From: Pirellulales bacterium
GTDB taxonomy: Bacteria > Planctomycetota > Planctomycetia > Pirellulales > Thermoguttaceae
Assembly (NCBI GenBank): GCA_016928165.1
Contig: JAFGLH010000128.1
Location: 1 to 64,000 of the forward strand
Direction of reading: 5' to 3'
Length of the DNA stretch: 64,000 bases
Shown: one piece after another, positions 1 through 64,000 of the stretch
Numbering within the stretch: the first letter of the stretch is position 1
Layout: the number at the start of each line of letters is the position of its first letter
Position numbers and translations under genes: made by a program
The notes under the pieces: generated by a model
The model's input: only the letters and a program-made list of their open reading frames with translations
What the model was told of the DNA's origin: nothing
Database searches by the model: none

Positions 1-3000
1 GCCACGATGGTGTAGTCGTGTGGACCGGCGGCAAGTCCGGCCAACGGCTTCGTGTAGTTCACTCCCGAGTTAGCGGCCCACGGTCCCTTGGCCGAATAGA
101 GGACGCCGTCGATGGTGATCGAGGAGCTTTTCAATCCGTCGGGATCGAATGCGTTCCAGGACATGAAGCCGAGCTTCTCCGAAACGGCGAAGAGGGAGAT
201 TGCCGGACCGGCGCCGTCGTTGGAAGCTCCCGCGATGGTGAAGGATCCTTCGATTCGCGAAGAGTTTCCGGCATTGTCAACGGCCGTGATTGTATAATAA
301 TGCACGCCGCTGGAGAGGGTGGAAGTCGGCCGTGAGTAGTTGACTCCCGAGGCGACGTTATAGGGTCCGTCGGCGGCGTATTGCACGCCGTCGATGACAA
401 TCGAGGACCGCGCGATTCCATCGTTGTCCAACGCATTCCAGGACATGAAGCTGGCGTTGGGCGAAAACGCCACTTTACCGATAGTCGGTCCCAGCTTGCT
501 TGTCAGTGCGCCGGCGGCGGGATTGACGACCCTGGCAAAGACGTCCATGTTCGCGCCGATTACGAATTTTCCGGAGACGTCGTTGTAGACCAACTCCGGT
601 CCCGCCCAGGCCACGGTGAATTGACCGCCGCCGGAGACGCCGACGGCCGGCGTGACCTGGTTCCCTTCGACGGTGCCGTTGATGCGGAACTCGCCCAGCG
701 TTTGACCGCCGGCGACCTTGTAATCGGCGCCGTTGGCGTAATACATGCGGGCGTAGATGCCGTAGTCCGTAATTGGATAATTCGGGTCGGGCTTGTCTTG
801 GAAGCTCGACCAGGTGACCACGTAGTCGCCGTTGTCGGCCATTCCCACGTCGGGCGTGACCTGCCAGTTGAGCGTGGTTTGGTTGACGCGAACCTCGTTG
901 GCGGTTTTAGCGCCTCCGGCGGAGCTATATCGTCGAACGTAGACGCCGTAACCGCCGCCGTCCTGGCCCATGCTCGACCAGGTGACGATGAAGTCGCCGT
1001 CGGCGTCCATGGCCACGGCCGGGTCAATCTGCTTGTCGAGCGTATAAGTATTGACGCGGAACTCGCCGCCCAGCTTGGCGCCCGTGGCGGAGAACCTTTG
1101 TCCGTAGATGCCCCAGGAGTTGCCGTCCTGCTGATCGCTCCGCCAGACGACGACGAAGTTTCCGGCGTCGTCCATGGCGATGTCGGAGTAGTCCTGGCGG
1201 TGGGCGGTGGTGGTGTTTACCAGGAACTCGTCGCCGAGGGCCACGCCTTGGACGTTGAACCGTCTGGCGTATATGCCGTCCAAGTCTCCGTCCTGGCCGT
1301 AGCTGGTCCAGGTGACGACGAAGTCGCCGTCGGGGTCCATTGCCACCGAGGGCATTGTCTGGAGGTTTTGGGTCGTTTGGTTGATGAGGAAGTCATCGAC
1401 TACGATGTAACCGTCCTTATCGAAGATGGCGGCATAGACTCCTCCCAAGTCGTCTTCGCCCTCTCCGGCCCAAACCACGACAAAGTCGCCGTATCCGTCC
1501 ATTGCCACGGCGGGATGGTATTGGATGCCTTCCACATAACTGCATACTGAGAACTCGCTACCCAGCGGCTGCCCGTCCTGGTTGAACCTTTGGGCGTCGA
1601 TGTCGCCGGCGCCGTCGAAGTACGAGGTCCAAACGACCACGTAGTCGCCGTCGTCGTCCACGGCCACCGCCGGCTCGACGTTCGGCGTATCGGTGGGCAG
1701 GGTATTGATCGGCTCGTCGGGGTCGTCGTCCTCGGGAGTGCCCGGAGGGTTGTCCTCCCCGCCATCGTCTTCATCGCCGGTGACGGAGAAGTTTACGACG
1801 TAAGCGCCCCCCGGCTGACCGCTGAAATCTCCGTCCAGCGGATTGCCGAAGATGTCTTCGACGGCGTCGCTGATCGTCATGGAATAGCGGCCGATGGGCA
1901 AGGGCTGATAGCCGGCCGTCAAGGGATCGCCGTCAAAGGTAATGACGGCTTCGTACTTATTGGTAGTTGGGTTCAAGCCGAACTCGATGCCGGCGATGCC
2001 GATAAACGCCTCGCCGTCCTTCATCAGCGACCAGTTGGCGGTATTGAGGATGCTGTTCACCCCGCCCGCTAGGCCGGCGGTGGACAATTCCTCGCCGAAG
2101 GTTATCACAAGTTGGCTGACCAATTCGAGCACGGACAGATTTTTAACCCGCTCCAAATCCGTGCCGGTGGCGTTGTAAACTCCGCCGACGGTTGGGCCGG
2201 CCTCGTCGCTGGTCTGAGCGAAGCGCTGATAGAAGACGCCCTGAATATCGTTCTGACCGGGGACTTCGCCGTTGCCGCTCCAATCGATCGCCACGTCGCC
2301 GGTGTCGTCGACTGCCACGCTCGGATAGCGTTGATCGCCGTTGGTGGTGGTGTTGACGCGGATATCGCCGCTCTTCTCGCCGTTTTCGCCAAGCAATGGG
2401 TTTGTCCCGAACACCCGGAAAGGCGTCACCGGATCTTCGAGATTGTAGGAATACTGGACCTCGCTGGTGCGGGCAAAGTAGCGGGCATAAACGCCGTAGT
2501 CGGAAGCCGGGGAGCCGTCCTGGAAGCTTTCCCACGTTACGACGAAATCGCCGTCGGCGTCCATCGACACGTTGGCGTTTTGCTGGTTGTCGGCGGCGTA
2601 CTCGTTCACCTGGAAGGCGTTGCTGACCGGGTTGCCTGCGGCGTTGTAGCGGCGGGCGAAGATGCCGTTGAGGCCGTTGAAGCCGGGGCCGTAGCCGTTG
2701 CCTATCCCGTCGTGGCCATAGCTGGTCCAGACGACGACGAAATCGCCATCGGAGTCCATGGCCACCGAGGAGTGCCCTTGGACTCCGCCCGCGTTGTCGA
2801 GCCAAACGGAGGGATTGCCGTCCTCGTCGACATTAAATATATCGTCGAAGTTGACGATGAACTCCTCCGGGTTGGTGGCGGTGATGCTGTTTATCCAGCC
2901 GACGTAAGAGGAAACCCGAGTAGCGACGTCCAACTCGCCATAGGTCGAATTGGTCACGTCGTCGATGTCCGTCGAGACGCTGTATCCGAAGGAGACAATG

Positions 3001-6000
3001 GCGGCGATCTGACCGGGGAAGTTGACCGGGTCTTCCAGGTTGTAGTTGACCAGCCACGGACCGCCCGAGTCGCCGTGGGCCGATGCAACCTCGGCGGCTC
3101 CCAACCCCGTGTCGTGTATGCCGTAAAGCACGCCCAGAGCGTCCTGGCTGGCCGTACCGTTGTCGTAGTCGAGCACCAACATGCTGTCCGAGTAACCGAC
3201 CAGCGAACCCTCGGCGTCGAACTGATTGAATCCGTAATGTTTGACGTCGCCGCTGTCGATGGTTTCACCCGTGTTGCCAGTGCCAATCATGCCGTAGCCC
3301 ATTACCATCGCGGTCAGGCCGATTTCATCCTCGCCCGTGTAAAGCATATAGCCTTCCACGCCGGTCGGGACGTATGAAATTTGGACCAGGGCGATATCGT
3401 TGCCGGCCATGGCGTCGCCGTTGAAACCGGGATGAACGATTACCTGCGTAGCCTGAATTTCCACTCGTCCGTCGGCGAGATCAAAGGCCACGTAGATGTC
3501 CGATGCATCAATCGCTTGGTTGGTCGCGTCGGACCAAACCACGTGGGCAGCGGTCAGTATCCAGTTGGTGTCGATCAACAAAGACCCCGAGCCGGAGTAC
3601 CACTCGCCCTGATCGAGCACGTTAAGTTGCACCACGCCGTCGTAGCCGATATCGGCCGGGACTACGTGGTTGGCGGGATCGTCCACGCTGACCACTTTTT
3701 CTTCCGATTGAGCGTTTGTGCCGTCGCTCTCGGTCTGTAATCCCAGAGAGTCCTCGGCCGTGGCGGCGGGCGACCAGACCGAGTTGACGTAGCCGTACTG
3801 TTTGGCGTAAACGTTGGACTCGATGGCGGAGTCGCCGTCCTGTCCGTAGCCGGTCCAGGTAATGACGAAGTTGCCCAAGGCGTCGGCGGCCACGTCGGGG
3901 TACATTTGGTTTCCGCTGGTCGTGTCGTTGACGCGGAACTCGCCCGCCTCGCCCTCCACGCTGGTCGTCAACAAGATCGTCGCGCCATCGTCGCCGCCGG
4001 TTTTCACCACGTTGGTCACCGCTAGCGGGGCCACGTTTCTGCTGCCGTCGGCGCCGACGAACTCGATCAGGGCGTAGGTGACGTGTCCGCCGATTACGTT
4101 CGCCTCGGCGCCGATGTTGTCCAATGCGGCCTGGATGGCGTCGATCGTGGAATAGGCGTTGCCCGTGGAGGTGATCGGCGCAGTTATCAGGGGAGCGGTG
4201 GCGGGATCGTCGTCGTCGTCCCAACTTAGGCGGAAGGTGCCCTCGAAGCCGCCCACCAGGAAGAGCGTTTGCACCTCGTTCGTGCCGGCCAGGGCGTCGC
4301 CCTCGGCGCTGTAGGTCTGGGCGTAGACGCCGTAGCCGCTGCCGTCCTGCAAATTGCTTTGCCAGGTGATGATGAAGTCGCCGTCGGCGTCCATCGCCAC
4401 CGAGGAGTATCGCTGCACGTCACTTGCCTCGGAGTTGACGCGGAATATTTCGCCCTGGGCCGCTCCGGCGGCGTTGAACCGCTGGGCATATACGTCCCAA
4501 CTGGTCTTGGCGTTCCATGCCGACCAGGTAACGACGAAATCGCCGTCGACGTCGCGGGCGACGGAAATATCGGTGGCCGTCGCATCGGACGAGACCAGAA
4601 TGTCGCCGGTCAACTCGTTAACGGTAGTGGTCCGGGATCCGTCCGATTCGAGCGTCGAGACTTGCTCGAACATTTGAATCCACACGCCTTCCTGGCCGGG
4701 GGTCTCGTCGGTCCAGGCGACGACGAAGTCTCCGTCGGCGTCGGCGGCGATCGAATCGGCCGTGGTGGCGTAGGTATATTGCCCTTGCGGCGGGACTTGG
4801 TTCACGCCGTCGCTAACTAACGTTTCTTGACCCGTGGGGACATTGACGTAAATCACGCTCGACACCAATCCGCCCTGGGGAAAGAAGCCGCTGCTGTTGA
4901 GCGGATTACCAGAGGTGTCGCGGATGTTCCCCTTGACAACGATTTGGTATCGGCCGTTGATCAAGGCCTCGACGCCCTCGGAAGCCCCGTTGGCGTCGAC
5001 GATCAGCACGGCTTGGTACTTGTTGGTCAGTTGCGCGTTCAGCCCGTATTCGGGGCTAAGGTAGTAGGCAACGTCCAAACCGTAAAACACCTGGCTTATG
5101 CCGCCGACCACCTCAATGCCATCGACCAGCAACGAGTAGTTGTTCGGATTGGTCACGGCGTCGCCGGAGTGGGCGGCGTTGTCCAACATGTCCTCGTCGA
5201 AGGTGACGACGACGGCCGCCAGCGGCTGGGTGATCTGGCCCGAGGAGGCAACCATGGTGCCATCGGGCAGGAGGAAATCAGTGACCATCGGACCGGCGGT
5301 GTCGGTGTCGGCCTTGTAGTAGGTGAAATAGACGCCTTGCGAGTCGCCGCCTCCCTTGCCGGACCAGACGATCACGATGTCGCCCGAGGGCGTGGCGGCG
5401 ATGCTGGGACTTCCCTGTTCACCGATGTCGGTGGTGTTGACGCGGGTTTCCGGCGTGACGGCCGGATTTCTTTCGTCGCCGCTGAGGGTAGCGTGGAAAG
5501 CGCGGACGAAAACGCCCGTCTGGTCGTGATCGTATGCCCCGGCGAGGTTCTGCGGGGCCAATGGGGTATAAGTGCTCGATCCGTTGCCGCTCCAGACGAT
5601 GAAGAAGTCGCCGTCGGCGTCAACGGAGATCGAAGGACTGATCTGATCGCCGTAGTAGAGGGCCGATTGCGCCATCGAATAGTACTGCGGCGGATCGTGC
5701 AGCGCGGTGACCACCTGGTTGGCGTTCGTGTCGACCTCTAGTTTCGCCGTGCCGTCGGTGTTGTACTGGCGGTAGTAAATGCCGTAGCTGTTGACTATGT
5801 CTTGGGGCGTATCGATCCAGTCGTTGTCCTGCCATGCTTCCCAGGCGACAATGAATTCACCGTAAGGGTTCATGGTAACTTGTGCGTTGCGTGCGTAGAA
5901 CGCGCCGGCCTGTAGCCTGGTATCCTCGATGTGCTCGTAGTCGGCGATGAACTCGTCGTCGCCCACGTTGACGCGGAACTCGACGTTGCCTTCTTCGTGT

Positions 6001-9000
6001 CCTTCGTATTCGGGGATGGTTATCGGAGTACCGTTATAGTTGAATAGCCGAGCCATGACGACGGCGTTGGTCGTCACGCCGTTCTTTTGACTGTAAGCGG
6101 CGGTCCAGGAGACGACGAAGGTGCCCACCTCGCTAACGGCGACCGAGGGATGCACTTCGTTGCTGCTGGGGTTAACGATTGTGCCGGGGATATTTTGCGA
6201 GTTGACGCGGATTTCGTTGCTGATTCTCTCCCCGTCGCTATTAAAGACTTGCGCGCGGACGTCGTTGAAGTAGCTGAAATCCTGTCCTTGCGATGCCCAG
6301 ACGACTACGAAGTTGCCCTGGCTGTCCATGGCAATGCTGGGAGCGACCTGCTGGTTTGCGACGTTGGAGTTGATCTGGAACTCGCCGCCGATGGCACGTC
6401 CCATCGAATCGAACCGCTGCCCGTAGATCCCCCAACTGCCGTCGAGGTCCTGAGCTTCGCTGGACCAGACAACGACGAAGTCGCCGTCGGCGTCCATGGC
6501 CACAGCGCATTCCAATTGATCGCCTACCGTGTAGGTGTTGACGAGGATTTCACCGCTCAGCGGGTTGCCCTCGCTGTCGAACATGCGCATGTACACGCCG
6601 GCGCCGTCTCCGTCCTGGTCTTCGCTAACCCAAACGACGACAAAATCGCCGTCGTGGTCGACGGCGACGCATCGCGAACTTCCGTAGTACTCCTCGTTGG
6701 CGCTGACGGCGGTGGTTTGCACGCCGTCGGTGGTTTCGTTGACGCGGACCTCGAGGCCCTCCTTGTCGGTCACGTCGTTCTCGACGACGAGCGTGAACTC
6801 GATCTCGGCGTTCGAGCCGGCGGGGTTGAAGCCGGTGCGGTTCAGTGCGTTGCCCGAAACGTCCCGCAAGCCGCTCTCGCCGAGCGGATCGTTCAACGTC
6901 GCCGAGGAGGGCGCCAGCAGCTCGAGCAGGTAAGAGCCGGTGCCCAGCGGCTCGGTGCCTTCGACCACGCCGTTGGCGTCGACGACGATGACAATCTCGT
7001 AACTAATGCTGGGCAAGGTGCTGAGGACGGCGAAATCGCCGTATGTGCCGGGATCGGCGGCAGCGCGATTAGCCAGGATGGCCGCCTCGCTCAATCCGTA
7101 ATAGATCTCGCTGATCGCCCCTTCGATCACTTCGCCGCCGACCGAGAGCCGATAGTTCTCCGGGTTGGTCACCGCGTCGCCCGTGCTCGTCAGATTGTCG
7201 TACATCTGCTCGGAGACGGTGACTACGATGTAGGAGAGATTGTCGGTCTGATAAACGATGGGGCTTTCTAAAATGCTGGTCCCATCGGGGGTCTCCACAC
7301 TGGTCGCCGTGGGGCCGGCCGTGTCGACGGTCTCGTCGTAATAACGGTAGTAGATGTTCGACGCCACCACTTCGCCGACGCTGTTGATGTTGTACTCGGT
7401 GTAGGCGATGGCGAAGTCGCCCTCGGGAGTCATGCCGATCGAGGCGTCTTGTTGGTATGTGCCGACATCGCCCTGGACGTACATCTCGGCGATGGGCGCG
7501 GGAGCGGGCACCTCATCGTCGCCCACAATCATGATCAGGTCTACCGAGGCCGCGGCGAAACCGATCGGCGTGTCGTGCAGTTGGCCGATGAAGGTAATCT
7601 CGTAAACGTACTGCTGGGTCGGATCGTATTCCAACTCCCAATACGTGTCCTCTCGCAGATCCAATTCATCCTCTGAAATCATCCGCACGATGCAATTGCC
7701 GTAAAGGTAGGCGGAGCTGTCCAATGCGGCTTGGATGGCGCCCAGGGTTCCGCCGGGATCAATGATTTGGTCCTCTCCATAAGGCACATAGACTGGCTCC
7801 ACCTCGACGATGTCGTAGGCGCCGCTCAACATGCTCTGCACCAAAATAAGGAATGTGCCGTCGGCGATTCGATTGTCCAAAACCAGCATAGCCCGGGCGT
7901 TGTTGCCGTCGCGCTGGCTGTTGACCACGCTGTCGCTGATCAGCACGTGTTGCGGGTTGGGGTAGGTCGGATCGGCGTCGAATTGCGAGTACATCACGCC
8001 GTTCGCCTCGCCGCGGGCCAGATCGGCGATCGTCTCGAGGATCGTCCGCAGCCGTCCGAGTTGTTCGTCGTCGAACCCGTATGTTTTTTGCGCCGCGATC
8101 AATACCTCCTCGATTACGCCGTCGGTGTCGCCGCTATGCGCGGCGCCCATGGGTAAAGCGACGTCGGCCAGATCGGGCCAGAGCGCTATCAGGTCGGCGT
8201 TTTCGTCGCGGGCGAGGACCTCCCGCAAGTAGGCGGTTGCGGCCCCGCTGGTGTAAAAATAGCTGTTGGTATCCGGCCCGTAGCCGGAGAAGACGACGGT
8301 CATGTCGCCGTCGGCGTCCATCACGATCTGCCCGCCGTATTGCGAATTGTGCCAAGTCGTGAGACTTGCGGGATTCGTGCTGGCGCTGTTGGCCCTGGTA
8401 ACACTCCGCAACATCGAGCCGCCGATGGTGTATTCGACGAAATAGACGCCGGCGGAAGTAACTCCCAGGCTGGGAACGTCGTTGTCGGCGCCCATGGTCC
8501 AGCAAATGGCGTAATTGTCGTTGGAATCGAAATACGCCGAAAACTCGCTGCCGCCCGCGGCGGGCTGAAGCGCCGACTGTCCTTGGTATATATAACCGTC
8601 CGGGTCATACATGGCGGTGTAAACGGTCGACCCGGAGTTCCAAATAATAAGCGCGTAGCCGTCGTCGCTCATGGCGACGTAGGAATTGTCGTGGACTTCC
8701 GTATTGTCGTAATTGACGGCGGTTTCGACGGCGGACTGCGGTGTGCCGTCGTAGCTGAACTGCCGCATGTTGATAGTGTTGAAGAAGCTGACAATTTGGC
8801 CGCTGTCGGACCAGGCGACGGTGAAGTTGCCCGCCGCGTCCATGCCCACCGAGGGGTTGCCCTGGGCGGCGGCCGTGTTCACGTTGACGCGGAAAGTGTA
8901 GAAGTCGTCGGCAATCCTTAAAGGATCGTCCTCCTCCAAAATCGTCGAGTACGGTTGATAGGCTTCCACGAGCCGCACGCCCTCAATGGCCGTTTCCCTA

Positions 9001-10436
9001 ACGCCGTCCCGGTCCATGTCCACGGTCATCAAGCCGTCGTTAAGCTCGGGGTTGTCGGCCGGATCGAAGAGTCCCACCGGCTCGTACATCCTGGCGAAGA
9101 TGTCGGTAACGCTGCCGCTGCTTTGCGATTCGGGAACGACGCTTTCCCAAACGATGACGAAATTGCCCTCGGCGTTCATGGCCACCGAGGGATTGGTTTG
9201 GGTAAATAGGTCGGGCAACTGCGTAAAGGGGTTGTCTGGCTCTTCAGGGTTCACGCGGAACTCAGTGCCCGATTCCTTGAGCGTCACGCCGAGAATGTCT
9301 TCCGCGTTCAGCGGATTTCCGTTCGCGTCGAGGACCGCCCCGGCTTCAATGAGCAGCGTGGGCACGTTCTCATAGGCCGTCTCCCCGGTGAACTCGATGT
9401 TGAAGGTAAGCAGGCCGTCCGGATCGTCCAGCGTCTCGACCGGCGTCACTTCGACGGTGGGGATCGCGGCGCGGACGGTCGTTGGGCTATTATTGTCGCT
9501 AGCCACGAAATAGTTTTCGTAGTATTGCTCGAAGGCGTCCTCGATGGCCATCGCCGTTTGGTAGGGATTGGTCGGCGAAATGTTGATGTTTTCCACCGTG
9601 AACGGTTCCGAGACCGTGGTCACGAACGCTCCGGGCAGGAAACCTGTGTCCCAGGCGGCATTCTCCACGAACAACTCGTTTACGTTTTGGCCGTTCGAGG
9701 CGTCGCCGAAAGAGATCGTGAAGTGTTGCGAATCGATGCCCTTGACGACCACGTCCTCCAGGTCGCCTCCCAAGAGCCGCAAGGCGTCCTGAATGAGCAT
9801 GGCCGGGTCGGTCAACGGGTCCTCCGAATTGAAATCGGCCTCGTTGAACGTGATCGGAGTGGTGGTGTGTTTGATGCCGTCGCCGTCGACGTAGCTGAGT
9901 TGGAACTCTCCGCTGATGTAATCCGGGGCGGCGGTGGGCGGAGCGGTCGTGTCGCCGAAGGAAAGCTGTTGCACCTCGTTGCCGCCGAAGGTGATCGACA
10001 TCTTCGCGTAGCTGCCCGCAACGGGGATTAGCACGCCGTCGGGCAAGACGATCTGCTGCACTTCCTTAGTGAAGAAGCGGGCGTAGATGTTCTCGTCGGT
10101 CATTGCCTGGCCGGTGGCGGGGTTGACGACCGGATCGCCGGCCTCGTCGAGCACCGGGTCGACGCGCGACCAGACGACGACGAAATCGCCGTCCTTGTCC
10201 ATCGCCAGCGAACTGGCGGTCACCGTGCCCTGCGACTCAGTGATGGCAATATTGACCAGATTGGACTCCAAGTCGGGCGTGTAGACCGACAACAGCGTCC
10301 TTTCCTCCAATTGGTCGATTTGCAAATGACGGTTCGTCCGTTCCCCGCGACGCCGCTGGGAATTGAACAACGAGTCGCAAATGCGTCCCAAGGTGGACCC
10401 CGGTTTTCGATTCTTTGACATGTGCAACAGAGACAT
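1..10436 (-). CDS. Giant cell-surface/secreted repeat protein (partial; C-terminus beyond window start), >=3,478 codons, with DxDGDFVVxW repeats, Ig/SwmB-like domains and an internal trypsin-like domain
   Basis: Own reverse-strand translation. Starts MSLLHMSKNRKPGSTLGRICDSLFNSQRRRGERTNRHLQIDQLEERTLLSVYTPDLESNLVNIAITE. In-frame TAA upstream and AAGGGG SD-like sequence. The same frame (first codon base = 2 mod 3) was checked at ~10.4 kb, 3.5 kb, 3.07 kb, 2.76 kb, 1.03 kb and position 5. Absent from the ORF track because no stop lies in the window. Confidence 0.9.
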   Translation of the reverse strand, partial: MSLLHMSKNRKPGSTLGRICDSLFNSQRRRGERTNRHLQIDQLEERTLLSVYTPDLESNLVNIAITESQGTVTASSLAMDKDGDFVVVWSRVDPVLDEAGDPVVNPATGQAMTDENIYARFFTKEVQQIVLPDGVLIPVAGSYAKMSITFGGNEVQQLSFGDTTAPPTAAPDYISGEFQLSYVDGDGIKHTTTPITFNEADFNSEDPLTDPAMLIQDALRLLGGDLEDVVVKGIDSQHFTISFGDASNGQNVNELFVENAAWDTGFLPGAFVTTVSEPFTVENINISPTNPYQTAMAIEDAFEQYYENYFVASDNNSPTTVRAAIPTVEVTPVETLDDPDGLLTFNIEFTGETAYENVPTLLIEAGAVLDANGNPLNAEDILGVTLKESGTEFRVNPEEPDNPFTQLPDLFTQTNPSVAMNAEGNFVIVWESVVPESQSSGSVTDIFARMYEPVGLFDPADNPELNDGLMTVDMDRDGVRETAIEGVRLVEAYQPYSTILEEDDPLRIADDFYTFRVNVNTAAAQGNPSVGMDAAGNFTVAWSDSGQIVSFFNTINMRQFSYDGTPQSAVETAVNYDNTEVHDNSYVAMSDDGYALIIWNSGSTVYTAMYDPDGYIYQGQSALQPAAGGSEFSAYFDSNDNYAICWTMGADNDVPSLGVTSAGVYFVEYTIGGSMLRSVTRANSASTNPASLTTWHNSQYGGQIVMDADGDMTVVFSGYGPDTNSYFYTSGAATAYLREVLARDENADLIALWPDLADVALPMGAAHSGDTDGVIEEVLIAAQKTYGFDDEQLGRLRTILETIADLARGEANGVMYSQFDADPTYPNPQHVLISDSVVNSQRDGNNARAMLVLDNRIADGTFLILVQSMLSGAYDIVEVEPVYVPYGEDQIIDPGGTLGAIQAALDSSAYLYGNCIVRMISEDELDLREDTYWELEYDPTQQYVYEITFIGQLHDTPIGFAAASVDLIMIVGDDEVPAPAPIAEMYVQGDVGTYQQDASIGMTPEGDFAIAYTEYNINSVGEVVASNIYYRYYDETVDTAGPTATSVETPDGTSILESPIVYQTDNLSYIVVTVSEQMYDNLTSTGDAVTNPENYRLSVGGEVIEGAISEIYYGLSEAAILANRAAADPGTYGDFAVLSTLPSISYEIVIVVDANGVVEGTEPLGTGSYLLELLAPSSATLNDPLGESGLRDVSGNALNRTGFNPAGSNAEIEFTLVVENDVTDKEGLEVRVNETTDGVQTTAVSANEEYYGSSRCVAVDHDGDFVVVWVSEDQDGDGAGVYMRMFDSEGNPLSGEILVNTYTVGDQLECAVAMDADGDFVVVWSSEAQDLDGSWGIYGQRFDSMGRAIGGEFQINSNVANQQVAPSIAMDSQGNFVVVWASQGQDFSYFNDVRAQVFNSDGERISNEIRVNSQNIPGTIVNPSSNEVHPSVAVSEVGTFVVSWTAAYSQKNGVTTNAVVMARLFNYNGTPITIPEYEGHEEGNVEFRVNVGDDEFIADYEHIEDTRLQAGAFYARNAQVTMNPYGEFIVAWEAWQDNDWIDTPQDIVNSYGIYYRQYNTDGTAKLEVDTNANQVVTALHDPPQYYSMAQSALYYGDQISPSISVDADGDFFIVWSGNGSSTYTPLAPQNLAGAYDHDQTGVFVRAFHATLSGDERNPAVTPETRVNTTDIGEQGSPSIAATPSGDIVIVWSGKGGGDSQGVYFTYYKADTDTAGPMVTDFLLPDGTMVASSGQITQPLAAVVVTFDEDMLDNAAHSGDAVTNPNNYSLLVDGIEVVGGISQVFYGLDVAYYLSPEYGLNAQLTNKYQAVLIVDANGASEGVEALINGRYQIVVKGNIRDTSGNPLNSSGFFPQGGLVSSVIYVNVPTGQETLVSDGVNQVPPQGQYTYATTADSIAADADGDFVVAWTDETPGQEGVWIQMFEQVSTLESDGSRTTTVNELTGDILVSSDATATDISVARDVDGDFVVTWSAWNAKTSWDVYAQRFNAAGAAQGEIFRVNSEASDVQRYSSVAMDADGDFIITWQSNLQDGSGYGVYAQTYSAEGDALAGTNEVQTLFLVGGFEGTFRLSWDDDDDPATAPLITAPITSTGNAYSTIDAIQAALDNIGAEANVIGGHVTYALIEFVGADGSRNVAPLAVTNVVKTGGDDGATILLTTSVEGEAGEFRVNDTTSGNQMYPDVAADALGNFVITWTGYGQDGDSAIESNVYAKQYGYVNSVWSPAATAEDSLGLQTESDGTNAQSEEKVVSVDDPANHVVPADIGYDGVVQLNVLDQGEWYSGSGSLLIDTNWILTAAHVVWSDATNQAIDASDIYVAFDLADGRVEIQATQVIVHPGFNGDAMAGNDIALVQISYVPTGVEGYMLYTGEDEIGLTAMVMGYGMIGTGNTGETIDSGDVKHYGFNQFDAEGSLVGYSDSMLVLDYDNGTASQDALGVLYGIHDTGLGAAEVASAHGDSGGPWLVNYNLEDPVNFPGQIAAIVSFGYSVSTDIDDVTNSTYGELDVATRVSSYVGWINSITATNPEEFIVNFDDIFNVDEDGNPSVWLDNAGGVQGHSSVAMDSDGDFVVVWTSYGHDGIGNGYGPGFNGLNGIFARRYNAAGNPVSNAFQVNEYAADNQQNANVSMDADGDFVVTWESFQDGSPASDYGVYARYFARTSEVQYSYNLEDPVTPFRVFGTNPLLGENGEKSGDIRVNTTTNGDQRYPSVAVDDTGDVAIDWSGNGEVPGQNDIQGVFYQRFAQTSDEAGPTVGGVYNATGTDLERVKNLSVLELVSQLVITFGEELSTAGLAGGVNSILNTANWSLMKDGEAFIGIAGIEFGLNPTTNKYEAVITFDGDPLTAGYQPLPIGRYSMTISDAVEDIFGNPLDGDFSGQPGGAYVVNFSVTGDEDDGGEDNPPGTPEDDDPDEPINTLPTDTPNVEPAVAVDDDGDYVVVWTSYFDGAGDIDAQRFNQDGQPLGSEFSVCSYVEGIQYHPAVAMDGYGDFVVVWAGEGEDDLGGVYAAIFDKDGYIVVDDFLINQTTQNLQTMPSVAMDPDGDFVVTWTSYGQDGDLDGIYARRFNVQGVALGDEFLVNTTTAHRQDYSDIAMDDAGNFVVVWRSDQQDGNSWGIYGQRFSATGAKLGGEFRVNTYTLDKQIDPAVAMDADGDFIVTWSSMGQDGGGYGVYVRRYSSAGGAKTANEVRVNQTTLNWQVTPDVGMADNGDYVVTWSSFQDKPDPNYPITDYGIYARMYYANGADYKVAGGQTLGEFRINGTVEGNQVTPAVGVSGGGQFTVAWAGPELVYNDVSGKFVIGANMDVFARVVNPAAGALTSKLGPTIGKVAFSPNASFMSWNALDNDGIARSSIVIDGVQYAADGPYNVASGVNYSRPTSTLSSGVHYYTITAVDNAGNSSRIEGSFTIAGASNDGAGPAISLFAVSEKLGFMSWNAFDPDGLKSSSITIDGVLYSAKGPWAANSGVNYTKPLAGLAAGPHDYTIV
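2890..3665 (-). other. Trypsin-like (S1/chymotrypsin-fold) serine protease domain inside the giant protein
   Basis: Translation DGVVQLNVLDQGEWYSGSGSLLIDTNWILTAAHVVW...GNDIALVQIS...ASAHGDSGGPWLVNY...VSSYVGWINSI. His codon 3543-3545, Asp codon 3396-3398, Ser codon 3066-3068, all in frame. Confidence 0.87.
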
Positions 10437-10521
10437 AGCTATGACCCCTTAATCAGGGCTTCCTTCTCGCCGAGGCGACGTTTTATATGACATATATATA
10501 AGCCGTCTCGGCCGGAGCGTA

Positions 10522-11778
10522 CTAGGTTTTCAATGGTTGTAAGCGATCGAAGGTTTCTCCAAGAGGCAAGGTTCGTTCTCGATCGTTCTCTAGCGGCGGC
10601 TTGAATGAAGGCGATCCCAACTCGTTGCTCGGCCTGAGCCAATAACACGATTCGGGATTGGCGATCGCCTGTCGGGCAGCCGGTTTTTCCAAATTAAGGA
10701 TTGTCGGTCGCCGGATGCCCGGCAGAAACTGCACGTCGTACAGTTCCTCGCAGCCGACGGTGAACTCGAAGAATCCGGCCTGCCGACCGCTGCGCAGGTC
10801 CACCACCGCGACGCCGCAGAGCAGCCTTTCATATTTTTCTTGTACGGGGAGGCCCCCGAAAATGTGCTTCTCGCGGATTTTCGACAGCCCCACCAGCGCG
10901 TATGGCCCGTGGAAACAAAGACCGCGAAGATAACCGGGCAAACCGCAGACCGTCTCCGCCTTGCCGGTTTTCGGATCCGTCACAAGCAATTCGCCGGCGC
11001 CGGAGTTGAGCAGCCACAGCCGTCCGTCGTGCCATCGCGGAGAATGAGGCATCGCCAATCGGTCGAGAACGATTTCGTCCGTGTCCACGTCGATTACCAC
11101 TCCTCCGGTTGCCTTTCGTTCACGCCACGCGCCGGCCTCATCGGTGATACCCAACGCCGTAACATATTTGGGGCGACCTTCTCGCACCGCTATTCCATTC
11201 AGATGGCAGCGGTCCTCCGGCACCAGGTCGGTCACGAAACGGGGTTTCCACGCAGGGGTGAAACTGAAATCAAAACTCAATTTGGCTAGACAAGAAAACC
11301 GCGTAGCCGCCAGCCAAATCTCATCTTCCAGGATCGCCACGTCGTGCGTGTGCAGATCGCCGGTGTGATATGTTGCCCGGGGCAAATATATTGCATCGTA
11401 ACGCCCGGGCTGGTCCTCGATGTATTCGTATGCCAGCGACGGAGAGTTGGCGAACACCCACAGGTCGTGCCGGGCGGCCAGCACTATTCTATTTGCGGAG
11501 GCCGTCAGACCGAGGGGCTTGTCGAACTGGCGCATCAGCAGGGTCGCCCGGCGACCGTCCCAACCGATCAAGGCGACCTTGCCGGCCTGATAAGTGGAGG
11601 CTGCTATAGCGCCATCGGCGCTTGCCAACCACTCCTGAAAATCCGGAGTCGTCGAACAAGCGACGGCCACCGGATCATTCACCACGGCCTGACTTCCCAT
11701 ACTTCCGTACATGTCGCTCGGAGGTTCGAGCTGACGACTCCTCGATGCCCAGTCGTCGCTCCTGGCACCGTACGACAC
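10522..11778 (-). CDS. TIGR03032 family (DUF4915-like) protein
   Basis: 418 aa ORF; DFQEWLASADGAIAASTYQAGKVALIGWDG, HTHDVAI, CHLNGIAVREGRPKYVTALG, PHSPRWHDGRLWLLNSGAGEL, GYLRGLCFHGPYALVGLSKIRE are typical of this family. Confidence 0.8.
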   Translation of the reverse strand: MSYGARSDDWASRSRQLEPPSDMYGSMGSQAVVNDPVAVACSTTPDFQEWLASADGAIAASTYQAGKVALIGWDGRRATLLMRQFDKPLGLTASANRIVLAARHDLWVFANSPSLAYEYIEDQPGRYDAIYLPRATYHTGDLHTHDVAILEDEIWLAATRFSCLAKLSFDFSFTPAWKPRFVTDLVPEDRCHLNGIAVREGRPKYVTALGITDEAGAWRERKATGGVVIDVDTDEIVLDRLAMPHSPRWHDGRLWLLNSGAGELLVTDPKTGKAETVCGLPGYLRGLCFHGPYALVGLSKIREKHIFGGLPVQEKYERLLCGVAVVDLRSGRQAGFFEFTVGCEELYDVQFLPGIRRPTILNLEKPAARQAIANPESCYWLRPSNELGSPSFKPPLENDRERTLPLGETFDRLQPLKT

Positions 11779-12226
11779 CTTTCATCTAATCGAATTATGA
11801 AGATTTTGTCAAATGGAAAGTTCAGGGAATAATCTCCGAATCGAGACGCCCTGGCACTCCTTCCCATATCCCGCAATCGACGCATACTATTTCGTTCATC
11901 TTGATTGCCAACCTCAGAAATGTCAAGCAAATGGCCCCTTAACAACAAGTTCACCCACCATAAGAAGGGGTATTGTCTTATTGCCCGAACTGCTAGACGA
12001 GTTGGGTTAATGGGAAGTTCCGGCAAAGTGGTGGACTAAAAAACCACGCACGCAACCCACTATAAGGGTGGTAATTATAGTATTTTTCCTCAAGCTTTGC
12101 CTTTCTTACTCAACTGACGCGACCGACACATCCGATACTATCGTCACGACCGGAACGTAGGCCCGCCTAGTTGGAAGGTTTGGGATCATGTCCATATTTG
12201 GGCGCTAATCAAGGTAGACACAAGCT

Positions 12227-13474
12227 ATGACGTTCAACCGCACTATCACATACGGGGTCATCGTATTTATGCTTCTGCTGTCGGCTGCGCCGACCAACGG
12301 GCAAGGACCGGGAGGATTCCAGATCTTTGGTCTGGCGGACGTGAGCACATACGGAGGCAATCAAAAGCCCAACGAGGGATACTTTTTCCAGTTTGATGGG
12401 CTTTATTGGTCCATTACCCCGCCGGAAACTCATCCGGTCGGGTATCCCGGCACCCGAACCGTTTACTATGGAATTCACCCGACCAGCCCCTTGGACACCG
12501 AGAGCGACGCCCGCATTCAATCGAATACGCTGGACACATCGGTCTTCGACAACCAATTCAGGGCAGGCAATCGCATCGAATTCGGACGGATCGAAAACCG
12601 CAACGGCTGGCTCGTGAGCATCTTCCAACTCCGCGATGAAATACAGAACTACGAGGCCGACGGCGCCGACATGGTTTTCAACGATCCGGCGTTCGGGCCG
12701 TACGGCGAGCGTCTCTTGTACGGAAACGTAAACAACAACAGTTCGAGCACACCGCCTTATTCACCGCCGGTGTTTAGCGATTTGCCGTTGACGTTCTACG
12801 ATATCTTGCTTCAGAAAAAGATCGATACTTGGGGAGTGGAAACGAGCTACTTGCACAGGTTCCGCACCCGGCACGGCGGCGGGACGTTGGAGATGTTCTT
12901 TGGAGCTCGGTACTTCGAGTTCAACGAGAATTTTTGGGTCACCACCGGTTCCACCCTGGCCGGTACCGCAGATACGGGCGCTTTCTCCTATCTCCAGAAC
13001 AGTTCCTGGAATAGCGACACTGAGAACCACATCGTGGGACCGCAAATCGGTTTGCGCTGGTTCAAAAAGCGGGGCAGATGGATGGTATCCACCGAAGGCC
13101 GCTTCCTGGCCGGACTTAATTGTCAAAACATCCACATGCAAGCGGACATCGGACCGTCTCTGACCGATCCGGGCGCGAACCCCGACGGCAGCTATGATCC
13201 GTTCGTGCCTAAAACGATGACTTCCACGTCATCGACCCATGCCGTCTACGAAAGGGAGTGGTCGCCGGCGGTTGAGTTGCGGGTGGAAGGGCGGTATCAG
13301 GTTACCCGCTCGATCTCAGTCCACGCCGGTTGGTCTGGAATGTGGATCGACGGCGTTGCCCGGGCCAGCAGCGTGATCGACTATACCGTCCCCTCGATGG
13401 GAATCAACCTGGCCCACAACCAAGAAGACGTGTTCCTGAACGGACTGACGCTCGGCTTCGACGTCAATCGTTAA
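12227..13474 (+). CDS. BBP7-like outer-membrane beta-barrel protein
   Basis: Signal peptide; FQFDGLYWSI, GNRIEFGRIENRNGWLVSIFQL, GTLEMFFGARYFEFNENFWV, ENHIVGPQIGLRWFKKRGRWMVSTEGRFLAGLN. Confidence 0.75.
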   Translation: MTFNRTITYGVIVFMLLLSAAPTNGQGPGGFQIFGLADVSTYGGNQKPNEGYFFQFDGLYWSITPPETHPVGYPGTRTVYYGIHPTSPLDTESDARIQSNTLDTSVFDNQFRAGNRIEFGRIENRNGWLVSIFQLRDEIQNYEADGADMVFNDPAFGPYGERLLYGNVNNNSSSTPPYSPPVFSDLPLTFYDILLQKKIDTWGVETSYLHRFRTRHGGGTLEMFFGARYFEFNENFWVTTGSTLAGTADTGAFSYLQNSSWNSDTENHIVGPQIGLRWFKKRGRWMVSTEGRFLAGLNCQNIHMQADIGPSLTDPGANPDGSYDPFVPKTMTSTSSTHAVYEREWSPAVELRVEGRYQVTRSISVHAGWSGMWIDGVARASSVIDYTVPSMGINLAHNQEDVFLNGLTLGFDVNR

Positions 13475-13544
13475 GCGGCATTTCACAAGTGACTTTTCAC
13501 TCGTAAACCCCACGGGTAGCGACCCGCAGGCTTTATATTATCCG

Positions 13545-16500
13545 TCAGCAGTCGTTTGCTTGGCCCGTCGCAGCCATGCTTGGCTCCGCTTGGACCTTCC
13601 GATCGGAAACAAACCGCTCGAGCTCCTGGGCCATCACGTCGACGGCGTATCGAATCTGCTTTTCGGTGTGCGCCGCCGAAATAAAGTATCTCAGCCGGGC
13701 CGCGTTCTCTTCGACGGCCGGATGGATGATCGGCTGAACGTTCACGCCTCGCAAAAACATCGCCTTGGACAGTTGCAAGCAAAGAATCGAGTTGCCCAGG
13801 ATAACCGGCACCACCGGCGTGTCCTTGCTGCTGCCGGTGTTCAATCCGTTCCGTTTGGCCAGATCGAGGAACAGCCGCGAGTTTTCCCGCAGTTGCGAGA
13901 CCCGATCGGGTTCATTCCGCAACAGCCGCAACGAGGTCAGGGCCGCAGCGGCGGAAGCGGGCGGAATGGCCGCCGCGAAAACGAAGCCGGGCGCCGTGTA
14001 GCGAAGATAGTCGGCCAGCGCCTTGCAGCCGGCGATATAGCCGCCGCAACTTCCAATGCTTTTGCTCAACGTTCCCATCCATATATCGACGTCCTCGGCG
14101 GGAACGCCGAAGTGTTCGCCGATGCCGCGGCCCGTGGCGCCCAATATCCCCAAGGAATGCGCCTCGTCGATCATCAACAGGGCCTTGTGGCGCTTCTTTA
14201 ATTCGATGAACTTGGGCAACTCGGGGATGTCGCCGTCCATGCTGTAGACGCCCTCGATCGCCACCAATACGCGCCGGTATTCGTGGCGATACTGTTCGAG
14301 CAGCTTGTCGGCCGCCCGCCAATCGTTGTGTGGGAAAGGCCGTCGCCGCGCCCCGGAAAGAATGCAACCCTGCACGATGCTGTTGTGGGCCAGGGAATCG
14401 TGAAGGATCAAGTCGCCGGGGCCGAACATGTGGCCGATGACCGATTCGTTGGTGGCGTGGCCGCCGACAAAGGCAACGGTGTCCTCGGTCCCCAAAAAGC
14501 TCGATATTTCCCGCTCCAACTCGACGTGGATCAATTTCTGTCCGGAGACCACACGGCTTGCCGAAGCGCTGGTGCCGTAGCGGTCGATGGCCTCCTTTGC
14601 GGCTTGGTTGACCGCCGGATCGCCCGAGAAACCGAGGTAGTTGTAGCTGGAGAAATTGATGTATTGCTTGCCGCCGATGATCGTCGTGTCCCGCGCCGGT
14701 CCGTCGTGCGCCATGAAGAACGGGTTGCCCGTTCCCGTGGCTTCGAGCATGTCGAGGCTATCCCGCAGTCGAACGTATTCGGGGAACAGGTCGAAGCGAT
14801 GCGTTGGCTCGGGTATTTCTCCGTCGGCCGGCCGCGTGCTGGCCGGACGCGGCTCGATGCCTAGATACTTCTCCACGGCCGCGACGAGTTGCCGGGTGGT
14901 CTCCAGTTCGGGAAGCACTTCTTCGGGAAACCGCCCGCCAAACTTGTCTTCCAACGAGGCTAATATCTCCATCCTCTCCAAAGAATCCATACCGGTCTCG
15001 ACGATCGGCGAATCGAGCGTCATGCCGTCGGCGCGTTCCTTCGCCACGCGGCGGATTTCTTCAACCACAAGTTCGGTTAAACGGTGACCGGCCGGGATTT
15101 TTTCCACGACGGCGGGACGTTCGTCCTGAGGTTGGAACGACGGCTCTGTAGCAGAGGTGTCTTTTCGAGTTGTTTTTCGTTTTCGTGTTCCAGTGGGCGC
15201 CGAAGCGGCTAGTCTTCGCCCCTCGCCCCTCGCCCCTAGTCCCTCGCTCCCCAGCCCTCGTCCATCGTCAATCCAACGACCGACCACATTCAAGGTTTTG
15301 GCTAAGAACCCCTCGCGACAGGCGTGTCTCTGAATTTTTCCGCTGGATGTCTTGGGAATGCTGCCTGCTTTCAACAATAATATCTCGGCGGGAACCAACT
15401 CGTGTTCCACGGCCACGGCCCGTCGCACGGCGTCGAAGACTTCATCGAAGTTTGATCGTTTGTGCCGTTCGATTTCCTGAACAACGATAAGCCGCTCGAT
15501 GCTGTTCATTTCCACGACGAAGGCCGCTCCGCCGTCGAGGCGCAGCCGGGGGTGGCTCTGCTGTACGGAAAGCTCGATGTCTTGCGGATAGTAGTTCACT
15601 CCGCGGACGATAAGCAGGTCTTTTAGCCGGCCGGTTACGTAAAGTTCCCCGTCTCTAATGAATCCCAAGTCGCCTGTCCGCAGAAAAGGCCCCTCGCCAC
15701 TGTCGGCCAACCTGGCACGGAAAACCTGCTCGGTGGCTTTTTCTTGCATCCAATATCCCTGCGCGACGCTCGGACCTTGGACCCAAATCTCACCGATCCG
15801 ACCGGGCGAACAGGGGATTCGAGTCTCTGGATCGACGATTTCGATTCGCTGGTCGGGAAGGTTTTCACCGCAACCGACTAATTCCCTGCCGGCCGGATCG
15901 TCCGGTTCGACGGGGACCGCTTCGTTTCGGGAGAGCCCCTCGGCTTCGAAGGAATTGATTATCGGTTGCTTGTGGACGAACCCGCCGGAGACGATCAATG
16001 TTGCCTCGGCCAGTCCGAAGCATGGATAGAACGCTTCCCGGCGAAAACCGCAAGGGGCAAACACCTCGGCGAAAGTTTCGAGCGTTTCCGCCCGCACCGG
16101 CTCCGCCCCGTTGAAGGCCACACGCCAACTGCTCAAGTCAAGTTTTTTTCGTTGTTCAGACGTGACCTTGCGGATGCAGTGCTCGTAGGCGAAGTTCGGT
16201 CCTCCGCTGGTGCTGCCGCGATATTTGGTAATCGCCGCGAGCCAACGATACGGCTTCTGCAAAAAACTCATCGGGGAAATCAGCACGTTCGGCCGGCCGA
16301 CGTACAGCGGCTGAAGGATGCCCCCAATCAACCCCATGTCGTGGTAGCTGGGCAACCAAAACACGCCCGTGCCCGAGCGGGTATGCTCAAAGGAGTATGA
16401 AATCAGCGCAGAGTTGTGGACGAGGTTGGCATGGTTTAGCACTACCCCCTTCGGCGTGCCGGTCGAGCCGGAGGTATATTGTAAGAAAGCCAACGTATCG

Positions 16501-17006
16501 CCGTGGACGTCGGGCATTGTCCAATCGACGGCCGTCTCGGCCGAAACCCGACAAGTGGGCAGCCAGGCAAGCTGCTTGAGATGGGGGGTTTGGTCAATTA
16601 GGGGCATAACCCGGCTCAATACTGAATCGGTCGTCAGCGCCACCCGTGCCTCGGCGTCGTCGGCGATCGCCTGTATGCGATTCAGCGATCGGTTTCGGCG
16701 GGGGGGGTAGACGGGCACGGCGATCACGCCCGCGTAAAGGCACCCAAAAAAGGCGGCGATGAACTCCAGACCGGCCGGATAGAGCAACAAGGCCCGTTGC
16801 CCCACCAGATCGTGCGATTCGAGCCATGCGCCGATCGCCCGTGCCTGACGGTCGAGTTCCCTGTAAGTCAGAGAGATTTCTTCGTTCTCGCCGTCGACCA
16901 GGTACGTGAAGGCGATGTCAGTCGGCTGGCACCGCGCGCGATGCAGCAACAGTTCCACTAGGTTGGAAGGGCCGAAAAACGTCCCAGGCAAAGAATCCAG
17001 ATGCAC
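13545..17006 (-). CDS. Fatty acyl-AMP ligase - acyl carrier protein - alpha-oxoamine synthase (AONS/SPT-like PLP enzyme) fusion
   Basis: 1153 aa; FAAL motif [40 protein letters not shown]; PLP-enzyme motifs [17 protein letters not shown] and catalytic-Lys [16 protein letters not shown]. Confidence 0.88.
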   Translation of the reverse strand: [1153 protein letters not shown]

Positions 17007-17210
17007 GATAGGAATACTCCTCGCTCCGATCTAACTCCACCTGTCCCGGAGAACCCTTGATTGTATGGTTTTCTCCCTTCGTCCGCAATTGTCCCCCTTA
17101 CTCAAATTATGGCCGCCGAAAAACGAATTGCATGTTGACACGGGAAAGAAAAGGTTTTACCGTGCTTCGGGGGGACGGGCACCAAGCATACATTTTAGGG
17201 GGGTCGGATC

Positions 17211-17846
17211 ATGATCGAGATTACCTGCCCAAGTTGCAACCGAAAGCTCCGCGCCAAGTCCGAACTGGCCGGCCGGATGGGCAAGTGTCCCAACTGCGGT
17301 CAGCCGATCCGGATCGCCGCCGAGGCCCCGGACGAAACCACGGATGACGTTCAGGAGGTCCAACAATTACAGCCGCCAAATGAAGAGCGTCTTCCCACGT
17401 ACAGCGCGCCAAACAGGCTTAACCGTGAGAGCCGCTACTTAATTTGCGATAAGTCGCGTTTGGTGGCCCTCTGGGACAACAACGGCAGCGGGTGGATGCT
17501 GATAACCGGCGTTGGAGAAATCCCTGTCAAACGAAACCGCGACAATATCCCCACCACCGGCACATACCAACTCGTCGAGTTGAAATTCACCATGACACCC
17601 GAAGGAAAGCGTCTATCGGGCGTCGCCTGCTACGAGCTTGGTTCGCGTTGGGCTTTGACCGTCTTGGAACAAGGGGACGATACGATCACCGAGAAAATCA
17701 CTGGGCCGGGCTGCTTGAACAGAGATCAAAAGAACGCCGTTCGCACTGAGATAAAAAAGCATTTTATGCAGCCCGTGTGGCAAGATTCCATGGCGGTGAT
17801 GGATTTTCTATCCAACGCCGACTTCCACTCGCCGGGCGTGGAGTAA
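17211..17846 (+). CDS. Zinc-ribbon (MJ0042/CPxC-like) N-terminal domain protein, otherwise hypothetical
   Basis: MIEITCPSCNRKLRAKSELAGRMGKCPNCGQPIRI N-terminus. Confidence 0.65.
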   Translation: MIEITCPSCNRKLRAKSELAGRMGKCPNCGQPIRIAAEAPDETTDDVQEVQQLQPPNEERLPTYSAPNRLNRESRYLICDKSRLVALWDNNGSGWMLITGVGEIPVKRNRDNIPTTGTYQLVELKFTMTPEGKRLSGVACYELGSRWALTVLEQGDDTITEKITGPGCLNRDQKNAVRTEIKKHFMQPVWQDSMAVMDFLSNADFHSPGVE

Positions 17847-17927
17847 TCTCGTCCGTTCAGCAGCCACCGGCACGGCGGCTCGCACCGTAGTGGTCCGTCC
17901 AAGGTTCAATGTCGGGTGAACCGTTTA

Positions 17928-18015
17928 GCGGGGCCGCTTGCGGCCCGTGTTTAGGCCCGTGTTTAAAAAATACGGTGCGCATCTTATTGCATGGGCCGCA
18001 AACGGCCCCGCTACA
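17928..18015. repeat. Paired inverted hairpin modules (REPIN-like, GGCCGC family)
   Basis: TAGCGGGGCCGCTTGCGGCCCGTGTTTA and, in inverse orientation, GCATGGGCCGCAAACGGCCCCGCTAC. Confidence 0.65.
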
Positions 18016-18108
18016 CATGACATAAATCGTTAGGGATCAGCCTGACCTACGCATGCTAATTTGTTATAATACATAGTTTGTCATTTGCCGGTATTTGAAG
18101 ACGCGACC

Positions 18109-19395
18109 ATGAGACTCCCCCCCGAAGGTGCGCGCTGGCTCGTTACGCTCCGTTTTTGGGCCTGTGCGGCGATATTCACGGCGACAACCGTCGCCTGGGC
18201 GCTGGACGTGTTGCCGCACCCCCTGCCTTTGTATGGGGTCGGCGCGGTTGTGTTCGTTTACAACCTCTTATTCACGTTCAGCCAGCGCGATTGGTCCGTC
18301 AGCGGGCGCGGCGTAGATAGGATTATCTTTCTTCAAATCATCTTCGATCTGGCCGCATTGACCGCGTTGTTGTACTTCGCCGACTTGCCGAGAAACCCGT
18401 TCATTTCATATTACGTTTTTCACATGATAATCGCGGGGATGTACCTTCGCGGTAATTTGCCATACGTGGTGGCGGCCGTGGCCACCTCGCTGGTCGGCGG
18501 CGTAATGCTGCTGGAATACCTGGAGCTGATTCCGCGTTTTCCGTTGCGGTTTTCGGGCGATCCGACCGGGTTGTGGACAATCGACGGCCTGTACGCGTTC
18601 AGCGTCTTCGCGGCGCTCGGCAGCACGTTGTGGATCGCCGTCTATTTCAGCACGGCCATCCGCCGCTACGTCGACCGCGCCCACGCCGAACTGCGCCAGA
18701 AAGAAAAACTTCTTGGCATCGGCCAGTTGGTGGCCGGCATCGCACATCAAATAGCCAATCCGCTCGACGGGGCGCAGAACTGTCTGCGCAAGATCGGAGA
18801 AGCCGTCGGGAGCGATCCGCAATCCACCGAATACGTGGAGATGATGACCGATGCCTTGGAGCGGATCGAGCGGACGGCCAAACGAGTGCAATCGTTCGCC
18901 TTGCCGGGAGGAATCACGCTGACGAACACCGACGTTAACTCGGTGGTGAAGGCGATCCTGCCGTTGTTGGAAAACGCCCGCGGCGGAAACGTAATCGTGC
19001 GCACCGAGTTGGGCCGCGTGCCGCCCGTCAAGGGCGACCCCTACGCGCTGCAAGAGGTGATTTTCAACCTCTGCACGAACGCCTTCGCCGCCATGCCCCA
19101 CGGGGGAACATTAACCCTTCGCACTCGGACCCTCGGCGGCAGCGACGACGATCAGATGGATTCGGTGGCGATCGAGGTGGCCGACACGGGCGAGGGCATC
19201 CCGCGAACGCATTTGGAAAAGATTTTCGAGCCGTTTTTCACCACCCGAGCCGAGGAAGGGGGCACCGGTTTAGGATTGGGGCTTTGCCGCATGTTGATCA
19301 GCGAAATGGGAGGACGGATCGAAGTCCGAACCGCACTGAGCCAAGGAACGGTATTCACCGTGACGCTTAATCCAATGGAAAAGGAAAACGATTGA
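18109..19395 (+). CDS. Membrane sensor histidine kinase
   Basis: N-terminal TM segments; H-box LVAGIAHQIANPLDG; N-box EVIFNLCTNAFAAMPHGG; G-boxes VADTGEGIP, GGTGLGLGLC. ATG at 18109 preferred over the TTG at 18085. Confidence 0.88.
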   Translation: MRLPPEGARWLVTLRFWACAAIFTATTVAWALDVLPHPLPLYGVGAVVFVYNLLFTFSQRDWSVSGRGVDRIIFLQIIFDLAALTALLYFADLPRNPFISYYVFHMIIAGMYLRGNLPYVVAAVATSLVGGVMLLEYLELIPRFPLRFSGDPTGLWTIDGLYAFSVFAALGSTLWIAVYFSTAIRRYVDRAHAELRQKEKLLGIGQLVAGIAHQIANPLDGAQNCLRKIGEAVGSDPQSTEYVEMMTDALERIERTAKRVQSFALPGGITLTNTDVNSVVKAILPLLENARGGNVIVRTELGRVPPVKGDPYALQEVIFNLCTNAFAAMPHGGTLTLRTRTLGGSDDDQMDSVAIEVADTGEGIPRTHLEKIFEPFFTTRAEEGGTGLGLGLCRMLISEMGGRIEVRTALSQGTVFTVTLNPMEKEND

Positions 19396-19521
19396 TTTTC
19401 GCGCGTTTGCGTCCCCGCCGTTGATGCGGCAGTTGCACCGCCGTACGGGAAAACCGGGATGGCGGTACGACTGTTTCTCCAACCGAGAGTGCGTTTACAT
19501 TCCAAAAGAATTTGATCTACA

Positions 19522-20856
19522 ATGAGAATCCTTGTCGCCGACGACGAACGAATCAAATTGGTCACGCTGGCCAACGACCTTGCCGCCCGGGGGCACGAGG
19601 TGGATACAGCCGGCGACGGCGCCGAGGCGCTGGATAAATTCACTTCCGGCAGCTTCGACGTCGTGGTGACCGATCTGAAGATGCCCAAAATCGACGGCAT
19701 CGAACTGCTCAAGCGAATCAAGCAGGACCCGCGCGCCGACGCCGAGGTAATAATTATGACGGCCTATGGAAGCATCCCCCTGGCGGTCGAGGCGGGCAAG
19801 CTCGGAGCCTTCGACTTCTTGACCAAGCCGTTCAATAACGAGGACATTTTCCCGTTGTTGGATCGGATCGCATCCGCCCGTCGCGGCAAGGAACCCGCGA
19901 GCGGGGAAGCGGCCGAAAAGACGATCGATAAAATCGACCAGGCGGTTGTCGGTCAATCGACGCCGATGCGTTCGGTGCGGCGTCTGGTCGAGATATGCGC
20001 CCGCTCCGATGCCAACGTCTTGCTTTGCGGCGAAACGGGAGTAGGCAAGGACTTGATTGCGCTGACTATACATCGCAACTCACACCGCCGCGCCGCCCCC
20101 TTCGTCAAGGTTGGCTGCACTCTATTTCCCAGCCAGTTGATAGAAAGCGAACTGTACGGACACGAAAAAGGTGCCTTTACCGGCGCCGAGCAGCGACGCC
20201 TGGGTCGTTTCGAGCTGGCCGAGGGGGGGACCCTCTATTTGGACGACGTGGACGACATCCCCCTCGAACAACAGACCAAACTGCTTCGCGCTATCGAGGA
20301 AAAAACTTTCGAGCGGGTCGGCGCCGCTGACGAACGGAAGGCCGACGTGCGTATTGTCGCATCGACGAAAAAAGACCTCCTGCAGAAAATCGCCGCCGGG
20401 GAGTTCCGGCAGGATCTTTATTACCGATTGGAGGTTCTCAGAATAGATGTCCCTCCGCTCCGAGAACGGCTCGACGACGTGCCCATGCTGTCCGAGCACT
20501 TGCTCAAGCGGTTTGCCAAGGACGGACCGGGGCAGCTCGAGCCGTCGGCCGTCGAGATACTCAAGCGCCACGACTGGCCGGGCAATGTCCGCGAGTTGGC
20601 GCACTTGCTGCAACGCGCCTACCTGATCGGCGGCGGCGTTGTCGGCGGCGATTTGCTGTTGAAGGAGCTACGCGCGGCGGCGAAAAAACGCCGCGTCCGC
20701 TCCGGCCACTTCCAGGAAACAATCGAAAAAACCGAGCGGGAGCTGCTGCAAAGCGCATTGGAAGAGTCCCAGGGCAACAAGTCGGCAGCCGCCGCCGCGC
20801 TGGGTATGAAACTCTCCACCTTCCGCGACAAACTGGTCAAGCACGGGTTGGGATAA
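19522..20856 (+). CDS. NtrC-family sigma-54-dependent response regulator
   Basis: Receiver (VADDE, VVTDLKMP, FLTKPF); AAA+ GETGVGKD, GAFTGA, RFELAEGGTLYLDDVDDI; C-terminal Fis-like HTH. Confidence 0.92.
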   Translation: MRILVADDERIKLVTLANDLAARGHEVDTAGDGAEALDKFTSGSFDVVVTDLKMPKIDGIELLKRIKQDPRADAEVIIMTAYGSIPLAVEAGKLGAFDFLTKPFNNEDIFPLLDRIASARRGKEPASGEAAEKTIDKIDQAVVGQSTPMRSVRRLVEICARSDANVLLCGETGVGKDLIALTIHRNSHRRAAPFVKVGCTLFPSQLIESELYGHEKGAFTGAEQRRLGRFELAEGGTLYLDDVDDIPLEQQTKLLRAIEEKTFERVGAADERKADVRIVASTKKDLLQKIAAGEFRQDLYYRLEVLRIDVPPLRERLDDVPMLSEHLLKRFAKDGPGQLEPSAVEILKRHDWPGNVRELAHLLQRAYLIGGGVVGGDLLLKELRAAAKKRRVRSGHFQETIEKTERELLQSALEESQGNKSAAAAALGMKLSTFRDKLVKHGLG

Positions 20857-20868
20857 TTCCACGATGGG

Positions 20869-20887
20869 GTGGCAGTTTAACTGTCAC
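20869..20887. repeat. Hairpin repeat GTGGCAGTTTAACTGTCAC between convergent genes
   Basis: Inverted repeat, related to copies near 32783 and 43657. Confidence 0.6.
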
Positions 20888-20930
20888 CACAACGGACGAA
20901 AAATCGGCGATGGGAGTCGCCTCCTACAAT

Positions 20931-23900
20931 TTAATGTGGATACCGATCCGGCTCTTCCTCCGATCGCGAAGAAACCTTTTCGCCGCGAACGACGATTGTC
21001 TCATCAACCGGCTCCGTGACGAACGTGTCGCCGCTGCCGCGGGCGGCAACCTCGGCGAGACCGTTCGACGGCACGGCGACCGGCTGCAAACGTTTCTTTT
21101 TAGCAAAGACTGCCGATATCAAGACAAAGAACAAGGGGATGAAGATCAGGTCGATGAATGTGGCCGAGAGCATACCTCCGGTCACGGCGGTCCCGATGGC
21201 GTTCATCGCGCCGGCGCCAGCGCCGGTGGCGATGGCCAGCGGCAGCGTGCCGAAAAAGAAGGCCAGCGAGGTCATGATGACCGGTCGGAACCGGATTCTC
21301 ACCGCCGCCAGGGTTGCGTCGATCAGTCCTTCTCCTTTTTCGAGTTGTCCCTTGATGAACTGAATGATGAGGATGGCGTTTTTCGTGGAAAGTCCGAGCG
21401 TAGTCAAAAAGCCGATTTGGAAGTAGACGTCGTTCGAGAGTCCGCGGAAGTAAGTGGCCGCCAAGGCGCCCAAAACGCCCAGCGGCAACATGAGCAGGTT
21501 GACGAAGGGGATGGTCCAGCTTTCATACAGCGCGGCGACGCAGAGAAATATCACTAGTACGGAAAAGGCGTAGAGCACCGGCCCCTGAGCGGTCGCCATC
21601 CGCTCCTGGTAAGACAGGCCGGTGTAGTCGTATCCGATTCCGGCGGGCAGCCGGCCTACGATCTCTTCCATGGCCTTCATGGCTTCGCCGGTGCTCAAGC
21701 CCGGCGCCGGTTCGCCTAGGATGTTCAACGACGGAAAACCGTTGTAGCGTTCAAGTCGGGGAGAGTTCGAGGTCCAACGGCTCGATGCGAAGGAGGTATA
21801 GGGAACCATCTTCCCGGCTTTGTTTCGGACATAAAGTTTTTCCAAGTCCTTCGGCAACATTCGGTGTGGAGCGTCGTTTTGGACAAAGACTCTCTTGACT
21901 CGGCCGCCTTGGATAAAGTTGTTGACATAGGCGCTGCCGAAAGCGGCGGAAAGGGTGTTGTGGATCGAATTGATGGGCACGCCCAGCGCGCCGGCCGAGT
22001 CCCAATCTATGTCGATGCGATACTCGGGCACGTCGTCCAATCCGTTTGGACGGACGCCGGTCAATCGCGGGTCTTGCATGGCCATTCCCAAGAATAGATT
22101 GCGGGCCGCCATTAGGGCCTCGTGGCCCAGATTGCCGCGATCGATCAACTCGAAATCCACGCCCCTAGCCGTCCCCAATTCGACGACGGCCGGCGGCGGA
22201 AAGGCGTAGACCATGGCGTTGCGGATCGAGGTAAACGCCCCCATGGCTCGTCCGGCAACGGCAGTGGCCTTCAAGTCCGGCCGATCTCGCAAGTCCCAAT
22301 CCTTCAACTTCACGAACAACATGGCGCTGCTCTGCGATCTTCCCGCAAAGCTCATGCCGGCGACGCTCATGCACGATTCGACGGCTTCTTTTTCACGCTC
22401 CCGAAAATATTTCACGACTTGGTCCACGACCTCCTGGGTCTGTTCGAGCGTGGCGCCGGTCGGCATGATTACTTGGCACATAAGAATGCCTTGGTCCTCG
22501 TCCGGCAGATAAGCGCTGGGCAACCGCATGAACAAATAGCCCACCGCCGATACCAGCAGAACATAAATGAGGAGGTAGCGAAGCTTTTTGGCGATGGAAT
22601 GTTTAACCAATCCCACGTAGCGGTCTCGAATCCAGAAAAACACCCGATCGAACCGCCGGAAGAACGGGCGGAACAGCCAAAGCGCGTTTTCGGCCGGCTC
22701 GTGACCTTTCGGCACGGGACGGAGAAACGACGCGCAAAGGACGGGCGTCAGGATCAGAGCCACCACCACCGACAGCAACATCGAGGAGATAATCGTAACG
22801 GAAAACTGGCGGTAGATGACGCCGGTCGAACCGGGGAAGAAGATCATCGGACCGAAGACCGCCGAGAGGACCAAGCCGATGCCGATCAAGGCGCTGGTGA
22901 TCTGGTCCATCGATTTGGCCGTGGCCGCGCGGGGCGAAAGACCTTCCTCGGCCATGATCCGTTCCACGTTTTCCACCACCACGATGGCGTCGTCGACCAA
23001 CAGACCGATGGCCAGCACCATGGCGAACATGGTCAGCATATTGATCGAAAAGCCAAAAAACATCAAAACGGCGAAAGTACCCAACAAAACCACGGGCACC
23101 GCGATGGTGGGGATCAACGTGGCGCGGATGTTCCCCATGAAAAGGTACATGACCAGGAAGACCAATACGACAGCCTCGATCAGGGTCTTCACCACTTCGT
23201 TGATGGCCACTTCGATGAAGGGAGTCGTGTCGAAGGGGTAGACGACCTTCATTCCCGGCGGGAAGTAACAGCTCATTTCCTCCATCTTAGCCTTGACCGC
23301 GTCGGCCGTATCCAGCGCGTTGGCGCCGGGCGCTTGACGGATGGCCAGCCCGGCGGTGGGTTTGCCGTTGTAGAAGGCCTCGATATCGTACAGCTCGGTC
23401 CCAAGTTCCGTCCATCCCACGTCCCCCACGCGGACCACCGAGCCGTCCGTGTTGATTCGTATGGGAATGGCGGCGAACTCCTCCGGGGTTTCGAGCAGGT
23501 TCTGCACGACTATGGAAGCGTTCAATCGCTGCCCCTTCATGGCCGGCGCGCCGCCGAACTGTCCGGCTGAGACTTCCACATTGTAAGTCTGCAAGGCCCC
23601 AATCACGTCCTCGATTGTCAACTGATATTCGGTTAGCTTGTCGGGATTGAGCCAAACGCGCATCGCGTATTGTCCGCCGAAGGCATTGACCTCGCCCACG
23701 CCGGGGACCCTCGCCAGAACCTTTTCCAGGTTGGAAACGGCGTAGTCGCGCAGATCGCTTCCGTCCATGCTGCCGTCTTCCGACACCAAGGCCACGATAA
23801 CCAAATAGTTGCGCGTGGACTTGCTGACTTTCACTCCTGTCCGCTGCACCACTTCGGGCAAGCTCGTCATGGCCAATTGCAGCTTGTTTTGCACCTGAGC

Positions 23901-24215
23901 CCAAGCCAGGTCCGGGTCCGTCCCCGCCTTGAAGGTCAATTCGATGCGAGAGGAACCGGACGAATCGCTCGTTCCCGACAGATACAGCAAGTCGTCGAAG
24001 CCCGTCATCTTCTGCTCGATGATTTGGGTGACGCTGTTTTCCACCGTCTCGGCCGATGCGCCGGGATAATTGCATTCGATGGCTATCGACGGAGGAGCAA
24101 TCAGGGGATACTGGGAGATCGGCAAGTTATAGATGGCCAACACACCCAAAACCATCATCATGATGGCGATAACCCACGCAAAAACCGGACGGTCGAGGAA
24201 GAATCTTGAAAGCAT
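20931..24215 (-). CDS. RND multidrug efflux transporter, HAE1 (AcrB/MexB) family
   Basis: 1094 aa; FFLDRPVFAWVIAIMMMVLG..., GLLVDDAIVVVENVERIMAEEGLSPRAATAKSM, C-terminal GALAATYFRGLSNDVYFQIGFLTTLGLSTKNAILI. Confidence 0.95.
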   Translation of the reverse strand: MLSRFFLDRPVFAWVIAIMMMVLGVLAIYNLPISQYPLIAPPSIAIECNYPGASAETVENSVTQIIEQKMTGFDDLLYLSGTSDSSGSSRIELTFKAGTDPDLAWAQVQNKLQLAMTSLPEVVQRTGVKVSKSTRNYLVIVALVSEDGSMDGSDLRDYAVSNLEKVLARVPGVGEVNAFGGQYAMRVWLNPDKLTEYQLTIEDVIGALQTYNVEVSAGQFGGAPAMKGQRLNASIVVQNLLETPEEFAAIPIRINTDGSVVRVGDVGWTELGTELYDIEAFYNGKPTAGLAIRQAPGANALDTADAVKAKMEEMSCYFPPGMKVVYPFDTTPFIEVAINEVVKTLIEAVVLVFLVMYLFMGNIRATLIPTIAVPVVLLGTFAVLMFFGFSINMLTMFAMVLAIGLLVDDAIVVVENVERIMAEEGLSPRAATAKSMDQITSALIGIGLVLSAVFGPMIFFPGSTGVIYRQFSVTIISSMLLSVVVALILTPVLCASFLRPVPKGHEPAENALWLFRPFFRRFDRVFFWIRDRYVGLVKHSIAKKLRYLLIYVLLVSAVGYLFMRLPSAYLPDEDQGILMCQVIMPTGATLEQTQEVVDQVVKYFREREKEAVESCMSVAGMSFAGRSQSSAMLFVKLKDWDLRDRPDLKATAVAGRAMGAFTSIRNAMVYAFPPPAVVELGTARGVDFELIDRGNLGHEALMAARNLFLGMAMQDPRLTGVRPNGLDDVPEYRIDIDWDSAGALGVPINSIHNTLSAAFGSAYVNNFIQGGRVKRVFVQNDAPHRMLPKDLEKLYVRNKAGKMVPYTSFASSRWTSNSPRLERYNGFPSLNILGEPAPGLSTGEAMKAMEEIVGRLPAGIGYDYTGLSYQERMATAQGPVLYAFSVLVIFLCVAALYESWTIPFVNLLMLPLGVLGALAATYFRGLSNDVYFQIGFLTTLGLSTKNAILIIQFIKGQLEKGEGLIDATLAAVRIRFRPVIMTSLAFFFGTLPLAIATGAGAGAMNAIGTAVTGGMLSATFIDLIFIPLFFVLISAVFAKKKRLQPVAVPSNGLAEVAARGSGDTFVTEPVDETIVVRGEKVSSRSEEEPDRYPH

Positions 24216-24236
24216 TGGGGAATCTCTGTCGGCTTA

Positions 24237-25568
24237 CTATTTCTTATGTTTCGATGACGCGGCTTGGGGCTTGCCATCGTTTTTCGGCGTCGGCGCTCCG
24301 CCGGCTGCAAGCGGGACGGCCTTGACGGGAAATCCTTGCCTTGCGCGCATTTGCGCCTTTTGTATGCCCTCGACAATCACGCGGTCGCCCGGCGCAAGAC
24401 CCGAGGAAACCAGCCATTTATCGCCGATGGCGCGATCGGTCGTCAGTCCGCGATACTGCACTTTGCCTTCCGCATCCACGACCAGAACGAGAGGATTTCC
24501 CTTGTGATCGCGAAATACGGCCTGCTGCGGTATTAAAATTGCTTTGTCGTTGACGCCCTCGTCAATGACCGCCCGAATGAACATGTGGGGCAGAAGAATC
24601 ATGTCGGGATTTGGAACAACGACGCGTAAAATGACCGAGCCGGTGGTCGGGTCCACCGTCACGTCGCGGAACTTTAGCGACCCCTCTTGAGAATAGACCG
24701 TGCTGTCTTCGAGGACGATTTTCACCCTGTCGGTGCCGTTGTCCTTGAGTCGTCCGTGCGCCAGGTTGCGCCGCAGCCTGATCAGTTCCGCGGTCGACTG
24801 TGGAACGTCGATAAAGATGGGATCGAGTTGCTGAATGGTCGCCAAGGGTACGGCTTGATAGGCTGTAACGATAGCGCCTTCGGTGATGTTCGATCGTCCG
24901 ATGCGGCCGGAGATCGGGGCCGTGATTTTGGTGTAGTCGAGGTTGATTTTGGCCGTTTCCACCGCCGCCTCGGCCTGTTTAATGGCGGCGCGCGCCACAT
25001 CGACCGATTGTCGATCGCTTTCCACCTGGGCCTCGGCCGCCTTCAAGGCGGATTCCGCCACCTCGACGTCGGCTATGGCCTGGTCGAGCTGCATGGCCGT
25101 GACCGCCCGCGTTTTTTCCAGTTTTTTATACCGCTGGAGAGTCGTTTGGGCCAAATGCAAAGTCGCCTGATGCCGCTTCAGGTTGGCAATGCTCGCCTGC
25201 AACATAGCCTCCGCCCGATCGACACCCTCCCGAGCGGATTCAAGATTCGCGACCGCGTTGTCGTAAGCCGCTTGATACGGTGCGGTGTCGATTTGATATA
25301 GGACCTCGCCGGCCTTCACGTCGGAACCTTCCGTAAAGAGCCGTTTCTGAAGCAGCCCGTTGACCTGGGGTCGGATTTCCGCGACACGGAACGGAGACGT
25401 GCGCCCCGGCAACTCCGAAGTCAACGTCACCATCTCAGGCACTACCGTTATTACCGCCACCTCCGGAATTGACGAAGGCGGCATTTGTTGTTGGGGACGG
25501 CAGCCCGCCGCGGATAGGCCCGCCGCCAGCACCGTCAATACCAACGGTTTCCAGATACTCCGATTCAT
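24237..25568 (-). CDS. RND periplasmic adaptor (MFP/HlyD, AcrA/MexA-like lipoprotein)
   Basis: Lipobox-like N-terminus LSAAGC; AEIRPQVNGLLQKRLFTEGSDVKAGEVLYQID; ITAPISGRIGRSNITEGAIV. Confidence 0.93.
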   Translation of the reverse strand: MNRSIWKPLVLTVLAAGLSAAGCRPQQQMPPSSIPEVAVITVVPEMVTLTSELPGRTSPFRVAEIRPQVNGLLQKRLFTEGSDVKAGEVLYQIDTAPYQAAYDNAVANLESAREGVDRAEAMLQASIANLKRHQATLHLAQTTLQRYKKLEKTRAVTAMQLDQAIADVEVAESALKAAEAQVESDRQSVDVARAAIKQAEAAVETAKINLDYTKITAPISGRIGRSNITEGAIVTAYQAVPLATIQQLDPIFIDVPQSTAELIRLRRNLAHGRLKDNGTDRVKIVLEDSTVYSQEGSLKFRDVTVDPTTGSVILRVVVPNPDMILLPHMFIRAVIDEGVNDKAILIPQQAVFRDHKGNPLVLVVDAEGKVQYRGLTTDRAIGDKWLVSSGLAPGDRVIVEGIQKAQMRARQGFPVKAVPLAAGGAPTPKNDGKPQAASSKHKK

Positions 25569-26212
25569 TGTTCGCGACTCCCAGTTACAAACTCGGTTTC
25601 CGCCGCAAGTGATTCTTTCGAGCGAATACCGCGTAAAAATGTGTCTATGTTGTGCTTCGCCATCTCTATCGGAGAAAGCTCTGTTAAGTGACCTCCGAAA
25701 ACCACCGTGCCGTACAGCAAACTGCCGATTGCGTGGACGGTTTTGTACGTGTCCACCGAACGTAGTTCGCCGCTTGCGATGCCGTCTTGGAGCACTTGCT
25801 CGAATCGGGCGATAAGTTTTTTATGATATTCGCGGTGCAACTCGGGCGCGTCGCCGCGAAACTCCGCTCGCTCTTGGATAAATACTTCCAGACATAGCGG
25901 ATTGCTCTCGAAAAACTCCGCGTAGGCGAGTGCCGCGGCGCGAATCTTCGCGCAAGCCCCTTCCACTCTCTCTTGCGCCTCGTTTGTAACCTTTTCCAAG
26001 CGCCAAAAAACATCCAACGTCGTTGCCCAGAACAGGTCTTCCTTGCTGTGAAAATAGCGGTAGACGGTCCCCTTGCCCACGCCGGCCCGATCGGCGATCT
26101 GCTGCACGTCGGTGCCGCGGAAACCCAGTTCGGCAAAGCAGCGGATAGACTGTTCGAGAATCGCCTGCCGCTTGCCGGGGTCTTCGGACAAAGAGCCGTT
26201 TGGTCCAGCCAT
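25565..26212 (-). CDS. TetR/AcrR family transcriptional regulator
   Basis: ILEQSIRCFAELGFRGTDVQQIADRAGVGKGTVYRYFHSKEDLF; ATGA overlap with the adaptor gene at 25565-25568. Confidence 0.93.
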   Translation of the reverse strand: MAGPNGSLSEDPGKRQAILEQSIRCFAELGFRGTDVQQIADRAGVGKGTVYRYFHSKEDLFWATTLDVFWRLEKVTNEAQERVEGACAKIRAAALAYAEFFESNPLCLEVFIQERAEFRGDAPELHREYHKKLIARFEQVLQDGIASGELRSVDTYKTVHAIGSLLYGTVVFGGHLTELSPIEMAKHNIDTFLRGIRSKESLAAETEFVTGSREQ

Positions 26213-26247
26213 TACTTCTGTTCCGCGGGGGGGTATATGGCAGCTAA

Positions 26248-26267
26248 TGGACGGACTGGTCCGTCCA
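26248..26267. promoter_or_regulatory. Putative TetR operator TGGACGGAC-TG-GTCCGTCCA
   Basis: Perfect 9-bp arms, 2-bp centre, 36 bp upstream of the TetR start codon. Confidence 0.7.
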
Positions 26268-26357
26268 CATATTGAAAATATATCTTACCGTTGTTTTGGC
26301 GTCAACAGGGCAAATTTTCGCATGTCAACGTCGAAATTGGGGGATGTCTGTATGGCG

Positions 26358-26417
26358 GGCCTGCTCGCGGCCGTGTATTTCCGCTGATAAACACAGGCTG
26401 CAAGCGGCCCAGCTAAA
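26358..26417. repeat. Paired inverted hairpin modules (REPIN-like, GGCCGC family)
   Basis: GCGGGCCTGCTCGCGGCCGTGT ... CACAGGCTGCAAGCGGCCCAGCTAAAC; related to 17928-18015. Confidence 0.5.
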
Positions 26418-26474
26418 CGGTTTAACACCAAAATTTAAGAGACTCCAACAAAACCATACCGCCCTCACCTCCGA

Positions 26475-26500
26475 CCCCTCTCCTACTTGCGGGAGAGGGG
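26475..26500. repeat. CCCCTCTCC-N-GGAGAGGGG hairpin repeat
   Basis: cccctctcctacttgcgggagagggg; same family as the intragenic copy at 50700-50725. Confidence 0.65.
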
Positions 26501-26672
26501 AGTATTGTTAGAGTCCCTAAGATTTGACAGACCCATTAATCGTGGCGCGTGCAAACACATACCCTACAATGTGTCTCTCGCGCCGCGCTGCCCGGTCGCT
26601 TGTTTTACTGCGAAAATCGCGGTAGACTCACACCCGAGTAAGTTTCATTCACTTTTTTTCGGAGGTCTAATC

Positions 26673-27938
26673 GTGAGTAATTCGTCCGTGGAACAATCAT
26701 ATTCGTTGGCCAAGCAGCGTTACGCCGAGTTGGGCGTGGACGTCGATTCGGTACTAAAACTGCTCGAGGAAATTCCCATCTCAATCCAGTGCTGGCAAGG
26801 GGACGACGTGGGGGGGTTTGAAAGCGCCGGAGGGCTGACCGACGGGGGAATCATGGCCACGGGCAACTACCCCGGCCGGGCGCGAACTCCCGAGGAACTC
26901 CGCGCCGACGCCGCCCAGGCCATGAGCCTCATCCCCGGCAAACACCGTTTCAGCCTGCACGCCATCTATCTCGAACACGGCGGCCAGAAGATCGAGCGGA
27001 ACGCGATCGGCCCGGAACATTTCGCCGGCTGGATGGATTGGGCGGCCGAGTTGGGGATCGGACTGGACTTCAACCCCACGTTTTTTTCCCACCCTAAGGC
27101 CGCCGGTGGATTCACGCTGGCCGCCCGGGACGAGGGCATACGACGCTTCTGGATCGAGCACGGCATCGCCTGCCGCAAGATCGGCGCGGCCTTCGGACGC
27201 CGCCAAAAAACGCCGTGCGTGACAAACGTCTGGATACCCGACGGCATGAAAGACCTGACGATCGACCGCAAGGGGCCCCGCGAAATACTGCGAAAATCGC
27301 TCGACGACCTGTTCGCGGAGAAAATAGACCCGGCCTACAACCTCGACGCGGTCGAGAGCAAACTATTCGGCATCGGTTCGGAGACCTATGTGGTCGGCTC
27401 GCACGAGTTCTATCTGGGCTACGCCGTTGCGAACAAGAAGTTGCTCTGCCTCGACGCCGGCCACTTCCATCCGACCGAGACGATCGCCGACAAAATCTCC
27501 TCGGTCATGCAGTTCCTCGACGAAATCCTCCTGCACGTCAGCCGCGGCGTCCGCTGGGACAGCGACCACGTGGTGATTCTCAACGACGACCTGCGGGCCA
27601 TCGCCGAAGAGATCGTCCGCGGCGGGTTCCTCCGGCGGGTCCATATCGGTCTGGACTTCTTCGACGCCAGCATCAACCGCGTGGCCGCCTGGGTGACGGG
27701 CGTCCGGGCGATGCTCAAGGCCCTGTTGCTGGCCCTGCTGGAGCCGACCTCCGATCTCCGCGAATTGGAGATCGAGGGCGATTTTACCTCACGGCTCGTA
27801 ATGCTCGAAGAGTTGAAAACGCTGCCGTTCGGCGCCGTTTGGGATTATTATTGCCACAAGCAGGGCGTGCCGGTCGGCGAGGATTGGCTCGTCGAGGTCA
27901 AACGATACGAAAAGGACGTGTTGGCCAAGCGTCAGTAA
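26673..27938 (+). CDS. rhaA: L-rhamnose isomerase
   Basis: [50 protein letters not shown]...; GTG start after GGAGGTC SD; full-length RhaA motifs. Confidence 0.95.
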
Positions 27939-27944
27939 TCATTT

Positions 27945-28020
27945 GTAGAGTGCGTGCTCGCACACACCATCCAATTACGCAACGATCAAACAAACGGTGC
28001 GTGCTTATCACGCCCCCTAT
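27945..28020. repeat. Paired inverted GTGCGTGC hairpin modules between rhaA and rhaT
   Basis: GTAGAGTGCGTGCTCGCACACACCAT ... ACGGTGCGTGCTTATCACGCCCCCTAT; related to 54274-54300. Confidence 0.55.
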
Positions 28021-28035
28021 TTTGGAGAAACAGTC

Positions 28036-29469
28036 ATGCCGTTGTTTGCCCAAGCGGTCGACGCCGTACCGAACCCGGCGCTGGGAGTGTTGATTTTCGT
28101 TCTCGGCGGTCTGGCCGGGGCGATCTTCTACCTGCCCTTCAAAAAGGTCAAAAATTGGGCCTGGGAAAGCTACTGGATGATCTACGCCGTGGTCGGGCTG
28201 GTGGTCGTTCCGTGGGTGCTGGCAATCTGCACGTCGCCGAATGTCTTTTCCGTCATCAAGGCTGCCCCGACCAAGGAAACCCTGTACTGTTTTCTCTGCG
28301 GGGCGGCGTGGGGCGTCGGCGGTTTGACCTGGGGATTGATGATACGCTACCTCGGCGTCGGACTCGGGCTGGCCATCGGATGCGGGCTGTGCTCGGCCGC
28401 CGGCACGCTGATCCCGCCGATAATCAAAGGCGAGTTCATACAGTTGATCCGCGACAATGCCGGAAACCTTAACCATGCCGGCGTGGTGTCGCTCGGCGGC
28501 GTGGTAGTCTCCTTGATCGGCATTATACTGGTCGGCGCGGCCGGCATGAGCAAGGAAAGCGAGCTGCCCGAGGAGGAAAAGAAAAAGGCCGTCGCCGAAT
28601 TCAATTTCAAGAAGGGAATGCTCATCGCCGTGTTTTCCGGCCTGATGAGCGCGGCGATGAGCTTCGGCCTGCAAGGCGGGGCAGTGTTAGAGGCAACCGC
28701 TTGTCCTTTGTTCACCCCGTCCCAAATTGACGAGCGGTATTTCGCAGACCTCCCGGAAAAGCTGCGCAAGATTGATCTCGACTTCGGCCTGACGGGGGAG
28801 GAGAAGCTGTCAACGTCGTTTGAAGAAAAGATCAATCAGGTGGACCTTGTGGCAGAATTGAATCGAATTGTTCAATCGGGCAACATCTTCCACGGCACAG
28901 ATATTTCCGATCTCCGGCCCGATATCGAGAAAAGGATCGCGATGGCCAAAAACGACCGCAACGCCACATTGAGGATGAATCGCTATCTGTTGGAAAAGGA
29001 ATATCCAGAAATCATTAAGGTCAAGACTCCACAACTCGCGGTCCTCGATCAAGACATCACCACTCTAACGTGGCGAGGGATGCCCGTGCTCGTTGTCGTG
29101 CTGCTTGGCGGGTTTGCCGTCAATGGGGTGTGGTGCCTTTTCCTGAATGTCAAGAATGGCACCACCGGTGATTACTTGAAATCGACTTCGCCGTTAGCTT
29201 CGAACTTTTTATTCGCCGGACTGGCCGGGGCGATCTGGTGCTCGCAGTTCGTCTGCTTCAAGACCGGAGAGCCGGCGATGGGCAAACTTTCCTACGTCGG
29301 CTGGGCCGTGCTGATGGCCAGCGCAATCCTGTTCAGCACCCTGCTGGGCATCTTCCTGGGCGAATGGCGGAAAACCAGCGCTCGCACACGTTGGCTGCTG
29401 ACCCTCGGAATCTTGCTCCTTGTGGCCACGGCGGTCATTTCCGGGTGGAGCGGTTATTTGAAACAATAA
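28036..29469 (+). CDS. rhaT: L-rhamnose/proton symporter RhaT-type transporter with a large central insertion
   Basis: Multi-TM protein; LGGLAGAIFYLPFKKVKNWAWESYWMIYAVVGLVVVPW and KTSARTRWLLTLGILLLV ends are RhaT-like. Confidence 0.85.
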   Translation: MPLFAQAVDAVPNPALGVLIFVLGGLAGAIFYLPFKKVKNWAWESYWMIYAVVGLVVVPWVLAICTSPNVFSVIKAAPTKETLYCFLCGAAWGVGGLTWGLMIRYLGVGLGLAIGCGLCSAAGTLIPPIIKGEFIQLIRDNAGNLNHAGVVSLGGVVVSLIGIILVGAAGMSKESELPEEEKKKAVAEFNFKKGMLIAVFSGLMSAAMSFGLQGGAVLEATACPLFTPSQIDERYFADLPEKLRKIDLDFGLTGEEKLSTSFEEKINQVDLVAELNRIVQSGNIFHGTDISDLRPDIEKRIAMAKNDRNATLRMNRYLLEKEYPEIIKVKTPQLAVLDQDITTLTWRGMPVLVVVLLGGFAVNGVWCLFLNVKNGTTGDYLKSTSPLASNFLFAGLAGAIWCSQFVCFKTGEPAMGKLSYVGWAVLMASAILFSTLLGIFLGEWRKTSARTRWLLTLGILLLVATAVISGWSGYLKQ

Positions 29470-29507
29470 CTTTTTGGAGATTTTTGGAAATTTTTGGAGA
29501 TGTCATC

Positions 29508-32500
29508 ATGCGAATTTGCCTCCTCACTCTAATCGTTTTTTGCTTAACCGTTCCATTGCACGCGGCCGAGAGTCCCGCCACGGCCGAGTATCTGCGCTGC
29601 GAGTTCCGCGTCGAGCCGTTGGGAACCGACGTGGTCAACCCCCGGCTCTCCTGGGAAATGCACGACTCTCGCCGCGGCGCGAAACAGACCGCCTATCAAA
29701 TCCTCGTCGCCTCCACGCCCGAAAAGCTTACCGCCGGCGAGGGCAACCTCTGGGACACCGGGAGAGTCGAATCCTCCGACACGGTCCATATCGTTTACGC
29801 CGGCAAGCCGCTTGCCTCGCGGACCCGCTGCCATTGGAAGGTGCGGCTCTGGGACGCCGACGGCAAACCGAGCGAGTTTAGCCGCCCCGCTTTGTGGACG
29901 ATGGGCCTGCTCGAACCGCAGGACGTAAAAGCCAAATGGATCGGCACGGACGGCGTTCCGGCCCATCCGTCCGTCGAACCGTTGCCGCCGCTGTTCGACG
30001 GCAGCATTTGGATTTGGCTCGATAAAGAGGGGCTCGATTTGCGCGTCGCCGCCGAGCCGGGCCGGCGCTTCTTCCGCAAGACGTTCACCATGCCCAAGGA
30101 TCGAAAAATCACCCGGGCGAGAATCTCCATCACCGCCGACGACAAGTACGAACTGTTCGTCAACGGCGAATCGGTCGGATCGGGCGACGACTGGCAGAAG
30201 CCGAAAATGTTCGATTTGACAAAGCTGCTCAAGCCCGGCGTTAACTGTTTGGCCGTGGCCGCGGAGAATGTAAACATACCCGCCGCCGGAGTAGCCGCCA
30301 AGCTGGAAATCGAATTCGATCAGGGCGAGCCGCTCAATTTGAAGACCGACAATACCTGGAAGGCGTCGAGGACCGCCGCCCCGGGCTGGAAGACGATCGG
30401 CTTCGACGATTCTCGGTGGCCCGTCGCCATGCGCGTGACCGGCATGGGCGGACGACCTTGGTTCTGCGTGGCCGTCGATGGGCGGTTGCAAGTCCTGCCT
30501 GCCTCCATGCTCCGCAAGGAGTTCGACGTGAAAGGGCAAATCAAACGTGCGACTGTTTACGCCAGCGCCTTGGGCAACTACCGCCTGTACGTCAACGGAA
30601 AGCCGGTCGGAAACGATTACTTTACACCCGGCTGGTCCGACTACAAAAAACGAATCTACTGCAACACCTACGACGTGACCGAACTAGTCCGCGCCGACGG
30701 CCCGAACGCCATCGGCGGCGTCCTGGCGGCCGGATGGTACGCCGGAGTGGTCGGCGGCGGACAAAACCATTTTCATTACGGAAAGGAGCCGCGGCTGCTT
30801 GCCCAACTGGAAATTGAGTTGGCCGACGGCACGATCCAGACCGTCGCCACCGACGAAACCTGGCGGCTGACCTACGGCCCCTGGATCGAGGCGGAAATGC
30901 AAGGGGGCGAGACCTACGACGCCACCAAGGAAATACCCGGTTGGACCGAGCCGGGACTGGACGACTCGACGTGGCAGCCGGCAAGGGTCACTGAATCGAT
31001 CCCGGCGAAACTCCAGTCATTCCCCAGCGTCACGACACAGGAGACCGGCGAGATTCGACCGGTCGAGATCACCGAGCCGAAGCCGGGCGTGTACGTGGTC
31101 AACATGGGCCAGGAGTTCGCCGGCGTCGCCCGGTTGAAGGTCAAAGGACCGCGCGGCACGAAGGTCACTCTCCGTTTCGCCGAGCGGCTCAATCCCGACG
31201 GGACAGTTTATCGGACCAATCTCCGCGGCGCCAGATGCACCGACGCCTACGTCCTCAAGGGCGAAGGCGAAGAGGTTTGGCAGCCGCATTTCACCTTCAG
31301 AGGCTATCAATACGTCGAAATAACAGGTTTCCCCGGCAAGCCGACCCTTGATACTCTAACCGGCATTGCGCTCAATTCGGCCACGCCGTTGGTCGGCCGG
31401 TTCGAGTGTTCCAACCCGATGATCAATCGGTTGTACCAAAACATCGTCTGGACGCAGCGGGCGAATTTTATATCCGTGCCGACCGATTGTCCCCAGCGGG
31501 ACGAGCGATTGGGTTGGATGGGCGACATCCAGACGTTCGTCTCCACGGCGGCCTACAACGCCGACGTCGAGTCGTTTATGACCAAGTGGATGGTCGATGT
31601 CCGCGACGCGCAGAAGCCGGACGGCGAGTTCTCGAACGTCTCGCCGCGGATCGCCCACATGGCCGGCGGCGTGGCCGGCTGGGGCGACGCCGGGGTGATC
31701 TGCCCGCTGATGGTCTATTATTACTACAACGACCGACGTATGCTCGAACAATCTTATGATTCGATGGTCCGATGGGTGGAATATTGCCGCAAAAACAGCA
31801 CCGATCTTATTAGACCCGATGCTGGTTTTGGCGACTGGGTGGCGATGGTTTACACGCCCAAGGACGTGATCGCCACGGCATACTTCGCCCGAAGTGCGTC
31901 TTTAACGTGTCGGGCAGCAATGGTGTTGGGCAAAAAAGACGATGTGGACAAATACTGCACATTATTTAACGAGATTAAAGCGGCTTTTAATCGCGAGTTT
32001 GTCTCGGAAGACGGCAAAATCAAAGGCGACACGCAAACCTGTTACGTGTTGGCCTTGGCGTTCGATTTGTTGCCCGAGGATAAACAGACGATTGCGGTCG
32101 AGCGGTTGGTGGCCGACATCAAGGCCCGCGACAACCATCTCTCGACCGGCTTCCTCGGCACCAGCGAGTTGCTGTCGGTCCTTTCGGAATACGGCCACAA
32201 CGACCTGGCTTACAAATTGCTGCTCAACGACACATTTCCTTCCTGGGGCTTCACTATCAAGCACGGGGCGACGACCATCTGGGAGCGATGGGACGGCTGG
32301 ACGCCGGAGCATGGTTTTCAGAGTCCGGGGATGAACTCCTTCGCCCACTATCCGTTCGGATCGGTCGGCCGCTGGTTGTTCAAGAACGTAGCGGGCATCG
32401 ATACCACGTCACCAGGTTATTATATCATGCACATAGGTCCTAAACCCGGCCCAGGACTCACTTGGGCGAAGGCCGATTATCGTTCAATCCACGGCCTGGT

Positions 32501-32735
32501 AAAAAGCGCGTGGAAAATCGAGAATGATATTCTGAAAATGGACGTGACGATTCCAGCGAATACAGAGGTATGTTTGGCTTTCCCCGTTTCGTCTCTCGAT
32601 CAAGTCACAGAGAACGGAAAACCGGTTGCGGAGCCGGATTTGATAATGACCCCCGATACCCCGGACATATTTGTCGGGTCCGGGACCTACCACTTCGAGA
32701 TGCCCTGGAAACCGAAGACGGGTGATAAGGATTGA
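29508..32735 (+). CDS. Alpha-L-rhamnosidase, GH78 family
   Basis: Signal peptide; LRCEFRVEPLGTDVVNPRLSWEM; PTDCPQRDERLGWMGDIQTF; TTIWERWDGWTPEHGFQSPGMNSFAHYPFGSVGRWLF. Confidence 0.93.
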   Translation: MRICLLTLIVFCLTVPLHAAESPATAEYLRCEFRVEPLGTDVVNPRLSWEMHDSRRGAKQTAYQILVASTPEKLTAGEGNLWDTGRVESSDTVHIVYAGKPLASRTRCHWKVRLWDADGKPSEFSRPALWTMGLLEPQDVKAKWIGTDGVPAHPSVEPLPPLFDGSIWIWLDKEGLDLRVAAEPGRRFFRKTFTMPKDRKITRARISITADDKYELFVNGESVGSGDDWQKPKMFDLTKLLKPGVNCLAVAAENVNIPAAGVAAKLEIEFDQGEPLNLKTDNTWKASRTAAPGWKTIGFDDSRWPVAMRVTGMGGRPWFCVAVDGRLQVLPASMLRKEFDVKGQIKRATVYASALGNYRLYVNGKPVGNDYFTPGWSDYKKRIYCNTYDVTELVRADGPNAIGGVLAAGWYAGVVGGGQNHFHYGKEPRLLAQLEIELADGTIQTVATDETWRLTYGPWIEAEMQGGETYDATKEIPGWTEPGLDDSTWQPARVTESIPAKLQSFPSVTTQETGEIRPVEITEPKPGVYVVNMGQEFAGVARLKVKGPRGTKVTLRFAERLNPDGTVYRTNLRGARCTDAYVLKGEGEEVWQPHFTFRGYQYVEITGFPGKPTLDTLTGIALNSATPLVGRFECSNPMINRLYQNIVWTQRANFISVPTDCPQRDERLGWMGDIQTFVSTAAYNADVESFMTKWMVDVRDAQKPDGEFSNVSPRIAHMAGGVAGWGDAGVICPLMVYYYYNDRRMLEQSYDSMVRWVEYCRKNSTDLIRPDAGFGDWVAMVYTPKDVIATAYFARSASLTCRAAMVLGKKDDVDKYCTLFNEIKAAFNREFVSEDGKIKGDTQTCYVLALAFDLLPEDKQTIAVERLVADIKARDNHLSTGFLGTSELLSVLSEYGHNDLAYKLLLNDTFPSWGFTIKHGATTIWERWDGWTPEHGFQSPGMNSFAHYPFGSVGRWLFKNVAGIDTTSPGYYIMHIGPKPGPGLTWAKADYRSIHGLVKSAWKIENDILKMDVTIPANTEVCLAFPVSSLDQVTENGKPVAEPDLIMTPDTPDIFVGSGTYHFEMPWKPKTGDKD

Positions 32736-32755
32736 ATGGGCAACAACGTATTGCA

Positions 32756-32877
32756 GCCGCCGGCCCGGCGGCTATAGTTGGAGTGGCAGTTAAACTGCCA
32801 CCCCAACCACCCCGTAAAAACTGCCACCCCAACAAGTTGGCGGCTTTCGTCCAAGGGTGGCCGACGTGCCGTCGGCC
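32756..32877. repeat. Cluster of three distinct hairpin repeats
   Basis: GCCGCCGGCCCGGCGGC (32756-32772), GTGGCAGTTAAACTGCCAC (32783-32801), GGCCGACGTGCCGTCGGCC (32859-32877). Confidence 0.65.
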
Positions 32878-32961
32878 GCTAAACGGAAATCTTCGGAAAT
32901 CATCGAAAATATCGCATCCGCCACACGATGCTATAATTGTAAAAACTGAAAACTTCACACC

Positions 32962-34275
32962 ATGCACAGCACCCTCTCCAGACCCCCCTTGATGGAATCG
33001 CCGATCCGCCGGGTGGGAATACTGTTCGCCGGCGGTCCCGCGCCCGCGGCCAACGCCGTGATCTCGACCGCCGCCGCTTCTTTCTTGAGAAACAACATCG
33101 AAGTCTACGGGCTGCTGCACGGCTACGCCCACCTGGTCGAATACGGCCCCAACCACCCGATGGTCCAGCGCCGCGACTATATCATACTCAACCATACCCT
33201 GCTCCGCCGCACGCGAAACAGCCAGGGCATCCTTGTGGGTACGTCGCGGAGCAATCCGGGCAAGGACGTTTCCAGCCCCGAGCACCTGAAAGACCCCGAA
33301 CGGACAGCGCCGCTGAAGGCGGTCTACGATGGGCTGATGTCGCTAGAAATCGACGCGCTGATCTCGATCGGCGGCGACGACACCCTGAAAACGGCCAACA
33401 AGTTCAAGCTCTATCAGGAGCAGTTGCCCGCCGGAAGCAAGCGGATCCCGGTCGTACATTTGCCGAAGACGATCGACAACGACTACTCGGGCATCGATTT
33501 TACGTTCGGCTACTTCACGGCCGTCGAGGTGCTGGCCGGCGAGGTCCGCAACCTGCTGGCCGACGCCGAATCGACCCGCAGCTACTTCATCGCCGAGACG
33601 ATGGGCCGCCGGGCCGGATGGCTGGCCTACGGCGTGGCCATCGCCGGCGAGGCCAGTTTGGTGATCAGCGTCGAGGACATCACCGGCAAGTACGCCGCGA
33701 CCGAGGAATCGACCGATCCGTTTACGGGCGAGAAGATTACTCGCAAGGTAATGAAACTTGCCGAGGTGGCCAAGCGGATCGTGGCCACGATGCGGGTCCG
33801 CGAGGAAGCCGAGGGCAAGGATTTCGGCGTAATCGTGATCGCCGAAGGGTTGGTCGAGTACCTGCCCAACATCCACATCGAGGGCGTACCCCGCGACCCG
33901 CACGGACACATCGCCGTCTCGAAGTTCAATCTCAGCCGCTTGATCTCCGATCTGGTTTCCAAGGAATACACGGCCCAGACCGGCAAGACGAGGAAGGTGA
34001 CCGGCCTGCAACTCGGCTACGAGTGTCGCTGTGCCCGACCGCAAGCCTTCGACGTGATGCTCGGCAGCCAGTTGGGCGTGGGGGCCTACCGGGCGTTGGT
34101 CGAAAAAGGGCTCGATGGCGTGATGGTCTCCGTCTCCGGCCAGTTGGAACTGAACTACGTGCCGTTCGCCGAATTGGTCGACCCGAACACGTTGCTTACG
34201 TTGATTCGCTACATCGAGCCGGGAAGCGACTTCCACCGCCTGGCGCGGTTCCTGGAGACGTACGTCCACGAATGA
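32962..34275 (+). CDS. 6-phosphofructokinase, probably pyrophosphate-dependent
   Basis: VGILFAGGPAPAANAVI; ISIGGDDTLKTAN; PKTIDNDYSGIDFTFGY; AETMGRRAGWLA. Confidence 0.88.
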   Translation: MHSTLSRPPLMESPIRRVGILFAGGPAPAANAVISTAAASFLRNNIEVYGLLHGYAHLVEYGPNHPMVQRRDYIILNHTLLRRTRNSQGILVGTSRSNPGKDVSSPEHLKDPERTAPLKAVYDGLMSLEIDALISIGGDDTLKTANKFKLYQEQLPAGSKRIPVVHLPKTIDNDYSGIDFTFGYFTAVEVLAGEVRNLLADAESTRSYFIAETMGRRAGWLAYGVAIAGEASLVISVEDITGKYAATEESTDPFTGEKITRKVMKLAEVAKRIVATMRVREEAEGKDFGVIVIAEGLVEYLPNIHIEGVPRDPHGHIAVSKFNLSRLISDLVSKEYTAQTGKTRKVTGLQLGYECRCARPQAFDVMLGSQLGVGAYRALVEKGLDGVMVSVSGQLELNYVPFAELVDPNTLLTLIRYIEPGSDFHRLARFLETYVHE

Positions 34276-34348
34276 GAACGGCAATTTATGTTGGGGCGGC
34301 AATCTAACCCTCGTCCCATCCGCTGTCGTTTGTCAGACGCGGCCCGAC

Positions 34349-35731
34349 CTATGTTTCGATCTCCAGCGACTTGATTTTTCGGAAGAGCGTGCTGGGATTG
34401 ATGTCCAACTGCCGCGCGGCGGCCGTGCGATTGCCTTCGTTGCGGCGCAGGGCGTCGACGATCATCAGTCGCTCGATCGCCCGCAACGTCATGCCGGCGA
34501 GATTCGGCGACCGTTCGTCCGCCGCGCCGCGAAGCTGCGGCGGCAGGTGTTCGATCTCGATCATCGCCCCGCGGCAGAGCACGAAGGCGTGCTCGATGAC
34601 ATTTTCCAACTCGCGGACGTTGCCTGGAAAATCGTGTTCCATCAATCGTGCGAGCACCTCGTCCGACATTCCGGCCACGTCCTTGCCCTGTAGACGGTTG
34701 AACTTGGCGATGAAGTGCTCGGCCAGCAGGGGGATGTCTTCGCGGCGGTCGCGCAAGGCGGGCAGCTTTAGCCGGACAACGTTTATCCTATAGAAGAAGT
34801 CCTCGCGAAACGTTCCTTTCTTGACGAGTTTTGCCAGGTCCTTGTTTGTGGCGGCGATCAGCCGAATGTCAGTCTCGATCGGCTCGACGCCGCCGAGCGG
34901 CTCGTAAGTCCGCTCCTGCAAGACGCGGAGCAAGCGGGCCTGCATCGCCGGGGAGATGTCGCCGATCTCATCGAGGAATATCGTGCCGCCGTCGGCCAAG
35001 GCGAAGCGCCCCGGCTTATCCTTCCTGGCGTCGGTGAACGCCCCGGCCTTGTAGCCGAACAGCTCCGATTCCAAAAGCGTGTCGGGCAAGGCGGCGCAGT
35101 TGACGGCCACGAACCTTTTTTTCCGTCTGGGCGATAGATTGTGTATCGCCCGAGCGAAAAGCTCCTTGCCCGTGCCGCTGGCCCCTTCGATCAACACCGA
35201 GCTGTCGCTTTCGGCGATTCGCGGGATCAACTCGAACACTTGGCGCATTGCCCGGCTGCGTCCGACGATGTCGGCGAAGCCGAGTCCGGCGTCGAGTTCC
35301 TTGCGCAGCTCTTCGACGAGGCTCAGGTCGCGGAAGGTCTCGACGCCACCGACGACGTTTCCTTCGGCGTCGCGGAAGACGGCTGTGGAAATGCTGATCG
35401 GGACGCGGTTGTTTTGGGCGCCGAGGATATAAATGGCTCGATTGACGATCGGTCGGCCGGTCCGCAACGTTTCGCGGAGCGCGCAGGCCGATTCGCAGAT
35501 GTTCGCCCGGAAGACCTCGCAGCAAGGTTTGCCGATGGCTTCGTCGCGTCCGACGCCGGTGATCCGCTCGGCGGCGCGGTTGAAAGACGTAATCCGCCAC
35601 TGGTCATCGACGGTGAACACGCCGTCGTTGATCGAGTCCAGAACAACGTCTCGTATGTCGGCCGAACACATATTGGAAAATATTTTTACGGTTTGGCAAA
35701 AGTATTTGCTTAACCGATTATCAGTTTCCAC
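34349..35731 (-). CDS. PAS domain-containing sigma-54-type AAA+ transcriptional regulator
   Basis: PAS ([24 protein letters not shown]); AAA+ [55 protein letters not shown]; Fis [27 protein letters not shown]. Confidence 0.92.
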
Positions 35732-35774
35732 TTTAGCATAAGCGCGTCAATCAAACCAGCCGGGAAAAAAGCCT

Positions 35775-37211
35775 TTATTCGGATAAATTGATAATTCTCT
35801 CCGCGGCCAACTTGCCGCCGTGGATGCAGTCGGGAATGCCGACGCCGCGATAGGCGTTGCCAGCCAGTTGCAGGTTGGGCCACGCCGCCGCGCGAGACTC
35901 GATCTCCGCGACCAGTTCCCGATGGCCTACGCGATACTGCGGCATCGTCGCCGGCCAACGAGCGATACGGCAAAAACACGGCCCGCCGCGAATCTGCAAC
36001 AACCGCGACACGTCGTCCAGAACCATCGACAATAACCGATCGTCGTTCATATCGACCAACTCCGGCCGCCGGGCGCCGCCGACGAACACCCGCAGCAATT
36101 CCTTTCCTGCCGGAGCACGGTGCGGATATTTTCGACTGCTGAAGCTGCAAGCGAGAATCGGACTCCTTTCGACGGCCGGCACGACTACGCCCATCCCGTC
36201 GAGTGGATGTCCAATGCGGTTGGAATCGTAGCCTAGCGAGACGACGGCCGTGCCGGAGTGGGCAATCGAGGCCAACCGCTCGGCCAGCAAAGCATCGAGC
36301 GGTTCGAGCAGCTTCGCCGTCACGTGCGAGGGGGTAGCGAGAATAATCGCATCGAAATTTCGGTGCGGAGTATGGTCCGCTTTAACAGACGGTTGGCTTG
36401 TCACCCGCCAGTTGTCTGCATGGCGTTCGATCCGGATTACGGGGCAATTCAGTTTCATCGCATTATCCGGCAGCCTGGAGACGAGAGCCTCGACCAAACT
36501 CGACAATCCGTCGCGGAGCGTGACAAACATGCCGTATCTGGCGCCGCTCTCGCGGCCGGCGTTGGCGCGGCCGTGCATTGCCCGGCGCATGGCGCGGATC
36601 AGGCTGCCGTGCTCCCGCTCCATGTCCCGGAAACGGGGGAGTGTTGCCAAAACGCTGAGCTTTTCCAGGTCGGCCGCGTATACCGCGCCGACTAACGGCT
36701 CAACCAACCGCTCATAAGCCTCGCGCCCCAGCCGGCGGCGGACGAAGGCGGCCATGCTCTCGTCGGACTGGTCGCCGCGCGGAGGGATGAAATACTCGCA
36801 GGCCGCGCGGATTTTTCCCCACGGACCGAGTATGCCGGTAACGGCCAGCGGCCAAAGGCGGGCGGGGGCCATCATCAAAAAGCCGTCGGGCAACGGATGC
36901 ATCCGCCCACGCCGTACGACAAACGTGCGTCGATTTGCCGGATTGGTGCGCGCGAGACGGTCTTCCAGCCCGAGCCGCCGGCAAAGTTCCAATCCCCACG
37001 GGATGGTCGTGATAAAGTTGTCGGCGCTCTGTTCGACCTGAAAACCGTCTTCGTGAAGCGTGGAGAGGACGCCGCCGGCGCGCGGGCCGGCCTCGAACAA
37101 AGTCGTCGAGCATTTCCGATCGAGTTCGGTCAGCCGATGGGCGGCGGCCAATCCGGCGATGCCGCCGCCGATGACCGCAACGCTTCGGGGGTGCTGCTGT
37201 CGCTGGAGCAT
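35775..37211 (-). CDS. hemG: Protoporphyrinogen oxidase (HemY-type PPOX)
   Basis: VAVIGGGIAGLAAAHRL; LFEAGPRAGGVLST; DNFITTIPWGLELCRRLGLEDRL; GNAYRGVGIPDCIHGGKLAAERII. Confidence 0.87.
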   Translation of the reverse strand: MLQRQQHPRSVAVIGGGIAGLAAAHRLTELDRKCSTTLFEAGPRAGGVLSTLHEDGFQVEQSADNFITTIPWGLELCRRLGLEDRLARTNPANRRTFVVRRGRMHPLPDGFLMMAPARLWPLAVTGILGPWGKIRAACEYFIPPRGDQSDESMAAFVRRRLGREAYERLVEPLVGAVYAADLEKLSVLATLPRFRDMEREHGSLIRAMRRAMHGRANAGRESGARYGMFVTLRDGLSSLVEALVSRLPDNAMKLNCPVIRIERHADNWRVTSQPSVKADHTPHRNFDAIILATPSHVTAKLLEPLDALLAERLASIAHSGTAVVSLGYDSNRIGHPLDGMGVVVPAVERSPILACSFSSRKYPHRAPAGKELLRVFVGGARRPELVDMNDDRLLSMVLDDVSRLLQIRGGPCFCRIARWPATMPQYRVGHRELVAEIESRAAAWPNLQLAGNAYRGVGIPDCIHGGKLAAERIINLSE

Positions 37212-37235
37212 GCCGATTTCATATTTGGTCGCGGG

Positions 37236-37598
37236 TCATTCGGACTCAAGCCAGTCCTCGGCATCATCAAGGTCGGCATAAGGATAGTGACGGATTTCGG
37301 CCGCGACAAAATGTTTCGCCAAGGTTTTGGCGATCGATCCTAAAGAGCTGTCGGTCACTAGCGCCACGCGCTCGACCTGTTGATGGTGGTCGCGGATGAA
37401 GCGTATGTGGGCGGTAAGTCCGGCGAAACTTTCCCAGCCGGGGAACTCCTTGGAATGAATCAGCAGGCCGCGGACCGTGGGATGTTCGGCCAGGTAGGCG
37501 TCCACCGTTTCGCTCAGGTTCCGAAAATCCTCGGACGACAGCGACGAGATCGGCTCGATAACCACAATCCCTTTGTCCGTAATTCGGTGTTCGATCAT
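37236..37598 (-). CDS. STAS/SEC14-like (SpoIIAA-like) domain protein
   Basis: MIEHRITDKGIVVIEPISSLSSEDFRNLSETVDAYLAEHPTVRGLLIHSKEFPGWESFAGLTAHIRFIRDHHQQVERVALVTDS. Confidence 0.7.
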   Translation of the reverse strand: MIEHRITDKGIVVIEPISSLSSEDFRNLSETVDAYLAEHPTVRGLLIHSKEFPGWESFAGLTAHIRFIRDHHQQVERVALVTDSSLGSIAKTLAKHFVAAEIRHYPYADLDDAEDWLESE

Positions 37599-37920
37599 TG
37601 TTACACCCTTTCCTCGGAAATAGTCAAACTGCTCCCGGGTTAGAAACCGGTCTCTGTTCGCGGCCGAAAACCGGCTCACAAGCCCCCATTCCCGAGTTCG
37701 ATAAGCGGGACAATTGCTCGTGTAGGTGTGGCCATCCTACCTTGAGTATAGTAGTTGTCAACGGCAGAAAAGGGGCCGGAGAAGGCCCAAATGACACAAC
37801 CCCTTGTGTATCAAGAGATTGCGACAATCCGGAATCGGACTCCCCTCAGCCCGGGAAAATCGCTACACTGTCGCCCCTTTTCACTTCCTTTTCTAAAATC
37901 CGCTTCGGAGGATTATCGCC

Positions 37921-39105
37921 ATGTCTCCTGGTCGCTTAACCTTGATTCTGGTGTTGTTGGGATTGTTTTGCGGGGCAGTGCCGTTGGGATTCGATGCCCC
38001 GGCCTGGGGACAACAAATCCCAGTCTACCCCGCGCCTCCGCAACGGATGCCGCCCAGCGTCGCCCCGGCCGTATATCCTTCCACCTATCCATCCACTTCG
38101 TCCGCTTACCCGTCGACGAATGCATCGGTCTATTCATCTCCGACAACGGCCTCCTCGCCGCCGCTATCTCCGTATGACGAGGTGCTGCCAGGCATATCGA
38201 ATTCGCCCGGCGGCGGCGCCGTGCAGGCGTCCTACGACGACCCGGGGCCGATGTACGCGCCCTACGGCGGCCCCGACGCGATGAGCAACGCCGCCCAGAC
38301 CTTGGAAACCAACACTTATGTCGATCGCGCGCTGGTCGGCGCCGACCCGTGGACCTGGCAGGTACTGCCGGACGGCCTGATGTACAAATCGTACATGGCC
38401 GGCGGGCGCGAGCCGCGCTTCGCCAGCCAGTGGGTGCAGTTGCAGACCGGAGATTGGGTTTGGGACGCAACGCTCGGCGGGCGCGTGGGCATGCTGCGAT
38501 ACGGCACCGATAACCCTCTCTGGCCGGAAGGCTGGCAGTTGGACATCGAAGGGGCCGCGTTCCCTCGTTTGGACCTGGAGAACGATCGCGACCTGGTTTC
38601 GGCCGATTACCGCTTCGGCATTCCCCTGACCACTCGACGCGGCTGCTGGGAAATGAAACTCGCTTACTATCATCTCAGCTCGCATTTGGGCGACGAGTAC
38701 ATGATCCGCCATCCGGGCTATCGACGGCTGAACTACGTCCGCGATGCGGTTGTCCTCGGCATGGCCATTTATTTCGGTCCAAACTTGCGGCTCTATTCGG
38801 AGGCGGATTGGGCCTTCAACACCGACGGCGGCGCAAAGCCCTGGGAGTTCCAGTTCGGCATCGACTGGGCCTCGGCCGAACCGACCGGAGGTTGGGGCGC
38901 GCCGTTCTTCGCCATCAATGGACATCTCCGCGAGGCAAACGATTACGGCGGAAATATGACCGTGCAAACCGGTTGGATGTGGCGCGGTTACAGCGGCCAC
39001 CTCTGCCGCGTGGGCATGCAGTACTTCAACGGTTTCAGCGACCAGGGCCAGTTCTACGACACCTTCGAGGAACAGATCGGCGTCGGCCTCTGGTACGATT
39101 ACTAG
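37921..39105 (+). CDS. DUF1207 family protein (Pro/Ser-rich N-terminal region)
   Basis: LPDGLMYKSYMAGGREPRFASQW...GGRVGMLRYG...WQLDIEGAAFPRLDLENDRDLVSADYRFGIPLT...GVGLWYDY. Confidence 0.78.
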   Translation: MSPGRLTLILVLLGLFCGAVPLGFDAPAWGQQIPVYPAPPQRMPPSVAPAVYPSTYPSTSSAYPSTNASVYSSPTTASSPPLSPYDEVLPGISNSPGGGAVQASYDDPGPMYAPYGGPDAMSNAAQTLETNTYVDRALVGADPWTWQVLPDGLMYKSYMAGGREPRFASQWVQLQTGDWVWDATLGGRVGMLRYGTDNPLWPEGWQLDIEGAAFPRLDLENDRDLVSADYRFGIPLTTRRGCWEMKLAYYHLSSHLGDEYMIRHPGYRRLNYVRDAVVLGMAIYFGPNLRLYSEADWAFNTDGGAKPWEFQFGIDWASAEPTGGWGAPFFAINGHLREANDYGGNMTVQTGWMWRGYSGHLCRVGMQYFNGFSDQGQFYDTFEEQIGVGLWYDY

Positions 39106-39131
39106 ATCGATCACGGACGGTCTAGCCTATA

Positions 39132-40058
39132 ATGTTCCAGTTCCCTGCACCAATACCGCGCACCGTTCGTTGTAGATGCGGGTGGACGATGCTCCTCTGC
39201 CTGATCGTCATTCCGCCGATCGGTTGCCGTGCGATTCCCACCCGAAACGAGCGGAAACCGGCCGAAGAGGCCGTGTTCCCATCGTTAAAGCTCAACGAAG
39301 ACCTTGTAAAATCGCTCAAACCCTCCAATCACAGAAATTGGATATCCGAACAATCGGCCCCGGCACACGCCTCAATCGACGGAGACCACATAACGGTCTA
39401 CGACATCCGCGACTGCCGTTGGTCGGCCTACGACGATGTCGTAATCGACTACTACGACAAGAGTTTCGACCTGAACAAAATCGAATCGGTCGATTTCATC
39501 GTCGTGCCGTTCAACGAGACCCCCAGCCTCGGACACACGATGATCAGTTTCGGATTCGAGGATGGTGAACATCTGGCCGTGTCAGTGGAAATACGCCGCG
39601 AACGTGGAGAAGCCTTCAGCCCGATTAAAGGCTTTTTTCAACAATATGAGTTAATGTACGTGGTTGCCAGCGAACGCGACTTGATCCAGAAACGCGTCAT
39701 TTGCGATCTATGCAACGTCTACCTGTATCGTTCCACGGCCACGCGCGGGCAGGTTCGCGACCTGTTCCTCGACGTAATGCGGAGGGTTAACGAGCTATAC
39801 GAGAAGCCGGAGTTCTACGATACCTTGACGAACAACTGCACCACGAACATCCGCGACCACATCAACAATCTTACTCCGGATCGTGTCCCCTACGATTACC
39901 GCGTGTTATTGCCCGGCTACTCCGATCACTTGGCTTACGACCTGGGTTTGATCGAGCGCCACGGGTCTTATGAGCAGACGCGGTTCCGCGCCCGTGTCAA
40001 TTACTTGGCTTATCTCCATCGCGCCGATCCGTTCTTTTCGCGCGCGATACGGCTGTAG
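39132..40058 (+). CDS. DUF4105 (Lnb N-terminal periplasmic) domain protein
   Basis: IRDCRWSAYDDVVIDYYDKSFDLNKIESVDFIVVPF...LGHTMISFGFEDGEHLAVSVEIRRERGEAFSPIKGFFQQYELMYVVASERDLI...YDTLTNNCTTNI. Confidence 0.8.
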   Translation: MFQFPAPIPRTVRCRCGWTMLLCLIVIPPIGCRAIPTRNERKPAEEAVFPSLKLNEDLVKSLKPSNHRNWISEQSAPAHASIDGDHITVYDIRDCRWSAYDDVVIDYYDKSFDLNKIESVDFIVVPFNETPSLGHTMISFGFEDGEHLAVSVEIRRERGEAFSPIKGFFQQYELMYVVASERDLIQKRVICDLCNVYLYRSTATRGQVRDLFLDVMRRVNELYEKPEFYDTLTNNCTTNIRDHINNLTPDRVPYDYRVLLPGYSDHLAYDLGLIERHGSYEQTRFRARVNYLAYLHRADPFFSRAIRL

Positions 40059-40349
40059 TTAGGCCATGTAATGATTCGTCGGCATCGTGCCGGTTCCGTT
40101 CCGCGGGGCGTAACGTCGGCCCTTCCAAAATGCGGCAATTACGGTCGGCTATTGCCCAATCCAGTTGCAAGCAAGCGAAGGTCATATGATATTTATTAGA
40201 CATAACTTATGGCAATTACGGTTATTACCATGCAATGCTTCGCAAAGCGCACGCTCAATAACACTCATGGGGTATATTGACTTACTCTGTACGCAAGGTA
40301 AAATAGTACATCAGTAGATAATGATGACCCCCTGTGAAAGGGCATTAAG

Positions 40350-42518
40350 GTGTCCTCAATAAAAAGCAGCCAGTCTCGCAACGGCCTCCAAGCAGCCGAA
40401 GAGAAACTGTTCCGTTCGGAACGGCAAAGGTTGTTTTTGTGTTTGCTGGTTGCAGTGGCGGGCATTGCCATCTCAATCCTGTTGGCGCAAATGTTGCGCA
40501 AGCAGGAACAGCGACTTGCCGCGGTACAGTTCCAGCACGACGCCGAACGGCGCATCGAGGCCATACAACAAGCGGCGATCGACCGTCTAAGCGTCGCCGA
40601 CATTATTGAAGCCTTTTACTCCGGCTCCAAGTTAGTGGAGCGGAATGAGTTTAGCGCCTTTTGCAGGCCGCTACTGAAAAAATTTCAAGGCGTTCAATTT
40701 TTAGGGTGGGCGCCTTTGGTCGAGCAGTCGAACCGCGAATCGTACGAACGGGCCGTCCGGGAAGAGGGCTTCTCCGGCTACGAAATCACGGAGCTGGACA
40801 ATAACGAGAGTTATGTTCCCGCCGGCAAACGCGAAATATATTGCCCCATTCTGTTTATCGAGCCTTTTGATAAATTCAAGTTGCTGTTGGGCTTCGATAT
40901 TCGCTCTGACCCGGCTCGCCGCTCCGCCATCGATAGGGCAATAGCCACCGGTCGTCAGGCCGCAGCCTTTTGTTTGCCATCGGGAACAGACTCGATGCAC
41001 AACAGGGTAATGTACGTCATAACTCCAATCAGCGGTTCGGGCACGGATTCGGATCGTCCCCAAACGATTGGTTTTGCTTTTGGGGTCTACGACATCGACT
41101 CGGTTGTCGAGGACGCCCTCCAACCGTTTACGTCCGTGGGAATCGACTTGAACATTCGCGAGCATTTGAAAACGGGCCGAGGAGAAATAATCTATTCTAG
41201 ACGTTCTCCACTCGGCGACGGTGAAGACACAAGCTTTTCGGGCGTCGATGCATCCGATCCAGCCACGTCCCCAACACCCGTCGTTTCCGTGATTGACGCC
41301 TTGGACCGCCAAGGGGAAATCGAATGCGTCCCCTTGAAATGTTACTTGGTTCAACATCTGACATGGGGACCGACGTTGGTGCTGATAACGGGAATTACAA
41401 TCACCGCTCTATCGGTCGGATATCTATTTTTGCTCATCGGTCGGACGGCCCGCGTCAGGCGGTTGGTGACACAGCGGACCCAAGAATTGCAGGCCAGCGA
41501 ACAACGCTTCCGCCGGTTGGTGGAATACGCCGGGGACACAATCATCCTTCACGATTCAAACGGAAGAATCATCGACGCCAACAAGCGGGCGTCCAACACG
41601 CTAGGCTACTCTCGGGACGAGTTGTTGACAATGTACATCTCCGATCTGGACATCGAATTGATTTCTGGTAATCAACTTCGTTTTTGGAGCCTTCCGGACG
41701 ACGAATATCCGGTAACATTCGAGGGAACCCATCGCCGCAAGGATGGCAGCACCTTTCCCGTGGAAATTCGGCTGGTTCCGATGATCATGGGCGGTGAAAG
41801 ATTGATGATCGGTTTGGCGCGCGACATTACCGACCGAAAGCAAGCGGAATTAAAACTTCGCAACGAGCAACGTCTACTGCGGGAAATGCTCGACCTTCAG
41901 GAACAGGACCGGAAGCTGATCTCGTATGACATTCACGACGGACTCGCGCAGCAATTAACCGGCGCGTTAATGAAGTTCCAGTCCATCGAACACATGATCG
42001 CCCGAAATCCCACCGGCGCTCAGGAGGTGCTTCACGAATCCATTCATTTGCTCAAGGACGCCGTGGCCGAAACCCGCAGGCTGATCGGCGGATTGCGGCC
42101 GCCGGTCCTCGACGAATCGGGCGTCGCCGCCGCCGTCGAGGTTTTAATTTCCGGGTATCGGAAAGACGACTCGCCGCAAATCGAATTTATCGATAATCTA
42201 GGCCCGCGGCGATTCGCCCCGCCCTTGGAAAGCGCAATCTTTCGCATCGTTCAGGAATCGCTGACCAACGCTTCTCGCTATAGTAGGAGCGAAAGGGTGC
42301 GCGTCGAATTGGGCATCAGCGCCGAAAGAGTTGTAATTGACGTGCGTGACTGGGGCGTCGGCTTCGAGTTGGAAAAGATCGGCAACGGCCATCATGGCCT
42401 GAGGGGCATCCGAGAGCGCGTCCGTCTGCTAGGCGGCTCGGCCACGATCGAATCAGTTCCCGGGCAAGGGGCGCACATTCGCGTCGAGCTGCCTTTGCTG
42501 CACCCGGTCGAAAGATGA
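40350..42518 (+). CDS. CHASE-PAS sensor histidine kinase (HisKA_3 type)
   Basis: CHASE-like EEGFSGYEITELDNNESYVPAGKREIYCPILFIEPFDKFKLLLGFDI; PAS YAGDTIILHDSNGRIIDANKRASNTLGYSRDELL; SYDIHDGLAQQLTGAL; GVGFELEKIGNGHHGLRGIRERVRLLGGSATIES. Confidence 0.88.
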   Translation: MSSIKSSQSRNGLQAAEEKLFRSERQRLFLCLLVAVAGIAISILLAQMLRKQEQRLAAVQFQHDAERRIEAIQQAAIDRLSVADIIEAFYSGSKLVERNEFSAFCRPLLKKFQGVQFLGWAPLVEQSNRESYERAVREEGFSGYEITELDNNESYVPAGKREIYCPILFIEPFDKFKLLLGFDIRSDPARRSAIDRAIATGRQAAAFCLPSGTDSMHNRVMYVITPISGSGTDSDRPQTIGFAFGVYDIDSVVEDALQPFTSVGIDLNIREHLKTGRGEIIYSRRSPLGDGEDTSFSGVDASDPATSPTPVVSVIDALDRQGEIECVPLKCYLVQHLTWGPTLVLITGITITALSVGYLFLLIGRTARVRRLVTQRTQELQASEQRFRRLVEYAGDTIILHDSNGRIIDANKRASNTLGYSRDELLTMYISDLDIELISGNQLRFWSLPDDEYPVTFEGTHRRKDGSTFPVEIRLVPMIMGGERLMIGLARDITDRKQAELKLRNEQRLLREMLDLQEQDRKLISYDIHDGLAQQLTGALMKFQSIEHMIARNPTGAQEVLHESIHLLKDAVAETRRLIGGLRPPVLDESGVAAAVEVLISGYRKDDSPQIEFIDNLGPRRFAPPLESAIFRIVQESLTNASRYSRSERVRVELGISAERVVIDVRDWGVGFELEKIGNGHHGLRGIRERVRLLGGSATIESVPGQGAHIRVELPLLHPVER

Positions 42519-42532
42519 GTTTGTCCGATCCG

Positions 42533-43711
42533 TCAATCTCTCCGCACGCGCGGCCAGACGTGTTTGTAGGCCCATACTGCCGTTCGGCCGAACGCGCCTC
42601 GCGCCGCCGCCACCCGGCCGACGGCGTAACGGCTGGGCCGCCAAGCCGCGTGGGCCTCGTTGATCGGTCCTTGAAAGTCCAACGCCTTGCGCTCGTGGTC
42701 GGCGAAGAATCGTTCCAGCAAGTGGTATCGCAGCAATTGGCCCGGATGGAATTCGGAAAACTCGGGGTCGTAGCCGGTCTTGATCGAGTGGAAAACACCC
42801 TTGGCCGATAGGCCGTACGAAAAGGCCGCCGGCTGACCACCGCAACGAAGGACGGCAATTTCCAGTTGGCCCCAGCAGGCGGCCGATTCCGCCTGACGGA
42901 TGTAAAATTCGGCCATTTTCGGCGTGCGCAGGACTGACGTGCCCTTCACACCCTTCCAACCGAGATTCTCGATCTGGAAACACTCACGCATCGCCGTTTC
43001 AACCTCGTCGGGCATCAATTGGCGGCGGAGGTCCAACCGGACGTCGCCCAAAGCTTCCATTCGCCTTGCCGCCCGGGTCATTTGCTGTCGGTGTTTGCGC
43101 GACCATCGGGCCTTGAAGGCCGGCCAATCGTGATCGATCTCGACCCGCCCGACTCGCCACCTCCGACGCTCCGCAACGGTCATTCCATTGCGGCGCAGGG
43201 CTTGGCATAACAGTCTCCAACGATTGGCGTCCAAAGCGGCCTCGCCGAGCCACAGCAGCGGGACGTTCAGATTGCGAATTCCCGCCGCCAAGACGTCCAG
43301 AACCTCCTTTATATCAGTGTTGTCGTCCAGCAGCAGGTCGCCGCTGTCCGCCCATTCATTGCAGGGGAGCGCGGCGGCGGGAAAAAACCGACCGATTTTA
43401 CGTCGCACCAATGGCAGCGCCGCCGCCAACCGCCCGCCCGCTTCCACGGCGACGGCGATAAAATTCTCCGGCCGGGAGAATTGTTCCACCCACTGGACTA
43501 GGATCTCGGCGCGGAGCAAAGGGAGCGTAACGTCGCTGCGCCGCCAGAGGTCGTCCCAATCTTCAAACAATTTTAATAAGTCGTCGAGTGATTCGAGACG
43601 TATGATTTTAGGTTGGGGCACGTATGGCTCCAAGAATATTTCCGCTCCAACATATTTGTGCGGCAGTTGTACTGCCACACCATCGTATCGGGGTGGCAGG
43701 GCAACTGCCAC
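42533..43711 (-). CDS. GNAT (BioF2-like/CelD-like) acyltransferase
   Basis: KHRQQMTRAARRMEALGDVRL; AEFYIRQAESAACWGQLEIAVLRCGGQPAAFSYGLSAKGVFHSIKTGYDPEFSEFHPGQLLRYHLLERFF. Start codon uncertain. Confidence 0.8.
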   Translation of the reverse strand: MAVALPPRYDGVAVQLPHKYVGAEIFLEPYVPQPKIIRLESLDDLLKLFEDWDDLWRRSDVTLPLLRAEILVQWVEQFSRPENFIAVAVEAGGRLAAALPLVRRKIGRFFPAAALPCNEWADSGDLLLDDNTDIKEVLDVLAAGIRNLNVPLLWLGEAALDANRWRLLCQALRRNGMTVAERRRWRVGRVEIDHDWPAFKARWSRKHRQQMTRAARRMEALGDVRLDLRRQLMPDEVETAMRECFQIENLGWKGVKGTSVLRTPKMAEFYIRQAESAACWGQLEIAVLRCGGQPAAFSYGLSAKGVFHSIKTGYDPEFSEFHPGQLLRYHLLERFFADHERKALDFQGPINEAHAAWRPSRYAVGRVAAARGAFGRTAVWAYKHVWPRVRRD

Positions 43712-43714
43712 TCC
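43657..43714. repeat. Two GGCAGTT-type hairpin repeats overlapping the GNAT start
   Basis: tgtgcggcagttgtactgccacac and ggggtggcagggcaactgccactcc. Confidence 0.6.
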
Positions 43715-43727
43715 AACGTCGGAATTG

Positions 43728-45611
43728 TCAGCATTCTGTGTCGGGGAAAATCATCGCCTCGGCGAACTCGCGGGCGAAATCCGCGTCGGTGGAAAGGTCG
43801 ACGTGCTCAGCCCGTCGGGCAAGCTCCTCGGCCGCGTCGCGGGCGCGTCGCGAAAGCGCCGCAAGCCGCGCCCCGGAAAGCGAGGTGTTGCCCATGAAGC
43901 GGATGCGACTCCGCTCGACTTCCAGCGGCAGCAACCCGATCCTCTGCGCATTCCGTCGGCGGATGAAATTGCCAAACCCCCCACCGAGCAGCACCAGCTG
44001 TAAATCTTCCGGTCTCAAACCGGCGCGGCGCAGCAGAATCGAAATTCCGGCGCGGATCGCCCCGGCGGCGAGCTGCAATTCTCGTATGTCCCGTTGCGTC
44101 AGCGTGATCGGCCGTTGGTCGGCCGACTCTCCTTCATCGACAAGCAGGAACGAAACCTGGCCTTGATGCATAACGATTCTTCGGGCCATGTCGGGCAAAA
44201 CGTTCGATGGCAATTGATCGGGAGTTCGCAGCCTGCCGGCGCAATCGAGTGCCCCGTGGCGGAGCATTTCGGCCGCCGCGTCGATTAGACCCGAGCCGCA
44301 GATTCCCATTGGCGGGACGTCGCCGATGACGTTGATCATAAGGCGGCCGTTGAAGACGACTTTTTCGATGGCGCCCGCCCCGCCGCGCATTCCACGCGAG
44401 ATTCTCGCCCCCTCGAAAGCGGGGCCGGCGGCGGTCGAAGCGGCCGTCAGCTTGCCATCGGCCAGCAACACGATCTCGCCGTTAGTGCCGATGTCGACGA
44501 ACAAAGCGGCCCCCTCGACATTGGCCAAATCGGTGGCAAGCATTCCGGCAACGGTGTCGCCGCCGACAAACCCGCCGATCACAGGCATTACGTAAGCGCT
44601 TCCACGGGGATGAATGTGCAGTCCGAGTTTCTCCGCGGGGCAAGAAACGCCCCGGCCGCCGGCCGGCACGAAAGGGACCTCCCCCAACGGTCTGGGATCG
44701 ACGCCGCAGAACAATTGCTGCATGGTTGTGTTGCCGGCGAGGGACAACTCGTAGACCCTTTGACGCGGCACCCCGGCCTCGCCGCACAAGTCGCCGATCA
44801 TCTCGTCGACTGCCGATACGACCGACTGACGCAGACGAGCGAGTCCGTCCATTTTTTCACGGGCAAAGAGGATTCGCGAGAGGACGTCGTCGCCGACCTG
44901 GGTTTGAGGGTTTAGCCGGGCGGTCGTCGCCCACTCGCTGCCGGTGGCCAGGTCGGTCAACTGACCGGCTAGAGTCGTGGTGCCTAGATCCACAGCCACG
45001 GCAAAGGCATCGTCCTCGGTGTTGCCGATCTCGAAGTCGAGCAACCGCTCATCGTCGAAGACGGCGGTGCCGCGAAAGTCGGCCTCTCTGAGCCGGGCGG
45101 AAATTTCCCGCAGCAGCGATAAGCTCATAGTCAGCGGCCCGACGCCCAATGCACTCTCCAAACGGAGCGCATCGGGCACGTCGTCGCCGCGCGTGGGAGG
45201 AGCAAGTTCGACGTATTTTTTCCGCACGAGCGGATCGTCCCTAGTAAACGGTTCCAAACCCTTTTTTCCCCCTCTTCCTTGATAGCTGACGAGTATTTTC
45301 TGATCGAGCGTGGCATGCGAAGCCGAGGGGATTTCAATCTCCAGCGGACGTTGGACGGTCGATTGACAAGCCAACCGCCAGCCAGAGCGGAGTTCCTCAT
45401 CGGAAAACCACTTGCGTTCAACTGCGGTCGGATCGGAGGCGCCCGAGGCCACGATCAGCCGGCATTTTCCGCAAGTGCCCTCTCCGCCGCAAGGCAAGTC
45501 GATCATCAGCCCCGCCTCGGCCGCCGCTTCAACCAACCGTGTTCCGGGCAATACGAAAGCCTCTCGACCGGACGGCCGAAAACGTACCGATACTTCTCGA
45601 TCTCGCGTCAT
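43728..45611 (-). CDS. RACo-like [2Fe-2S]/ASKHA (DUF4445) corrinoid-activation type protein
   Basis: N-terminal plant-type ferredoxin CGGEGTCGKC...LACQS; AVAVDLGTTTLAGQLTDLATG; ELSLAGNTTMQQLFCGVDPRPLGEVPF; LFVDIGTNGEIVLL; GICGSGLIDAAAEM; VLLGGGFGNFIRRRNA. Confidence 0.88.
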   Translation of the reverse strand: MTRDREVSVRFRPSGREAFVLPGTRLVEAAAEAGLMIDLPCGGEGTCGKCRLIVASGASDPTAVERKWFSDEELRSGWRLACQSTVQRPLEIEIPSASHATLDQKILVSYQGRGGKKGLEPFTRDDPLVRKKYVELAPPTRGDDVPDALRLESALGVGPLTMSLSLLREISARLREADFRGTAVFDDERLLDFEIGNTEDDAFAVAVDLGTTTLAGQLTDLATGSEWATTARLNPQTQVGDDVLSRILFAREKMDGLARLRQSVVSAVDEMIGDLCGEAGVPRQRVYELSLAGNTTMQQLFCGVDPRPLGEVPFVPAGGRGVSCPAEKLGLHIHPRGSAYVMPVIGGFVGGDTVAGMLATDLANVEGAALFVDIGTNGEIVLLADGKLTAASTAAGPAFEGARISRGMRGGAGAIEKVVFNGRLMINVIGDVPPMGICGSGLIDAAAEMLRHGALDCAGRLRTPDQLPSNVLPDMARRIVMHQGQVSFLLVDEGESADQRPITLTQRDIRELQLAAGAIRAGISILLRRAGLRPEDLQLVLLGGGFGNFIRRRNAQRIGLLPLEVERSRIRFMGNTSLSGARLAALSRRARDAAEELARRAEHVDLSTDADFAREFAEAMIFPDTEC

Positions 45612-46510
45612 TGCTTCTCCACGGCTTGACTGTGCATGTGCTGCAACATTTCGACGAACTTGGCGATGGTGGGGGTAAACACCCTGCGTTGTCGATGAAT
45701 TATACCTAGCGGCCTGTGCAACTCGGGAGCTATCAGGCGAACGATGGATAACGAGCCTTTTTCGACGTCGTCGCAGACGGTAGGCTCGGGCAGAATGCTC
45801 ACGCCCGCACCAATTTCAACCGCCTCCTTAATGGTTTCGATGTTGTCGAATTCCATCGCGATGTGGACGTTGATCGAGCGCTGGCGAAAGTATCGGTCGA
45901 TTTCCTTACGGATGCTCAAGTCTTGGTCGAAAGCAATAAAATCTATCCCCTGCAAGTGTTCCGCAGTGACCGCTTGGTGCCTGGTCAAGGGATGTTCGGG
46001 GTTGCAAACGACCACCATCCGTTCGGAACGCAAGGGAATGACGCTCAGTTCGGGAGTTGGCGAGGGATAGGAAATGATGCCCAAATCGACCTCCGCGCCA
46101 AGCACGGCGTCGTAGACCTTGTTTGGTCTCAAATATTCGAGTCGGACTTTGGCCTTGGGATAATCTCGCATGAATTGCTGCATGCAACTGCGCATGTCGT
46201 GCAACCCTACCGAGTAGATCGCGGCCACCCGAACCAAACCGCTGATCTCGCTCCGCAGCGAGTGTACTTGCGCCTCGACCGAATCGTACAGTTCAAGCAC
46301 CTCGCGGAAGCCTTCGTAGCAGGCTTGCCCTTCGGGCGTGAGTACAAAGGGGCGTTTCGAGCGGTCGATCAACTGGACGCCGAAATGCTCTTCGACCCGG
46401 TGGACCGACTGCGTGGCCGCCGATTGACTAACCTCGTTGAGCTTGGCGCCGCGCGAAAAGCTCTGGTTCCGAACAACGTCACAAAAAACTCGTATCGTGG
46501 CAACATTCAT
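45608..46510 (-). CDS. LysR family transcriptional regulator
   Basis: FCDVVRNQSFSRGAKLNEVSQSAATQSVHRVEEHFGVQLIDRSKRPFVLTPEGQACYEG. Confidence 0.93.
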   Translation of the reverse strand: MNVATIRVFCDVVRNQSFSRGAKLNEVSQSAATQSVHRVEEHFGVQLIDRSKRPFVLTPEGQACYEGFREVLELYDSVEAQVHSLRSEISGLVRVAAIYSVGLHDMRSCMQQFMRDYPKAKVRLEYLRPNKVYDAVLGAEVDLGIISYPSPTPELSVIPLRSERMVVVCNPEHPLTRHQAVTAEHLQGIDFIAFDQDLSIRKEIDRYFRQRSINVHIAMEFDNIETIKEAVEIGAGVSILPEPTVCDDVEKGSLSIVRLIAPELHRPLGIIHRQRRVFTPTIAKFVEMLQHMHSQAVEKQ

Positions 46511-46724
46511 AAGAACCTGATACTACCATTAGCTCAGCTTATTTTCAATGGGGCTGTTATTGTAATGAAAAACGGCTGAAGTTGAATAGTCGGCAAAGTC
46601 AAAATGGCGAACCCGCCGAATTTGACGGATAAAACCCCCACCTTTCACAATGACCGCCGCGATTCTGATGTGGCTATAGAGATTCTGCTATAATGGCTCC
46701 GATCCATTCCCAGGGAGCCTCTGC

Positions 46725-48077
46725 ATGAGCGACGATTGGTATTTGAAACGTCTGTCCGAGTATAGCGGCCGTACCGCTTTGGTATGGAGGGAAAAACAAT
46801 ACGGTTACGACGATTTCCTCGCTCGCGTCGATGGATGGCGTGATGAGCTTTCCGGGCGGGGAATTGCACCGGGACAGTGCGTCGCCTTGCGGGGCGGTTT
46901 TTCGCCCGCCACGGCCGCCTTGATGACTGCGTTGGCCGTCAATCGGAACGTCGCGGTTCCTTTGACGACTAGAGTGCGCGAGGAGCGCGAGAAGGCCCTA
47001 AAAATAGCCGCCGTCAGATGGTTCGTCGAATTCGATCGCGACGACGGGTGGGAAATCACGCCGCTCGAACCGATACTCGATCCGCCTCTGCTGTGGGAAC
47101 TCCGCGAAGCGGGAGAAGCTGGGTTGATCGTCTTTTCCTCCGGTTCGACCGGAGAGATAAAGGCGTCGCTGCTGAGTTTTACGCGGATGTTGGACGGCTA
47201 CCGCAACCGCCGGGCGACGCCGCTGCGGACGCTCGCTTTCCTGATGCTCGATCACGTCGGAGGTATCAACACGCTGTTTCATATTCTCATCGGCGGCGGA
47301 ACGATTATTACCATTGCCGAGCGGTCGCCCGAGGCCATCTGCAAAGGGATCGAGCGCCATCGAGTGCAACTGCTGCCTACCACGCCCACCTTCCTGCGGA
47401 TGTTGCTGATTTCCGAATCCCACAAGAAGTATGACCTCAGTTCATTGGAGGTAATAACCTACGGCACCGAGCCGATGCCCGAGGCGACGCTGAAAGAGCT
47501 TCATGCCGCCTTGCCCGGCGTGAGGTTGAAGCAGACTTATGGGCTGACAGAAGTGGGCATACTGCCGACGAAGTCCGAGAGAAACGATTCGCTATGGTTG
47601 GCCGTCGGCGGCAAGGGATTCGAGACGAAAATTGTTGACGGAGTTCTTTGGATCCGCTCGAAAACCGCGATGCTCGGCTACCTCAATGCCTCCTCGCCGT
47701 TCGACGCCGAGGGCTGGATGAACACCGGCGACCTGGTCGAGCGACAGGGCGATTATATCCGCTTCCTCGGCCGCAAGTCGGAGATCATCAACATCGGCGG
47801 CGAGAAGGTCTTTCCCGCCGAAGTTGAAAACGTGATCCTGCAACTGGACAATATCAAGGAGGTGACTGTCCGCGGCCGCTCGAACCCGATCACCGGCGGA
47901 GTGGTGGTTGCCACGGTCGAGTTACACCGGCCGGAGGATCACTCCGCGTTGGAGAAGCGAATCCGCGCCGCCTGCCGCGCGCGGTTGGCCCCGTTCAAAG
48001 TTCCGGCGATGGTCGTGGTGACCTCGGAGGCGCTTTGCGGAGAACGTTTCAAGAAAAAGAGAAAAGTTGGAATGTAA
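46725..48077 (+). CDS. ANL superfamily AMP-binding acyl-activating enzyme
   Basis: LIVFSSGSTGEIKASLLSFTRM; QTYGLTEVGILPT; EGWMNTGDLVERQGDYIRFLGRKSEIINIGGEKVFPAEVENVI; FKKKRKVGM C-terminus. Confidence 0.88.
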   Translation: MSDDWYLKRLSEYSGRTALVWREKQYGYDDFLARVDGWRDELSGRGIAPGQCVALRGGFSPATAALMTALAVNRNVAVPLTTRVREEREKALKIAAVRWFVEFDRDDGWEITPLEPILDPPLLWELREAGEAGLIVFSSGSTGEIKASLLSFTRMLDGYRNRRATPLRTLAFLMLDHVGGINTLFHILIGGGTIITIAERSPEAICKGIERHRVQLLPTTPTFLRMLLISESHKKYDLSSLEVITYGTEPMPEATLKELHAALPGVRLKQTYGLTEVGILPTKSERNDSLWLAVGGKGFETKIVDGVLWIRSKTAMLGYLNASSPFDAEGWMNTGDLVERQGDYIRFLGRKSEIINIGGEKVFPAEVENVILQLDNIKEVTVRGRSNPITGGVVVATVELHRPEDHSALEKRIRAACRARLAPFKVPAMVVVTSEALCGERFKKKRKVGM

Positions 48078-48095
48078 AAATGTGTTTCAATAGGG

Positions 48096-48124
48096 CGCCA
48101 CTGCTGGCTTGTTTAGCAGTGGCG
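48096..48124. repeat. CGCCACTGCT...AGCAGTGGCG hairpin repeat
   Basis: 10-bp perfect arms, 9-nt loop; related to the intragenic hairpin at 54211. Confidence 0.65.
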
Positions 48125-48146
48125 TCCATCGAAAGCAAATACTGCA

Positions 48147-48902
48147 TTGATGAAAAACGAAATCCAAACCGCTCGACCCGTGGCCGTCGTCAGCGGCGGC
48201 AGCCGGGGACTGGGGCAGGCGATAGTAACCGAGTTGATGCTGCACGGCTTGACCGTGGCCACGTTCAGCCGCTCTAAGACGCCGTTCGTGGATGAACAAA
48301 CCGCGGCCGACCCGCAGGCCAAACGTTTCCGCTGGGAATCGCTCGACGGGGCCGACGCTCAGGCGTTGGCCGGCTTCGCCCGCGGAGTGCTGCAACGTTA
48401 CGGCCGGATCGACGCCTTGGTGAACAATATGGCAACGCTCGGCGACGGACTGTTGACGATGATGCGCGACGCCGACATCCACCGCCAAGTTAGCATGAAC
48501 CTCGAGTCGGCGATATTTCTCACGCGCGCCTGCCTGAAAGGAATGTTGCCGCAAGGATCCGGTTCGATCGTTAACATATCGTCGGTCAACGCGCTGCGGG
48601 GGCATAAAGGCGTGTCGATCTACAGCGCCACGAAGGCCGCCTTGATCGGGCTGACCAAGAGCCTGGCCGTCGAGGTCGGGCCGGCCGGCATCCGCGTCAA
48701 CTGCGTGGCCCCGGGCTATTTCTCCAGCGACATGACCGCCGCATTCACCGACGAGCAACGGGCGCGGATTGCCCGGCGCACGCCGTTGAAGAGGCTCGGC
48801 ACGGTCGAGGACATCGCCAAGGCGGTTTGGTTCCTCCTTTCGCCCGAGTCGTCCTTCATCACCGCGCAGGTAATCGCCGTGGACGGAGGATTTGTGGGAT
48901 AA
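48147..48902 (+). CDS. SDR family oxidoreductase (3-oxoacyl-ACP reductase-like)
   Basis: VAVVSGGSRGLGQAIV; NNMATLGDG; NISSVNALRGHKGVSIYSATKAALIGLTKSLAVEVGPAGIRVNCVAPGYF. Confidence 0.92.
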   Translation: MMKNEIQTARPVAVVSGGSRGLGQAIVTELMLHGLTVATFSRSKTPFVDEQTAADPQAKRFRWESLDGADAQALAGFARGVLQRYGRIDALVNNMATLGDGLLTMMRDADIHRQVSMNLESAIFLTRACLKGMLPQGSGSIVNISSVNALRGHKGVSIYSATKAALIGLTKSLAVEVGPAGIRVNCVAPGYFSSDMTAAFTDEQRARIARRTPLKRLGTVEDIAKAVWFLLSPESSFITAQVIAVDGGFVG

Positions 48903-48910
48903 ATTAAATG

Positions 48911-48987
48911 TAGGTCAGGTACCCCGTACCTGACATTGAACCGGAAATAAATCAAAATGCACGTCAGGTACGGGGTACCTGACCTAC
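48911..48987. repeat. REPIN-like pair of inverted hairpin modules (GTAGGTCAGGTAC family)
   Basis: GTAGGTCAGGTACCCCGTACCTGACAT ... CGTCAGGTACGGGGTACCTGACCTAC. Confidence 0.8.
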
Positions 48988-49004
48988 ACAACGTAAAACC
49001 TACC

Positions 49005-49370
49005 ATGGAAAACCTCAAAGAAAAAATCCTCGGCGTGGTCCTCGACGTGGCGCAAGAAAACTCGCCGCAACTAGAGGCCGTTCGCCCCGACCAAATGCTG
49101 GTCGAAGACCTCGGTCTGCGATCGCTCGATCTGGCCCGGATCGTCGCCAAGCTGGAAATGGTCCTGGGCGTCGACCCGTTCGCCGAATTGGTGGCGGTGA
49201 CGAGCATCCGCACGCCGGGCGACCTTATTGATGCGTACTCGAAGTGTTTTACCGGCGAAGGGGAATCGGCCGAGGGGTCGGAGTCGGAATCCGAAGGCGC
49301 GTCCGCTCCGCGTCAAAGGAGCGGACTGGCCTCTCAACGTGATTTAAGAAAACAATCGCGCGGAGAATAA
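49005..49370 (+). CDS. Acyl carrier protein
   Basis: MENLKEKILGVVLDVAQENSPQLEAVRPDQMLVEDLGLRSLDLARIVAKLEMVLGVDPF; candidate phosphopantetheine Ser in GLRSLDL. Confidence 0.82.
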   Translation: MENLKEKILGVVLDVAQENSPQLEAVRPDQMLVEDLGLRSLDLARIVAKLEMVLGVDPFAELVAVTSIRTPGDLIDAYSKCFTGEGESAEGSESESEGASAPRQRSGLASQRDLRKQSRGE

Positions 49371-49387
49371 TCGACGAGACCAACCGC

Positions 49388-52300
49388 ATGAACGACTCAA
49401 TTATATCCAACTCGATCGCCATTATCGGCATGGCCGGACGTTTTCCGGGCGCCCGGAACGTCGATCAGTTTTGGTCGAATGTTGTCGCGGGAGTCGAGTC
49501 GATCACGTCGCTGACGAACGAAGAAATGCTGCAATCCGGGGCCGATCCGTCGTGGCTAAACCGGCCCGACTTCGTCAAGGCGGCCCCGGTGATCGACGAT
49601 TTCGACAAGTTCGATCCGAAGTTCTTCAAAATTTCCCGCCGCGAAGCGGAGATCATGGACCCGCAGCAGCGGATCCTGCTCGAACTGGCCTGGGAGACGA
49701 TGGAGCGGGCCGGATACGCCGGCGATCCACCCGGCTTGGTTGGCGTCTTCACCGGCGCAGGCGGATTGATGAGCAGCTATCTGCTTTCGCCCATGCACTT
49801 TTACTCGCGGTTGATCGGCTCGACTGGCAGCATGCACTGCGCGGGCAACGACAAGGATTATTTGAGCACGCGGATTTCCTACAAGCTGAACCTCCGCGGG
49901 CCGAGCTTTACCGTTCAATCGGCCTGCTCGACCTCGCTGGTGACGGTGCATCTGGCTTGTCAAAGCCTACTGGCCGGCGAGTGCGACATGGCCCTGGCAG
50001 GCGGCGTGACGGTCCGCGTTCCGCACCGGATCGGCTACATCCACACGGGCCAGGCGTTGCTCTCGCCCGACGGCCATTGTCGCCCCTTCGACGCCGGCGC
50101 CAACGGTACCGTCTTCGGCAGCGGCGCCGGTCTGGTGTTGCTCAAGCCGCTGGCCCAGGCGATCAAAGACGGCGACCACGTTCACGCAGTCATCCGCGGC
50201 TCGGCCGTAAACAACGACGGCGCCGCCAAGCTGAGCTATTGGGCCACCAACGCCGAGGGCCAGGCAGCCGCTTGCGCCGACGCAATGGCCGTGGCCGAGG
50301 TCGAGCCGCGCTCGATCGGATTAGTCGAAGCACACGGGACCGCCACCGCCATGGGCGATCCGGTGGAAATCTTCGGATTGAACAAAGCCTTCCGCCGTGG
50401 AACGAAGGATAAGCAGTTCTGCGCCATCGGCTCGGTCAAAAGCAACTTCGGACACCTGGAGGCCGCCGCCGGAATTGCCAGCCTGATAAAGGCCGCGCTG
50501 GCCCTGGAACACAAAAAGTTGCCGCCGAGCATCAATTACCACGAGTCTAATCCGGCGATCAATTTCCCCGAGTCGCCCTTTTTCGTCATTACGGAGTGCC
50601 GCGATTGGCCCTCGAACGGCCAACCGCGCCGAGCGGCGGTCAATTCCCTGGGGATCGGCGGCACGAACGCGCACGTGATTTTGGAAGAAAAGTTATTTTC
50701 CCCTCTCCCGCAAGCGGGAGAGGGGCCGGGAGTGAGGGCGGCTGAACTCAAAACGATTTCCACATTACATTCCCACGCTCTCGCCATTTCCGCCCAGACG
50801 CCGACGGCGTTGAACGAACTGGCCGGCCGATACGTTGAATACTTCGACGCTAATCCCAATTCCAACCTGGGCGACGTCTGCTTTACGACTAACACTGGTC
50901 GGGGACGCTTCCAACATCGTTTATCCGCCGTCGTCCGGTCGACGAACGAAGCCCGCAAATTCCTGGACGCTTGGCGGCAAGACAAGTCCGCCCCGGGCTG
51001 CGTCCATGGAATCGTCGATGTGATAAATCCGCCTGTCACGTTCCTGTTCCCCGGCGAAGGTTCGCAATACGCCGGCATGGGACGGGGACTATACGAGTCC
51101 GAACCCGTCTTCCGCGAAAACATCGACCGCTGCGGAACAATCCTTAAATCCTCTCCATTGGAGGGCGAAGCGGATTTCCAGACGGCCCTGTTTGCCTTGG
51201 AATACTCTCTGGCCTGCTTGTGGAAATCGTGGGGCGTAGAGCCGGCGGCGGTCATCGGTCACGGGTTGGGCGAGTACGCGGCCGCCACCGTCGCTGGCGT
51301 GTTCTCGCTCGAAGACGCCCTGCGATTGGTCTCCGCCAGGGAAAAACTGATCAACTCGCTTCTAAACGAGGGCAGAATGGCGGTTGTGTTGGCCGAGCCG
51401 GCCCGAGTGGCTGAAATGTTGAAGTCCTACGACGACATTTATCTCGCGGCCGTCAATAGTCCGCGGCAAACGGTCGTTTCGGGCCGCGCTGAGGCGATTG
51501 AATCACTTACCGACCATTTGACCGCCGAAGGGCTTCGCTGCCGGCTGCTGCCGGGCAAAAGAGCATTGTACTGCCCGTTGGTCGAGCCGATCGTCGAACG
51601 ATTCCGCTGCGTTTGCGAGAAAGTAACGTTCCACAAACCGCGGATTGAGATAATCTCGGGTCTTTCCGGGAGCCAGGCCGGCGCGGAGATCGCCACGGCG
51701 GATTACTGGCACAGGCATCTTTGCAAACTGATCCGTTTCGCCGAGTGCGTAGCAACGCTCGATCAATCTGACCACCGCGTTTTCGTTGAGATCGGTCCCC
51801 GGCCGTTATTGTTGGGGCTTGGCCGCCGCTCAATGCGGCAATGGGAAGGGTTGTGGTTGCCGAGCCTCAAACCGGGGCAACCGGACCGGCGGACGATGCT
51901 CTCCGCCGCGGCGCGGCTCTTCGTGCGGGGCATAAACATGAATTGGGCCGGAGCGGACCGCGGATTCGCCCGACGGCGGATTGTTCTGCCCACTTATCCT
52001 TTCCAACGCAAAAAATATTGGATCGAACCGATGTCAGTCATTAAACAAGAACTTAAAGGTGAAGTCCGCGTCCTTACGATCGAACCCGCTCGATTAGTTG
52101 ACTCGGAAACTATCGACCAGTGCTACCGCGAAATCGCCGCCGCGCTGGACAAATGCGAGGAAAACCACGTCGTGTTGAACTTTAGCCGGGTCGGCTTCAT
52201 GTCCTCGATGGCGCTGGGGATGTTGGTACGGGTAAACAAGCGGTGCAAGGAGTACAAGGTATCGCTTAAACTCAGCGGCATCGCCTCGGAAATCCGCGAG

Positions 52301-52432
52301 GTGTTCAAGATCACCGGCATGGACAAGCTGTTCGAGATCCATTCCGACGCGGAAGCGGCCATTGCCTCGCTGAAGTCGGGCGGAGGGATGTTCTTCCGCA
52401 AGAAGAAGCCCGCCAGCTACGAAGTCTCTTAG
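49388..52432 (+). CDS. Type I PKS-like protein: ketosynthase - degenerate acyltransferase - C-terminal STAS domain
   Basis: KS SACSTSLVTVH, VEAHGTATAMGDPVEI, GSVKSNFGHLEAAAG; AT-like FLFPGEGSQYAGMGRGLY, VIGHGLGEYAAATVAGVFSLEDAL; STAS-like KCEENHVVLNFSRVGFMSSMALGMLVRVNKRCKEYKVSLKLSGIASEIREVFKITGMDKLFEIHSD. Confidence 0.9.
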   Translation: MNDSIISNSIAIIGMAGRFPGARNVDQFWSNVVAGVESITSLTNEEMLQSGADPSWLNRPDFVKAAPVIDDFDKFDPKFFKISRREAEIMDPQQRILLELAWETMERAGYAGDPPGLVGVFTGAGGLMSSYLLSPMHFYSRLIGSTGSMHCAGNDKDYLSTRISYKLNLRGPSFTVQSACSTSLVTVHLACQSLLAGECDMALAGGVTVRVPHRIGYIHTGQALLSPDGHCRPFDAGANGTVFGSGAGLVLLKPLAQAIKDGDHVHAVIRGSAVNNDGAAKLSYWATNAEGQAAACADAMAVAEVEPRSIGLVEAHGTATAMGDPVEIFGLNKAFRRGTKDKQFCAIGSVKSNFGHLEAAAGIASLIKAALALEHKKLPPSINYHESNPAINFPESPFFVITECRDWPSNGQPRRAAVNSLGIGGTNAHVILEEKLFSPLPQAGEGPGVRAAELKTISTLHSHALAISAQTPTALNELAGRYVEYFDANPNSNLGDVCFTTNTGRGRFQHRLSAVVRSTNEARKFLDAWRQDKSAPGCVHGIVDVINPPVTFLFPGEGSQYAGMGRGLYESEPVFRENIDRCGTILKSSPLEGEADFQTALFALEYSLACLWKSWGVEPAAVIGHGLGEYAAATVAGVFSLEDALRLVSAREKLINSLLNEGRMAVVLAEPARVAEMLKSYDDIYLAAVNSPRQTVVSGRAEAIESLTDHLTAEGLRCRLLPGKRALYCPLVEPIVERFRCVCEKVTFHKPRIEIISGLSGSQAGAEIATADYWHRHLCKLIRFAECVATLDQSDHRVFVEIGPRPLLLGLGRRSMRQWEGLWLPSLKPGQPDRRTMLSAAARLFVRGINMNWAGADRGFARRRIVLPTYPFQRKKYWIEPMSVIKQELKGEVRVLTIEPARLVDSETIDQCYREIAAALDKCEENHVVLNFSRVGFMSSMALGMLVRVNKRCKEYKVSLKLSGIASEIREVFKITGMDKLFEIHSDAEAAIASLKSGGGMFFRKKKPASYEVS
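50700..50725. repeat. CCCCTCTCCCGCAAGCGGGAGAGGGG hairpin repeat inside the PKS CDS
   Basis: Translates in frame as (F)SPLPQAGEGPGVRA; related intergenic copy at 26475-26500. Confidence 0.85.
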
Positions 52433-52543
52433 GTAGGTCAGGTACTCTGTACCTGACATTCTATTACCACGATTTGGGTCATGTATGGGGTGGTTGTATA
52501 ACCGTTACCTCAACTGCTGTCAGGCACGGAGTGCCTGACCTAC
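52433..52543. repeat. REPIN-like pair of inverted hairpin modules (GTAGGTCAGGTAC family), second copy
   Basis: GTAGGTCAGGTACTCTGTACCTGACAT (52433-52459) and TGTCAGGCACGGAGTGCCTGACCTAC (52518-52543). Confidence 0.8.
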
Positions 52544-52728
52544 GAATTACTGCCGCACCAACTGCTGAAGTCTCATAAGCGGCCCGCCGCGAAACTCGCC
52601 TTATCTCATTGTCGCATAAAGCCTTACGGCATCGCGCCGCATCTCTTGGCCCGCCTGGCCGACGCACTTTCGCACAAAATAACGCTCATTGCAAATACAC
52701 TATAAGAAGGCGGTGCCGGTCCCGTAGT

Positions 52729-53307
52729 ATGAATCCGGCGCTCCTTTCCGCACGTCTCGTCAAATTGGATCAACCGATGCGCAATCGAGACATCGACACG
52801 AAAGAGTTCGTCGCGTTGTTGACCCGCCATTCGCGGCGCATCTATTCGTTCATCCGCTCGTTGGTGCCCAATCAGACCGACGCAGAAGACCTCTTTCAAG
52901 AGGTCAGCACCACCCTGTGGGAAAAGTATGACACGTTTTGCAAGGGGAGCGATTTTCGGGCTTGGGCGTTCCAGATCGCCCATTACAAGGTGCTCAACTT
53001 CCGTCGGAGGCGGACGCGCATGCCGCGATTGTTCAGCGACGATTTGATCGGCAAACTTGCCGACGATCGGCTGTTGTTGGACGACTCGCTCGAGTGCCGC
53101 TCGCGGGCGTTGGCCGACTGCTACCAACGACTCCGCTTGGAGGACCGCGAACTGCTTGACCTCCGCTATACCGAAGCGGCGACGGTACCCAACGTGGCGA
53201 CTCAAACCGGCCGATCCATCGACTTTGTCTACAAAGCGCTGCGGCGCATCCATGGCGAACTCTACCAATGCATAGATGACGCGATCCACGGGGACGAACC
53301 GAAGTGA
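52729..53307 (+). CDS. ECF-type sigma-70 family RNA polymerase sigma factor
   Basis: FVALLTRHSRRIYSFIRSLVPNQTDAEDLFQEVSTTLWEKYDTFCKGSDFRAWAFQIAHYKVLNFRRR. Confidence 0.9.
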   Translation: MNPALLSARLVKLDQPMRNRDIDTKEFVALLTRHSRRIYSFIRSLVPNQTDAEDLFQEVSTTLWEKYDTFCKGSDFRAWAFQIAHYKVLNFRRRRTRMPRLFSDDLIGKLADDRLLLDDSLECRSRALADCYQRLRLEDRELLDLRYTEAATVPNVATQTGRSIDFVYKALRRIHGELYQCIDDAIHGDEPK

Positions 53308-55124
53308 CCCACTCGACGCCGCAATTCGATGAGCTGGCCGACCTGGTTTGGGCACTGTCCAACGACAGGCTCGACGCCGAGGGCGGAGCGAGTTTGCAAC
53401 GGCTGCTCGAATCGGACGCCGCCAATCGTCGCGTCTATCTCGAATTGATGGACCAATTCGCGTTGTTGGAATGGGAAAGCGCGGAACGGACCGTGGAAGC
53501 CGGAAAACATGGAGACTTGGAAACTGCGGTTTCGCCGCTAGAGATTTCCACCCTTTCCCCACTCCCTTCTCCTCTCTCACCTCTCGCCGTCGGCGGTCCG
53601 CTCTTCTCCTACATGGTCGCCACAGTGGTCTTGTGTTTGATGTTGCTCGGGGCCTGGGCTTATAAGATTTCACACGTTCGCGATCAGCATTACGTCGACA
53701 ATAGCCGGAGGCAAACTGCCTCCGGTCCGTCGGAGCAACCGGAATTGGTCTTTGTCGGCCGGATCACCGGCATGAAAGACTGCCGCTGGTCCGACCCCGA
53801 CACCTATACGATAGTCGGAGCGTCGGTCCCGCTGGATCGCGAATACGCATTGGCCTCCGGCCTGATGGAAATTACCTACGCCGGCGGCGCGAAAGTGATC
53901 CTCGAAGGCCCCTGTACGTACAATATTGAATCGTCCGCCGGCGGCTTTTTAGCGCGCGGAAAGCTGACGGCTAAAATCAGAACTCAAAGCTCAAAGCCCA
54001 AAGCTCAAAGCTCGGAACTCTTTGCCTTCTCCCCGTTTCTCTCTCCCCTCTTCTCTGTCCGCACTCCCACCGCCGTCGTCACCGACCTCGGCACGGAGTT
54101 CGGCGTCGAAGTCGATGAGAACGGCGACACCACTTCTCACGTGTTCGAGGGTAAGATTGTGGTTAAGGCGGGGATTCGGAATTCGGAAAAACGCCCCATG
54201 ACTGCAGTGGGTGACACTGGTTTAGCCAGTGGCACTCAGCGACAACTCAAGGCTGGGGAATCCATTCAAGTAAGTAGGGTGCGTGCTGGCACGCACCATG
54301 ACTCCGCGGCCGAAACTGTGCGTTTCACACACCCTGCGACCCCGCCGAAGTTCGTCCGCCGCTTGTACGAACCGCCAAAAATGCTTGATCTGTTGGACAT
54401 CGTCGCCGGCGGAAACGGTTTGGGCAACAGAAGAGAACGAGGAATCGACCCCACCACCGGCATGACGGATCCCATGTTGCTAGTTATACAACGGAAAGGC
54501 GACGGCCAGTACCATACGGTAGCGACAAACGGATTGATTGACGGAGTATTTCTTCCTAAAGGCGGCAAGCATCCGGCGCAACTGGATTCGTCCGGACATT
54601 ATTTCGACGGATTTACACGCACGTCGGGCACGTCGGGCAGCAGTATCTGGGTACGCGCGGCTGAAATAAGCACAAGCGATCAGAAAAAGGACCGCTGGCA
54701 GTGGGTGTATTCCATAGGTCGCGGCGGACAGTACATGCCCGACGGTCGAGGATTGCTTTGCATACACGCCAATGCGGGAATAACCTTCGATCTGGCGGCC
54801 ATGCGAAAACTTTTCGACGGATCACGCCCGGCGCGATTTCGCTCCGTCGCCGCACTTGCCGATGCCGCGCTCGTCATGCCTGATAAAAATCCTCACGGCA
54901 TGGTCGATCTATGGCTCTTTGTGGACGGCCTTTTGAAAATGCAACGTCAAGGGTTGGGACCGCAAGACAAACCGGTCGATATCAATGTCAAACTTGAAGC
55001 AGGAGACCGGTTCCTTACTATTGTTGTGACCGACTTCAACACCTTGGCCACTTTCGATTGGGCGATTTTCGGCGACCCCGTTTTGGAAATGAAACCTACC
55101 GACGAAGAAAACAGACTCAGATGA
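53304..55124 (+). CDS. FecR / LamG-like domain protein
   Basis: GTGA overlap with the sigma factor gene; TM segment; YAGGAKVILEGPCTYNIESSAGGFLARGKLTAKI...TPTAVVTDLGTEFGVEVDENGDTTSHVFEGKIVV. Confidence 0.82.
   Translation: MTHSTPQFDELADLVWALSNDRLDAEGGASLQRLLESDAANRRVYLELMDQFALLEWESAERTVEAGKHGDLETAVSPLEISTLSPLPSPLSPLAVGGPLFSYMVATVVLCLMLLGAWAYKISHVRDQHYVDNSRRQTASGPSEQPELVFVGRITGMKDCRWSDPDTYTIVGASVPLDREYALASGLMEITYAGGAKVILEGPCTYNIESSAGGFLARGKLTAKIRTQSSKPKAQSSELFAFSPFLSPLFSVRTPTAVVTDLGTEFGVEVDENGDTTSHVFEGKIVVKAGIRNSEKRPMTAVGDTGLASGTQRQLKAGESIQVSRVRAGTHHDSAAETVRFTHPATPPKFVRRLYEPPKMLDLLDIVAGGNGLGNRRERGIDPTTGMTDPMLLVIQRKGDGQYHTVATNGLIDGVFLPKGGKHPAQLDSSGHYFDGFTRTSGTSGSSIWVRAAEISTSDQKKDRWQWVYSIGRGGQYMPDGRGLLCIHANAGITFDLAAMRKLFDGSRPARFRSVAALADAALVMPDKNPHGMVDLWLFVDGLLKMQRQGLGPQDKPVDINVKLEAGDRFLTIVVTDFNTLATFDWAIFGDPVLEMKPTDEENRLR
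53705..53725. repeat. Intragenic hairpin CCGGAGGCA-AAC-TGCCTCCGG
   Basis: 9-bp perfect arms, within the FecR/LamG CDS. Confidence 0.7.
54211..54300. repeat. Two intragenic hairpin repeats (GTGACACTGGTTTAGCCAGTGGCAC; GTAGGGTGCGTGCTGGCACGCACCATG)
   Basis: Both in frame within the FecR/LamG CDS; similar intergenic units at 48096 and 27945. Confidence 0.75.
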
Positions 55125-55236
55125 AATCGACGGAGGGCGCGCCTATGAAATAGACTCGAAAACCGTTTGTTTTGTTTCAGCCGTCATATCGCTGAAGCAA
55201 TTTCCGTTTTTCACTTCTTTCAAGGAGACCACAGCT

Positions 55237-56193
55237 ATGTTCAAAAAGTATCCATCAATTCTGGTTTTGGCCGTATTCATGGTTGGCCTACTGGGTAGTT
55301 CAGCGGCATATGCCGACACAATTCTGCTTAACGACACATTCGATTCATCTGGAGCGACGAGGGGCAACGACGCAAACGATCCGCGGGACACGGATTGGTG
55401 GGCCGTGGGAACGTCCTTCGACGATCCGGCGACCGATATGTATTTGACCACGGACTACGGAGCGGGCGGAATCAACAGCGGAAATGCCTTGATGGTGAAC
55501 GCCAACAATACATTCGGTTACGTTTGGGCAGGTTTCCCCGCCGTTACGCTGAATAACACCGGAGACTGGGTGGAGTTGAATTTCGATTTGCGGTTAACCG
55601 GTGCCCTCACGGCACAGAACCTTGCGTTTCGGGTAGGGCTTTATTCCTCGGCGTCCGGCGCAGCGGGGATGCCCTCGGCCGACAAAACTGATGACGTCAT
55701 TTACCTCAACGACATGGATGGATACGTGATCTACACGGGTACGAATACGACGAGTGCGACGTCGCTGTACACCCGAAGGGAAACGGACGATGCCGTAACT
55801 TCCACTATTCTCACTGCCACCACGGCCGACAAAAATAATTTCGACGCCCCGACGGGAACCGCTTCATTAGACACAAACAAACACGCAATCAGCTTAAAGC
55901 TGGTCCGCACAGACACCGGTGCTAACAACGCCGGTGTGAGGGTCATATACTCAATCGACGGGGCCCTGTTGGCCGACAACACCGACGATGGAACGTTGGG
56001 TGGATCAGGCTCTGATCCATTCGGATTTCTATCGACCTTCGACGGCCTCTGCATTGCGCACACCAGGTCCGATTATGATTTCCTGATCGATAACGTTTCC
56101 GTAACGACAAACGTCCCTGAGCCGTCCACGCTGGTACTGCTCGGTTGCGGTCTGATCGGCCTGCTGGCCTACGCTTGGAAGAAACGCAAGTAG
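55237..56193 (+). CDS. PEP-CTERM sorting domain-containing protein
   Basis: Signal peptide and C-terminus [27 protein letters not shown]. Confidence 0.92.
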
Positions 56194-56278
56194 GAGAGCA
56201 TGTAAACCTGTCGCCACATACCTGTTGGGACGGCGGTTCAACCGCCGCCCCAACAACGATACTTCAGGAATTCACGGC

Positions 56279-57415
56279 ATGAATACCATCCGACCAACCC
56301 CTGGCGCCGTGAAGACGCGGCGGCTAAACGATTGCAACACGCCGTCGTGCCGACGGCGGCTAAACATAATTCCCCGCGACTGCGGTCGCGGGGCGTTGCC
56401 CGAATCCCCGAATCCCCGAATCCCGGAATCCTCGCCCCTACATGGTTTCACGTTGGTCGAGCTTTTGGTCGTGATTACGATAATCGGCATTTTGATCGCC
56501 CTGTTGTTGCCGGCGGTGCAGGCGGCTCGCGAGGCGGCGCGTCGATTGCATTGCACGAACAATCTTAAGCAACTCGGGCTGGCGTTGCATAATTATCACG
56601 AATCACACAGCCATTTCCCGGCCGCCGAGGCGATTACCGTACCGGAGCAATGCGGCACGGACTGTCGCGGCACGCCGCTGTTCATCGCGTTGCTGCCGTA
56701 TTTTGAACAGGCAAATCTCTCGGAATTGTACGATTTCAGCGTCATGCGCGGATGGATGCAGTGGGCCTCGAATAACAATATATTGGCCCAGGAGCGGCTT
56801 GATCTCTTCCAGTGTCCCAGCGACGACACTCCGACGGATTGTCCGAATATGCGCGCCTATTTCGGCGTCGCCGGGGGGAAAACCGTTTATAACCAGCATG
56901 GAGGAGGAGATTTCGGTGAAGTTTGCATCGACGGCCTGTTCCGAATCAACGTCTGGTATCGTTTCGCCGACGTCAGCGACGGCACTTCCACTACTTTGGT
57001 TTTCGGCGAAAGCATGCATCCGACTTTTTGGGGCAATGCCACGTGCTATTCGGGCGGCGGCGGTTGGCCCTCTTTCAGCCCAAATTACGGGACTTCGAGG
57101 GGAGCGCCGGTCGGTTGGTACAACGGTTGCTCATGCAATCCGAATGCAACCAATGATGATTGCGCCATCCCCGACCAGCACCTGGCAAGAGTGTGCCGCA
57201 CAACCTTACTGGCGCTCAACGCCCCTATGGAAAATATTGCTTTAACAAGTCAGACGGCCAATGACGTTCCTTTCAGCAGCTATCACAGCGGCGGCGCCCA
57301 TTTCGCCTTCGCCGACGGACACGTGAGCTTCATCAACGACTCGATCAATTTCGACGTCTACCAGGCGCTAAGCACCATCGCCAGCGGCGAGATCATTTCG
57401 GGCCTCGATCATTAA
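56279..57415 (+). CDS. DUF1559 domain protein with prepilin-type N-terminal methylation motif
   Basis: [60 protein letters not shown]-terminal [21 protein letters not shown]. Start uncertain. Confidence 0.93.
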
Positions 57416-57498
57416 ACCGCAACTCGGCCAAGAAGTACACGGCACGCTTGCGACGTCTCAGTCGGCGAAGGGGCCGTGGTCGATTGCGCCGCAAACGA

Positions 57499-58785
<1,287 letters not shown>

Positions 58786-59444
58786 TGTACCTAGTAACGT
58801 TCTCCTTAGCGCAACGGCCCATTTCGGGCAGTGGCGCGAATAGAATAAGCCCCCATACCAACCAAGTTCGATGCCGGTCTTTCTGCTGGGACGTGGAGTT
58901 GTTGCGACCTACCACAAAAACCCAGTTTGCTAGGTTTGACACCGGTCTGGACGACCGGGCATCAACGTCAAGAAGTAATTCCCCATGCGGCGAAATACCC
59001 GCGCCCTGCTGCTGAGCAGATTGCTTTCAGGCGAAACACCGAAAAAGTATTTATCGGCTTACGGCAGAAAGCCTTGGATCGAGAGGCGTCCTCAATCATT
59101 CGCGGGAAACAACCCGTTACGCAAAGCAGCCCATGATTTCATATCAAGGGGCCCAGAACGCCTACTGCCAAGCAGAACTCAAACAATGGTTATCTTAACC
59201 GCACGTAGGCTCGTGTCAAGCGATATTTCGAAGGTTTCTAAATAAGAAACCCAACTGTTGTATTTTAACTTATCGTCATTGATTCGGCAAGCCATTTAGT
59301 CATTCTCAGACGTTATAGTAGCAAAGAATCGGCAATTTCGACATAAACCCGACTATTTATCATCACTTCCACCCCGATCCGTTCCGATAAATAGACGACG
59401 AGATCGGGTTTAGATAGGCATTTATATGCGTGAGGATAGGTAAT

Positions 59445-60743
59445 ATGAACAAAAAAGTCGGCATTTTTTGTCTGCTGCTTGCCACATCAATCCCTCCAAA
59501 GGTGGGATTGTCGCAACAACAGATTCAGTTGGAACCGACGCTTGAAATCGCCCAACGCCTTGCCGGGCAATCGAACCGGCTTGTTATGATCCAGTTTTGG
59601 GCCCAATGGTGCGTAGTATGCGGGCGGATGGACGCGGAGGTATTCAGCCAACCGGAAGTGGCGGCGGTGCTCAACCAAAAGTATGTGCCTGTGAAGATCA
59701 ATGCCGACCACTTTCCGGCCACGGCGCATCGCTACGGAATTACCGCTTTGCCCACTACGGTAATAATCAGTCCAGATGGCAAATTGTTGAAAACGATCCG
59801 AGGTCGTCTGGAAACAGCCGCATATCTGGCGGTCTTGAACCGTGTTGCCGCCGAGGCGGAACAACGCAGGGCAATGACAAGCGCTCGGATACCCACCGGT
59901 GAAGCGGCGGCAACCGTTCAGCCGAATGTCTCTTCGACCGCCGAATCATCGCAATCCGCTTCGGTACCCACCAACCGATATACAGCCTCGCAGCCGCCGG
60001 ATGAGCCAGCTCCAAATATGCCTGATCCCCGCAACCATTCACAATCGAGATACGCGCCCTCTCACGAGTTTTTTTCACCACCGGCGGTTAATAGCAATGT
60101 ACCGGAAACTCAAAACCCCCGATATGGCAATCCACCTCCGGCGATAGGCGAGCCATCGTCACAAGCGCCGTCGGGGCCTGCTTACGGTGCTCAAGTGCCC
60201 CAAACCACAGCACCTCCGCAACGGCCGGCAGATTCTGCTTATGGCTCGCAGGCAGCCCCTGCTACCATGCCTCAACAACAGCCGATCGCACCCAGCAATC
60301 AGTCTCCGCCGGCCATGGCGGCTCGGCATCCGGCGGCTCCGACCGACGCGCCGGCTCCGTCTTTCAATCCGCCATTGTGCCTGGATGGATACTGCCCGGT
60401 TTCCCTGTGCGAGAAGCAACAATGGATTCCTGGCGACCTTCGTTGGGGGGCGATCCACCGCGGTCGCACTTACCTTTTCAGCGGGCCGGAGGAACAACGC
60501 CGCTTCTTTGGCGATCCCGACCGTTTCGCCCCGGTTGGATCTGGAAACGACATAGTGCTGGCCGCCGAGCAAGGGCGAGCCGTGTCCGGCCGCCGAGAAC
60601 ACGGAGTGTTTTACGGCAATCGAGTTTATCTGTTTTCCAGCGAGGAGTCGCTGGCCAGATTCGCCGAGAAGCCGGAAGTCTACTCGAGTCAAGTCCTCAA
60701 CGCAACGCGTTCGGGAACGTCCACCGGACAACAATTACACTAA
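59445..60743 (+). CDS. Thioredoxin-domain protein with Pro/Ala/Gln-rich linker and C-terminal YHS-like region
   Basis: MIQFWAQWCVVCGRMDAEVFSQPEV; ITALPTTVIISPDGKLL; C-terminal LCLDGYCPVSLCEKQQWIPGDLRWGAIHRGRTYLFSGPEEQRRFFGDPDRFAPV. Confidence 0.75.
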   Translation: MNKKVGIFCLLLATSIPPKVGLSQQQIQLEPTLEIAQRLAGQSNRLVMIQFWAQWCVVCGRMDAEVFSQPEVAAVLNQKYVPVKINADHFPATAHRYGITALPTTVIISPDGKLLKTIRGRLETAAYLAVLNRVAAEAEQRRAMTSARIPTGEAAATVQPNVSSTAESSQSASVPTNRYTASQPPDEPAPNMPDPRNHSQSRYAPSHEFFSPPAVNSNVPETQNPRYGNPPPAIGEPSSQAPSGPAYGAQVPQTTAPPQRPADSAYGSQAAPATMPQQQPIAPSNQSPPAMAARHPAAPTDAPAPSFNPPLCLDGYCPVSLCEKQQWIPGDLRWGAIHRGRTYLFSGPEEQRRFFGDPDRFAPVGSGNDIVLAAEQGRAVSGRREHGVFYGNRVYLFSSEESLARFAEKPEVYSSQVLNATRSGTSTGQQLH

Positions 60744-61061
60744 ATTTGATGTTCCGCTTGTTGAGGAAAGGCTTAATTCTGTTTCCCTCACTCCGCGTGT
60801 GAACCTCTTGACCTCGATGCTCCTTATTAGCAAGTAAACGGAGGCGAATGTGACGCGTTTGAACAGTGCGTTCCCGCGCAAATCGCGGGAACGAAACAAG
60901 GGCAATTTCTCTCTCAAGCCACCCATATCGCCTTTTTTGACAACTCCCCTAGCGTAATTCGTCCGTTGAGACTAAACTCTGATGTCCGTGCTCGACTTTT
61001 CCGATTAGGAAGATTGTGTACATAGCGCTGGGTAACTGAGATATACACAAGGAGCGATGTT

Positions 61062-63212
61062 GTGCCCCGATTTCGGACGTTCGCATATTGCTGGCTTGGC
61101 TGTTTTTTGCTGACTTCTGGCGAGATGGGGCTGCTTGCCGAGGAAATCCGTTTTAGCGAAAGGCTGCTGCCGGATAGCACGCAGGGATTTTTCGCCGTCT
61201 CAAGCGTGGAAAAGCTGAACGAGCACTGGGAGAAGACCCAACTCGGCCACCTGATGGCCGATCCGGTGATGGAACCGTTCACCAAGGACGTGCAGCGACA
61301 GTTCGAGAGTCGATGGTCGAGCGTTCACGAGCGATTAGGGCTGACATTGAAGGACATGGCGGGGGTGTCTAGCGGCGACGTGGGCATCGGCCTTATCGCC
61401 TGCGAGGCGGACAAGGCCGCCTTGGCCATAGTAATGGACGTTACGGGCAAGTTGCCTCAGGCACGAGAGATGATTGATAAGGTCAGCAAGGCCCAATTGA
61501 AACGTGGGGCCAAACGGAGCGAAATGAAGCTCGAAAACTACCCGGACGTGGTGATCATTTTCGATATGCCCGAATCGGTGGAAGAATGCGAAGCGAAAAA
61601 GAGCGGCTCGCAAAAGGAAGAGAATGGTCTGCCAGTCGAAAAAGAATCAGCCGACGAGGCCCCGCCGATCGCCCCCCCGGCCGCCGAAGGCGACGATACG
61701 ATCGCTGTGACCAAAGAAATCAAGATCAAAGATGCGCTCGAAGTCGAGGAGAAACCGGTTGTCCCAGGCGACAAGGAGGAAGTCTTTCAACCCGCTCCCC
61801 CTCCAAAAAAACCACCTTCCCGGCAGTCATTCTATTGTCTTACGGACAACCTGCTGATTATTACCGACGACCTGAGCGTTCTCAAAGGGATATTGGGGCG
61901 GAAGTCGGGTGAAGGCGACGACAGTCTGGCCGACAGCAAACCGTTCCAGATCGTGATGAAGCGTTGTGCCGAGGATTACGGAGAGTCGCCGCCGCAGATG
62001 CGTTGGTTTCTCAGTCCGCTGGGCTACGCCGAGGCTGCCCGAGCCGCCACGCCTGAACACCGCCGTCGCAAAGGAAAGAGCATCCTCGAAGTGATGAAGA
62101 ACCAAGGGGTCGAGGCCGTTCAAGGGATGGGCGGATTGGCCGACTTCTCCTCGGAGGGATACGAATTGATTCACCGCACGACGGTCTACGCGCCGCGGCC
62201 CTACGTGCAGTCGATGAAGATGTTGGTCTTTCTCAACCGGGAAGATTTTGTGCCTCAGGACTGGGTGCCGCGCGACATCGCCACCTACACCACCTTTTAC
62301 TTCGACATCCTCAACGCCTTCGACAATTTCGGACCGTTGTTCGACGAGTTGGTCGGTCAAGGCACCAAGGATGCTTGGAAAGAGGCGGTGGACGGACTTA
62401 AGCTGGACCCCAAAGGCCCCCAGGTCGATCTCCGTGAGGACTTGGTCAAACACCTTGGTTATCGGGTAAGCATGTTAACCGACTATCGCTTGCCGATCAG
62501 CACCACCAGCGAGCGGCTTTTGTTCGCCATCGAGGTTAATGACGCCGAGGCGGTTGCGAAAGCGATAGAAAAACTACTCAAGACCGATCCCACCGTAAAG
62601 CGGCGCGAAAAGGCCGGACATGTCATTTGGGAAATAGTCGGCGAAAAGGCGGAACCGCCGAAAATGGAGCTTGATTTCGGCGGCGTGCCGCACATTGCGC
62701 CCATTCGACCGCCGGAAGAGGACGATCCCTGGGAAGATGAAGAAGAAGAACGCAAACCGCTGCTTCCTCACGCGGCCGTGACCGTGTGCAAGGGCCATCT
62801 GTTTGTTGCCTCGCACATCGACTTCCTGTTGAAGATCATCGCCCCGGAAGAGGAGCCGGACTTGCTCCGGGACGACGTCGATTATCAATTGGTCGCGGCA
62901 GAGATTGACAAGTTCAAGCCGGATGAAAAATGCTTCCGCTTCTTTTCGCGGACCGACGAGGAATATCGCTCTACTTACGAGTTGATCCGCCAGAACAAGA
63001 TGCCCGAGAGCGAGACCATGCTCGCCAGAATGTTGAACGTGCTGTTCGGCGAGGGCAAGAAAGGGACGCCCCGCGCACAGAAGATCGACGGCAGCCAATT
63101 ACCCGACTACCAAGTGGTGCGCCGTTATCTAGGCCCGGCAGGAATGCAGATCACCAGCGAGAAGGACGGCTGGTTCCTGAAAGGCTTCACGTTGAGCAAA
63201 GAGGCGGAGTGA
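61062..63212 (+). CDS. Conserved hypothetical exported protein
   Basis: GTG start with AAGGAG SD; signal peptide; 716 aa uninterrupted; family not confidently recognised. Confidence 0.7.
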   Translation: MPRFRTFAYCWLGCFLLTSGEMGLLAEEIRFSERLLPDSTQGFFAVSSVEKLNEHWEKTQLGHLMADPVMEPFTKDVQRQFESRWSSVHERLGLTLKDMAGVSSGDVGIGLIACEADKAALAIVMDVTGKLPQAREMIDKVSKAQLKRGAKRSEMKLENYPDVVIIFDMPESVEECEAKKSGSQKEENGLPVEKESADEAPPIAPPAAEGDDTIAVTKEIKIKDALEVEEKPVVPGDKEEVFQPAPPPKKPPSRQSFYCLTDNLLIITDDLSVLKGILGRKSGEGDDSLADSKPFQIVMKRCAEDYGESPPQMRWFLSPLGYAEAARAATPEHRRRKGKSILEVMKNQGVEAVQGMGGLADFSSEGYELIHRTTVYAPRPYVQSMKMLVFLNREDFVPQDWVPRDIATYTTFYFDILNAFDNFGPLFDELVGQGTKDAWKEAVDGLKLDPKGPQVDLREDLVKHLGYRVSMLTDYRLPISTTSERLLFAIEVNDAEAVAKAIEKLLKTDPTVKRREKAGHVIWEIVGEKAEPPKMELDFGGVPHIAPIRPPEEDDPWEDEEEERKPLLPHAAVTVCKGHLFVASHIDFLLKIIAPEEEPDLLRDDVDYQLVAAEIDKFKPDEKCFRFFSRTDEEYRSTYELIRQNKMPESETMLARMLNVLFGEGKKGTPRAQKIDGSQLPDYQVVRRYLGPAGMQITSEKDGWFLKGFTLSKEAE

Positions 63213-63227
63213 TTTTCCCCCGCCTAC

Positions 63228-63851
63228 TTATTTCTGGCTCTGTTGGTAAATCGCCTCGACAAGCCCCTGCACGTCCTTGAACTTTTTCTTCGTGGCCAGC
63301 GCCGCGTCGAGCAACCGTCGGGCGTCGCTCTCCGAATGGCCTAGGCCGCGGAGCAACTGGAACGTCTCGGAGACCACGTCTGGCTCGACTTGCGACTCGT
63401 GTTTTTGGCCGCGATCGACCATGAGGGCGAACTTGGGCACCTTGCGGCGCAACTTGGCCACGATCCGCTCGGCCATCGCCGGTCCGATGCCCGGCAGGCT
63501 GGAGAGTGCTTTGGCGTCCTGTTCCTCGATTGCCGTGGCAACTTCTTTCACCGGCCGGACCATCGCACGGAGCGCCTTTTTCACGCCTACTCCATCCACC
63601 TCGCAGAAGAGTTCGAAAAACTCCCGCTCGACTTCGCTGAGGAAACCGATCATCCGCGGCGTCATTCGCCCCTGCATCGGGTTGCCCTCGAGGTATTCGA
63701 TCGTGTGCAGGCTAATCGTCCGGTCGAGCTCCCCCTGCAACTGCCGTCGGGTAAACTCGGGAATCAGTATTTCGTACTCGCAGGCGTCGACGGCGAGCGT
63801 AAGGGTGTTTTCGTACAGCGCGGCGAGTCGGCCGGTAATCTTGGTTATCAC
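63228..63851 (-). CDS. ruvA: Holliday junction branch migration protein RuvA
   Basis: [57 protein letters not shown]. Confidence 0.94.
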
Positions 63852-64000
63852 GGTGTTGATTTTGTGGTTAGAGTAGATAAGTACGCTGTCAAAGTAAAAA
63901 TTGAGCTTGTCTGTTTAAAGTGGCCGTATGCAGCCACGGTAAACGGCTTGCCCCAAATTAAAACCTGACGGAACACTACCGTAGAATCTCCGCCTCGATG

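Follow-up and report, generated by a model that had tools for sequence, protein, structure and literature searches.

Loss of the acyltransferase catalytic pair and fusion to a STAS domain in a ketosynthase-acyltransferase protein of a Pirellulales bacterium

A ketosynthase (KS)-acyltransferase (AT) protein that has lost both catalytic residues of its AT domain, and that carries a STAS domain behind the post-AT linker, is encoded at positions 49388..52432 of the window, the whole stretch of 64,000 nucleotides of Pirellulales bacterium DNA that was analysed (features lie on the forward strand unless stated otherwise). This KS-AT(dead)-STAS protein of 1014 aa was delimited by Pfam and by its orthologues in two genomes of the same genus and one of another genus. 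A cis-AT module has a KS with Cys-His-His, an AT with the catalytic Ser (GHSxG) and His, and an ACP within the same polypeptide; the window protein has the first, but carries Gly626 and Tyr728 at the two AT positions, and after its post-AT linker comes the STAS domain, the ACP being a separate gene. By sequence and AlphaFold it corresponds to an inactive AT (AT0), an AT fold without its catalytic residues, and at sequence level, given the lost dyad, it agrees with a trans-AT PKS in having no functional cis AT. Its STAS domain has, by alignment, a phosphorylatable residue (PF01740; Ser940 at the SpoIIAA site). For these reasons it is classed here as a STAS-fused KS with an inactive AT that is probably loaded in trans.

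The Pfam matches on the 1014-aa protein extend over aa 8-384 for the KS (with linker models reaching to approximately 532), 551-850 for the AT and 890-990 for the STAS domain; no cis ACP, DH, KR or TE was found by Pfam. The full KS domain (aa 8-434; 49409..50689) was defined by PF00109/PF02801, by its motifs and by its dN/dS of 0.08. An earlier note, made from the sequence alone, had described the Cys and the two His motifs of the KS as intact, and all three residues were read in the sequence: Cys180 (ACSTS; 49925-49927), His316 (HGT; 50333-50335) and His356 (GHLEA; 50453-50455). Both the KS and the AT sequences resemble those of cis-AT proteins, and their closest matches are KS-AT proteins. 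The post-AT linker (PTYPFQRKKYWIEP; 51938..52030) is conserved in the alignment to the orthologues; its stretch PTYPFQRKKYWIE is retained and the STAS domain starts at an internal Met right behind it.

The KS-AT linker is hypervariable and contains, in frame, a perfect copy of a 24-nt palindromic repeat (CCCTCTCCCGCAAGCGGGAGAGGG; 50701..50724, not assigned to a strand), present in about 123 copies in the genome at up to 2 mismatches. Other repeat-like insertions (AQPPSAVQS..., RENPFSPGVHAG...) occupy the same spot in the sister species, so that the linker seems to be a place where such sequences can land and are tolerated.

The AT domain (aa 551-850; 51038..51937; PF00698, 191 bits, and AlphaFold pLDDT) appears to be catalytically dead. 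As the earlier note had read it, the nucleophile motif is GHGLGE (51257-51274), with a GGG codon at 51263-51265 that places Gly626 where the homologous ATs have the nucleophilic Ser of GHSxG, and the motif of the catalytic His is LYCPLVEP (51566-51589), with a TAC codon at 51569-51571 for Tyr728. This Tyr is followed by Cys729 in place of Ser (51569..51574 for the two residues), and the four residues that end with it have changed from HAFH to RALY. In the oxyanion loop, Glu557 (51056..51058) replaces the Gln of GQGSQ, giving GEGSQ in all three members of the genus; Gln is found in 104/130 ATs. Aligned with the KS-AT structure of CurL (PDB 4mz0), a check that the earlier note had proposed together with a survey of homologues, both motifs fell without gaps on GHSVGE and HAFHSRL. 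As a rule, AT catalysis takes place at a Ser/His site resembling that of serine proteases (PMC11907408).

The survey covered 130 homologous ATs, drawn from genomes of the order and from 80 named loci in many phyla; 126 of these ATs lie outside the clade. The catalytic Ser and His were each present in 126/126 of the ATs of other lineages and missing in the clade only, where the double replacement (Ser to Gly, His to Tyr) also occurs in two sister species. Thirty-three AT columns were conserved in at least 95% of the 126 ATs, and at 28 of these no clade member differed. The other five columns were the catalytic Ser, the catalytic His, the Ser after this His (now Cys), a Val replaced by Ile, and one Pro, altered in the window protein only. 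Two columns conserved at 100% were lost by the clade, and these are the catalytic pair. Taken together, these counts indicate that catalysis was lost selectively and that the remaining AT signature was retained. We infer that this AT does not transfer malonyl. The malonyl-binding Arg was also retained in the genus in the 130-AT alignment; a pure scaffold would not need this residue, which therefore counts against a scaffold reading.

Full-length orthologues of 76-77% identity were found in two sister species, G001 (JAUWPQ, CSMAG_2480) and G002 (JAUWNG, CSMAG_2418). Both agree with the window protein in the STAS fusion and in the replacement residues Gly, Tyr, Cys and Glu, and the codon of Gly626 differs synonymously among the species (GGG vs GGC). 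The loss of the dyad is neither due to chance nor a sequencing error, since Ser and His occur in all 126 other ATs and the same replacements are specified by other synonymous codons in two further MAGs. The dN/dS values of the window protein versus its sisters were 0.08 for the KS, 0.18-0.21 for the AT and 0.16-0.21 for the STAS domain, showing that the AT is constrained, less strongly than the KS. The open frames are complete in four genomes. A loss of 16 AT residues (17 in one alignment) relative to the sister species, near aa 587-596 (SSPLEGEAD; 51146..51175), was found in the window copy only.

The AT fold of the window protein is confidently predicted to be intact. AlphaFold gave pLDDT values of about 85-98 per 10-residue block across most of the domain, with 71 at the deletion site, about 94-98 at the nucleophile elbow and mostly above 90 in the ferredoxin-like subdomain; the best PDB match of the model was the KS-AT didomain CurL 4mz0. 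The STAS part was modelled at about 60-80 and its placement is not trustworthy. No other Ser or Cys was found in the sequence of the AT elbow, which in the predicted fold is occupied by Gly.

A further-eroded relative was found in another genus of the family. This genome, G052 (JAJFUI), has the same operon with a KS-AT-STAS protein of 902 residues, 78% identical to the window protein in the KS and 63% in the STAS domain. At the nucleophile motif it has GKDAGE, and a deletion has removed the segment that comprises the His motif and the ferredoxin-like subdomain. The alpha/beta core of its AT is still predicted by AlphaFold to fold, mostly with good confidence, and OzmQ KS1 (4oqj), from an AT-less system, was the third-best Foldseek match of the model (TMt 0.88). 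G052 is a later stage of AT erosion beside the genus that has lost the dyad only. Around one operon there is thus a graded series, from an active AT (in Nostoc, see below), through a full fold without the catalytic pair (three species of one genus), to an AT that lacks the His subdomain (in another genus). The origin of trans-loaded PKSs from self-loading ones is usually rebuilt from distant end points, and the window protein may be regarded as a natural snapshot of a PKS losing its own loading step. The proposal of the earlier note that a non-catalytic AT-like fold is kept as a scaffold, with the extender provided in trans, gains support from the selective loss of the dyad, the purifying selection, the predicted intact fold with no Ser at the elbow, and the subdomain loss in G052 with the KS kept.

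The STAS fusion is more surprising than the AT loss. The STAS domain (52031..52432) begins at internal Met882, directly behind the post-AT linker, and was identified by PF01740 (56 bits), by alignment to SpoIIAA and by its stand-alone relatives. Compared with SpoIIAA (1th8; E 1.3e-7), Ser940 (52205-52207) aligns with the phosphoserine position, and the D-S-S-G motif is here S-S-M-A. Stand-alone STAS genes of other genera, 54-59% identical, start at a Met equivalent to Met882 and share its C-terminal tail, which suggests that such a gene became fused at the point where a PKS would go on to its reductive domains; the origin of the domain would accordingly be a stand-alone gene of the anti-sigma-antagonist type. 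KS-STAS fusions were found in four genomes only among 119 family genomes, 397 order genomes and 80 named loci, and the idea of a wider set of such fusions was abandoned. A search of open-licence papers gave no precedent for a PKS fused to a STAS domain, which, given that scope, is weak evidence of novelty.

Conserved Ser/Thr phosphorylation regulates the STAS domains of SpoIIAA, RsbR and RsbS (PMC7367683). In the window protein the domain would most likely serve in phospho-regulation or protein docking. A complex of STAS and ACP has reportedly been described for the transporter YchM (YchM/DauA). If the STAS domain gates the KS or docks a carrier protein, a domain of stress and sporulation signalling would be linked directly to a condensing enzyme. 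The idea that the fused STAS domain marks a partner-switch operon was rejected, as the operon has no kinase or phosphatase gene. The sole strong RsbW/SpoIIAB-type kinase of the genome lies elsewhere (C235; G000:C235:6715-7677), adjoining a separate STAS gene; the two are a candidate partner-switch pair, and the kinase could also act on the fused STAS domain.

The gene order of the operon was also found in Nostoc sp. CHAB 5715 (L092), with identities of 57% for the ligase, 54% for the SDR, 42% for the ACP and 59% for the KS. The Nostoc PKS is KS-AT-DH-KR with an intact AT dyad, no STAS domain was found within the 1711 aa covered, and the STAS domain of the window protein occupies the position where DH-KR follows in Nostoc. 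The Nostoc PKS as direct sister of the clade was rejected: the KS tree, which is rough and was built without a set of trans-AT reference KSs, gives this no support (bootstrap not fully settled), and a long-branched KS from Ruegeria joins the clade at 97/89. Since Nostoc is not the sister in this tree, a replacement of ancestral DH-KR by STAS is probable at best and the exact ancestral architecture uncertain.

The first gene of the operon codes for an AMP-forming acyl ligase of 450 aa (46725..48077; PF00501/PF13193; orthologues in the same gene order), identical at 82% to that of G001, 71-73% to that of G052 and 57% to that of Nostoc sp. CHAB 5715. It is followed by a FabG-like SDR ketoreductase (48147..48902; PF13561, TIGR01830), in the same operon position in G001, G052 and Nostoc, and by a discrete ACP (49005..49370) assigned by alignment to orthologues and a weak match to an ACP model, with no Pfam match. 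The order ligase, SDR, ACP, KS-AT-STAS is common to the window, G001 and G052; in G002 the contig ends at the ACP. The candidate phosphopantetheine residue of the ACP is Ser40 (49122-49124) in LGLRSLDL, where Arg stands in place of the Asp of DSL, so that loading of this ACP is not assured; the same Arg is present in G001 and G052, and Nostoc has Ser.

Only two PF00698 proteins were found in the genome: the AT of the KS-AT-STAS protein, and a FabD in which both the Ser (GLSLGE) and the His (AFHTEIM) are intact. This FabD, encoded outside the operon, is a candidate for the discrete malonyl transferase that a trans-AT PKS would use, and with the operon ACP it makes malonyl supply in trans possible. 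The genome is a draft MAG of 269 contigs, 88.5% complete, and a further discrete AT could therefore be missing from the assembly.

Several other features were observed around these genes. The interval between the SDR gene and the ACP gene holds an exact inverted repeat of 25 nt (GTAGGTCAGGTACCCCGTACCTGAC with its reverse complement) enclosing about 28 bases (48910-48987), possibly a mobile palindromic element or a hairpin. Just upstream of the operon, beside a LysR regulator, lies a gene for a RACo/AcsV-like corrinoid activation protein (43728-45611, reverse strand), and a second acyl-activating synthase of the window is a 1153-aa fusion of AMP-ligase, carrier protein and class I/II aminotransferase (13545-17006, reverse strand). 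In another genus of the family (loci L061 (G119), L059 and L060) a related ligase (45-47%) occurs with an SDR and a small acidic, possibly carrier, protein. The neighbours of this trio, identified from sequence only, are membrane O-acyltransferase-like genes (L060, L061) and a KAS III-like gene (L059). This suggests that ligase, SDR and carrier form a cassette for acyl supply that can be reused, perhaps in the acylation of polysaccharides; the acyl-transfer and membrane O-acyltransferase-like genes of L059-L061 did not settle the product of the window operon.

The reading that we consider probable is that of a condensing enzyme that descends from a type I PKS module of the cis-AT kind, with an equipped KS and an AT that is a structural remnant. 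The dead AT, together with a STAS domain in place of the reducing domains, suggests that the building blocks are probably loaded by another enzyme. The acyl ligase would probably activate a starter acid onto the discrete ACP, the ACP would receive malonyl in trans, with FabD the likeliest enzyme to load it, the KS would condense the ligase-loaded starter with malonyl-ACP, and the FabG-like SDR would reduce the beta-keto product; FabD loading, starter and product are what we infer. The AT body without the Ser-His dyad may support the KS together with the KS-AT and post-AT linkers. In cis-AT PKSs, KS, linker and AT jointly form docking surfaces for ACP (PMC6164871), which offers a reason for retaining a dead AT body. 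The C-terminal STAS domain, gained where DH-KR would follow, most likely exerts control by phosphorylation or protein docking. A more far-reaching version, which we regard as rather doubtful, would make KS-AT0-STAS a new class of condensing enzyme, in which the role of carrier protein or of control has passed from the AT and reductive domains to the STAS domain, and partner switching by phosphorylation of Ser940 would gate a polyketide/fatty-acid condensation or recruit (malonyl-)ACP in trans.

The AT could be dead and the extender not needed, the KS acting as an acyl-ACP transferase, a decarboxylase or a starter-priming enzyme, or the whole protein as a STAS-controlled scaffold. The lack of cis ACP, DH, KR and TE, the small operon of four genes and the atypical RSL motif of the ACP would fit this, but the Cys-His-His of the KS is intact in the most conserved part of the protein (dN/dS 0.08), an SDR ketoreductase suited to a beta-keto product is in the operon wherever the contig reaches, and FabD can supply malonyl-ACP; we judge this explanation unlikely. 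That the AT still transfers an acyl group by other chemistry or another residue, for instance Cys729 beside Tyr728, is very improbable: the three species share Cys729 and Arg651 and 28/33 conserved columns are kept, but one AT whose dyad is intact likewise has Cys at position 729. An alternative nucleophile at the elbow was rejected, because the sequence offers no other Ser or Cys there, where a confidently predicted fold has Gly, and G052 does without the region altogether.

Decay and error bear on the substitutions themselves. A pseudogene whose substitutions are drift might explain the 16-residue deletion and the linker palindrome of the window copy, as well as an AT dN/dS above that of the KS; against it stand reading frames that are open throughout in four genomes, a dN/dS that is low for each domain, and identical substitutions across species with 28/33 key AT columns unchanged. 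We find this explanation scarcely credible, and it was rejected on dN/dS and the orthologues. An error of sequencing or assembly, which a draft MAG in 269 contigs might invite, has a negligible probability, as the same residues appear in other MAGs with different synonymous codons and the same KS-STAS fusion in another genus; the orthologues refute it.

Dead ATs and trans loading are already known; what is new here is the double loss fixed in a clade, the graded erosion and the STAS fusion. CurL (PDB 4mz0) has KS, KS-AT linker, AT and post-AT linker in the same order as the window protein; unlike it, CurL has an intact dyad (GHS/HAFHS), and only in the window protein does a STAS domain stand behind the post-AT linker. 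The Nostoc sp. CHAB 5715 operon shares the order ligase-SDR-ACP-PKS, but its PKS continues from an intact AT to DH and KR, where the window protein has a dead AT and then STAS. The AT of irumamycin PKS module 12, in the accessible part of the source, shows the same change of GHS to GHG and is interpreted there as an inactive domain whose role is purely structural, a complete loss of activity upon this mutation being cited (PMC11672594); it is an assembly-line domain compensated by a neighbouring module, and that part describes the Ser loss, with no mention of His loss or STAS fusion. Like the KSs of trans-AT (AT-less) PKSs, such as OzmQ (4oqj), the window KS would work without a competent cis AT; it differs in that its AT is nearly complete, the operon has no dedicated discrete AT and malonyl would come from FabD. 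The STAS domain matches SpoIIAA-type anti-sigma factor antagonists, with Ser at the phosphoserine position, but is fused to a PKS, has S-S-M-A for D-S-S-G, and its cognate kinase is only a candidate. YchM/DauA (Babu 2010, Structure 18:1450) reportedly gives a precedent for a STAS domain binding ACP, in an SLC26-type transporter, whereas the window STAS is SpoIIAA-like and its binding to ACP is hypothetical.

Follow-up and report, generated by a model that had tools for sequence, protein, structure and literature searches.

A STAS domain fused in frame to a ketosynthase with a predicted dead acyltransferase in Pirellulales: a conserved candidate for signalling control of a condensing enzyme

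The window, a 64,000-nucleotide stretch of a Pirellulales draft genome (G000; assembly GCA_016928165.1, contig JAFGLH010000128.1), encodes a protein in which a ketosynthase (KS), an acyltransferase-like (AT) domain predicted to be catalytically dead and a C-terminal STAS domain are joined in one chain (Table 1). To judge from the sequences compared, this KS-AT-STAS architecture, carried by a few uncultured planctomycetes, is real, conserved and rare. The gene is the last of an operon that also encodes an acyl ligase, a ketoreductase (KR) and an acyl carrier protein (ACP), and its STAS domain apparently derived, a single time, from a standalone STAS protein of a kind associated with a serine phosphatase. 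This suggests that signalling may directly control a biosynthetic enzyme, and the reading that we tentatively prefer is that of a putative phospho-switch STAS tethered to a condensing enzyme.

Table 1. Operon genes and fusion-protein domains in the window (all coordinates are window positions)
Feature	Position	Strand	Characteristics and basis
AMP-forming acyl ligase, first gene of the operon	46725..48077	+	Pfam AMP-binding 2.3e-32
SDR ketoreductase, FabG-like (YSATK)	48150..48902	+	3oxo_ACP_reduc 2.4e-61
Discrete ACP	49005..49370	+	LRSLDL phosphopantetheine site, basic C-terminal tail; PP-binding 19.3 bits, slightly below cut-off 20.8
KS - AT (predicted dead) - STAS fusion protein	49388..52432	+	1014 aa
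Ketosynthase domain, aa 8-435	49409..50692	+	Pfam 5.5e-70 and 4.5e-40
Acyltransferase-like domain, aa 551-850, predicted catalytically dead	51038..51937	+	Pfam AT position; motif columns
STAS domain, aa 882-1014	52031..52429	+	Ser939-Ser940 (FMSSMALG from 52196), tail SYEV; profiles, alignment, fold

The original prediction held that a STAS domain follows the KS-AT portion in frame at 52031-52432, and it is borne out by correct coordinates, by matches to Pfam and TIGR00377 and by the finding of the same fusion in four genomes. The open reading frame runs free of stop codons from the post-AT motif LPTYPFQRKKYWIEP straight into the STAS start MSVIKQELKGEV, and Pfam places the domains at aa 8-384 (KS), 551-850 (AT) and 890-990 (STAS). 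At 60% GC, chance would leave a frame of 133 codons open in about 1% of cases; the extension is regarded as genuine because homologous fusions exist, rather than on such frame-length odds. The in-frame junction recurs in G001 and G002, which belong to the same genus as G000, and in G068, from another genus of the same family, with whole-protein identities to the window fusion of 76-77% (G001 and G002) and 66% (G068). Two outcomes had been named as fatal to the claim. The first, a sequencing or assembly error that conceals a stop codon, is refuted by the identical junction in four separate assemblies from two genera, which leaves it a practically negligible probability and rules out the fusion as an artefact. 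The second, homologues encoded as two separate genes, fails as well, as four genomes carry the fused form and no KS gene adjoins any of the standalone STAS orthologues that were inspected.

The search for KS-STAS fusions across Planctomycetota that had been proposed yielded the three further cases just described and no others among the matches listed, from 397 genomes of the order (searched with the STAS profile and the full protein) and 392 genomes of the phylum (full protein), a design that might have passed over a distant fusion. G256, G286, G332, G352, G391 and G774 have short KS-AT frames, which were considered and rejected because they carry other ends and no STAS. The literature searched held nothing relevant on a STAS domain joined to a ketosynthase or polyketide synthase (PKS).

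The two enzyme domains have fared differently. The KS active-site Cys and both His residues are intact in all four fused proteins (motif columns ACS, EAHGT and NFGH), and the catalytic Ser and His of the AT are lost in every one of them, both being kept in 15 of 15 KS-AT comparators. In the window GHSxG has become GHGLG (51257), xxFH has become ALY (51563) and GQGSQ has become GEGSQ; GHGLG and ALY are the window-genus state, and G068 reads GKDAG and has a deletion of about 110 residues. On these motif columns the AT domain is predicted to be dead in all four fusions, a state that the original prediction overlooked. Set beside a cis-AT module, the protein thus has intact KS residues, no active AT and an ACP that is encoded by a separate gene instead of lying on the same chain; the single other acyltransferase of each fused genome is FabD-size and located elsewhere. 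Between G000 and G001, dN/dS is 0.085 for the KS, 0.205 for the AT and 0.20 for the STAS; fused STAS domains give about 0.15-0.26 between diverged genomes, and the value of 0.49 for the STAS core between the near-identical G001 and G002 rests on very few changes. All three domains are therefore under purifying selection, and the AT appears to persist as a structure or fold with its enzyme function gone.

One would perhaps see in such a protein a decaying PKS, what is left of a broken reducing synthase, its KS fragment attached to a neighbour by accident and in the course of being lost. The loss of the AT, its shortening in G068 and a KS-AT linker that varies in length and sequence among window-genus genomes are what decay might leave behind, but the KS motifs are intact, KS and STAS are under purifying selection and the four-gene operon has been kept in two genera, so that this explanation is very improbable. 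The linker itself (aa 435-465, about 50690-50782) is genome-specific, reading FSPLPQAGEGPGVRAAE in G000, NVAQPPSAVQSCPRQPGAA in G001 and another sequence in G002, and these variants have the look of in-frame repeat insertions at roughly one and the same site.

The gene order ligase, KR, ACP and KS-AT-STAS is complete in G001 and G068, and the contig of G002 stops beyond the ACP gene. Ligase orthologues are 82% (G001) and 73% (G068) identical to that of the window, and 54% identical in the operon of G056, a member of another family of the order; the corresponding KR values are 82%, 70% and 59%. The listed KR frame begins at TTG 48147, immediately ahead of ATG 48150. For the ACP, whose listed frame begins at 48957, the start at 49005 (MENLKE) is matched by the G068 homologue (MDNLNE), and identity amounts to 61-70% with the ACPs of G068, G002 and G001 and to 45% with that of G056. 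The upstream LysR and RACo-type genes are placed outside the operon because neither G001 nor G068 retains them. Downstream, an ECF sigma factor and a FecR-like gene are common to G001 and G002 and absent at the G068 locus.

Several other features of the window and of related loci may be recorded here. The upstream RACo/AcsV-like gene (43728-45611, minus strand) would encode a corrinoid activator, and the standalone STAS gene of G034 (L035 3899-6668) adjoins genes that resemble, by eye, a corrinoid methyltransferase and a formate-tetrahydrofolate ligase; a common one-carbon context is possible, and may be coincidence. A second carrier-dependent system lies some 30 kb away from the operon: one protein (13545-17006, minus strand) that combines AMP-binding, carrier and class I/II aminotransferase domains. 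Paired palindromes of the form GTCAGGTAC...GTACCTGAC lie right after the fusion stop (52433-52543) and between the KR and ACP genes (48914-48983); such pairs occupy four places in the window, where the expected number is none, and they look like a REP-like mobile repeat.

The origin of the enzyme part is illuminated by the G056 operon, in which ligase, KR and ACP genes precede a gene for a 2642-aa protein with a KS 58% identical to that of the window. Its AT is a 33-bit remnant reading GAGHGE, followed by DH, ER, KR and three carrier domains, with no STAS. Beyond its tandem carriers the same protein (L148 6283-14208) has a C-terminal stretch, roughly 250 residues long and without a Pfam match, that looks by eye like a GNAT acetyltransferase. 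From this one outgroup we infer the direction of change, by which the STAS would have come to occupy the place of the PKS reducing part in the window lineage. Death of the AT is probably older than the gain of the STAS, and since G056 has a dead AT without a STAS, the latter was probably not acquired to replace the AT, which weakens the idea of the STAS as an AT substitute.

As for the STAS domain, it matches Pfam PF01740 with E = 3.3e-15 and 56.2 bits (cut-off 22.6) and NCBIfam TIGR00377, the anti-sigma factor antagonist family, with 53.8 bits (cut-off 53.45). The top matches by sequence and by fold are SpoIIAA, TM1442 and RsbV, several of the structures being kinase-bound; the structure model of the domain has a pLDDT of 84 and reaches TM values up to 0.85 by target length, and the fold model of the full-length protein has a pLDDT of 34. 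Ser940 (query Ser59) aligns with the phospho-Ser of SpoIIAA at the N-terminus of helix 2, a position occupied by Ala in chain u16153 (1tid/1til), which we take to be the S58A mutant. The residue before the putative phospho-Ser is Ser here and Asp in SpoIIAA. No transporter family is found among the profile matches of the fusion protein, and it lacks an SLC26/SulP transmembrane domain.

Standalone proteins 54-59% identical to this STAS occur in four relatives (G014, G028, G034 and G067). They begin at the residue that matches Met 52031 and end with a SYEV-like tail, so that the alignment of the fused with the standalone forms runs over the whole length, Met1 to tail, with FMSS invariant in all eight sequences. 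In the tree the fused domains form one clade (100/98) nested within a clade of standalone STAS proteins (98/95), which is consistent with a single derivation of the fused form. In the genomes with a fusion no standalone member of the subfamily was seen.

The company kept by the standalone proteins is informative. In G028 a PAS-SpoIIE phosphatase gene lies downstream of the standalone STAS on the same strand, and in G067 a similar one is arranged tail to tail with it. When the eight genomes with this STAS were compared with 111 genomes of the family without it, the phosphatase was present in 6/8 and 6/111, respectively (p = 7e-6); counted by genus, which is the only level at which kinship was handled, the figures are 5/6 and 6/34 (p = 0.004). 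It has been kept in three of the four fused genomes (G001, G002 and G068), unlinked from the fusion, and was not found in G000, whose draft is 88.5% complete. In Bacillus subtilis, RsbP, a PAS-PP2C protein, dephosphorylates RsbV (PMC7522486). In the PAS domain of the phosphatase (L034 3830-4975, minus strand, and orthologues) a Cys/His cluster, CHxDKDGHxLCGEEFCPLH and similar, is conserved; it is possibly a metal-binding site that serves as the sensor.

The original prediction had linked polyketide or lipid synthesis to signalling or to lipid binding. Signalling is the part favoured by the SpoIIAA/RsbV structures, the invariant Ser and the PAS-PP2C genes that adjoin standalone orthologues, and lipid binding found no support. 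Phosphorylation, the kinase, the effect on catalysis and the product are what we infer on the preferred reading, a possible one on balance, in which a phospho-switch STAS is tethered to the condensing enzyme. In this scheme an acid would be attached by the ligase to the discrete ACP and condensed by the KS with malonyl-ACP, which the FabD-size protein, the single other acyltransferase in the cell, would provide; reduction of the product would fall to the FabG-like enzyme. Ser940 would be phosphorylated by an RsbW-type serine kinase and freed of its phosphate by the RsbP-like PAS-PP2C phosphatase, and binding of the kinase or another partner by the STAS would let a signal of redox or energy status reach the condensing enzyme; alternatively, the fusion enzyme might work against the kinase as a tethered antagonist. 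The weakest link in this scheme is the kinase: an RsbW-type kinase is present in all four fused genomes, but the clear RsbW of each adjoins its own RsbV, G028, with its STAS-phosphatase pair, has no strong RsbW match, and neither a kinase nor a phosphatase gene lies beside the fusion. A more specific version, in which the STAS phospho-state sets KS activity or assembly while the enzyme competes with RsbV for RsbW, thereby coupling lipid or polyketide flux to sigma control, is rather doubtful. For the preferred reading as such, action of a STAS switch below the level of transcription has a precedent in SypA (PMC10120452).

It is also conceivable, if on the unlikely side, that the STAS keeps its ancestral signalling role and that the fusion is an incidental result of stop loss, the KS being a mere carrier, perhaps with free STAS made from the ATG at 52031. 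The STAS is whole from Met1 to tail and seemingly the sole member of its subfamily in the fused genomes, the phosphatase has been retained in three of the four, and all four fused proteins retain the Met of the old start, at which the standalone orthologues begin. The original prediction was right to remark that this ATG has no obvious Shine-Dalgarno sequence; the point carries little weight because the KS and ACP starts of the operon likewise have no clear one. A comparison of the junction codons of the four species, however, revealed no conserved ribosome-binding site before 52031, only codons forced by the YW motif. Moreover, the KS is under strong selection (dN/dS 0.09) and the fused state extends across two genera at 66-77% whole-protein identity; such selection and so long-lasting a union suggest that the KS-STAS link is useful.

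A useful link might instead be structural, the STAS serving as a docking module that brings the discrete ACP or the KR to the KS. In work of 2010 by Babu, the STAS domain of the transporter YchM was reportedly solved in complex with ACP. This YchM STAS-ACP work is cited in passages of PMC8602292 and PMC6147952. Docking would also fit the fact that the reducing and carrier domains of the G056 PKS are missing here, with the STAS at their position. Yet the sequence relatives, taken up to E = 0.1, included no YchM or transporter STAS, the ancestry is that of a phosphatase-linked STAS, and the STAS-free dead AT of G056 is a further point against such a role, which we hold to be improbable.

STAS proteins of partner-switching systems have mostly been described as free-standing sigma-factor regulators. 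If the tethered phospho-switch is the right reading, the conserved covalent KS-STAS link offers a testable case of partner switching at a metabolic enzyme, together with a defined construct, KS-STAS with S940A or S940D, for asking whether Ser phosphorylation of an attached domain can control a condensing enzyme. It is at the same time a natural example of a synthase without AT activity and without its reducing part that gained a signalling domain.

With SpoIIAA and RsbV the window STAS shares the fold, a Ser at the phosphorylation position and the association with a SpoIIE-type phosphatase; unlike them it is C-terminal in a 1014-aa enzyme, has Ser in place of Asp and has no adjoining kinase gene. 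The pairing of RsbV with the PAS-PP2C RsbP in the SigB cascade is paralleled by the standalone orthologues, which likewise adjoin a PAS-SpoIIE phosphatase, whereas in the fused genomes the phosphatase is unlinked from the fusion, and the draft genome of the window yielded none. The reducing type I PKS of G056 (KS-deadAT-DH-ER-KR-ACPx3) has in common with the window the operon order, the 58% identical KS and the AT remnant, but at the position of the window's STAS it bears DH-ER-KR and three ACPs. AT-less (trans-AT) PKSs also combine a KS lacking a working cis AT with an AT remnant; the window operon differs from them in having no dedicated trans-AT gene, a FabD-size AT being encoded only elsewhere in the genome. 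Finally, Anabaena all4160, mentioned in PMC8256260 as a STAS-glycosyltransferase fusion, is likewise a STAS joined to a biosynthetic enzyme, but one of a different class and with the STAS at the N-terminus.
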